Below, in pieces: positions 1 to 32,871 of a stretch of DNA of 32,871 nt. The notes beneath the pieces were generated by a model, which was given only the letters and a program-made list of their open reading frames with translations, ran no database searches and had not been told where the DNA came from. Origin of the DNA: Halobacillus massiliensis (lineage in GTDB: Bacteria > Bacillota > Bacilli > Bacillales > Halobacillaceae). The stretch lies in NCBI RefSeq assembly GCF_900166625.1, contig NZ_LT800499.1:938686-971556 (forward strand), read 5' to 3'. Made by a program: the position numbers and the translations under genes. Every line of letters begins with the position of its first letter. Positions within the stretch are counted from its first letter, which is position 1.

Positions 1-557
1 ACCGTTGTGTTTAAAGCATCAATCGCTGTATTACCCGTAACAAAAATATGGTCAGCCGGCTTATTTTCTTCAAGCAGATTATCGCGCGACTTATTCGTTG
101 GAGCAAAATGAAGATCAGCCATAATTCCTGTGAGCTGGCGGTTCATTTCCTCAGGGTAAGGGGAATACTTATCCCATGTTCGCAGTCCTGCTTCAACGTG
201 GCCAACTGGAATTTGATTATAGTAAGCAGCAAGCGATGCAGCAAAAGTCGTCGTAGTGTCTCCGTGAACTAAAACGATATCCGGCTTCGCTTCCTTCAAG
301 ACATCATCCAGCCCTTCAAGCGCACGGGTTGTTACCTGTGCGAGCGTCTGACGGTCTTTCATAATATTCAAATCAAAATCAGGTTTTATTTTAAAAATAT
401 CAAGCACCTGATCAAGCATCTCCCTATGCTGAGCGGTTACCGTTACGATAGGCTCAAACTGTTCCGTTCTCTTCTTTAATTCTAAAACGAGAGGAGCCAT
501 TTTAATCGCTTCCGGACGAGTGCCGAAAATAATCATAACCTTAAGCTTTTTTGACAA
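1..557 (-). CDS. wecB: UDP-N-acetylglucosamine 2-epimerase (non-hydrolysing), partial
   Basis: This is the N-terminal half (185 codons) of the epimerase that interconverts UDP-GlcNAc and UDP-ManNAc in the cytoplasm, supplying ManNAc for teichoic acid linkage units or capsule. The reading frame runs off the left edge. Visible family hallmarks are the N-terminal [10 protein letters not shown] nucleotide-binding loop, [19 protein letters not shown] and the VEAGLRTW segment. The start is TTG at 557, chosen because AGGAGGAA lies seven bases upstream at 563-570; the first ATG is internal at codon 8. The gene is transcribed away from the polysaccharide polymerase/ligase-type gene at 1397, so the two probably belong to the same envelope-glycan locus but not to the same operon. 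Confidence 0.93.
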
Positions 558-1396
558 TTAAATTCCTCCTATAATATGTAAGAATATAGTTTCCTTAAAA
601 TTAATATCTTTTATGTTAAGGATCTATACCTAATTTAATCATATATAGAATTCTAATAATACCTCTAGAAGTAATTGTTTGAAAAAATTTGAAAATCTTT
701 TTAGTATAAAATGTAAAAAGATACTAATTATAATTGAAAATTTAAATGTTTGAATAGCTTACAAGATATGATGTATAAAAATTATATTTACGTAAATTAG
801 AGTGTTTCATGATTGTATCTCATTTAAATTATCTGTTACAGTCATAAATTCAACGCCTCCTTTTTATTTGTCCTTTAATACATTCCTTTCTCAATACCTA
901 TACTATACCTTCTTAAGTGACTTAGGTGATACTTTGGGGGAAATTAAAATGCCTGCAAAAGTAAGCTTTTCCAAACATAATGTAACCTACTTTATGTCTT
1001 ACCAGTCCCTGGTATAATATATAATGAAAACTATTCAGCCTTAAAAAGATGAAGTATTCCCAAATGTTAGAGGAGAATCATGAGAGGAATGACGTACTGA
1101 TTTTTTCCAATGTCATTCTAAACATATGATGAAAACAATTATTATATAGAAGTATCCAGGTGATGCTTGAATTACATGGCATACAGTTTATGGGATATCG
1201 TTAATTTAAATATTCAATAGTATGGTTTAATAATGATTTAGTTGGAGTAGATTAAGATGGTCATTTTATGCTTACATTAAATCAATTGGATCAACTATAT
1301 TTAGAAAGTTCAAAGGTTAAAAATAAAAAAATCTCCTATTGTTGGGAATGAATTGTTATAATGACATTCATAAACAAACACATGGGAGATTTTAAA
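558..1396. other. AT-rich intergenic region between divergent genes
   Basis: About 840 bases without a convincing gene. It holds the upstream region of the epimerase (minus) and of the 1397 gene (plus). A 22-codon frame at 949-1017 has GGGGG before its ATG but no recognisable product. An extended -10 (TGgTATAAT, 1010-1018) overlaps the end of that frame, and a GAATGAC/GTCATTC inverted repeat (1087-1093 with 1112-1118) follows. A non-coding leader RNA or decayed sequence are both possible. I could not assign a function. Confidence 0.4.
1354..1362 (+). promoter_or_regulatory. Extended -10 promoter of the 1397 gene
   Basis: TGtTATAAT is an exact extended -10 element. No good -35 sits 16-18 bases upstream, which is typical for extended -10 promoters. 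The ATG at 1361 overlaps this box, so it cannot be the translation start if the promoter is used; transcription would begin near 1369 and leave a short leader carrying the GGGAG site at 1384-1388. Confidence 0.5.
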
Positions 1397-2644
1397 ATGA
1401 AGTTTATGAGAATGTTTTTGAGTGGTGAATTTCTATTCGCTGTTTATCTTTTTTCAAGCACGATCAAACTGGCTTTTAATGATATATTGCCTGCATTTGT
1501 GGATTTAACAGCGATCTTTTTATTATTGTCATTACTAGCAGGATTAAAGAAAAGTATATATGAAGGCATTCCTAAAAGAGTTATATTTCCTTCAGGATTA
1601 TATGCTGCGATATGTTTAATTATGTTAGTTAGCATATTTTACTCAACGAGCGAAAACTATGCAATAACAAAAGTAATTGAATTTATTGTATTAACAGGAT
1701 GGTCTTTTATAGGTGGTTTCTTTTTAGTAAGGGATCACCAATCTCTAAGACAATTCCTAAAGTATTTGTTATTTATCGCAGTTGGCGTATCTTTGTATGT
1801 TTTGTGGAGCTATTTCAACTCACCGAATTTAGACGTAGGTAGAGTTGGTGTTGCCGGGGGAAGTGTATTAGGGTTAGCAAAAATAACAGGTATGGGATCA
1901 ATCATAATTTTACTTCTTTATTATTACGGTCGATCTTCTAAGAAAGAAAAGGTGTTCTCGGCCTTTGCTCTTGGAATAATGGGATTTGTACTACTATTAA
2001 CAGGTTCACGTATGGCCCTGATTGCTTTAGGGTTTACGGTATTACTCGTGTTTATCCTATCGTTAGACTTCACACAAAAAGACATTAAGATTAAAAAAAG
2101 AGTATTAAAACTATTACCTTTAATTCCTCTAGCAGGAATTGCTGGATTTGTTTTGTACCGAAATGGAACAATTGATACTCTCCTTATTCGAATTGGTTAT
2201 TTATTCAATCAGCAAAGCAACTCAAATTCAGTATCAGGTAGGTTGGAACGTTATCAAGTAGCTTGGGATATGTTTTCTAATTCCCCTCTTATGGGTAATG
2301 GAATCGGAAGTTTCGCCATAGAATATACAGGAATAGATCAGAGGAATTATCCGCATAACATATTTTTAGAATTTATGAGTGAAATGGGCACAGTTGGGTT
2401 TATTTTATTCTTAGTTTTGCTATTAAGCTCTTTTTTAGCAATATTTAGGATGGTATGGATTAGAAAAATAACCCCTGAAAAACTATGTGTGATATTATTG
2501 CTTGTCTTTCAACTTATCAACGTAAACACAACTGGTGATTTTAACGACAATCGTATTTTCTTTGCTCTTCTAGGTCTGACATTAACTATCAGCAGTATAA
2601 AAGTTCAAGGAAGCAACTTAGTTAAACAAGTTAAGGTAGCTTAG
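1397..2644 (+). CDS. O-antigen ligase/Wzy-type polymerase-like membrane protein
   Basis: A 415-residue polytopic membrane protein with about ten hydrophobic segments. A long extracytoplasmic loop in the C-terminal half contains the family signature region YPHNIFLEFMSEMG (Wzy_C / O-antigen ligase fold, in which the HN..LE motif is characteristic), preceded by SGRLERYQVAWDMF and GNGIGSF. Such proteins polymerise or transfer lipid-linked glycans at the outer face of the membrane; in Gram-positives they serve capsule, exopolysaccharide or teichuronic-type polymers. I chose ATG 1397 because GGGAG precedes it by eight bases; the in-frame ATG at 1361 lies inside the promoter. Its substrate cannot be read from the sequence, but the neighbouring ManNAc-forming epimerase fits surface glycan synthesis. 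It appears monocistronic. Confidence 0.8.
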   Translation: MKFMRMFLSGEFLFAVYLFSSTIKLAFNDILPAFVDLTAIFLLLSLLAGLKKSIYEGIPKRVIFPSGLYAAICLIMLVSIFYSTSENYAITKVIEFIVLTGWSFIGGFFLVRDHQSLRQFLKYLLFIAVGVSLYVLWSYFNSPNLDVGRVGVAGGSVLGLAKITGMGSIIILLLYYYGRSSKKEKVFSAFALGIMGFVLLLTGSRMALIALGFTVLLVFILSLDFTQKDIKIKKRVLKLLPLIPLAGIAGFVLYRNGTIDTLLIRIGYLFNQQSNSNSVSGRLERYQVAWDMFSNSPLMGNGIGSFAIEYTGIDQRNYPHNIFLEFMSEMGTVGFILFLVLLLSSFLAIFRMVWIRKITPEKLCVILLLVFQLINVNTTGDFNDNRIFFALLGLTLTISSIKVQGSNLVKQVKVA

Positions 2645-3153
2645 TAGGAAAGAAAATGCTTATGATTCGAGACTTTTAGGGAAATTAATACTTAGTATTG
2701 AAATACAATTTTGGAGTTTTTGAAGACTTCATGACTAAGAGAATGAACCTAAAGGAAGTGGATTTAACAAAACTATTAATCCCTAAAAAATTCCTGAATT
2801 TTGGGGTCAGACACTCATTACGTTAGAAGAATAAAGGATGACGTAGCGCCATTGACCGGTTGGTGTTATGTTCTTCTTATCAGTTATATATGTGTATATC
2901 AGCATATAGGCATTTATGGAATTCGTGATCTGCCCCTGTACGTTAAATTTGCTAAGGAACCATGTTTTGATAAGTATTAGAGCAAAGACCTCCGGTTTCA
3001 GATCTGTTGTCGTGAATAAAGTAAATTTGTATCGGGCAAATTAGCAGTTTAATGGACTACAGACAGGGGAAAATCAAAATTCCGTTTTTGAGGGCGGTGC
3101 TATCATTGCTTACACTAAATACACCGAAGGACAGCTTTTGAGGAGGTAAGGGG
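2645..3153. other. Intergenic region with repeat-like remnants
   Basis: No gene is supported. A perfect AATACT-t-AGTATT palindrome sits at about 2686-2698. A GGGGTCAGACAC string near 2809-2820, followed by an AGAAGAA/TTCTTCT inverted pair (about 2826-2878) and an internal CCA/TGG hairpin, resembles the structured flanks of REP-type transposases. This suggests it is the decayed left flank of the transposase relic at 3154. Confidence 0.35.
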
Positions 3154-3644
3154 ATGGCGAGAAAACCAAGGATTTGGTATCCGGGAGCTATGTACCACGT
3201 GATGGCACGCGGGAATCGAAGGGGAGATCTATTTTACTATCATGCAGATTTTGAGGAATATAAAAAACTGCTGGTTTGGTGCTAGAAAGAATTTCCTTTC
3301 CATCTTCATGCGTATTGTTTAATGACCAATCATGTCCACCTTTTATAAGAAACTCGGCATCTTTCCCCTGGAGAAAGTATGAAAGCTTTGCACACAAATA
3401 TGCCATTTACTTTAATAAACGGCATAAGGTGAGTGGTCACTTGTTTCAAGGCAGGTACCATGCAACGTTAATTGACACGAACCAGTATTTCTTAGAAGCA
3501 AGCAAATATATTCATTTAAATCCTCTGGAAGCGAACATGGTAGCTTTAGCTGCTGCTTATCCCTACAGTAGTTATGCTGTCTACTTGGATCCTCACCCAG
3601 AGGGGGAGTGTGTATCTACAGAGAGGGGAGTTACTTGCTTATGA
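3154..3644 (+). pseudogene. Broken REP-associated tyrosine transposase (IS200-like Y1 family)
   Basis: The frame opens after AGGAGG (3141-3146) with MARKPRIWYPGAMYHVMARG, the conserved N-terminus of Y1_Tnp/TnpA_REP proteins. It is interrupted by in-frame TAG (3283-3285), continues as KEFPFHLHAYCLMTNHVHLL with the HxH (HVH) metal-binding motif, hits a second in-frame TAA (3346-3348), and then loses one base near 3388-3392. The +1-shifted continuation reads KYAIYFNKRH, GHLFQGRYHA and YIHLNP, which are all expected in order for this family; the family's C-terminal part is not recognisable after about 3600. The enzymes normally nick and join single-stranded DNA at palindromic ends. With three lesions this copy is inactive. 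Confidence 0.9.
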
Positions 3645-3942
3645 TGGGGCAAGGCTTCGCGTACTGGGGATATGCTATGATCTCCGTCATGTTATGATGG
3701 GAAATCGTTCGATTAAGCGTGTGGGAAATGGGTTGGATCGAGAGAAAATGCGACACTTATCTATCGTTGCAAGTGAAGAAAATCTCTAATTATCAATTCA
3801 AGTTCTATGGCCGGAGCTATTATTTGTAACGATAGCTCTCAAAGACTTTATTAAGGAATATGCAGGCCAAAACGCCCGACAGACAAGCAGTTACTTAGAG
3901 CATCTTAAGAATATTTGGAGGGAGGAAATAGCTCACATTCGA

Positions 3943-4266
3943 ATGTTTCAATCTCAAATAGCTAAAGCAATAGCTTCTATGGTTCCTGCTTCCTCCTATA
4001 CACGTATGATGAACCTGCTGAATAAGAATGATTACTGGACAAAGGGCTACACCACTCAATATGTGGATGTGTTAAACAGCAAGTTTATAGATATGGATGC
4101 AGAAGAACGCGAAAAACAACTAACAATTATAGCGAAGCGGTTAACAGAAACTGGGGAGGAGTATAAGGAAGTAGAGGAAGTGGTGTTAGAAGCTGCACAC
4201 AAATATCAATGCTCTCCAGAGGATATTCAGCTCAATGTGCATTACCCAGAAGAAATTGATTGGTAA
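3943..4266 (+). CDS. Orphan helical protein, probably N-terminally truncated
   Basis: The 107-residue product is hydrophilic and helix-rich, with an acidic C-terminal half (DMDAEEREKQL, EEYKEVEEVVLEAAHKY). I do not recognise a family. The first ATG is 3943, but the same frame is open back to a stop at 3787-3789, and the extra segment (for example FIKEYAGQNARQTSSYLEHL) reads like real protein. No start codon with a ribosome binding site exists in that extension; the GGAGG at 3917-3925 is in-frame coding sequence and too far from the ATG. The likeliest reading is a gene whose 5' end was lost, perhaps by the adjacent transposase relic. It may therefore be non-functional. Confidence 0.5.
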   Translation: MFQSQIAKAIASMVPASSYTRMMNLLNKNDYWTKGYTTQYVDVLNSKFIDMDAEEREKQLTIIAKRLTETGEEYKEVEEVVLEAAHKYQCSPEDIQLNVHYPEEIDW

Positions 4267-4289
4267 CCCATAGAGTTCTAACCCCAATA

Positions 4290-4526
4290 TCAATTCAAAT
4301 AATATTCTTTAAAGCACTCAATCATTTCTATATTTAAATCCATATCATAGGTTCCTTTTATTATATTCACCCAATCCCTTATGAGTAGCTGTTGCATCTC
4401 TCTATCAGGAATGGACATGATTTCATTTGTGTAATAAAGAAAGGTGAACTTACTCTCCTTATCATAAATATGTATGCTCCTCATACCTTTTTCGTCTAAT
4501 TGAGTATGTAAGATCGTATATCGCAT
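4290..4526 (-). CDS. Small conserved-looking hypothetical protein
   Basis: A 78-residue protein beginning MRYTILHTQLDEKGM. A GGAGG motif lies eight bases upstream of its ATG on the minus strand. The composition is mixed alpha/beta with no membrane segment or signal peptide; the C-terminal half (DWVNIIKGTYDMDLNIEMI) looks amphipathic. I recognise no family. It converges with the orphan at 3943-4266, with only 23 bases between the stops, and sits in a decayed accessory region. Confidence 0.6.
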   Translation of the reverse strand: MRYTILHTQLDEKGMRSIHIYDKESKFTFLYYTNEIMSIPDREMQQLLIRDWVNIIKGTYDMDLNIEMIECFKEYYLN

Positions 4527-4843
4527 TAAATGATTCCTCCATTTGCTATTAAATTTTTTATCTGGGATTAAATTTGTACTTTTTGAAAGGATTATTTAAG
4601 GTGGGGTTTTTAAAACAAGGGATTTTGAATTTTTAGAAATGTAGGATTATGGTGATTAAGAGGATCATCAGTGTGTATAATCCTCTGCTAGGGTTTTTGG
4701 TAATTTTATAAAGTGGATAGAGGCGATCCTCTAGCTATTGGGGGATTTAAAAATGAATGGAATGGAGAGAAAGCGGCTTTTTATAGTTGCTTTTTTATTC
4801 AGCTCCTTTCATTTGGTATAAATTCTTAAGAGCCATTCTCTTC
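4527..4843. other. Structured intergenic region (possible small RNA)
   Basis: This gap holds stacked hairpins: AGGATTAT (4643-4650) with ATAATCCT (4677-4684) enclosing a smaller TGAT/ATCA stem, then TAGAGG-cgat-CCTCTA (4718-4733), then a terminator-like hairpin (4771-4796). A weak TTGAAT (4625-4630)/TATGGT (4648-4653) promoter with a 17-base spacer precedes them. A 22-codon hydrophobic frame (4753-4821, MNGMERKRLFIVAFLFSSFH) with GGGGGA upstream overlaps the terminator, so the RNA and peptide readings exclude each other. Confidence 0.35.
4771..4796 (+). terminator. Probable rho-independent terminator
   Basis: AAGCGGCT pairs with AGTTGCTT using two G-U wobbles and is followed by a run of six T. 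No protein gene lies directly upstream on this strand, so it may end a small RNA. Confidence 0.45.
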
Positions 4844-5146
4844 CTATTCCTTCTCATCTTTCGTTAGGTGTTCTTTTGAGGTTTGAAACTTCACACCTAA
4901 TATTATACATTCCCCTCCTAGTGCGTCATTGAGGTTAAACATGTTGTCCATAGAAGGGAATTTATCCCCCGTTTCAATATTGCTTATGAAAGTAGGGGAG
5001 ACCCTAATTGCTTCTGCGAGTTCTTCCTGAGTGAGGTTCATTTCTATCCGTCTGTTTCGAACGGCAGTCCCAAATAACTGTCTTCTTTTCTTCATCATAT
5101 TTTTACTCATACCAGAATTTTCTTCTTCAACGGCAGAAAGTTCCAT
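4844..5146 (-). CDS. XRE-family helix-turn-helix regulator
   Basis: A 100-residue DNA-binding protein. Residues about 25-80 form a HTH_3/Cro-C1 domain, with RNRRIEMNLTQEELAEAIRV as helices 1-2 and SPTFISNIETGDKFPSMDNM carrying the recognition helix and the typical SxIExGxxxPS turn. The C-terminal tail is short and charged, with no sensor domain visible. The start is uncertain: ATG 5146 has a poor ribosome binding site, and ATG 5110 (MSKNMMKKRR) has a purine-rich but equally weak one. The gene is divergent from the cortex-hydrolase-like gene at 5386, and an ATAACA/TGTTAT repeat lies between them, so it may control itself or that neighbour. Confidence 0.85.
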   Translation of the reverse strand: MELSAVEEENSGMSKNMMKKRRQLFGTAVRNRRIEMNLTQEELAEAIRVSPTFISNIETGDKFPSMDNMFNLNDALGGECIILGVKFQTSKEHLTKDEKE

Positions 5147-5263
5147 AAACTCAGGGTGAAGTTTTTACACTAGTTGGATATTTCCGCTGTTTTTTAAAAG
5201 AAACTTCAACAAGTGAGCTTTTTTTCGGTCTAGGGCTTAGGAAATAAACAAATGAATGATTGG

Positions 5264-5283
5264 ATAACAGTTTCTCTTGTTAT
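5264..5283. promoter_or_regulatory. Inverted repeat between xre and sleB-like genes
   Basis: ATAACA (5264-5269) and TGTTAT (5278-5283) are perfect arms separated by eight bases. The position between two divergent genes, one of them an XRE regulator, makes it a reasonable operator candidate; nothing else supports it. Confidence 0.3.
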
Positions 5284-5385
5284 GACAATACTTTTAGACT
5301 TTTCCTCCTGTTTATCCATTAATCCGTTTTATGGCTGATCGACAGGGTACGTGGCCTATAGGCTTTTACATAAGGAGGAAGGTTT

Positions 5386-6012
5386 ATGAAAAGATATTTG
5401 ATCGTATTTACTATGCTATTATTTACTGCTTCATTTTCCCCAAAAGAAACATCGGCTCAATCTATTTTATCGAACGGAAGTCAGGGACAAGCGGTGACAG
5501 CTGCACAGGAACAGTTGACGAAACTGGGCTATTTGGATGTTGCACCGACTGGGTATTTTGGAACATTAACTGAAACAGCAGTCCAGCAGTTTCAACAAGA
5601 CTTTAACTTATCTGCAGATGGAGTGCTGGGACCTCAAACATCCTATCGCCTTGTTGAAATGGAGAAAGTGGCACGTATTGTGAATGGAGAAGCACGTGGA
5701 GAGTCGTATGAAGGAAAAGTGGCTGTGGCAGCTGTTATTAAAAACCGTGTGAATTCTTCCGAGTTTCCTTCAACGATTGAGGGTGTGATTTATCAGACGA
5801 ACGGGTTCACTCCTGTAGCAAACGGCCAGTATGGGTTGAGCCCAAACAGGGATGCTTACCAGGCAGTGAAGGATGCGTGGCGTGGCTGGGATCCAAGTAA
5901 TGGATCCACATACTTTTACAATCCTCACACCTCGACTTCCCAATGGATATTTGACAATACCATCTCTCATAAAAGAATCGGCAGTCATCTCTTTGCACAC
6001 TATGCGGAGTAG
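5386..6012 (+). CDS. SleB-type spore cortex-lytic hydrolase with peptidoglycan-binding domain
   Basis: A 208-residue exported protein. Residues 1-24 are a signal peptide (cleavage likely after TSA), 28-90 a PG_binding_1 domain (GSQGQAVTAAQEQLTKLGYL, GTLTETAVQQFQ, GVLGPQT), and about 93-205 a Hydrolase_2/SleB-CwlJ catalytic domain with the EARGE motif (predicted catalytic Glu102), the AAVIKNRV and YNP segments. Family members are lytic transglycosylases that cut muramic-lactam cortex peptidoglycan during germination. AAGGAGGAA precedes the ATG at the right spacing. No ypeB partner follows, so it may be a SleL/SleB accessory copy or a vegetative or sporulation wall hydrolase rather than the principal SleB, which is usually longer and paired with YpeB. 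Confidence 0.88.
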   Translation: MKRYLIVFTMLLFTASFSPKETSAQSILSNGSQGQAVTAAQEQLTKLGYLDVAPTGYFGTLTETAVQQFQQDFNLSADGVLGPQTSYRLVEMEKVARIVNGEARGESYEGKVAVAAVIKNRVNSSEFPSTIEGVIYQTNGFTPVANGQYGLSPNRDAYQAVKDAWRGWDPSNGSTYFYNPHTSTSQWIFDNTISHKRIGSHLFAHYAE

Positions 6013-6024
6013 GGGGTTAATCTC

Positions 6025-6052
6025 TTGACCGATCGGTGAAGTGGAGTACAAT
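6025..6052 (+). promoter_or_regulatory. SigA-type promoter with embedded palindromic operator
   Basis: TTGACC (6025-6030) and TACAAT (6047-6052) are separated by 16 bases. TTGACCGATCGGTGAA (6025-6040) is a 16-base dyad with one mismatched pair and a perfect ACCGATCGGT core, covering the -35 box and spacer. The shape matches TetR-family operators. A repressor bound here would block RNA polymerase. No TetR gene is in the window. Confidence 0.6.
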
Positions 6053-6085
6053 AAAGCGTATACACTCGTGGAGGGAGAGGGCAAA

Positions 6086-7063
6086 ATGAAGCCAAAAGTT
6101 TACATAGCAAAACCCGTCTCACAGGAAGTAGAGAACTATATCGCCGAACACTGTGATTACAAAATGTGGAGGGAAGAAAACAACATTCCAACAGATGTCC
6201 TGATGAAAGAAATTCAGGATGTTGATGGATTGATGATTCCTAAAGCGAAGGTCGATGAAAACTTTATAGAAAAGGCGTCTCACCTGAAGGTCATCAGCCA
6301 TATTGCCGTCGGATATGAAACGTTAGACACAGATCTTATGGCTGAGCACAACATTATCGGCACGCATACGCCTTATGTACTTGATGACACTGTAGCGGAT
6401 TTAATCTTTGGCTTAATGTTGAGTAGTGCTCGAAGAATCAGTCATCTCGATCGATATGTGAAAGATGGAAAATGGATCAAATTAGATGATCCTTACTTTT
6501 TATCAAAAGATGTTCATCATGCGACATTAGGGATTATCGGTATGGGACGAATCGGTGAACAGGTAGCCAAGCGGGCTGCCCTTGGATTTGATATGAACGT
6601 CCTGTATCATAACCGCAGCGCCCGTCCAGAGGCCGAAGAGAAATACGGCTTACAGAGAGAATCGATGGAAGGGCTTCTTGAGAAATCAGACTTTGTATTA
6701 GCGATGGTGCCGCTCACAGACGAGACTCGTCAGCTGATTGGAGAGAAGGAATTTAACTTAATGAAGCAAGACGCCATTTTCATTAATGCCGCCCGTGGAC
6801 AGGTCGTCGATGAGCAGGCGCTTATCAAAGCCTTGCAGGAAGGATCCATCGGGGGAGCAGGCTTAGATGTGTTTGAAGAAGAACCGATGCCTTTAGATAA
6901 CCCGCTGCTTCAATTGGACAATGTCGTCACAACGCCACATATCGGGTCCGCAACCGCCAAGGTGCGTGAAGCGATGGCAATGAAAGCGGCGGAGAACCTG
7001 GTAGCCGGGGTTACGGGTCGAAAGCCGGAGAATGTAGTGAAAGAGCTGCAGCATTTAGTTTAA
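6086..7063 (+). CDS. D-isomer-specific 2-hydroxyacid dehydrogenase (glycerate/glyoxylate reductase-like)
   Basis: A 325-residue cytosolic NAD(P)H-dependent reductase of the D-2-hydroxyacid dehydrogenase family. The Rossmann motif GIIGMGRIG lies at 149-157. The predicted catalytic triad is Arg237 in NAARGQVVDE, Glu264 in DVFEEEP and His285 in TTPHIGSAT. Closest by feel are glyoxylate/hydroxypyruvate (D-glycerate) reductases, but substrate specificity is not decided by these motifs. ATG 6086 is chosen because GGAGGGAG lies just upstream; the upstream in-frame GTG at 6041 lies within the promoter. It is a single-gene unit with its own promoter and a terminator at 7077. The operator in the promoter suggests induction by a metabolite through a repressor. 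Confidence 0.9.
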   Translation: MKPKVYIAKPVSQEVENYIAEHCDYKMWREENNIPTDVLMKEIQDVDGLMIPKAKVDENFIEKASHLKVISHIAVGYETLDTDLMAEHNIIGTHTPYVLDDTVADLIFGLMLSSARRISHLDRYVKDGKWIKLDDPYFLSKDVHHATLGIIGMGRIGEQVAKRAALGFDMNVLYHNRSARPEAEEKYGLQRESMEGLLEKSDFVLAMVPLTDETRQLIGEKEFNLMKQDAIFINAARGQVVDEQALIKALQEGSIGGAGLDVFEEEPMPLDNPLLQLDNVVTTPHIGSATAKVREAMAMKAAENLVAGVTGRKPENVVKELQHLV

Positions 7064-7076
7064 TAGAATAATGGAG

Positions 7077-7108
7077 AAGACAGCCTTTTTATAAGTGCTG
7101 TCTTTTTT
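7077..7108 (+). terminator. Rho-independent terminator
   Basis: AAGACAGC (7077-7084) pairs with GCTGTC (7097-7102) and runs into TTTTTT. It ends the hydroxyacid dehydrogenase unit 14 bases after its stop codon. Confidence 0.85.
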
Positions 7109-7252
7109 CTGCTCACTAAAATTTACAATGAGGAAAAAATGATAAACGTTAAATTTACGTTTCTCCAATAGTTTCATAATCTCCTGCTGATACACTACGT
7201 AATAAGGAGAAAGAATCTCCTGAATCTATAGGGGTTAGAAGGAGGAAGGATT

Positions 7253-7504
7253 ATGAAGAGTATAGGGAAACTATTTCTGATGTTTGCCGTATCCGTATTT
7301 TCCGAAAGACTCATTTGCTCGATCTGGCGTTTAAATGCACAGGAGTCCAAGACCATCCCTCCCCTCGACGCTGGCATAGTAGACGAAATTGCGCTGTCTG
7401 GCTGCTGGGACGAGAGGGAATTGCTTTACAGTGACAATGAAACGATAGCAGCCGGCAGATGGCATGATGGGGACACGAATGTTTTGACGCTACGCAAAAT
7501 GTGA
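7253..7504 (+). CDS. Small hypothetical protein
   Basis: An 83-residue frame preceded by a strong AAGGAGGAAGG site at the correct spacing. Residues 1-24 are hydrophobic with a positively charged start (MKSIGKLFLMFAVSVF), resembling a signal or anchor. The remainder is acidic and soluble (LDAGIVDEIALSGCWDEREL). No family recognised. It lies alone between two terminators, followed by a structured non-coding stretch. The strong ribosome binding site supports translation. Confidence 0.5.
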   Translation: MKSIGKLFLMFAVSVFSERLICSIWRLNAQESKTIPPLDAGIVDEIALSGCWDERELLYSDNETIAAGRWHDGDTNVLTLRKM

Positions 7505-7556
7505 GGCAGCACTCCCTGTGGTTAATGATCAGTAAATGCTCGCTCGAAAATAGAGG

Positions 7557-7591
7557 CCTGCCAGGCAGTAAAAGTTGCCTGGCACGGCAGG
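7557..7591 (+). repeat. Strong hairpin with alternative pairings
   Basis: TGCCAGGCA (7559-7567) and TGCCTGGCA (7576-7584) form a nine-base perfect stem with an eight-base loop. CCTGCC (7557-7562) can instead pair with GGCAGG (7586-7591), enclosing an AGGCA/TGCCT stem. No T run follows, so it is not a simple terminator; it could belong to an mRNA 3' region or a small RNA ending at 7643. Confidence 0.5.
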
Positions 7592-7618
7592 GATCCGAGG
7601 ATGTGGATTTGTTATGAT

Positions 7619-7643
7619 AGCCTTTGACAGAGGGCTTTTTTTG
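7619..7643 (+). terminator. Probable rho-independent terminator
   Basis: AGCCTT pairs with AGGGCT (one wobble) across a short loop and is followed by seven T. It would end the transcript carrying the 7253 gene and the hairpin at 7557. Confidence 0.6.
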
Positions 7644-7721
7644 TTGGAAAAGAATTTGGATTTGATGATAATTTACGAGTGAGGATTAATATCCTGTTTA
7701 GGAGACTCCCAGCCCTCGTTC

Positions 7722-8174
7722 TTATGGAAAAATCCCCAGCTTCACCAGTTTCCGAGAGATCCAGTCAATCGTTATAAAACCCCATAAATATAGTAATAAG
7801 GTATAAAAAAAGTTCCATTGATCCCCATACTCTAGCAGCTTCATTAAAGTTGTGACATATTCAACACCTGTCATACCGGCGGGAAAACATAGATACAGCA
7901 AAGCGGCATTTCTTTTCTGGTAGATCATTAAATAGGAAAACCACACGGCAGCAACCGTAATAATGCCTAAATCGACAAATAAGGAATGCAGAAGATATAC
8001 TTCTGTTTTAGTATGGATAATCCATACACCAGCATGGATCCCAAGCTGATTAATGGTGAGAGCTATTAAAGCAGCAATGGGAGCGATCGTAAAGAAGATC
8101 TTCGGTGCGCATCGGTAAATATATATAGCGGTAATCCATGGAATAAGAAAACCTAGTACAATCATCTCCAGCAA
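7722..8174 (-). CDS. Small multi-pass membrane protein (CBO0543-like)
   Basis: About 150 residues with four to five hydrophobic helices (IVLGFLIPWITAIYIY, FFTIAPIAALIALTI, LGIITVAAVWFSYLMIY, FFYTLLLYLWGFITI) and the C-terminal DWISRKLVKLG. Size and layout resemble the CBO0543 group of uncharacterised membrane proteins common in spore formers; this assignment is tentative. Start choice: upstream GTG (8183) and ATG (8180) lie inside the GAGGTGAT ribosome binding site (8179-8186), so TTG 8174, six bases downstream of GAGGTG, is the most likely start. It is transcribed opposite to its neighbours and stands alone. Confidence 0.7.
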   Translation of the reverse strand: MLEMIVLGFLIPWITAIYIYRCAPKIFFTIAPIAALIALTINQLGIHAGVWIIHTKTEVYLLHSLFVDLGIITVAAVWFSYLMIYQKRNAALLYLCFPAGMTGVEYVTTLMKLLEYGDQWNFFYTLLLYLWGFITIDWISRKLVKLGIFP

Positions 8175-8400
8175 TGTCATCACCTCATTTTTAAACAGTA
8201 TTTCTATTAAAAATGAGTAAATATACCTGGAAATAAACTGGTAATTGATAGAGTAGCTGTCGAATGCTTGGTATATATGGCTTTATAGCGATAAAAAAGT
8301 TCATTATAGTGTCCGTTTTTCTTGAAAATCAGTCAATTGGAAGCCCGAGAAAGTTCCACAGAAAAAAATTTTATAAAAAATTAAAATTTATGACACCTGA

Positions 8401-8467
8401 ATGCTCCGATCTTTCGATTATAGATATGACGGAGTATTTTTTCATGCTCCAAAACAATTTAGGAGGC
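8401..8467 (+). promoter_or_regulatory. Leader with competing hairpins before the replication cassette
   Basis: Four elements can pair in alternative ways: 1, ATGCTCCG (8401-8408); 2, CGGAGTAT (8430-8437); 3, ATGCTCC (8444-8450); 4, GGAG of the ribosome binding site (8462-8465). Pair 1:2 (eight bases, one G-U) runs into six T and looks like a terminator. Pair 2:3 (seven bases, six-base loop) excludes 1:2. Pair 3:4 is only four bases but would cover the Shine-Dalgarno sequence. This is the arrangement of an attenuator; the trigger is unknown. Confidence 0.4.
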
Positions 8468-8475
8468 GTTACTGT

Positions 8476-9198
8476 ATGAATTATATTAAGGAAATGAATG
8501 CATTTCATGATGAACTGGAGTTGAATGGTGTATCGTCATCAGCCCAGGTGCTTTGGTATTTGCTGATGCAGTTTAACAACAAGACAGGATGGAAGCAGGA
8601 ATTTTCCGTGCCGACAGCTGCAATACTAGTAAAATCTGGATTGCCGGAGAGTACGTTTCTTCGTGCGCGACGAGAGCTGGAAGAGAAGGGGTATATCCAT
8701 TTTCAAGGAGGCAGCCGTACGAAAACACCTGCATATGAAATGATTTCTCAGGTAAAGGAAAGTCAGGCGGCGGAAGAGCCGAAGGACAGGGTGAAGGAAG
8801 AAGCGATGGATGAAAATAAGGATAGCGCGGAGGATCTATTTAAAAGAAAAGAAAGGAAACGAAAAGAGAATGTAGGAGGGAGCCGTCAGCCGCATACCTT
8901 TTATGAACAAAACCTCGGAATGATCACTCCGTTTATGGCGGAGAAGATTACCGACTGGTGTGAACGGCTTAGTGATGAAGTGGTAATCGAATCGATGAGG
9001 ATTGCAGTGGAGCACAACAAGCTGTTTTTCAGCTACTGTGAAGGGATCTTAAAACGCTGGGAGAACCAGCAGGTGAAGACACTCGCTGATGTGAAGCGGG
9101 TAGAAGCGAAACCTGAGCGTAAAAGCCGCAAAAAGGATGACCGGGCGATCAAGCTAAAAGCGATGGTTGATGAGTTTAGAAAGGAGCGCCGCATATGA
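8476..9198 (+). CDS. DnaD-domain replication initiation protein (phage type)
   Basis: A 240-residue protein with an N-terminal winged helix (about 15-90: SSAQVLWYLLMQF, GLPESTFLRARRELEEKGYI), a charged linker (95-135), and a C-terminal DnaD/DnaB_2 domain (about 140-205) containing FYEQNLGMITPFMAEKITDW and LFFSYCEGILKRW. Such proteins open replication origins and recruit the helicase loader. This short form is typical of phage replisome organisers rather than of chromosomal DnaD. ATG 8476 follows AGGAGG (8461-8466); the in-frame ATG at 8401 lies in the leader hairpin. It overlaps the next gene by four bases, so the three replication genes are one translationally coupled operon. Confidence 0.88.
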   Translation: MNYIKEMNAFHDELELNGVSSSAQVLWYLLMQFNNKTGWKQEFSVPTAAILVKSGLPESTFLRARRELEEKGYIHFQGGSRTKTPAYEMISQVKESQAAEEPKDRVKEEAMDENKDSAEDLFKRKERKRKENVGGSRQPHTFYEQNLGMITPFMAEKITDWCERLSDEVVIESMRIAVEHNKLFFSYCEGILKRWENQQVKTLADVKRVEAKPERKSRKKDDRAIKLKAMVDEFRKERRI

Positions 9199-9521
9199 AA
9201 TATGAACAAGCTGTACAAGTGCTGGAGACGATTGAAGAGCTGTATGAAGGGAAGTTTATGATTACGAAACGAAAGCTGGCCGTTTTTGTACCAGAGCTTG
9301 AAAATATGGAGTTCGAACGTGTAATGGACAAGGTGTATCATTACGCCTCTAAGTTTCCCCTGCCGCCCACACTGTCTGATATTGCTGCATATCCTCCGAA
9401 GAAGGATGACTACCTGGAAAAGATGCGGCGCTGGGATGAGGAAGCGGCCAGAGTACCGAAAGAGACGAAGCGGCTTTTTCAAGAAAAGTTTGAAGAGCTG
9501 TTAAGGAAGGTGAGCCCATGA
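9195..9521 (+). CDS. G39P-like replicative helicase loader/inhibitor
   Basis: A 108-residue protein resembling phage SPP1 gp39-type loaders (Inhibitor_G39P family): an N-terminal helical domain (YEQAVQVLETIEELYEGKF, KRKLAVFVPELENM, VMDKVYHYASKFPLPPTLSD) and a charged helical C-terminus. The P-x-x-x-LSDI segment is frequent in this group. Gp39 binds the hexameric helicase and hands it to the origin-bound initiator, which fits its place between the DnaD-like and DnaB genes. It overlaps both neighbours (ATGA at 9195 and at 9518). AAGGAG lies at the expected distance upstream. Assignment rests on context plus moderate sequence resemblance. Confidence 0.75.
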   Translation: MKYEQAVQVLETIEELYEGKFMITKRKLAVFVPELENMEFERVMDKVYHYASKFPLPPTLSDIAAYPPKKDDYLEKMRRWDEEAARVPKETKRLFQEKFEELLRKVSP

Positions 9522-10786
9522 TTTATAACGAGGAAGCTGAACAGTCCGTTATTGGAAGTCTGCTGCTTGAAGGAGATCTCGCAAAGGACATTACGTTACG
9601 AAGCGAGCACTTCTGTGACCATCGCCACCGCCTGATTTACGAAGCAATTCGCAAGATTGAAAGAGCCGGTGAGCCCGTAAATATCGTCACCGTCACGACC
9701 GAGCTTTATGAAAAAATTAACGGTGCCGGAGGTGTCAGCTACTTAACAGAGCTCGCCGCGTCCATCCCCACTACCTCAACCCTCAAGCACCATCAGCGCC
9801 TCGTCCTCGATGCCTACAGAAACCGCAAAACGAAAGAAGAAGCCACACACTATATCCAGAACCCAAGCGAAGAATCGCTGAATCAGCTGATGGCCCGGTT
9901 TGAAGAATACCTTGGTGAAGGGATGGTTTGTGAAGATGTATCCAACTACGAAGCCCTCCTTACCATCAGCCAGCAGATTTGCAATCCCCCAGAAGACCAC
10001 ATGACCGGCTTTCCGACAGGCTACCACGACATCGACCAGCTCACAGGCGGTACCCAAAAAAGCGACCTCATCATTGTCGCCGCCCGCCCCTCGATGGGCA
10101 AAACCGCCTTCGCTTTAAACCTCGCTTCTCACCACTGCAAAAACGGAGGCAGCACCCACCTCTTCAGCCTCGAGATGCACAGAGAAGCCCTGCTGAAGCG
10201 CCTCCTTTCCTGTGAAGGAGAAATCGATGCCCAGAAATGGCGCAGCCTCAATTTTTCCAATCGTGACTTCGAAAACTGCATGACCGCCGTCGGCGAAATT
10301 GCCGAATGGAACCTCCACATCCACGAAAGAACCCGTACCGTCTCGGATATTCGCGCAACGATTAGACAATCCATCCGCATGCATGGCGATAAACCTCTCA
10401 TTATTATCGACTACCTGCAGCTGTTATCCGCAAGCGGCCGCTTCGAACGCCGCGACCTCGAAGTCGGCGCCATCACCCGCGAACTAAAACTGCTGGCGCT
10501 TGAGCTCGATATCCCCATCGTTTTACTCTCCCAGCTTTCCCGTGGCGTAGAGCAGCGTAAAGACAAACGTCCGCTGATGTCCGACTTGCGCGAGTCCGGC
10601 AATATTGAGCAGGACGCGGACGTGATCAGTTTTTTGTACCGCGACGATTACTATAAGCGGGATGGGGGAGAGAATTATGAAGTGGAATTGATTATTGGAA
10701 AGCAGCGAAATGGTCCGGTGGGGACGGTGAAGCTTGGGTTTGAGAAGGAGTATGGAAGGTTTGTTAGTCTAGGAAGTGTTAGATAA
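9518..10786 (+). CDS. DnaB-type replicative DNA helicase (phage-cassette copy)
   Basis: A 422-residue hexameric 5'-3' helicase. The N-terminal DnaB domain spans about 1-105 (NEEAEQSVIGSLLLEGD) and the RecA-like C-terminal domain about 155-420. Motifs visible: Walker A ARPSMGKTAF (189-198), SLEM (217-220), Walker B PLIIIDYLQL (293-302), LSQLSRGVEQR arginine-finger region (338-347) and DLRESGNIEQDADVI (356-370). It is slightly shorter than the usual 440-460-residue chromosomal helicase. Codons from about 9740 to 10640 strongly prefer C in third position and are GC-rich, unlike the purine-rich, lower-GC ends and neighbours. It completes the DnaD-loader-helicase cassette; as no other phage genes are present it is either domesticated or a remnant. 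Confidence 0.93.
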   Translation: MIYNEEAEQSVIGSLLLEGDLAKDITLRSEHFCDHRHRLIYEAIRKIERAGEPVNIVTVTTELYEKINGAGGVSYLTELAASIPTTSTLKHHQRLVLDAYRNRKTKEEATHYIQNPSEESLNQLMARFEEYLGEGMVCEDVSNYEALLTISQQICNPPEDHMTGFPTGYHDIDQLTGGTQKSDLIIVAARPSMGKTAFALNLASHHCKNGGSTHLFSLEMHREALLKRLLSCEGEIDAQKWRSLNFSNRDFENCMTAVGEIAEWNLHIHERTRTVSDIRATIRQSIRMHGDKPLIIIDYLQLLSASGRFERRDLEVGAITRELKLLALELDIPIVLLSQLSRGVEQRKDKRPLMSDLRESGNIEQDADVISFLYRDDYYKRDGGENYEVELIIGKQRNGPVGTVKLGFEKEYGRFVSLGSVR

Positions 10787-10901
10787 GGGTAATTAAAAAG
10801 AAGATTAAAAATTCCCAGCAAGGGACTTATTTTCTTTGAAAGGATGGCTAAAAATTTTGAGGAGAGAAAAAATATAAAGCATTACCCACAGGAGGTCTAT
10901 T

Positions 10902-12152
10902 ATGACGAAGGAAAATATAGAAAGTTATTCTCAAATGAATGATTTATTGGATTTTATTTTAAAAGAATTAGAAAAATCTAAGATTCCTAAAGGAACGAAA
11001 GCGAAAATAAAAGCAGAAATCATGGAATTGAAAAGCTTTTTACTAGATGCCCGGCCGGCAAGGATCGCTATTGTAGGTAGGAGAGGGGCAGGAAAATCAA
11101 GCTTAATTAATGCCATCTTTGGAGAAGAAAGAGCTGCCGTTGGCGACGTTAAACCGGAAACGGCCAAAGGGAAGTGGCATTCTTACACCTCAGATTCAGG
11201 AACATTAGAAATTTTAGATACCAGAGGATTAGGGGAAGGAGAAGCGTCCAGTCAGGATCACAGTGAACATACACCACTTGAAGAGCTGCAAAACTCCATT
11301 AAAGATAAATGTCCTGATGCTATTCTTTTCTTAACAAAAGCGAAAGAAGTGAGTTCGAGAATCGATGAAGATACACAAGAACTCTTAGCATTAAAAAATA
11401 GTATTAAGGATATTCATGAATACAACATTCCTATTATTGGAGTCGTGACTCAAGTTGATGAGTTATCACCCAAGTCTGTAGACCAACCTCCATTTAATAA
11501 TGACGTGAAACAAAATAATATAAACGAAGCGATCACCGTACTTTCCACTAAATTAGAAGAAGCGGTTTCTACTCCTGTCAATGTCATACCCGTTTGCAGT
11601 TATTTTGAGATGGAAGAAAATCAAATCGTCTATGATATTCGCTGGAATATTGATGAGTTACTGAACTACCTCATCGAACAACTGCCAAACGAAGCCCAGG
11701 TGGTACTTGCCAAGTTAGCGAAGGTAAAAGCCGTCCAAAAAAAGTTATCAAGGAAAATAGGTAAACTAGTATCCAGCATGACGAGCGCGGTCGGTGCAAA
11801 TCCAATCCCTATCGCAGATTTGCCGATCATTACAGGCTTACAGATGGCCATGATTAGTTCAATCGCCATTATCAGCGGAAGAAAACTAAAGAAGAAACAA
11901 CTGATGGAGTTTCTAGGCGCATTAGGAGTTAATCTAGCTTCAGGCTTTGCCTTAAGGCAAGCAGCCCGAAAATTGGTGAAATTAATCCCTGGGGGAGGGA
12001 GCGTGATTTCTGGCGGGATTGCTTTTGCCGGAACTTACGCTTTAAGTGAAGCGGCTATTGCCTACTTTATTGATGAGAGTCCCCTAGAGAGTGTGAAAAG
12101 TATTTATAATGATACGTTTAAACGGAAGAGGAAGGAAACGGATGAAGAATAA
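10902..12152 (+). CDS. Era/YcjF-like GTPase with C-terminal DUF697 region
   Basis: A 416-residue P-loop GTPase. G1 is GRRGAGKSS (59-67), G3 is DTRG (106-109) and G4 is TQVD (183-186). The C-terminal 150 residues have hydrophobic helices (PIADLPIITGLQMAMISSIA, GGGSVISGGIAFAGTYALSE) typical of DUF697/YcjF-type proteins, which associate with or insert into membranes. Dynamin-like or YcjF-like roles in membrane stress are known for some relatives, but the substrate process here is unknown. ACAGGAGGTC precedes the ATG. It is separated from the dnaB gene by 115 bases without a clear terminator, so weak read-through from the replication cassette is possible. Confidence 0.82.
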   Translation: MTKENIESYSQMNDLLDFILKELEKSKIPKGTKAKIKAEIMELKSFLLDARPARIAIVGRRGAGKSSLINAIFGEERAAVGDVKPETAKGKWHSYTSDSGTLEILDTRGLGEGEASSQDHSEHTPLEELQNSIKDKCPDAILFLTKAKEVSSRIDEDTQELLALKNSIKDIHEYNIPIIGVVTQVDELSPKSVDQPPFNNDVKQNNINEAITVLSTKLEEAVSTPVNVIPVCSYFEMEENQIVYDIRWNIDELLNYLIEQLPNEAQVVLAKLAKVKAVQKKLSRKIGKLVSSMTSAVGANPIPIADLPIITGLQMAMISSIAIISGRKLKKKQLMEFLGALGVNLASGFALRQAARKLVKLIPGGGSVISGGIAFAGTYALSEAAIAYFIDESPLESVKSIYNDTFKRKRKETDEE

Positions 12153-12155
12153 TTG

Positions 12156-12168
12156 TAGACTTAGTCTA
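12156..12168. repeat. Palindrome after the GTPase gene
   Basis: TAGACT-t-AGTCTA is a perfect 13-base palindrome starting four bases after the GTPase stop. A second imperfect hairpin (GGCGAAA with TTTCGTC, around 12191-12212) follows. Neither has a T tract. Confidence 0.35.
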
Positions 12169-12300
12169 GTTTCCTGAACCAGAGCTGAGGGGCGAAATTT
12201 TAACTTTTCGTCCTAGTCTTTTCCTCCTACATGCTGCATAACTTTTTTTATGGCATTACGAAAAAAGCGCATGTGTTCAAGCATAAAGGGGGCCCGGTGG

Positions 12301-12996
12301 ATGAAATTCCTGAAGACAAAAAGAACGTATTACATCTTAGGGGGAATTGCAGGAAGTATTGCCGTTTTCTTTCTCTTTTTCTGGATAGGACATTCCAGTG
12401 CAACGGTCGTATTAAATGAAGAAAAAGCCGGTTATGAAGACCTTATCCAAAAGCTTGAACAGAAAAGCGGCGAGCTTAAAGACACAGAAGCCCACTTAAA
12501 GGAAGAAAAGCTGAACCTTTCTTATGTTATGGAAGAGTTAGATGAAGAAAAAGACAAACTGCAAGATAAGCGGGAAGAAGTGAAAGAAGCTCTTGCAGTT
12601 GTAGATGCGAAAGAGGACACACAGAAAGAACTGGACGCTCTCAAAAAGAAAGTAAAAGGAGCGAAGGAAGAAAAAGAAGCGCTGGATAAGGAAATTAAGG
12701 GGAAACAGGGTGAAATTGAATCACTGGAAGCTGCCATTAAGGAGAAAAAGGAAGAGCCTTTGGAATTCCCGGCTGGTCAGTTTTTTGTCGGTCATGATTT
12801 GCAAGGCGGCCGCTACAAAGCTGTTCCCATTGGAGAAGGCAGCAATTTTTTCGTGTATAACAGCGATGGCTATGCGGACGTAAATACGATTCTTAGCAAT
12901 AGAAGCGACTTTGGAGTACCTGAGTATGTATTTGTGTGCGGGGAAGGGGATATCATTCAGTCGGAGGCTCCTTTTCGGTTAATTCCGGTGGAGTGA
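12301..12996 (+). CDS. Membrane-anchored coiled-coil protein with C-terminal beta domain
   Basis: A 231-residue protein. Residues 12-30 are one transmembrane anchor (GGIAGSIAVFFLFFWIG), 38-155 a continuous charged coiled coil (LIQKLEQKSGELKDTEAHLK, DALKKKVKGAKEEKEALDKE), and 158-231 a beta-rich domain beginning EFPAGQFFVGHDLQGGRYKA, with Gly and aromatic residues spaced as in small domains found at the end of Bacillaceae surface lipoproteins; I cannot name the family. It should face outward with the coiled coil as a stalk. ATG 12301 is preferred because of GGGGG at 12289-12293; the in-frame ATG at 12250 lacks a site. It is followed directly by a strong terminator. Confidence 0.75.
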   Translation: MKFLKTKRTYYILGGIAGSIAVFFLFFWIGHSSATVVLNEEKAGYEDLIQKLEQKSGELKDTEAHLKEEKLNLSYVMEELDEEKDKLQDKREEVKEALAVVDAKEDTQKELDALKKKVKGAKEEKEALDKEIKGKQGEIESLEAAIKEKKEEPLEFPAGQFFVGHDLQGGRYKAVPIGEGSNFFVYNSDGYADVNTILSNRSDFGVPEYVFVCGEGDIIQSEAPFRLIPVE

Positions 12997-13005
12997 ATTT
13001 TTTTG

Positions 13006-13037
13006 GAGAGCAAAGAAAACCTTGCTCTCTCTTTTTT
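13006..13037 (+). terminator. Rho-independent terminator
   Basis: GAGAGCAA (13006-13013) pairs perfectly with TTGCTCTC (13022-13029), followed by TCTTTTTT. It ends the coiled-coil gene ten bases after its stop. Confidence 0.9.
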
Positions 13038-13138
13038 ATGTTGAAATATCTACATTATTGAAAATATGGCAAAAAACAGTAGACGAATTAAGTTTGGTAT
13101 GAGAGAGTCGGGGCAAAGTCAATTTAAGGAGGAAGCCT

Positions 13139-13552
13139 ATGAATCATAGTGTAATAGAGCCGGAGAACTGGATGTCTTTTCTTTTGGTACTTGTCATTAG
13201 CTTCTTTATTATCATAGGGAGTACCTACTTATTAAGGCGGAAGCTCGGAGCAGATGCGGGTCGCTTTTTTGCAAAACCTGTGAATGAAGTGCATAAGAAA
13301 TGGGACTGGGCTCTTCGTATTTTATATATCATTATGATCATCGTCACAGGTTTTATAGGTTATCCTGACCCTATCTATTTTTTATGGGTGGTTATTGTTT
13401 ATCTCATCAGTGAAAGCCTGCTTCAAGCTCTAATGGAGTGGAAATATGCGGAAAATCGAATGAATTACAAAATGACGCTAATAGAATTGGTGCTTTATCT
13501 TATTCTTTTATTAGGAGTAGTTATTTATTTGAGTTTCCAAGGTCTATTGTGA
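13139..13552 (+). CDS. DUF4181-like membrane protein
   Basis: A 137-residue protein with four hydrophobic helices (about 13-31, 57-74, 79-96 and 113-133). The NEVHKKWDWALRI and LLQALMEWKYAENRMNYKMT segments match the layout of DUF4181, a group of small Bacillus membrane proteins of unknown role. AAGGAGGAA precedes the ATG with ideal spacing. A GTTT (13092)/GGGGCAA (13110) pair upstream is vaguely like a sigma-B promoter but too weak to claim. It is followed 150 bases later by the LCP gene on the same strand. Confidence 0.75.
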   Translation: MNHSVIEPENWMSFLLVLVISFFIIIGSTYLLRRKLGADAGRFFAKPVNEVHKKWDWALRILYIIMIIVTGFIGYPDPIYFLWVVIVYLISESLLQALMEWKYAENRMNYKMTLIELVLYLILLLGVVIYLSFQGLL

Positions 13553-13698
13553 TTGGTATTCCTACGGCCATGGATTTTTACAATTGAATACAGGAGATAT
13601 GAATGATAGAAGGCATAAAGACTAGTATTTTTTCCTTACATATAGTAATTAAATGGAGAGAAATGTATAATGAAAAATTAGAGGAAGGAGGGAAAAAT

Positions 13699-14610
13699 TT
13701 GAAAAAGAAATGGTGGATCATTCCATCCATTATCATTGGCGTACTTATGATAGGTGTGGGGATTTTTGCACTTAATCATTACAACCATGCCAAAACGACG
13801 GTCAATGACGAGATGAGTGAAGATATCACTTCAATAGACACCGTAATCGGTGAGAAAAAATTAAAGAACCAGGAATCTTTATCAATTCTACTTATGGGTG
13901 ATGATGCCCGTGCTGATGAAGCCGGAAGATCTGATGCCTTAATGGTATTAACGCTTGATCCTGCCAATGATCGCAGTCAGCTGATCAGTATTCCGCGTGA
14001 TACTCGTACCGAGATGGTGGGAGACAGTCCGCAGGCGGGAAAGATGGATAAGATTAACCATGCGTACGCCTTTGGAGGAACAGATATGGCGGTACAGACG
14101 GTACAAAATCTGCTTGATATCAACCTTGATTATTATGTGCGTATGAATATGGAAGGCATGCAGGATATGGTGGATGCGTTAGATGGGATTACGGTTCAGA
14201 ATGACCTTGATTGGAAGGATAAAGGCTTCCATTACCACCAAGGCGAGCTCGCACTGGATGGCGCTCAGACGATGGGATTTGTCCGTATGAGGTATGAAGA
14301 TCCAAATGGAGACTTCGGACGTACAGAAAGACAGCGAAAAGTGATCAAAGGAATTGTTGATAAAGGAGCTTCTGCTGGTTCTGTAACGAGAATTGGAGAC
14401 ATCCTTGATGTGCTCGGCAGCAATGTGAAAACGAATATGGATTTTAACACAATGCAAAAAATGTTCACGGACTACAGAGATACGAGAAAGTCGATGGATT
14501 CCTACCAATTACAAGGAACAGGGACGAAAATCGACGGCATTTATTACATGGAAGTCAGCGATGAAGAAGTCAATAAAGTGAATGATATGATTCAGGAATA
14601 TCATTCTTAA
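13699..14610 (+). CDS. LytR-CpsA-Psr (LCP) family cell-wall polymer ligase
   Basis: A 303-residue membrane-anchored protein: short basic N-terminus (KKKWW), one transmembrane helix (IIPSIIIGVLMIGVGIFAL), then an extracellular LCP domain with LLMGDDARADEAGRSDALMV, LISIPRDTRTEMVG and the FVRMRYEDPNGDFGRTERQR segment whose Arg and Asp residues bind the pyrophosphate of the lipid-linked donor. LCP enzymes attach teichoic acids or capsule to peptidoglycan. The start is ambiguous: TTG 13699 has the best site (GAAGGAGGG six bases upstream), while ATG 13663 and ATG 13603 are also in frame with plausible sites. I prefer TTG because the anchor then begins as in other LCP proteins. The epimerase and Wzy-like genes at the left may supply such a polymer. 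Confidence 0.9.
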   Translation: MKKKWWIIPSIIIGVLMIGVGIFALNHYNHAKTTVNDEMSEDITSIDTVIGEKKLKNQESLSILLMGDDARADEAGRSDALMVLTLDPANDRSQLISIPRDTRTEMVGDSPQAGKMDKINHAYAFGGTDMAVQTVQNLLDINLDYYVRMNMEGMQDMVDALDGITVQNDLDWKDKGFHYHQGELALDGAQTMGFVRMRYEDPNGDFGRTERQRKVIKGIVDKGASAGSVTRIGDILDVLGSNVKTNMDFNTMQKMFTDYRDTRKSMDSYQLQGTGTKIDGIYYMEVSDEEVNKVNDMIQEYHS

Positions 14611-14623
14611 CTAGACGGAGGTC

Positions 14624-14650
14624 ACCTCCCTGCTGTGGAGGTCATTATTT
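14624..14650 (+). terminator. Weak terminator after LCP gene
   Basis: ACCTCC (14624-14629) pairs with GGAGGT (14637-14642) across a seven-base loop. The following sequence is T-rich but broken (CATTATTTAAT). The left arm can also pair with GGAGGT at 14617-14622 as a tight palindrome. Confidence 0.5.
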
Positions 14651-14659
14651 AATACTCGA

Positions 14660-14678
14660 TGTTGACGATTCGTCAACA
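14660..14678. promoter_or_regulatory. 19-base dyad upstream of mgtE
   Basis: TGTTGACGA and TCGTCAACA are perfect nine-base arms around one central base, ending 44 bases before the mgtE start. The left arm contains a TTGACG -35-like hexamer but no matching -10 at 16-18 bases. It is either a repressor operator or a short hairpin in the leader. The classical M-box Mg2+ riboswitch is absent; the whole gap is only 112 bases. Confidence 0.5.
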
Positions 14679-14722
14679 ATAGAGGGTGGATAAAAAATAA
14701 AAGTGTATTGAGGGATAAGTAT

Positions 14723-16081
14723 ATGTCGAATACAATGACAGAGCATGAAACTACTTTGACAATGATACGTTTACTTTCCAAAAGGGAGAAACAGCACTTC
14801 CAGAACCTGGTTGATGAACTGCAGCCGTATGATCTGGCTTATCACTATGTATCGCTTCCTGAAGATTTGCAGGACCCATTCCGCCTATATTTACGGGAAG
14901 ATCAAGCAGCGGCACTGATGAGAGAATTGGATCAAGACGAACAGCTGCATTTTATCCAAAACCTCGGGCTGGAGAAATCGTCGGCTGTCCTTAACTTAAT
15001 GGAAAATGATGATGTTGCTTCCTTATTGGATAATCTTGAAGTAGATGAGCTCGAAAACATTTTATCTAAAATGAATAATGAGGAATCCGAAGCTGTTCAG
15101 CATTTGATGAATTATCCTCCTGAAACCGCTGGAAGAATTATGAACAACCGCTATGTTTGGATTCCTGAAACCTATACCGTTCGTGAGGCGGTGGATAAGC
15201 TTAAAGATTTTGCCAATCTGGCCGAATACTTAAATTATTTATACGTTATAGATGAAGAGAAGAGGCTCGCGGGTGTCGTATCCTACCGTGATCTTCTTTT
15301 AAGGGAAATGTCTGACAAGATCGAAGACATCATGAACAAACGAGTCATCACAACCGATGTCCTCACAGACCAGGAAGAAGTCGCTCAAATGATCAGAAAG
15401 TATGACTTCGTTTCCCTGCCTGTTGTTGAAAATAACCAGAAGCTCGTCGGAATCATTACGGTAGATGACATCCTTGAAGTCATGCACAGGGAAGCGAACG
15501 AAGATATTGAAAAACTGTCCGCTTCCGGTAAGGCGATCGATTTTAAAACGAAGCCGCACATTGCAGCAGCTCGACGGCTTCCCTGGCTTGTGCTGCTGTT
15601 GTTTATCGGACTGATTTCCGGAAGCATCATCAGCCGATTTGAAGAAACACTAGAATCCGTCGTAGCTCTCGCCTTTTTCATGCCAATGATCGCAGGTATG
15701 ACAGGAAATACCGGCACACAATCACTCGCCGTCGTTGTGCGTGGCCTGATTAATGAAGAAGTCGATCTCAAACAGGCGCTCCAGCTGATTCTCCGTGAGC
15801 TATGGGTAGGAATCATGATTGGAGTCATCTGCGGCATCCTTATCTCTCTCATTGCTTATATATGGAGAGACAATATCATGCTAGGATTTGTCGTAGGCAC
15901 CTCCCTTTGTATAACACTCATCATCGGAACAATTGCTGGGACAGTCATTCCTCTAATTCTGGATAAATTAAAAGTGGACCCGGCCGTGGCTTCAGGGCCG
16001 CTTATTACGACATTAAATGATATTATTTCTTTGTTTATTTATTTTGGACTGGCAAGTGTGTTTATTTCTAGATTAATGTGA
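14723..16081 (+). CDS. mgtE: Magnesium channel/transporter MgtE
   Basis: A 452-residue Mg2+ channel of the inner membrane. It has an N-terminal superhelical MgtE_N domain (about 15-130), two CBS domains (about 135-250, with YVIDEEKRLAGVVSYRDLLL and LPVVENNQKLVGIITVDDIL) and five transmembrane helices from about 280, including PMIAGMTGNTGTQSLAVVVR, which lines the pore and holds the selectivity residues. The N and CBS domains bind Mg2+ and close the pore when the cell is replete. ATG 14723 is chosen because GAGGGAT (14712-14718) precedes it; the upstream in-frame TTG overlaps that site. It is monocistronic, with a palindrome upstream and a strong hairpin downstream. Confidence 0.95.
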   Translation: MSNTMTEHETTLTMIRLLSKREKQHFQNLVDELQPYDLAYHYVSLPEDLQDPFRLYLREDQAAALMRELDQDEQLHFIQNLGLEKSSAVLNLMENDDVASLLDNLEVDELENILSKMNNEESEAVQHLMNYPPETAGRIMNNRYVWIPETYTVREAVDKLKDFANLAEYLNYLYVIDEEKRLAGVVSYRDLLLREMSDKIEDIMNKRVITTDVLTDQEEVAQMIRKYDFVSLPVVENNQKLVGIITVDDILEVMHREANEDIEKLSASGKAIDFKTKPHIAAARRLPWLVLLLFIGLISGSIISRFEETLESVVALAFFMPMIAGMTGNTGTQSLAVVVRGLINEEVDLKQALQLILRELWVGIMIGVICGILISLIAYIWRDNIMLGFVVGTSLCITLIIGTIAGTVIPLILDKLKVDPAVASGPLITTLNDIISLFIYFGLASVFISRLM

Positions 16082-16089
16082 TGAATTTT

Positions 16090-16135
16090 AACCCGGATAA
16101 CTCGGCGCTGAGGAGGTGTCAATGTTATCCGGGTT
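16090..16135 (+). terminator. Long hairpin after mgtE
   Basis: AACCCGGATAAC (16090-16101) and GTTATCCGGGTT (16124-16135) form a perfect 12-base stem with a 22-base loop; the following bases TTATGTTGG are only moderately T-rich. It probably ends mgtE transcription nine bases after the stop. Confidence 0.7.
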
Positions 16136-16207
16136 TATGTTGGTTTATAAGCAAAACGCTACTTTTAGATAGCCGCTTTAAAAATTATTCAATTATAGGA
16201 CAGAATA

Positions 16208-16303
16208 ATGGAAAACACGTTTTCAAAATATAATAGCCAGTTTTGTGTTCTAGAAGAGAACGAGGAGGAAGATTGTTATCTTATTATGGAGAAGAGACTT
16301 TAG
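16208..16303 (+). CDS. Possible 31-residue microprotein
   Basis: This short frame starts with ATG eight bases after AGGA and reads MENTFSKYNSQFCVLEENEE, then an acidic stretch and a basic end (MEKRL). It has two cysteines and no membrane segment. Its stop codon lies inside the hairpin of the terminator at 16292-16318, the layout expected of a very small monocistronic gene. Apart from that, coding capacity is not demonstrated. The 338-base gap from mgtE to cadC (16082-16420) otherwise holds only the two terminators and the cad promoter. Confidence 0.35.
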   Translation: MENTFSKYNSQFCVLEENEEEDCYLIMEKRL

Positions 16304-16318
16304 AATGAAGTCTCTTTT
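16292..16318 (+). terminator. Rho-independent terminator
   Basis: AAGAGACTT (16292-16300) and AAGTCTCTT (16308-16316) are perfect nine-base arms with a seven-base loop, running into TTAT. It insulates the cad promoter from upstream transcription and may end the microprotein transcript. Confidence 0.8.
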
Positions 16319-16349
16319 ATTGTACCTGTTCTCAATTAAAAAAATTAAG

Positions 16350-16378
16350 TTGACTTGGAAGTATATAGAGAATACACT
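16350..16378 (+). promoter_or_regulatory. cad operon promoter
   Basis: TTGACT (16350-16355) and TACACT (16373-16378) are separated by exactly 17 bases. Transcription would begin near 16385, immediately before the CadC operator-like dyad. Confidence 0.8.
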
Positions 16379-16388
16379 ATAAACACAT

Positions 16389-16408
16389 ATTCAAACAATC
16401 GTTAGAAT
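16389..16408. promoter_or_regulatory. CadC operator-like dyad
   Basis: ATTC-a-AAC (left) and GTT-a-GAAT (right) form a 20-base imperfect palindrome between the promoter and cadC. The ATTCAAA half resembles the known cad operator of plasmid pI258. CadC bound here would block transcription until Cd2+, Pb2+ or Zn2+ releases it. Confidence 0.7.
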
Positions 16409-16420
16409 GAAGGTGGAAAA

Positions 16421-16792
16421 ATGAGTGAAAAGGTAATGAAGAAAGCACCTAAAGAGACTTGTGATAGCTTTTGTTACGATGAAGCACTTGTTCAACGAGT
16501 ACAGCCGAAAATCGAGAAAGTGGAAGGTGTGGAGCTGATTTTTAAAGCATTATCCGATGCAACACGCATGAAAATTGCGTATGCTTTAACACTAGAGAAG
16601 GAACTATGTGTTTGTGATGTAGCTAATATTATTGGTTCAACCACGGCAACGGCTTCTCATCATTTAAGGTTATTACGCAATATGAAGTTAGCAAAATATC
16701 GCAAAGAAGGAAAACTCGTGTTTTATTCCTTGGCTGACGATCATGTTCATCAGTTAGTTTCCATTGCTTTATTACACTCTAAAGAAGGATGA
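16421..16792 (+). CDS. cadC: CadC, metal-sensing ArsR/SmtB-family repressor
   Basis: A 123-residue winged-helix repressor of the cad operon. The Cd/Pb site of pI258 CadC is conserved in spacing: Cys14 and Cys18 in the N-terminal extension with Cys63-x-Cys65 in the ELCVCDVA segment. The second (alpha-5) Zn site is also present: Asp106, His108, His119 and Glu122 have exactly the D-x-H-(10)-H-x2-E spacing. The recognition helix is TATASHHLRLLRNMKL. AAGGTGG precedes the ATG. It is followed 24 bases later by cadA in one transcription unit. Both metal sites look intact, so the sensor is expected to be functional. Confidence 0.95.
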   Translation: MSEKVMKKAPKETCDSFCYDEALVQRVQPKIEKVEGVELIFKALSDATRMKIAYALTLEKELCVCDVANIIGSTTATASHHLRLLRNMKLAKYRKEGKLVFYSLADDHVHQLVSIALLHSKEG

Positions 16793-16816
16793 CTGCAATA
16801 GATAGGGGGCCTACCG

Positions 16817-19420
16817 ATGAGTCGTATAGAAAAGGAAGTACAATCAAGTTGTTGCTCTAGTCATACGGAACAGAAATCCAATGAAACCCAAGAAAATAGT
16901 TCCTGCTGCTCTGAAAAAGGAAGGCAAGAAGTTTCTAATTCTTCTACATGTTGCGGAAATGATACAAACGAGAAAGAGGATTCAGCTATTTCCACATGCA
17001 GTGGAAATGATACAAACACCAAACAAGTACCTACAGAAAGCCCTTCCTCTTGTTGCAGTACGGGAGAAAGTAAAAATAAACCAATGGAAGCAGTGACTAG
17101 TCAGCCAGAAGGGCAAAAAACCGTCGAGTATAAGATTTATGGAATGGATTGTCCTTCATGTGCAGCAACTATTGAGAAGGGGTTACAAAAGACCAAAGGA
17201 ATCCAATCGGTACGAGTTAATTATGGCACTGGGAAAATGACTGTGGGTGCAGACGACCGATCTGTACACGATGAAATACCTAAGCAGGTTCGCAAATTAG
17301 GCTTTGAAGCTGAGCCTTTGGACCAAAACAGTAATATACAAACGTATAAAATCGAGGGTATGGATTGTGGTTCCTGTGCAATGACGATTGAAAAGCATTT
17401 AAGTAAAAATCCGCATGTGCAAGAGGTTCAGGTTAATTTTTCGACAGGAAAAATGCAAATTGACCATACGACAAATCAAAATGAAATTATTAAAGAGGTC
17501 CAAAGAGCTGGATTTGATGCTTCCTTAGATTCAATCAGTAACCAGAGGAAAGGGACTTCTGATAAAAAGAAAAATGGAATCTCAACCACCACTATATCCG
17601 GTATATTCCTGGCTCTTGGTTTTATGGGCTCTTTTACCAGCGTAACGCCTGGGTTAATTACGATATTATATGCTGTATCTATCCTGGTTGGAGGATATAA
17701 GCCTGCGAAAAGCGCCTTTTACGCCATTAAAAGTGGTTCCTTAGATATGAATGTTCTCATGGCCTCTGCAGCTATTGGGGCCGCCCTCATTGGAGAATGG
17801 TTTGAAGGGGCAACCGTCGTATGGCTATTCGCCTTAGGGAATACTTTACAAAACAGCTCGATTGAGCGTACGAGAGAATCGATTCGAAGTCTCATTAATC
17901 TGACTCCATCAGAAGCCACGGTTAAGTCTGGGGATCAACTTGTTCGAAAACCAGTAGAAGAGGTAGGAGGCCATGATATTATGGTCATCAAACCTGGAGA
18001 GAAAATTCCTCTGGATGGAGAAGTTCTAACAGGTTCATCCAGTATCAACCAGGCTCCCATCACCGGAGAATCCTTACCCGTAGATAAACAGCAAGGCGAT
18101 ACGGTATATGCAGGTACAGTCAATGAAAGTGGATCTTTAGAAGTTAAGGTAACAAAATCAGTAGAAGATACAACGATTGCGAAAATCATTCACCTTGTGG
18201 AAGAAGCTCAGGAGAAAAAAGCCCCGACCCAAGCATTTGTGGATCGTTTTGCAAATGTCTACACTCCTATTGTCTTTACTCTTGCTCTACTGATCATGGT
18301 AGTTCCGCCTTTATTTGGGTTCGGTTCGTGGGGAGAATGGGTGTATAAGGGCCTTGCGCTATTGGTAGTGGCTTGTCCGTGTGCACTGGTTATTTCTACA
18401 CCAGTGGCCATTGTATCTGCGATTGGAAATGCAGCTAGAAATGGGGTCCTTATCAAAGGGGGAACATTCTTAGAAAAGGCTGGAGCTATTCAAGCGATTG
18501 CTTTTGATAAGACAGGGACACTTACAGAAGGTAAACCAAAAGTAACAGAAGTCATTTCCCTTCAAAACAATCGAGAAGAGTTGGTTGGAATCACCCGAAC
18601 CATTGAAGAACATTCCACTCACCCCATCGCTCAAGCCATCACCAGTTATGCTGTAGAGCGAAATATTGGTATGAAACAAGGGGAAGACTTCAAAGCCATT
18701 GCCGGTAAAGGAGCGCAGGCTACAATTAACGGTGTGGAATACTTTGCGGGAAATCCTAAGCTCTTCAAGGATATGGAAGTTCCTCTTCAAGATATAGAAG
18801 AACGCATCGAATCATTGCAAAGCCACGGAAACACGCTTGTAGTGGTAGGTACTCGGACTGAGATTCTGGGTCTCATTGCCGTGGCGGACACCATTCGTGA
18901 CATTACGGTCCAATCCATTCAAAAGCTCAAGCAAGTTGGGATGGGTGAAATGATCATGTTGACAGGTGACAACGAAGGGACAGCGAAAAAAATTGCGGGC
19001 GAGACAGGTGTCGATCGCTACTTTGCTGAGTTATTGCCTGAAGATAAAGTGACCGCCGTTAAGAAATTACAGGATGAAGGAAAGAGCGTTGCCATGGTAG
19101 GGGATGGAATTAATGATGCTCCAGCCCTTGCGACTGCTGACCTTGGTATTGCCATGGGTGGTGCGGGAACAGATACAGCCATGGAAACTGCCGACATTGT
19201 TCTAATGGCCGATAACTTGGAAAAACTCCCGCATACGATTAGTTTGAGTCGTAGAGCCATGAAAATTATTAAACAGAACGTTTGGTTTTCGTTACTAACG
19301 AAACTGGCAGCGCTGCTCTTAATATTCCCAGGCTTTCTAACCTTATGGATGGCCGTGTTAAGTGACACCGGGGCTGCTCTAATAGTTATTCTTAACAGTA
19401 TGAGATTGTTAAGGAAGTAA
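16817..19420 (+). CDS. cadA: CadA, Cd2+/Zn2+/Pb2+-exporting P1B-type ATPase with Cys-rich tail
   Basis: An 867-residue heavy-metal efflux pump. Residues 1-100 are a Ser/Asn/Glu-rich tail with Cys-Cys pairs at 12-13, 30-31, 45-46 and 79-80 plus Cys61. Two HMA domains follow (GMDCPSC 109-115, GMDCGSC 181-187). The core has the TGES actuator loop (416-419), the transmembrane CPC motif (520-522), the DKTGT phosphorylation site (Asp564), the HP locus (602-603) and GDGINDAP (762-769). These match P1B-2 (Zn/Cd/Pb) pumps. Typical CadA proteins have one or two HMA domains and no long tail of Cys pairs, so the tail is unusual. GGGGG precedes the ATG. It is co-transcribed with cadC and ends at a strong terminator. 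Confidence 0.96.
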   Translation: MSRIEKEVQSSCCSSHTEQKSNETQENSSCCSEKGRQEVSNSSTCCGNDTNEKEDSAISTCSGNDTNTKQVPTESPSSCCSTGESKNKPMEAVTSQPEGQKTVEYKIYGMDCPSCAATIEKGLQKTKGIQSVRVNYGTGKMTVGADDRSVHDEIPKQVRKLGFEAEPLDQNSNIQTYKIEGMDCGSCAMTIEKHLSKNPHVQEVQVNFSTGKMQIDHTTNQNEIIKEVQRAGFDASLDSISNQRKGTSDKKKNGISTTTISGIFLALGFMGSFTSVTPGLITILYAVSILVGGYKPAKSAFYAIKSGSLDMNVLMASAAIGAALIGEWFEGATVVWLFALGNTLQNSSIERTRESIRSLINLTPSEATVKSGDQLVRKPVEEVGGHDIMVIKPGEKIPLDGEVLTGSSSINQAPITGESLPVDKQQGDTVYAGTVNESGSLEVKVTKSVEDTTIAKIIHLVEEAQEKKAPTQAFVDRFANVYTPIVFTLALLIMVVPPLFGFGSWGEWVYKGLALLVVACPCALVISTPVAIVSAIGNAARNGVLIKGGTFLEKAGAIQAIAFDKTGTLTEGKPKVTEVISLQNNREELVGITRTIEEHSTHPIAQAITSYAVERNIGMKQGEDFKAIAGKGAQATINGVEYFAGNPKLFKDMEVPLQDIEERIESLQSHGNTLVVVGTRTEILGLIAVADTIRDITVQSIQKLKQVGMGEMIMLTGDNEGTAKKIAGETGVDRYFAELLPEDKVTAVKKLQDEGKSVAMVGDGINDAPALATADLGIAMGGAGTDTAMETADIVLMADNLEKLPHTISLSRRAMKIIKQNVWFSLLTKLAALLLIFPGFLTLWMAVLSDTGAALIVILNSMRLLRK

Positions 19421-19425
19421 TCAGC

Positions 19426-19466
19426 AAAGAAAGATACCCCTCTTTGAAGAGGTGGTATCTTTCTTT
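19426..19466 (+). terminator. Strong rho-independent terminator of cadCA
   Basis: AAAGAAAGATACC (19426-19438) pairs with GGTATCTTTCTTT (19454-19466), extended by CCTCTT/AAGAGG inside, giving a nearly continuous 19-base stem with one bulge. Confidence 0.92.
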
Positions 19467-19789
19467 ATCATTAATCAAAATAATTTAGTTAGAGGTGTGT
19501 AATGTTTCAGACAATAGTTACAAAAGAGGATCTTAAGAATTTAATGGGTGTGTACTTATGAGTGTTTCAAGCCAAGGAAGGTAAAAGCTTACGATTATAT
19601 TGAAGACAACTTAAATGGTCGGAGAGGATCTTAGAGGGACACTTATGATTGCAGCAAATTAAAAACATAGCGACTTGTGAACGTTTGAATTCTTTTTGGA
19701 AATTGAAGGATGGAAGGAACATGAGATCCTTCTGGTAATCTACTGTATCAAGAGATTTGAGGATATATTCTTTTTCTGCAGCATAACTG
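19467..19789. other. Gap with short decayed reading frames
   Basis: No intact gene. A 19-codon frame at 19502-19561 (MFQTIVTKEDLKNLMGVYL) follows GAGGTG and resembles the first residues of pyridoxamine-phosphate-oxidase-family proteins, but nothing of the remainder of such a protein is found. A second fragment (KVKAYDYIEDNLNGRRGS, about 19580) is not recognisable. The stretch looks like decayed coding sequence. Confidence 0.35.
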
Positions 19790-19818
19790 TTGACGAGTAT
19801 CGAGGCATACAGTAAGAT
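19790..19818 (+). promoter_or_regulatory. Promoter of the riboswitch transcript
   Basis: TTGACG (19790-19795) and TAAGAT (19813-19818) with a 17-base spacer. Transcription would begin near 19825, about 45 bases before the riboswitch aptamer. Confidence 0.6.
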
Positions 19819-19869
19819 AAGTTTACAGTTTATGAGGATAGACTGCGCTCAAGAAGAGCTTATAATTAC

Positions 19870-19978
19870 TCCAAAGGGGAGTAGCTTACAGTTATGTCGA
19901 CAATACGTGGTCTCTTGGCCACCGGCTAAACTGGCAACTTAATGTTGTTTGCGAGACCTTTGCCATTTCAGGTAAAGG
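19870..19978 (+). promoter_or_regulatory. yybP-ykoY (Mn2+) riboswitch
   Basis: The hallmark conserved loops of this class are present: GGGGAGTAGC (19876-19885) and GCGAGACCTTTGCC (19951-19964), with ACCGGCTAAACT (19921-19932) between. P1 is CAAAGG (19872-19877) paired with CCTTTG (19957-19962). The platform can be read: GGTAAAGG (19971-19978) can pair either with CCTTTGCC (19957-19964), which breaks P1 and leaves the terminator free, or with CCTTTACC (20003-20010), which destroys the terminator. Mn2+ stabilising P1 should therefore switch transcription on, as in known Mn2+-exporter leaders. The next gene is the Spo0M-like gene at 20155, not a TerC/MntP-type exporter, which is odd. Confidence 0.9.
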
Positions 19979-19997
19979 GATGAAAATAAACATGTTG

Positions 19998-20034
19998 AAA
20001 GACCTTTACCTGTTATCGGTAAAGGTCTTTTTTT
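19998..20034 (+). terminator. Riboswitch-controlled terminator
   Basis: AAAGACCTTTACC (19998-20010) and GGTAAAGGTCTTT (20018-20030) are perfect 13-base arms with a seven-base loop and a T run. The left arm is the sequence that competes with the antiterminator strand of the Mn2+ riboswitch. Confidence 0.93.
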
Positions 20035-20154
20035 AAAATCTATCATAGGAGGAAGATTAATCTTCAAGATGTAGACAAAAAGTTTAGTTAAAAAAAGGTA
20101 AGGGCATAACATTATATAAATGCTTTATTTAAATATTTTAGGAGGGCAATTAAA

Positions 20155-20541
20155 CTGAAAAAAATGTTGTTAGATTTTTTAAGAATAGGGCGGCCGAAAA
20201 TCGATCTCATTCTTGATTCCCAGAACCCAACAGGAGTTAAAGGGACGTTTTCTCTTTATGGTGGCTGGACAGAACACCGCATTCAGCGCCTTGAATGTGA
20301 TCTCATTAAAGTTTCCAGAGGAGGAAAATTAGAGTTTGTAGCTCCCGTGGTTACCAGACTGATGGCGCAAAGAATTCAACCCAAGGAATATATTGAGGTC
20401 CCTTTCAACTACCAGCTGCCAACAGAACTTCCGCCTCTGCAAAAAGGGGAAGTTTATAAACTTCAAACAAGACTCATTGTAGATAAAAATATGAAATGCA
20501 CAGATACAGATGAATTGGCTGCTGTTCATCCACTTTTTTAA
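20155..20541 (+). CDS. Short Spo0M-like arrestin-fold protein
   Basis: About 128 residues resembling only the N-terminal arrestin-like half of Spo0M, whose full form is about 250 residues: a beta-sandwich pattern with GVKGTFSLYGGWTEHRIQRL, the RIQPKEYIEVPFNYQLPTEL segment and KLQTRLIVDKNMK. Spo0M influences entry into sporulation and cell-shape control in Bacillus. Start choice is unusual: AGGAGGG (20140-20146) is 17 bases from the first ATG (20164) but eight bases from an in-frame CTG at 20155, so CTG initiation is likely. The gene lies 120 bases after the Mn2+ riboswitch terminator with no other promoter of quality, suggesting that manganese controls it. Whether the short form works alone is unknown. 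Confidence 0.72.
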   Translation: MKKMLLDFLRIGRPKIDLILDSQNPTGVKGTFSLYGGWTEHRIQRLECDLIKVSRGGKLEFVAPVVTRLMAQRIQPKEYIEVPFNYQLPTELPPLQKGEVYKLQTRLIVDKNMKCTDTDELAAVHPLF

Positions 20542-21207
20542 TTAGGAAAAGGCTTAATTTAATTGGAGATGAATCCCTTTTTGTTTTGCTACTGTTCTTA
20601 TGAGAAATATCCTATTATTCGCAGGCCTATGTATGGATAAGTGCAGGGGACAAAGTCAGAGTTTAGAAATATGCTTAAGGTAATATTTTAAAGGAAGATA
20701 TTACCATTCATAGATAAAAGCTTTTCTTTAGACAAGGTCAAAGAAGCGTAAGTATATTTTGGAAGGAAATTAGGAGCAAATCTTAAACAAAAGGATTTGC
20801 TCCTTTTCCTTTTGTTTACAGGGAGAAGCGGAGAAGAAGTCAATTCGAGATAACTTCAGTAACTAACAATAAGTGTAAAAAGCATTCCTATATATTGAAT
20901 GAATCAACTTAAAATTAACATAAGAAGTAAAGTTCCAATGCCTAAAGTTCATACTCCATTAAATTGATTTTCTGAAAAATGATTTCCTTTTATAATCCAA
21001 CGGGACCTGAGATTAATCCGATAGTCATGAATATTGCTCCCAAGAACACCACTTAAAGTCACCTTTTCTTAAACGTAAATATACCTCGAAAAGAATAGAA
21101 CAAGAGAACAAATAGAGTTCAGAGTCTCATAAATTGAAAAAAGCTTTTCAAAGAATATTTCTTATGTTAAGTTATCAAATAGTTAATTAAATTAATTTAT
21201 AAATGGT
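20542..21207. other. Long intergenic region with hairpins and a possible micro-ORF
   Basis: No gene of normal size. GGTAATAT (20679-20686)/ATATTACC (20698-20705) is a perfect hairpin, and a strong terminator follows at 20772. A CAGGGGACAAAGTCAGAG string near 20644 resembles repeat ends seen elsewhere in the window. On the minus strand a 20-residue hydrophobic frame (21052 down to 20990, VFLGAIFMTIGLISGPVGL, GTG start) follows AAGGTGA. TTGAAAA (21134-21140)/TTTTCAA (21145-21151) is a small palindrome upstream of the symporter gene. Confidence 0.35.
20772..20808 (+). terminator. Rho-independent terminator
   Basis: AGGAGCAAATC (20772-20782) and GATTTGCTCCT (20794-20804) are perfect arms followed by TTTTCC. 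It lies 230 bases after the Spo0M-like gene and probably ends that transcript or an RNA in the gap. Confidence 0.85.
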
Positions 21208-21221
21208 TGTAAGCGACTTCA
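21208..21221 (+). promoter_or_regulatory. Catabolite-responsive element (cre)
   Basis: TGTAAGCGACTTCA matches the CcpA consensus TGWAANCGNTNWCA at 13 of 14 positions. It lies 130 bases before the symporter gene, so glucose repression through CcpA is expected for the symporter-galactosidase operon. Confidence 0.65.
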
Positions 21222-21352
21222 ATTTTTTGAATCATGGCAAAACAAAACCGTAAGAGTACATAAGGTTTAGGCATCATTCGTTTTCCAGGTGAGCCCCAAG
21301 GTTTCTATAGGAGAAGAAAGTTTACATTCCAGTTAAGAAGGAGAGAGAATAT

Positions 21353-22939
21353 ATGAATCTATTTGCGATCGTGTCTTTTTTATTTTTTACTTGTTTAGTT
21401 GCTTTAATCTCGTATTATGTTACGAGAAAAGAAGACTTAAATTCGCAGGATGGTTATTTCTTAGGTGGAAGAAGCTTAGGGGCATGGACGATTGCAGGGT
21501 CTTTAATGCTAACCAACTTGTCAACAGAACAATTAATTGGATTAAACGCCCAAGGTTATTCGGACACCATTGCTGTCATGGGGTGGGAAGTAGGCTCTGC
21601 GATTGCTTTAGTCATTGTGGCCTTTTACCTTTTACCAAGATACTTAAAAGGTGGAATCACAACTATTCCTGACTTTCTGGAAGATCGTTATGATTTTGGC
21701 ACAAAGCAAATTGTAACCATTTTATTTTTATTTGGTTATGTATTTAATCTGTTACCACCAATTTTATATTCTGGAGCCGTTGCCATTAATGGATTATTCA
21801 ACATCCCGGAAACTCTAGGCATAGGCAGACTTCCAGCTTTATATCTAACGGTATTAACGATAGGGATTGTTGGCTCTATTTACGCCATTTTCGGTGGTTT
21901 GAAAGCGGTTGCCGTTTCGGATTCGATTAATGGTGTTGGGCTTTTAATTGGCGGCTTGATGATTCCGATTATTGGTTTATTCGTGCTTGGTGATGGGTCG
22001 ATTAGTGCTGGCTTCTCCACGATCCTGCAAGATTCACCGGAGAAGATGAATTCCATTGGTGATTCTGAAAGCCCTGTGCCATTTAGCACAATGTTTACAG
22101 GGATGCTGCTTGTTAATCTGTTTTATTGGGGTACGGCCCAGCATATTATGCAGCGTGCGATTTCAGCAAAAAGCTTGAAAGAAGGGCAAAAAGGAGTGTT
22201 GATTGCTGCCTTCTTAAAGTTGCTGGGTCCGGTTTTTCTTATTTTACCTGGAATTATCGCTTTCAATATGTTTGGTCCTGATTTAGAACCAACAGATGCT
22301 TATCCAAGACTTGTTCATGAGATCTTGCCAACGCCTTTCGTAGGATTTTTTGCCGCTGTATTATTTGGTGCTATTCTTTCTTCCTTTAACTCAGCATTAA
22401 ACTCATCCGTAACATTAATCGCTTTAAATATATACAAGCCCTATATAAATCCTAAGGCAACAGATAAAGAAGTGGTTCGTAAAGGTAAATATTTCGGTAC
22501 GGCCATTGCTTTATTCGCTATCTGTATTGCTCCATTAATCGATTTGGTACCCCAAGGTTTTTTCCAATACCTGCAGATGGTCAATGGATTTTATAACGTG
22601 CCGATCTTAACGATTATGATTGTTGGTTATTTAACAAAACGAGTGCCAGCTATTGCAGCGAAAGTATCACTGTTTGTCTTTATCTCTACTTACGCAGCAA
22701 CTCAACTCGTATGGGATACGGGGGTGCATTTCCTTCATATCCTAGCTATTCTATTCGTCATATGTTCAACACTTATGTTATTAATAGGAAAACTTTATCC
22801 AAGAAATGAAGATTTCTATCTGGAAGAAAAATCAAAAGTAGATATGCAGCCATGGAAGCTCGTATATCCAGTTGGAATTGCAGCAACCGTCGCCATGATT
22901 ATTATCTATACACTCCTATCACCGGTAGGAATTTTATAA
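21353..22939 (+). CDS. Sodium:solute symporter (SSS/SLC5 family), probable galactoside or galactose transporter
   Basis: A 528-residue membrane protein with about 14 hydrophobic helices. Family signs are the early GYFLGGRSLGAWTIAGSLML segment (TM2, sodium/sugar region), STEQLIGLNAQGY and GLKAVAVSDSINGVGLLIGG. These are close to vSGLT-type sugar transporters. It would import sugar with Na+, which fits a marine or saline habitat. AAGGAGAG precedes the ATG. The next gene, a GH42 beta-galactosidase, starts 31 bases after its stop, so the two form an operon and the substrate is most likely galactose, lactose or a galacto-oligosaccharide. The cre site upstream indicates carbon catabolite repression. 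Confidence 0.9.
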   Translation: MNLFAIVSFLFFTCLVALISYYVTRKEDLNSQDGYFLGGRSLGAWTIAGSLMLTNLSTEQLIGLNAQGYSDTIAVMGWEVGSAIALVIVAFYLLPRYLKGGITTIPDFLEDRYDFGTKQIVTILFLFGYVFNLLPPILYSGAVAINGLFNIPETLGIGRLPALYLTVLTIGIVGSIYAIFGGLKAVAVSDSINGVGLLIGGLMIPIIGLFVLGDGSISAGFSTILQDSPEKMNSIGDSESPVPFSTMFTGMLLVNLFYWGTAQHIMQRAISAKSLKEGQKGVLIAAFLKLLGPVFLILPGIIAFNMFGPDLEPTDAYPRLVHEILPTPFVGFFAAVLFGAILSSFNSALNSSVTLIALNIYKPYINPKATDKEVVRKGKYFGTAIALFAICIAPLIDLVPQGFFQYLQMVNGFYNVPILTIMIVGYLTKRVPAIAAKVSLFVFISTYAATQLVWDTGVHFLHILAILFVICSTLMLLIGKLYPRNEDFYLEEKSKVDMQPWKLVYPVGIAATVAMIIIYTLLSPVGIL

Positions 22940-22970
22940 GGACATTACTATAAAAGCGGGAGGTTTAAAA

Positions 22971-24926
22971 ATGAGCTATTTTGGAGTCGATTATTATCCA
23001 GAGCATTGGTCTGCCAGTCAAATGGAAGAAGATCTCAGCGGTATTAAAAATCTAGGAGCGAATATGATTCGTATTGGCGAATTCGCTTGGCATCTCATGG
23101 AACCGAAAGAAGGAGAATTTGATTTCTCATTTTTCGATACCGTGATTGAACGGGCGAAAGCCTATCATCTTAAGGTTATGTTTGGGACGCCTACCGCAAC
23201 CTTTCCTGCCTGGCTGGCTAAAAAGTATCCGTCTATTCTATCAGAAGATGAGTATGGGACTTTAAGAGAGTTTGGCGGGAGACGTCAATATTGCTTCAAT
23301 TCAGATGTCTATCGTCAATACAGTGCTCGTATTACTCGTGAGTTAGTGAAGCATTATGCAAATGAAGAAGCGATTGTCGTATGGCAAGTCGATAATGAGT
23401 TTGGGCATGAAGGCAGTGACGACTGTTACTGCGGGCCATGCAGAGAAGCATTCCAAACATTTTTAAGAGGAAAATATAACGATATTCAAGAACTTAATGA
23501 ACGATGGGGGACGATTTTCTGGGGGCAAAGCTACAACGACTTTAACGAAATCCCTGCTCCTGCACCCACGATTACCACACATAACCCTAGTTTGAAGTTA
23601 GATTGGGCGCGTTTTCGTTCGTATTCACTCAACAGCTTTGCACATGAGATGACGGAAATTGTCCGCGAGGAAAAAGGGGCTCATCAAGAAATAACGACAA
23701 ATACAACGGGAGACTTTTTTAATAAGTGGTTTGATCATGAGGAAAATTTACAGCCGATGGACTTTGTGTCCTATGATAACTACCCTGTATGGGGAGGGCT
23801 AGAGCAGCCGATTCCTCCAGCAGAAATAGCGATGGCCCTTGACTTTAATAGAGGATTAAAAGATCAAAATTTCTGGATTGTAGAGGAATTAATTGGCGCA
23901 CAAGGCCATGATGTCATCGGCTATCTTCCTCGACCAAACCAAGCAAAACTATGGTCTTATCAGGCATTTGCCCATGGCTGTTCGAATATGCTTTATTTTC
24001 GCTGGCGCGGGATGACGAGAGGGGCGGAGCAATTCTGCTATGGCGTGGTAGACCATGACAACCAATATGGCCGTAAGTATCGTGAAGCACAGGAAGTTTT
24101 TCAAACGATGAGCAATTTCGAGCCATTATTAGAAGCACCAATTGAAGCGGATGTTGCCGTCCTTTATGATTACGATAATATTTGGGCGTGGCGTTCTCAA
24201 ATCCAAACTAAAGATTTTGATTTTAAACAAGAGTTCATGCGTCTCTATCAGCCTTTCTATGATGTAAATACAAAACTTGATGTCATACCTGCAGATCGCG
24301 ATTTCTCAAAATATAAAGTGGTAGTAGTTCCAGCCATGCAAGTGTTAGATGAAGATTTAGCCAACCGTTTAAAAGAATTTGCAAAAGCGGGTGGAACCGT
24401 AATCTTCTCATTCCGAGCGGGCTTAAAGGATAAGGATAATACCATTTACTTCGGTCAGCCTTTACCAGGCCCGGTTGCAGATCTGGCGGGAATACGAGTG
24501 GAAGAAATCGAGTCGTTAACAGCAGAACACCGTCTCTCTGTAAAAGGAGAACATGAGCTGGCTGAAGAAGAAAGTCATATGGCTATATGGCGAGATCTTA
24601 TCGTTCCCGAGGGTGCGGAAGTCCTCTATCGATATAGTGACTATTTTTATAAAGAATATGCTGCCGTTACAAGAAACTCATATGGACGCGGAGAAGCTTA
24701 TTATATCGGAGGAGGATTAGACGTAGAAGGCCTTCGAAAGATCGTGAAGAATATTGTGACTAAACATCATATAGGATTTGAAGAGTCAACGCGAGGCGTA
24801 GAAGTCTATAGTAGAAAAGTAAAGGGAGAAGAGTACCAATTTATTATGAACCATACAGATGAAGAAGTTTCATATGATGGTATAGTACTTTTTCCATATG
24901 AAACTCTTTTAGTAGAAGTTAAGTAA
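22971..24926 (+). CDS. GH42 beta-galactosidase
   Basis: A 651-residue cytoplasmic glycoside hydrolase of family 42 with no signal peptide. The TIM-barrel domain (1-380) begins FGVDYYPEHW and has the acid/base Glu143 in QVDNEFGHE and the nucleophile Glu305 in FWIVEELIGAQG. Cys108 with Cys152, Cys154 and Cys157 (DDCYCGPC) is the Zn-binding cluster of many GH42 enzymes. A trimerisation domain (about 390-590) and a small C-terminal beta domain follow. GH42 enzymes cleave terminal beta-galactosides from transported oligosaccharides. GGGAGG lies upstream of the ATG. It is the second gene of the symporter operon and ends at a terminator. Confidence 0.95.
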   Translation: MSYFGVDYYPEHWSASQMEEDLSGIKNLGANMIRIGEFAWHLMEPKEGEFDFSFFDTVIERAKAYHLKVMFGTPTATFPAWLAKKYPSILSEDEYGTLREFGGRRQYCFNSDVYRQYSARITRELVKHYANEEAIVVWQVDNEFGHEGSDDCYCGPCREAFQTFLRGKYNDIQELNERWGTIFWGQSYNDFNEIPAPAPTITTHNPSLKLDWARFRSYSLNSFAHEMTEIVREEKGAHQEITTNTTGDFFNKWFDHEENLQPMDFVSYDNYPVWGGLEQPIPPAEIAMALDFNRGLKDQNFWIVEELIGAQGHDVIGYLPRPNQAKLWSYQAFAHGCSNMLYFRWRGMTRGAEQFCYGVVDHDNQYGRKYREAQEVFQTMSNFEPLLEAPIEADVAVLYDYDNIWAWRSQIQTKDFDFKQEFMRLYQPFYDVNTKLDVIPADRDFSKYKVVVVPAMQVLDEDLANRLKEFAKAGGTVIFSFRAGLKDKDNTIYFGQPLPGPVADLAGIRVEEIESLTAEHRLSVKGEHELAEEESHMAIWRDLIVPEGAEVLYRYSDYFYKEYAAVTRNSYGRGEAYYIGGGLDVEGLRKIVKNIVTKHHIGFEESTRGVEVYSRKVKGEEYQFIMNHTDEEVSYDGIVLFPYETLLVEVK

Positions 24927-24950
24927 CAGAATAAAATGTTCATCTTTATA

Positions 24951-24983
24951 AAAAGGCGATTATTAAATATAATTGCCTTTTTT
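24951..24983 (+). terminator. Rho-independent terminator of galactoside operon
   Basis: AAAGGCGATTAT (24952-24963) pairs with ATAATTGCCTTT (24969-24980) with one wobble, followed by TTTC. Confidence 0.85.
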
Positions 24984-25376
24984 CTTTATTCAGTAAGAAA
25001 TTATTGAACCAAGAGCCGATAGTTAAGGATTTACAGCTTAATGAAGGAAGTGGGGCTTTAATTTCAGGAGATTTATGGACCAACTTAAGGAGAGCATACC
25101 TGCATGGCCAGGTCAGCCATGTTTTCTTATAATAAGAGGGAAAGGGAATGTTTACGAGGCGGGCAATGTAGGAAGTAGGAGAAGGGTTTCATGAATGCTT
25201 TTTAAAAAATCGTTTTTTGTTATAACCATGTAGTGTGAAACGATGAGAAGATAATGAATTCACATCAAAAAGCTGCGGCGATTTTACAACCATTGCAGCT
25301 TAATAACGTAAAACACTATCATTGCTAAGGATCATATCCCCAAAAGGTTCTGGAATTTTCCAGACTATCATTAACT
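24984..25376. other. Intergenic region between convergent units
   Basis: No gene. It contains a CATGGC (25103-25108)/GCCATG (25116-25121) hairpin followed by TTTTCTTAT, a weak plus-strand terminator. It also holds the minus-strand terminator of the CarD-like gene (25266-25301) and a perfect TCTGGAA/TTCCAGA hairpin (25349-25364) just beyond the CarD stop. Confidence 0.5.
25266..25301 (-). terminator. Rho-independent terminator of the CarD-like gene
   Basis: Read on the minus strand, AAGCTGC and GCAGCTT are perfect arms around an 18-base loop, followed by TTTGATG; the T run overlaps the right arm. It lies about 75 bases after the stop. Confidence 0.7.
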
Positions 25377-25838
25377 TTAACTGAAGATTTTTATTTGCTG
25401 TTCAGTAATCCCTTTAATTAATTTCAGTTCACTAATCAAAATTTCATGTGCACTATCGAACATTCTCTTTTCGCTTGTGTTCAGCGCTTTGTCTTTCCTC
25501 ATACGTTTTAAATCACGTACAACTTCAGCACTTTCTTGTATATTACCTGTTTTTATTTTTTCCGTGTTCACTTTAAATCTTTGTTTCCACGGCAGTGCTC
25601 TGTCTGTTTCTTCATTCTGAAAAATGTGGATGATGTGTTTTAACGCCTTTATGTCAGTAATTGGACGTATACTTGAACTCAATATTTTCCCTGTAGGAAT
25701 CATCACTTGCATATTACTTATTACCATTTTTATGACATAATACTCTTGTTTTTTTCCTGAGATTTCCTTTTCTTCTATGGTTTGAATGATTCCTACTCCG
25801 TGCATTGGATATATAATGTTATCGCCAATTAGAAACAA
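25377..25838 (-). CDS. CarD/CdnL-family transcription regulator (YdeB-like)
   Basis: A 153-residue protein. Residues 1-60 are the CarD RNA-polymerase-interacting Tudor-like domain (GDNIIYPMHGVGIIQTIEE, KKQEYYVIKM) and the remainder a helical domain (LPWKQRFKVNTEKI, AEVVRDLKRM, SEKRMFDSAHEILISEL). CarD proteins bind the RNA polymerase beta subunit and stabilise open promoter complexes. The GTG 25847 start lies inside the GGAGGTG ribosome binding site, so TTG 25838, eight bases downstream, is used instead; the resulting MFLIGDNIIYPMHG agrees with the usual MFxIGD start of this family. A TTGATT/TATTAT promoter lies upstream. It is a stand-alone gene. Confidence 0.9.
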   Translation of the reverse strand: MFLIGDNIIYPMHGVGIIQTIEEKEISGKKQEYYVIKMVISNMQVMIPTGKILSSSIRPITDIKALKHIIHIFQNEETDRALPWKQRFKVNTEKIKTGNIQESAEVVRDLKRMRKDKALNTSEKRMFDSAHEILISELKLIKGITEQQIKIFS

Positions 25839-25905
25839 AAAATCCACCTCCGTATGTGTCTACCTCCTTAAGCTTAACACATATAAAGATTTTTATAAAC
25901 TTTTA

Positions 25906-25935
25906 ATAATAACATAATGAAATAATAACAATCAA
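25906..25935 (-). promoter_or_regulatory. Promoter of the CarD-like gene
   Basis: On the minus strand TTGATT (25930-25935) and TATTAT (25906-25911) are separated by 18 bases, about 70 bases before the TTG start. Confidence 0.5.
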
Positions 25936-26130
25936 CTATTTTTTATTAAGGAATAAAAGACGATCATTTCTTTTTCGTGGAATTTTTAGAGTTATTTAGA
26001 AGATTTACAAACAAAGTGAGATATCGATGAAAAACGAACGTATGTTTTCAACCTAAAGTAGGAACCATTTTCATACCTTCCCCTGATCCTTAATTTTTCC
26101 AGTTAGAGTAATCTAAAGTTAACCTAAATG

Positions 26131-26154
26131 CTCAATTGAAAATCATCAATTGAG
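26131..26154. promoter_or_regulatory. 24-base dyad upstream of the YrzI-like gene
   Basis: CTCAATTGA (26131-26139) and TCAATTGAG (26146-26154) are perfect arms six bases apart, and each arm contains the self-complementary TCAATTGA. It can be a hairpin or two tandem half-sites for a regulator. The rest of the 25936-26182 gap shows nothing further. Confidence 0.45.
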
Positions 26155-26182
26155 GACGAATCGTACATTGGAGGAGTTAAGG

Positions 26183-26317
26183 ATGAGAATTAACTTTTTG
26201 ATATTTGTGATATCATTTGAAAAAAAACTACCTGAAGAAATAGATCGCTCTGCTGAGCGTGCCCGATTAATCAGTGATCGCATTAACGAAGTAAAATCGA
26301 AATACAATCAATTGTAA
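26183..26317 (+). CDS. YrzI-like small protein
   Basis: A 44-residue protein: a hydrophobic start (MRINFLIFVISFEKKLP) and an amphipathic helical end (DRSAERARLISDRINEVKSK). This matches the plan of the YrzI family of very small Bacillus proteins, some of which are linked to sporulation or membrane association. GGAGGAG lies at good spacing upstream. The frame after its TAA stays open for 62 further codons, until just before the histidine kinase start, which is unexplained. It is on the same strand as, and 190 bases ahead of, the two-component genes. Confidence 0.6.
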   Translation: MRINFLIFVISFEKKLPEEIDRSAERARLISDRINEVKSKYNQL

Positions 26318-26509
26318 GGAAAACACGGGGCTGCTGATTTATTTGATCAAGGTATGCTGTTATGGTATTACGGCATAAATGATGCCTCATTAATAAATCA
26401 AAGACGTCAATCCGTATATATAGGATGTACACTTAAAGTCTACCAGCAATGTACCAAAGCAAAAAAAATAAACGTGAAATGTTTGATTATAAATGAGGTG
26501 TGAAATGAA

Positions 26510-28078
26510 GTGCAGACTTATGGAAATAGAGATGACTTAAAGACACTTAAAGTAATTGCGGAGACATTAAATAGATCGAACGATCTCCATGAAATGCTAG
26601 ATACTGTTTTACAGAAACTGCTTGATTTAACAGAGTTAGAGGCTGGCTGGATTTTTTTAAGCGATAAGAAGTCCCACTTCACACTGGTGGCTGACTATGG
26701 CCTTCCGCCAGCTTTAACCAGGGATAATAAAATGCCTATGTGTCAGGGAGACTGCTATTGTCTAAATAGTTATTGGAATAGAAAATTAGATGGGCCGATT
26801 AATATCATCGAATGCAGGAGGTTGAATCGAGCGATTAAGTTCGAGTTGGGGGATACGAATGGAATTTCTCATCATGCGACTATCCCCCTATCCGCTGGAG
26901 GAGAAAGTTTTGGACTTTTAAATGTAGCTTCTCCAAATAAAGAGATTTTCACTGAAGACGAGCTCACATTGCTCCAATCCTTAGCCTTTCAAATAGGTAC
27001 AGCTGTAAAGCGCACCCGTCTTTATCAGGAACAACAAAAGCGTGCAGATCATTACATAAAATTAAACGAAGTAGTTCGTACTCTATGGGGAGCTTTAGAT
27101 ATTGATCAGCTCTCAGAGCAGGTAAGCAAACAGGGAAAAACGTTTAACTGGTCAACCGTTGGATTTTTCACCATACATGGTGAGGAGATTCGCGCGAAGG
27201 CTTTACTTCCCGTTCAAGGGACACTGATGGATAAGGAACTTTTTCTTATTCAAGAGGCTATTGAAAAGGAAAAGCCGAGGATAGAGCGCAACACACAGAC
27301 AAATTCTCCTGAAAGTATAGCCTTACCTGTGATGATTAAGGATGAAAAGATAGGGGCTTTATATTTTTCCGAGCCGTTGTCTTCTGATATAAGTGAGGTT
27401 GACCTAGAAATTTTACAAGCTTTAAACGTTCATATAGCTTTAATTTACGAAAGCCTGCGGCTGAAGGAAAAGTATCACGATTGGCTCATTTTTGAAGAAA
27501 GAAAGAGATTAGCAAGGGATTTACATGACTCAGTGAACCAGCAGCTTTTTTCATTATCTTTAACGGCTAGAGGAGCCAAAGAGGTTAGCCCTAAAGATGA
27601 TCCTTACTTAATTGAACTGCTCGAAGAAATAATGGAAACATCTCAAAAATCTATGGAAGATATGAGATCACTCATATGGCAGCTGCGGCCCATAGGCTTG
27701 GAAGAAGGATTAATTTCTGCATTGAAAAAATATGCTTCCTCCTTAGGGTTAACTCTTTCCTTAGATTTAAGCAGTATACCAAATTGGTCGCAACGTTTTG
27801 AAGAAACCATATTTCGAATCAGCCAGGAAGCTATGAATAACGTTAAGAAACACGCAAATGTTCAAAGAATGGTCATTCAAATCAAAGAAAATGACCAGGG
27901 GATATGCGTTACTTTTCAGGATCAGGGAAGTGGGTTTCGTCAAGACAAGGTGAATCCTAACGTTTCCCTCGGCTTAATTAGTATGAAGGAAAGAATTAAA
28001 AATATAAATGGAGAACTTGATATTTATAGCAAACCAGGAGAAGGAACTAAGATTAAGATATGGGTCCCTAATGTGTAA
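26510..28078 (+). CDS. NarL-type sensor histidine kinase with two GAF domains and a Cys cluster
   Basis: A 522-residue soluble kinase. GAF1 (about 15-170) has Cys78-x3-Cys82-x-Cys84 and Cys102, followed by ISHHATIPLSAGGESFGLLN. GAF2 spans about 190-315. The HisKA_3 dimerisation domain begins ERKRLARDLHDSVNQQLFSL with phospho-acceptor His339, and a HATPase_c domain follows (NNVKKHA, DQGSGF, LGLISMKERI). There is no transmembrane helix. Four cysteines in a GAF domain with this order resemble AirS/YhcS-type kinases, where they hold a [2Fe-2S] cluster that senses oxygen or redox state; that function is inferred here. GTG 26510 follows GAGGTG. It is paired with the response regulator 18 bases downstream. 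Confidence 0.9.
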   Translation: MQTYGNRDDLKTLKVIAETLNRSNDLHEMLDTVLQKLLDLTELEAGWIFLSDKKSHFTLVADYGLPPALTRDNKMPMCQGDCYCLNSYWNRKLDGPINIIECRRLNRAIKFELGDTNGISHHATIPLSAGGESFGLLNVASPNKEIFTEDELTLLQSLAFQIGTAVKRTRLYQEQQKRADHYIKLNEVVRTLWGALDIDQLSEQVSKQGKTFNWSTVGFFTIHGEEIRAKALLPVQGTLMDKELFLIQEAIEKEKPRIERNTQTNSPESIALPVMIKDEKIGALYFSEPLSSDISEVDLEILQALNVHIALIYESLRLKEKYHDWLIFEERKRLARDLHDSVNQQLFSLSLTARGAKEVSPKDDPYLIELLEEIMETSQKSMEDMRSLIWQLRPIGLEEGLISALKKYASSLGLTLSLDLSSIPNWSQRFEETIFRISQEAMNNVKKHANVQRMVIQIKENDQGICVTFQDQGSGFRQDKVNPNVSLGLISMKERIKNINGELDIYSKPGEGTKIKIWVPNV

Positions 28079-28096
28079 TAGGAAAGAGTGAGGTTA

Positions 28097-28738
28097 ATGA
28101 CGATTAAGGTATTACTGGTTGATGACCATCTCATTGTATTAAGAGGGTTGAAAATTTTCTTAAATACACAGAAGAGCATTGAAGTCGTAGGAGAAGCGAA
28201 CAATGGAGCTGAAGCTCTGTCCATGGTGGAAGAAAAAAAGCCTGATGTGATTCTAATGGACCTGATGATGCCTGTGATGGATGGTGTGGAGGCAACTAAG
28301 GAAATTACAAAAAGGTTTCCTGAAATACGTGTTCTTGTTTTGACAAGCTATTCCGATCAAGATCATGTAATACCAGCTCTTCAAGCAGGGGCTGCAGGTT
28401 ACCAGTTAAAGGACATTGACCCAGATAGGCTTGTAAACACGATTATTGCAGCCTATCAAGGTGAAAAACACCTCCATCCAATAGCCACACAGCATTTACT
28501 CTCTGGTATGCAAAGAGATCCACTCGAACATCCTCGCTTTAAACTTACGAAGCGTGAAAAAGATGTGCTTTATCAAATTACATTAGGTAAAAGTAATAAA
28601 CGAATTTCTCAAGATCTATATATCTCAGAAAAAACGGTTAAAACTCATGTCAGCAATATTTTAAGTAAGCTTGAAGTTCTTGATCGCACTCAAGCAGCGA
28701 TTTGGGCTATGAAAGAAGAAGTGTTTAAGGACTTGTAA
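28097..28738 (+). CDS. NarL/LuxR-family response regulator
   Basis: A 213-residue DNA-binding response regulator. The receiver (1-120) has the acidic pair Asp9-Asp10, phospho-acceptor Asp55 in VILMDLMMPVMDG and Lys104 in GYQLKDI. The LuxR-type HTH (about 148-210) has LTKREKDVLYQITLGKSNKR and KTVKTHVSNILSKLEV. It should be phosphorylated by the adjacent kinase, and the pair resembles AirSR/YhcSR or DegSU-like modules. I prefer ATG 28097 over GTG 28088 because the AGGAAAGAG site fits only the ATG spacing. No target operon is evident next to it. Confidence 0.92.
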   Translation: MTIKVLLVDDHLIVLRGLKIFLNTQKSIEVVGEANNGAEALSMVEEKKPDVILMDLMMPVMDGVEATKEITKRFPEIRVLVLTSYSDQDHVIPALQAGAAGYQLKDIDPDRLVNTIIAAYQGEKHLHPIATQHLLSGMQRDPLEHPRFKLTKREKDVLYQITLGKSNKRISQDLYISEKTVKTHVSNILSKLEVLDRTQAAIWAMKEEVFKDL

Positions 28739-28825
28739 TAAAATCTGCTGACCGGGAAGTCAGAAGAAGCGCTTAATGAACACCGATTTTTTTTAAGAAC
28801 TTATAAATCAAGTCATCCAGTTTAG

Positions 28826-28860
28826 GGGGCAGACCTGCAGCGAAAAGGTTTGCTCCTTTT
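28826..28860 (+). terminator. Probable terminator of the two-component operon
   Basis: GGGGCAGACC (28826-28835) pairs with GGTTTGCTCC (28847-28856) with mismatches or wobbles at two positions, then TTTT. A shorter CTGAC/GTCAG hairpin (28748-28763) sits nearer the stop codon. Confidence 0.6.
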
Positions 28861-28968
28861 ACTTATTTTTAGTGGCGGGAAACCGAGATGATTAGCATTT
28901 TGAAACTATACTCCTTCTCTCTCGTACATAAGGTAAACGAAGGTATAAACATCTTTGAAAGGGGTTTT

Positions 28969-29214
28969 ATGGTGAGTGGGGAAAAAGATGATAGAAAAAA
29001 AGACGAAGTATTTCAATATTTAATAGCATCAACTTCACTAATTTCTTGGCTATTTTACTTTTTATTTTATTCTCATCTTTATACTATAGAAGAAATTAAA
29101 TCGGGAATAACTTTTATTAGTTTGGCTGCTCCTTTTTATGCACTATGTACATTTATTTATTACAAAAGACTTTATAAAGCCGAAATCGATACTAAAATTA
29201 AAAAAATCTCTTAG
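28969..29214 (+). CDS. Small membrane protein, two predicted helices
   Basis: An 81-residue protein with a charged start (VSGEKDDRKKDEVF), two hydrophobic helices (LIASTSLISWLFYFLFY and SGITFISLAAPFYALCTFIY) and a basic C-terminus (YKRLYKAEIDTKIKKIS), an inside-facing tail by the positive-inside rule. I recognise no family. The AAAGGGG site fits ATG 28969 or the adjacent GTG; an in-frame ATG at 28888 has no site. Confidence 0.55.
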   Translation: MVSGEKDDRKKDEVFQYLIASTSLISWLFYFLFYSHLYTIEEIKSGITFISLAAPFYALCTFIYYKRLYKAEIDTKIKKIS

Positions 29215-29395
29215 GTTGGCTAGCGAAGAACAAAAGGGGACAGACTGGCATGATTAAATCTGCTTGGCAGCTGTGTAGAAAAAGCCACTTCTTATCGATA
29301 GATGTACTATCAAAAATCAGCTGATGAGATGACGCCTTTTCAGTGATAAAAATTAAAGCATCTTCACTCTCGATTAAACTTTTAGGCGAATGTAC

Positions 29396-29437
29396 AAGCC
29401 GTAATGAAACGGCTTCATACTCTATTAGAATAAGAGT
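29396..29437 (+). repeat. Two hairpins before the hydrolase gene
   Basis: AAGCCGT (29396-29402)/ACGGCTT (29409-29415) is perfect with a six-base loop. An imperfect ACTCTATT/AATAAGAGT hairpin (about 29419-29437) follows 30 bases before the 29468 start. They may structure the leader RNA; no known riboswitch class is recognised. Confidence 0.4.
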
Positions 29438-29467
29438 AGATTCTCTTGAAAACTAAGGAGTGAAAAT

Positions 29468-29965
29468 ATGTGTACAAATTTTTCTATACCACGTAAATCA
29501 GGGGATGAGGCGCAGGTTTCCGCCCGGACGTACGACTGGTGCATAACTCTTCCTCAGACCCAGCCAGTTGTTAACTTCGTCCCCCGAGGCCAGTCATTTC
29601 CTGAAATTGATCTACCGGGTGAAATAAAGTGGAAAACCAAATATGGATTTATTGGAGCGGGAGACAAGAAAGAGGGATACCCGGTAGCTTACTATGATGG
29701 CTTAAACGAGGCAGGATTATCTGCTGCAGGCCTATGGCTATCTTGTTCAGAGTATCAAAAGCCCAGGAAGGGAAAATGTCATCTTTATAATGTAAATGTA
29801 GTGAGCTACGTATTAGGGAATTTTAAAACCATTCAAGAAGTGAAGGAGGGGCTATCTAAATTAAGAATTTTAAGCGTTGACGAGATCTATCCGATTATTT
29901 ATTTCTTGGAGGTGAGAGTTTTTTGGGGTTCATTTTTTGTTGCAATTTCTTTGGGCCTTCGATGA
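29468..29965 (+). pseudogene. Truncated choloylglycine hydrolase/penicillin V acylase-family gene
   Basis: A 165-residue product. The first 145 residues match the Ntn-hydrolase CBAH family: MCTNF with Cys2 as the would-be nucleophile, VSARTYDWCITLPQTQPVVN, KYGFIGAGDKKEGYPVAYYD, GLNEAGLSAAGLWL and FKTIQEVKEGLSKLRI. Normal members are 310-350 residues, and the frame then drifts into unrelated sequence (IYFLEVRVFWGSFF) and stops. The second half, including the conserved Asn and Arg of the active site, is absent. A sound ribosome binding site (AAGGAG) and ATG remain, so a truncated protein could still be made, but activity on bile salts, penicillin V or acyl-homoserine lactones is not expected. 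Confidence 0.8.
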
Positions 29966-30001
29966 ATCCATTATTATTAGATGTTATATTAAAACAGAAA
30001 G

Positions 30002-30080
30002 ATTTTAGATGAATCGATGAAGAGATCCGTTTGCAAGCTCTTAATGAAAAGAAAAATGTATCAGAGGTGGCCAAGGAAAA
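30002..30080 (+). repeat. Diverged direct repeat, copy A
   Basis: Copy A shares TTTTAGxTGAATCGAT and GTATCAGA with copy B at 31342-31424 and aligns along about 75 bases with small gaps. In copy A one frame reads IDEEIRLQALNEKKNVSEVA, in copy B a damaged version of the same, so both are probably remains of one duplicated gene end. The pair flanks the spore-surface gene. Confidence 0.55.
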
Positions 30081-30095
30081 GCCACAAACTTCTTA

Positions 30096-31232
30096 TTAGG
30101 GGTTCACGCTTATTCCACTAGGAAAAGAACCCACTGGGATGGTAGCAACGACAGTATTTGTATTTCCACTAATGACGGAAACATTGTCACTGTCAGAGTT
30201 TGCAACATAAATCCCATTCGTTAAAGGATTCACGCATATTCCAATAGGGCTATCTCCCACTGAGATGGAATCAATGACAGTATCTGTATTTCCATTAAGG
30301 ACGGAAACATTGTCACTGTCAGAGTTTGCAACATAAATCCCATTTGTTAAAGGATTCACGTCTATTCCAATAGGGCCATCCCCCACTGATATGGAATCAA
30401 TGACAGTATTTGTATTTCCATTAAGGACGAAAACATTGTCAGTGAAATAATCTGCTGTTACATAAATGCGGTTCGTGGTAGGATTTACGCCTACTTGGGA
30501 AAGACCATCATCCACAAATAATTCTCTGATGATGCTATTGGTAAATCCGTCGATGACGGATACAGTGTTACTGACTTCGTTTACTACATATATTCGATTA
30601 TTAACGGAAATCGGGGTAGAAGGGCCAGCAGGTCCTGTGGCTCCGGGTGGTCCTGTTTCTCCCTTGGGACCAGTCGGTCCAATTGATCCCGTTGCTCCTG
30701 TGGGTCCTATGGTTCCGGTAATTCCTGTTGGTCCCGTCGCTCCTCGGGGTCCAGTTGGTCCTATAGCTTCCACCGTCAGTAAGGCCACATCATCCACATA
30801 GACGTTAGATCCTCCCGATCGAGGAAGTTTTTGAATCAATAAAACCCCGCTGGCTGTGCCGGCTGGTGCAGGAGAAGAAGTCCCATAAACTTCTAACCAC
30901 TCTCCGACTGCCGAAAGTCTATCCCCCGGTATATTGATTGTTAACCCTGTGGCCAAGGGATTGAAATTTTCATTATAGTACGTCAAAGTGATTAATAGTT
31001 GAGGGCTGGGATTACCGTTGGTTCTTGCCAAGGAAGCAAGAAACTCAAAGTTTTCCCCTTCACTTACGGAAAAAACTTGATAAAGTATAGCTGTGCTACT
31101 TGGAGGGGATAAAAGGGCGCTAGAAGTGCCTGTATGACTTGAAGTTGAAGTGGCAGAGGCATTTAAAGTTATCCAAGGAGCAAGTATTCCTGTTTCAAAT
31201 CCTCCATTACTGATTCGGTTAATAATGGTCAT
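30096..31232 (-). CDS. NTTRR-collagen-YVTN spore-surface protein
   Basis: A 378-residue protein. Residues 1-150 form an NTTRR-F1-type domain ([45 protein letters not shown]), 159-205 a run of Gly-X-Y collagen triplets rich in GPT and GAT, and 210-378 about four YVTN beta-propeller blades ([18 protein letters not shown]). Such proteins decorate the exosporium or spore crust as filaments. The frame stops at SGISVNP, the start of a fifth blade, so the propeller is incomplete. The last blades are near-identical 126-base repeats. GTG 31241 is inside AGGAGGTG; ATG 31232 is the start. A sigma-K-like CATAAAATA lies upstream, consistent with late mother-cell expression. Confidence 0.88.
30110..30487 (-). 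repeat. Three tandem 126-bp repeats encoding YVTN blades
   Basis: The units are 30110-30235, 30236-30361 and 30362-30487, anchored by ACATTGTCA at 30181, 30307 and 30433 (spacing exactly 126). The first two are nearly identical over most of their length; a fourth, more diverged unit follows to about 30613. The unit encodes 42 residues. High identity implies recent unequal recombination or replication slippage. Confidence 0.9.
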
Positions 31233-31259
31233 ATTAGTCACCTCCTTTTCATCTTCTCT

Positions 31260-31268
31260 TATTTTATG
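31260..31268 (-). promoter_or_regulatory. Sigma-K/E-like -10 element
   Basis: On the minus strand CATAAAATA fits the CATAnnnTA sigma-K -10 pattern, about 28 bases before the ATG at 31232. No convincing -35 AC is at the expected distance. Confidence 0.4.
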
Positions 31269-31341
31269 CTTGGTTCCCTGTAAAGGAGTGGATGGTACCC
31301 CAGAAAGCTGAAAACCAGTAAGCTGGAAAAAGGTAACTTAA

Positions 31342-31424
31342 ATTTTAGGTGAATCGATAGATGAGGAGAGCTGTCTACAATCTCTGAAAGGGAAAAAAGA
31401 AGGTATCAGAAGTTGAAAAGAGTT
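31342..31424 (+). repeat. Diverged direct repeat, copy B
   Basis: This is the counterpart of 30002-30080, in the same orientation, upstream of the spore-surface gene. It carries a frameshift relative to copy A. The rest of 31242-31794 shows a terminator at 31569 and no supportable gene. Confidence 0.5.
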
Positions 31425-31568
31425 TGTAAAAGAAGTACTGTGGATTTCTTTATATTCTCTAAAATAAAAATACAAACGTAGGCGTTTATATTTGTAAAGA
31501 AAAGCAATAGTATGGGTGATAAAACTGTGAGTTACCAAATATATATCAACTTTCTTCCATTTAAGGGG

Positions 31569-31598
31569 GCGATTGTTCAATACGAGCAATCGCTTTTT
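31569..31598 (+). terminator. Rho-independent terminator
   Basis: GCGATTG (31569-31575) pairs with CAATCGC (31587-31593), then TTTTT. No gene is recognised upstream on this strand, so it may be left over from the decayed gene represented by repeat B. Confidence 0.75.
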
Positions 31599-31794
31599 CG
31601 CTAACAGGAATGAGACTCAGTTTCGAGATAATAGAATGTATGAAACTAAATTGAATCGATTTCGTATGGCTATTAGGAAGCTTTATTACATAAGCATAGC
31701 AAATTGAATTAATTAAACTGACGGCGCAGGATAGTTCAACAAGAGAGCAGCTTTTCGTTAAAAGGCAAGGTTGTCGAATAGGGGTGAGGTAGAG

Positions 31795-32112
31795 ATGAAA
31801 TTGGTAAGCAGGATTCAAGAAAAATACAGAAAAAGTAATAAGTTATTTTTAGCTTTAAAAGTTCTATTAAGCGCTTTTACAATTTTCTTTGCTGTTAGGG
31901 TTTTATTCCTATCTATTTCGGGATTAGTGAGTTCGGATACTTCAACTGATTTTCCGAATTTATTACTTTTTGGTATGCTTTTTTCTTTAGGATTATCTAA
32001 TGCTGTCGAACTAGTTGAAAAGTTCGTTACCAAGAAAAAAGAATATTTTACACTATTACTTATAACTACATTCTTCCTTCTTGGTGTCTCCGTATTTGTG
32101 TTGTGGGTATGA
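31795..32112 (+). CDS. Small membrane protein, three predicted helices
   Basis: A 105-residue protein with a basic start (KLVSRIQEKYRKSNK) and three hydrophobic helices (FLALKVLLSAFTIFFAVRVL, LLLFGMLFSLGLSNAVELV and FTLLLITTFFLLGVSVFVLW) separated by a short polar loop and a KKK turn. Size and layout recall the DUF3953 and YoqO-type small proteins of Bacillus, but no motif secures this. ATG 31795 is preferred, with GGTGAGG upstream; an in-frame ATG at 31771 has no site. It is followed by a long palindrome and a possible peptide gene. Confidence 0.6.
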   Translation: MKLVSRIQEKYRKSNKLFLALKVLLSAFTIFFAVRVLFLSISGLVSSDTSTDFPNLLLFGMLFSLGLSNAVELVEKFVTKKKEYFTLLLITTFFLLGVSVFVLWV

Positions 32113-32160
32113 AATCGCAACACAAAATTAAGTAAGTTTTTAAACAAACAGATGCGTCAG

Positions 32161-32188
32161 TTTGAGATATACTCGAGAATATCTCGAA
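32161..32188. repeat. 28-base palindrome
   Basis: GAGATAT (32164-32170) and ATATCTC (32179-32185) are perfect arms around a CTCGAG core (32172-32177), with an A-A mismatch between core and arms, and TT/AA pairs outside. The full element is symmetric at 24 of 28 positions. It could be an operator or an RNA hairpin. Confidence 0.6.
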
Positions 32189-32217
32189 ATCAAGTCTTAC
32201 AGTAAAGGGGGCGAATC

Positions 32218-32262
32218 TTGGATAAAAAGATTTGGAACCGTCGCTGGGGAAATAAAGAATAA
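32218..32262 (+). CDS. Possible 14-residue cationic Trp-rich peptide
   Basis: AAAGGGGG (32204-32211) is followed six bases later by TTG and the frame MDKKIWNRRWGNKE, then TAA and, nine bases on, the terminator at 32271. The ordering palindrome, ribosome binding site, short frame, terminator is that of a minimal gene. The peptide would be basic with two Trp. It is too short for coding statistics, so it stays a candidate. Confidence 0.25.
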   Translation: MDKKIWNRRWGNKE

Positions 32263-32270
32263 AGCTTTGA

Positions 32271-32304
32271 AAAACGCCTGACCGTATTTTTGGACAGGCG
32301 TTTT
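32271..32304. terminator. Bidirectional terminator
   Basis: AAAACGCCTG (32271-32280) and CAGGCGTTTT (32295-32304) are perfect arms with A and T runs on each side, so it works for the minus-strand methyltransferase and for plus-strand transcription. Confidence 0.85.
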
Positions 32305-32307
32305 AAC

Positions 32308-32871
32308 TTATGCTTTTGTCTTATAAGATGTGATGTGATCCTGCAGCGTGTCGTCACTGCCGAACAAGAAGTGTTTCTCCATATTCGGGGAATAGGTGGA
32401 GTTTACAGCTGTACGGCCGACGGTTTCTGCCACTTCACGAAGCATAGCCGGAGAAGCTCCACAGCAGAGTCCCAAATAGTTTACACCAATACTGTGGGCT
32501 TCTTTGGCCCACTCAGCAAGCTCATACCTGTTCGTGTATAGCGGATCCAGGGACGTTGGGAACGTTGTTTCCGTTGGAAGTGTACAAGCACAGCTGCCGT
32601 CCGGCAGGTTGAAGAAGGTAGGGTGTTCTTCTGTTGTGCGGTAAGGAATGGGAAGGGCACCTACATAACCGTCCACCGTATTACGTATTTTCTCTATATA
32701 TGGTTGCATCGTTGCTGGTCCGCGGAAGCAGTTCATCCCCACAACAAGAGCGCCTTTTTCTTTTAATAAGCGGCAGGCTTCTTCTACTTCGTAGCCATCT
32801 CGCAGAATATTTTCTCCCATCAGGCCAAATGTGATTACGGCAGGAAGCTCTTGTTTTTGGATTTCTTCGAG
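32308..32871 (-). CDS. Homocysteine S-methyltransferase family protein, C-terminal part
   Basis: The C-terminal 187 residues of a Zn-dependent methyltransferase that makes methionine from homocysteine; the frame is open to the right edge. Family features are the GALVVGMNCFRGPATM segment, where the Cys is the first Zn ligand, and GVNYLGLCCGASPAMLREVA, where the Cys pair provides the other two ligands. The end (SPNMEKHFLFGSDDTLQDHI) is typical of the BHMT-like Bacillus proteins. The methyl donor (S-methylmethionine, betaine or methyl-folate) cannot be told from this part. The gene ends at the bidirectional terminator. Confidence 0.9.
   Translation of the reverse strand, partial: LEEIQKQELPAVITFGLMGENILRDGYEVEEACRLLKEKGALVVGMNCFRGPATMQPYIEKIRNTVDGYVGALPIPYRTTEEHPTFFNLPDGSCACTLPTETTFPTSLDPLYTNRYELAEWAKEAHSIGVNYLGLCCGASPAMLREVAETVGRTAVNSTYSPNMEKHFLFGSDDTLQDHITSYKTKA

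Follow-up and report, generated by a model that had tools for sequence, protein, structure and literature searches.

In this study, we analyzed a stretch of 32,871 nucleotides from the Halobacillus massiliensis genome (G000; C2:938686-971556; hereafter the window) and found that a riboswitch of the yybP-ykoY class lies upstream of a short Spo0M gene, a pair that is old and widespread in the order and that makes Spo0M a conserved member of the regulon. Mn2+ riboswitches are known as controllers of membrane transporters; here a switch of this class precedes the gene for a soluble protein with an arrestin fold, and it does so in many families of a mostly spore-forming order. We put at roughly two in three the probability of our main reading, namely that a Mn2+ ON-switch drives an old arrestin-lobe protein of the Mn2+ regulon, which likely serves under Mn2+ excess.

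The riboswitch class is a known one, whereas for this kind of target gene, conserved across the order, no report was found in the literature searched. Our search revealed no link between the yybP-ykoY (Mn2+) riboswitch and Spo0M, a mention in the tables of the founding riboswitch papers being possible, and found neither TerC together with Spo0M nor a manganese riboswitch together with sporulation control. In the available parts of two B. subtilis transcriptome papers that contain both Spo0M and a riboswitch, the two were not connected (PMC2743287, PMC5052260); according to the same excerpts, spo0M is sigma-H and sigma-W dependent in that organism, in contrast with the riboswitch-linked gene described here. 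The accessible text of an RNA-regulon survey placed yybP-ykoY with transporters, and the words 'sporulation' and 'arrestin' were absent from it (PMC3766115).

A compact yybP-ykoY aptamer and its switch platform

The sequence-only reading had assigned the leader to the yybP-ykoY class and had proposed a search with RF00080. At the gathering cut-off, this model gave no match anywhere in the window; with relaxed filters it scored 14.7 bits in one run and 15.7 bits in another, the latter aligned to positions 19872-19950, against a cut-off of 45. Elsewhere in the same genome it marked two places (38.3 and 27.8 bits), both again below the cut-off, and because one of them sits directly before TerC, the cut-off is too strict here, overlooking the compact aptamer subtype in the genome studied. 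RF00080 was therefore rejected as a classifier, and two covariance models, R1 and R2, were used instead. R1 was made from 25 yybP-ykoY aptamers of the order, none with Spo0M behind it; Spo0M-linked aptamers were kept out in order to avoid circularity. Its sole match in the 32,871 bases up to an E-value of 10 was at positions 19866-19965 of the forward strand (78 bits, E = 4.4e-20), which is beyond chance and establishes homology to yybP-ykoY aptamers by both sequence and structure, so the class assignment was right. R2, of which the window sequence is itself a part, scored the same aptamer at 106 bits. The yybP-ykoY-class riboswitch upstream of the short Spo0M gene is therefore real.

The elements that had been named as class-defining were all in place on the forward strand. 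The L1 signature GGGGAGTAGC occupies positions 19876-19885, and GCGAGACCTTTGCC (19951-19964) comprises the 3' strand of P1 together with its flank; P1, helix 1 of the aptamer alignment, consists of six pairs between its 5' strand CAAAGG (19872-19877) and positions 19957-19962. The L3 signature GTCGACA is found at 19896-19902, its last A (19902) being equivalent to the Mn2+-contacting adenosine, and the leader also contains the CCGGC side of L3. As described in the available part of PMC6754395, Mn2+ is contacted by the N7 of this adenosine (A41 in L. lactis, A48 in X. oryzae). The window thus holds both loop signatures and the adenosine, which was invariant in all 64 aligned aptamers and does not belong to the motifs used for their selection. 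The aptamers of these alignments (A3/A4) were chosen by their L1 and AGACC motifs, which are therefore bound to be invariant. The proposed helices were paired in 97.2% of cells in the 64 aptamers, and both partners had changed in 12 of 26 pairs; pairing fell to 26-45% when the helix partners were slid. Additional pair types in this alignment were no more numerous than in shuffles (170 of 500 as high).

Compared with the RF00080 class (B. subtilis ykoY/meeY, L. lactis yoaB), the window aptamer has the same L1, P1 and L3 adenosine, and shares the GAGACC block at its 3' side and a transcriptional terminator platform. It differs in its first gene, which codes for a soluble arrestin-lobe protein and not for a transporter (the class is often found before TerC), in lacking helix P2, and in reading GTCGACA for GTCGTCA. 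With regard to P2, a four-way junction containing this helix was not found in the window, and the alignment favored a junction without it; as the TerC-linked aptamers of the order also lack P2, its absence points to a subtype and not to an outsider. The spacing between GAGTAGC and GTCG was 10-13 nt in 127 of 130 aptamers, TerC-linked ones included, in which both motifs were found, and was unmeasurable in the other three. With regard to L3, the base two before 19902 is A in the window and T in most relatives; in the excerpt of PMC6754395, the ACA form belongs to the Mn2+-sensing X. oryzae aptamer and the UCA form to that of L. lactis. Among aptamers linked to Spo0M and TerC, this base was T in 22, A in 11 and C in 3, and it was rejected as a marker of specificity by gene context, since the three bases gave no clean split.

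Downstream of the aptamer lies a platform whose anatomy looks like that of a transcriptional ON-switch, judging from its pairing possibilities. The switching strand AGGTAAAGG (19970-19978, forward strand) can form nine Watson-Crick pairs with positions 20003-20011, the left arm of the terminator (ON), or, through 19971-19978, eight pairs (seven Watson-Crick and one G-U) with 19957-19964 at the 3' strand of P1 (OFF), and the two pairings are mutually exclusive. The terminator itself (19998-20034, forward strand) is a perfect 13-pair stem (19998-20010/20018-20030) with a 7-nt loop and a run of T. Both the two-partner strand and the perfect terminator had been described beforehand and were confirmed. 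The terminator is absent from the list of the terminator scan, which we think is a miss of the scan, caused by a perfect stem that continues into the run of T. When 90 riboswitch-Spo0M loci were compared, a terminator was present between aptamer and gene in 61 (0.2 expected in shuffles), and by the criterion applied there was none in the other 29; of those 61, 57 showed double complementarity of the intervening strand, where 10.0 would be expected.

Folding calculations in the absence of ligand gave -61.9 kcal/mol for the OFF structure and -47.7 kcal/mol for the ON structure. The unconstrained minimum (-66.0 kcal/mol) was neither of them: it contained the antiterminator pairing, and the 3' strand of P1 was joined to the right arm of the terminator. 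With OFF far below ON and the minimum being neither, control would have to be kinetic, or else the ligand would have to contribute much binding energy. A consensus scan suggested TTGACG-17-TAAGAT (19790-19818, forward strand; 9/12) as a candidate promoter of the leader. The best promoter-like match, TAGACT-16-TATAAT (19839-19866; 10/12), would place the start so that it cuts into P1. Promoter-like sites in the region were not above chance (4 found, 3.7 expected in shuffles), and none was listed by the scan between the terminator and the gene. Just upstream of the riboswitch, positions 16421-19420 of the window contain genes for an ArsR-family regulator and a heavy-metal P-type ATPase of the cadmium type, whose N-terminus is rich in Cys.

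A one-lobe Spo0M protein

The gene behind the switch (20155-20541, forward strand) was identified as a short, one-lobe Spo0M gene by PF07070, AlphaFold and Foldseek. Its product has 128 residues if translation begins at CTG 20155, the start given by the sequence-only reading, or 125 residues from ATG 20164, where the open reading frame with a common start of table 11 begins. A Shine-Dalgarno sequence, AGGAGG, is found at 20140-20145 of the same strand; the CTG, 9 nt after it, is conserved in the three sequences compared (the window, the G004 chromosome and G020), and other family members have an ATG at about the aligned position. CTG 20155 is a probable start codon.

The match to PF07070 (37.2 bits, against a curated cut-off of 23) covered only positions 3-136 of the 213 in the model, which shows that the gene had rightly been called half-length. 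Two arrestin-type lobes and a full length of about 250 aa were not found in this product, whose 128 aa fit one lobe of 5cl2, the structure of B. subtilis Spo0M with a 252-residue chain. A profile of 18 relatives matched 5cl2 over residues 6-126 (E = 1.7e-11), a match that a single-sequence search with the product had missed. The AlphaFold model (pLDDT 84.5, pTM 0.77) predicted a beta sandwich of seven strands plus one short helix, for which 5cl2 was also the best PDB match by Foldseek (E = 2.7e-07; TM 0.69-0.70 by query). As modeled, the protein consists of a single arrestin-type lobe, and its homology is to the N-terminal half of Spo0M. It was the sole PF07070 match in the genome. Four invariant residues (C48, D49, D117 and D119) were considered as a candidate metal site.

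Other Foldseek matches with E-values up to 0.001 were the N-lobes of VDUP-1 (TXNIP) and ARRDC3, beta-arrestin 1, erythrocyte protein 4.2 and BgaA. The model fold is like the N-lobes of alpha-arrestins (VDUP-1/TXNIP, 4gej and 4gei; ARRDC3, 4r7v and 4r7x), with E-values from 1.2e-04 to 6e-04 and TM scores by query of 0.52-0.58; however, identity was 10-18% and the rmsd 5.5-7, the C-lobe is absent here, and other sandwiches (protein 4.2 and BgaA) scored similarly. Alpha-arrestins act as adaptors for eukaryotic transporters. The functional likeness to such transporter adaptors is only an analogy. The riboswitch-Spo0M pair described here points to a possible prokaryotic parallel of them.

Conservation of the riboswitch-Spo0M pair and its downstream partners

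We compared the locus in 61 genomes (the own genome and 60 relatives), where DNA matches to the riboswitch region were detected in 51 and protein matches in 34, many of them adjoining. In a 299-genome sample of the order, the short-Spo0M profile matched in 196 genomes and R2, run here with stricter filters under which weak aptamers may be missed, in 284. Of the 120 top-scoring short-frame places listed in this sample (at least 90.2 bits), 77 were preceded by an aptamer in the same orientation; linked members are favored in this ranking, because the profile, A1, was made from riboswitch-linked ones. The 77 comprised 45 from listed matches, 27 scanned loci, four further ones and one in G048, two of them being weak or decayed (L189, 66.6 bits; L251, 25.1 bits). 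The figure stands at 77 of 120 because seven scanned short-frame rows of 90.4-94.5 bits, all without an aptamer, are counted in; a rough estimate puts the chance expectation below 0.1. As a negative control, long-frame Spo0M genes (316-349 codons, presumed to be two-lobe), which are lower-scoring rows, had an aptamer in 0 of 20 cases. Among the other lower rows, aptamers were found in 0 of 2 mid-length frames (252 and 285 codons), 0 of 5 short ones and 1 of 1 short fragment; the low-scoring row of G053 had an aptamer, and the long frame in L237 (338 codons) had none.

When all short-Spo0M loci gathered were considered, 92 of 133 had an aptamer, a proportion that is partly ascertained because loci found via the RNA and loci found via the protein are mixed in this set. 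The frame of L237 and the gene of G038, which is split by a TAA, were left out of the 133, and L026 and L118 were added to the 92 by hand. The 92 loci came from 88 genomes or records, represented 22 family codes, and included three weak or decayed aptamers (L067/L189, 66.6 bits; L118, 27.8 bits; L251, 25.1 bits), with family code f12 represented solely by L251. The remaining 41 of the 133 lacked an aptamer, as did 12 further short loci that were scanned. On the protein tree, the aptamer label required 9 changes, compared with 35.4 for shuffled labels (0 of 500 as low); the starred branches alone forced four changes. Among 19 named loci, a strong aptamer was near the gene in 16 (Halobacillus, Thalassobacillus and Halalkalibacter), a weak one was present in Aquibacillus, and none was found in Bacillus wudalianchiensis or Domibacillus.

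Several loci had a more elaborate arrangement. Tandem aptamers about 510 nt apart were observed upstream of a single short Spo0M gene in L056 and L162. L079 (G038) and L120 (Halalkalibacter nanhaiisediminis) have two Mn riboswitches about 1.9 kb apart: behind the first come a short Spo0M frame, interrupted by a TAA, and TerC, and a further TerC lies behind the second. In L030, L058, L062, L166, L171 and L249, the short Spo0M gene is directly followed by one for a small DUF1232 protein (PF06803, as tested for L030), which belongs to a cluster of 11 open reading frames.

Analysis of the downstream genes revealed TerC (37; MeeY/YkoY family) or CNNM (5) within 700 nt after Spo0M in 42 of the 92 aptamer-linked loci, at distances of 6-566 nt, compared with 0 of the 41 loci without an aptamer, three of which end at a contig end; Pfam confirmed both families on examples (PF03741 and PF01595, respectively). 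In the other 50 aptamer-linked loci, neither partner was found within this distance (the first downstream open reading frame ran in the direction of Spo0M in 29 of them and against it in 21), so a joint function with TerC or CNNM is not universal.

The nearest relatives of the window gene were two G004 copies and one from G020, which together with it form a starred set of four rows. G020 has an intact CNNM gene behind Spo0M, and the G004 copy on a 69-kb contig has a truncated CNNM frame of 126 aa. The aptamer of the latter copy (L067/L189, 66.6 bits) has lost the tip of L3/P3, and this is apparently a decaying riboswitch-Spo0M-CNNM copy on a plasmid-sized contig. No partner stands behind Spo0M in the window or in the chromosomal copy of G004: a tblastn search of 20401-21400 with two CNNM proteins and one TerC gave two weak matches on the opposite strand (E = 0.013 and 0.16), and no open reading frame of at least 80 aa started on the strand of Spo0M over the next 800 nt. 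The partner in this clade was probably CNNM, now missing from the window, and loss of CNNM is the simplest history of the locus that we infer, because G020 and one of the two G004 copies (there truncated) have CNNM and the window only weak opposite-strand matches. An exporter missing from the whole genome was rejected, as CNNM is kept at C2:1105599 and TerC at C2:573782, each behind its own aptamer, along with two MntP-family genes.

Proposed function and alternative explanations

Based on these observations, positions 19866-20034 would act as a yybP-ykoY-class switch that turns transcription ON in response to Mn2+. At low cytosolic Mn2+, 19971-19978 would capture the 3' strand of P1, the terminator at 19998-20034 would form and transcription would end. 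At high Mn2+, the docked aptamer would keep P1, leaving 19970-19978 free for the left arm of the terminator, and RNA polymerase would read through into the gene at 20155. The product, a single arrestin-type lobe of 125-128 residues, would be induced by Mn2+ and would most likely work in the cytosol as an adaptor for, or a partner of, membrane proteins that handle Mn2+. The available text of a preprint reported that the TerC proteins MeeF and MeeY of B. subtilis assist in loading exported Mn2+ enzymes with their metal, that Sec and FtsH proteins co-purify with them, and that meeY is under a Mn2+ riboswitch (PMC10246235). We infer that a Mn2+-induced arrestin lobe beside TerC most plausibly takes part in the metalation of exported enzymes as a partner or adaptor. 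More tentatively, and as a possibility that we consider less probable than not, one-lobe Spo0M proteins may be Mn2+-induced bacterial arrestins: soluble adaptors that bind TerC/CNNM-type proteins, or the Sec/FtsH machinery with which TerC works, and that regulate how active these are, how they assemble or how fast they turn over under Mn2+ excess. In that case, 'sporulation control protein' would be a misnomer for the older role of the family. The conserved linkage itself gives the little-known Spo0M family a physiological context that can be tested, namely Mn2+ excess and the metalation of exported enzymes via TerC.

The sequence-only reading had proposed that Mn2+ directly gates a sporulation factor, in which case the short protein would keep the sporulation role of B. 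subtilis Spo0M and would be licensed by Mn2+, which sporulation requires. The product is homologous to PF07070 and is the only such protein of a genome that has SpoIVA, as do 288 of the 299 genomes of the order sample, which are thus likely spore-formers. However, SpoIVA is so nearly universal that its co-occurrence is uninformative; none of the 11 genomes without it was among the riboswitch-Spo0M genomes, where arithmetic would predict about three. According to the accessible part of PMC3533761, Spo0M also occurs outside the spore-formers and was assumed not to be required for sporulation. In the available text of another study, B. subtilis Spo0M was tied to cell division and membrane organization, and the words 'manganese' and 'arrestin' were absent from that text (PMC5325327). 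The long-frame Spo0M, which is the form characterized in B. subtilis, was free of aptamers in all 20 cases. The gating of a sporulation factor by Mn2+ was thus unsupported, as the link is one of name and the neighbors that were classified are TerC and CNNM; we regard it as quite improbable. Because the pairing with the aptamer recurs, often together with a metal-transport gene, our results suggest that the short Spo0M should be read in terms of Mn handling and not of spore formation.

The same neighbors bear on whether the switch, after losing its exporter gene, has come to drive whichever gene lies behind it, with Spo0M as a bystander or a substitute. Comparison with related genomes did reveal the loss of an exporter-type gene that had been suspected, insofar as the CNNM seen in G020, and truncated in the second G004 copy, is apparently missing downstream of Spo0M in the window and the chromosomal copy of G004. 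But in relatives Spo0M already lies between the riboswitch and CNNM or TerC, and since the pair is old and kept across 22 family codes, Spo0M is not a substitute that followed the loss. The linkage and the label counts on the protein tree (9 versus 35.4) led us to reject the idea that a random gene recently captured the riboswitch, and capture in general seems very improbable. Somewhat different is the question of the ligand, as a variant aptamer might sense another divalent ion (for example Ca2+, Mg2+, Ni2+ or Co2+) and lie outside the Mn2+ regulon. CNNM, a family linked to Mg2+, is among the partners, a gene of the Na/Ca exchanger family lies behind one of the genome's other aptamers, and L3 has an A where most relatives have T; yybP variants with altered ion specificity were also suggested in the available part of PMC7266159. 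Against this, the adenosine that contributes N7 is invariant, the ACA form is that of an aptamer known to sense Mn2+ (PMC6754395, in part), and the L3 base does not cleanly track gene context. Another ion therefore appears unlikely, and Mn2+ would be the ligand of this copy, as in our main reading.

Two further aptamers were observed in the genome. The one at C2:3524370-3524482 (L126) is divergent (35.4 bits by R2) and precedes a gene of the Na/Ca exchanger family (PF01699); it is among the three whose motif spacing was unmeasurable and has extra sequence at the place of P2, which by reading is able to form a hairpin. The other, at C2:2821883-2821983 (L124; 90 bits by R2), precedes a gene for a 242-aa protein that had no Pfam match at an E-value of 1e-5 and looked kinase-like by eye, and relatives of this protein are encoded behind aptamers in L074 and L080.
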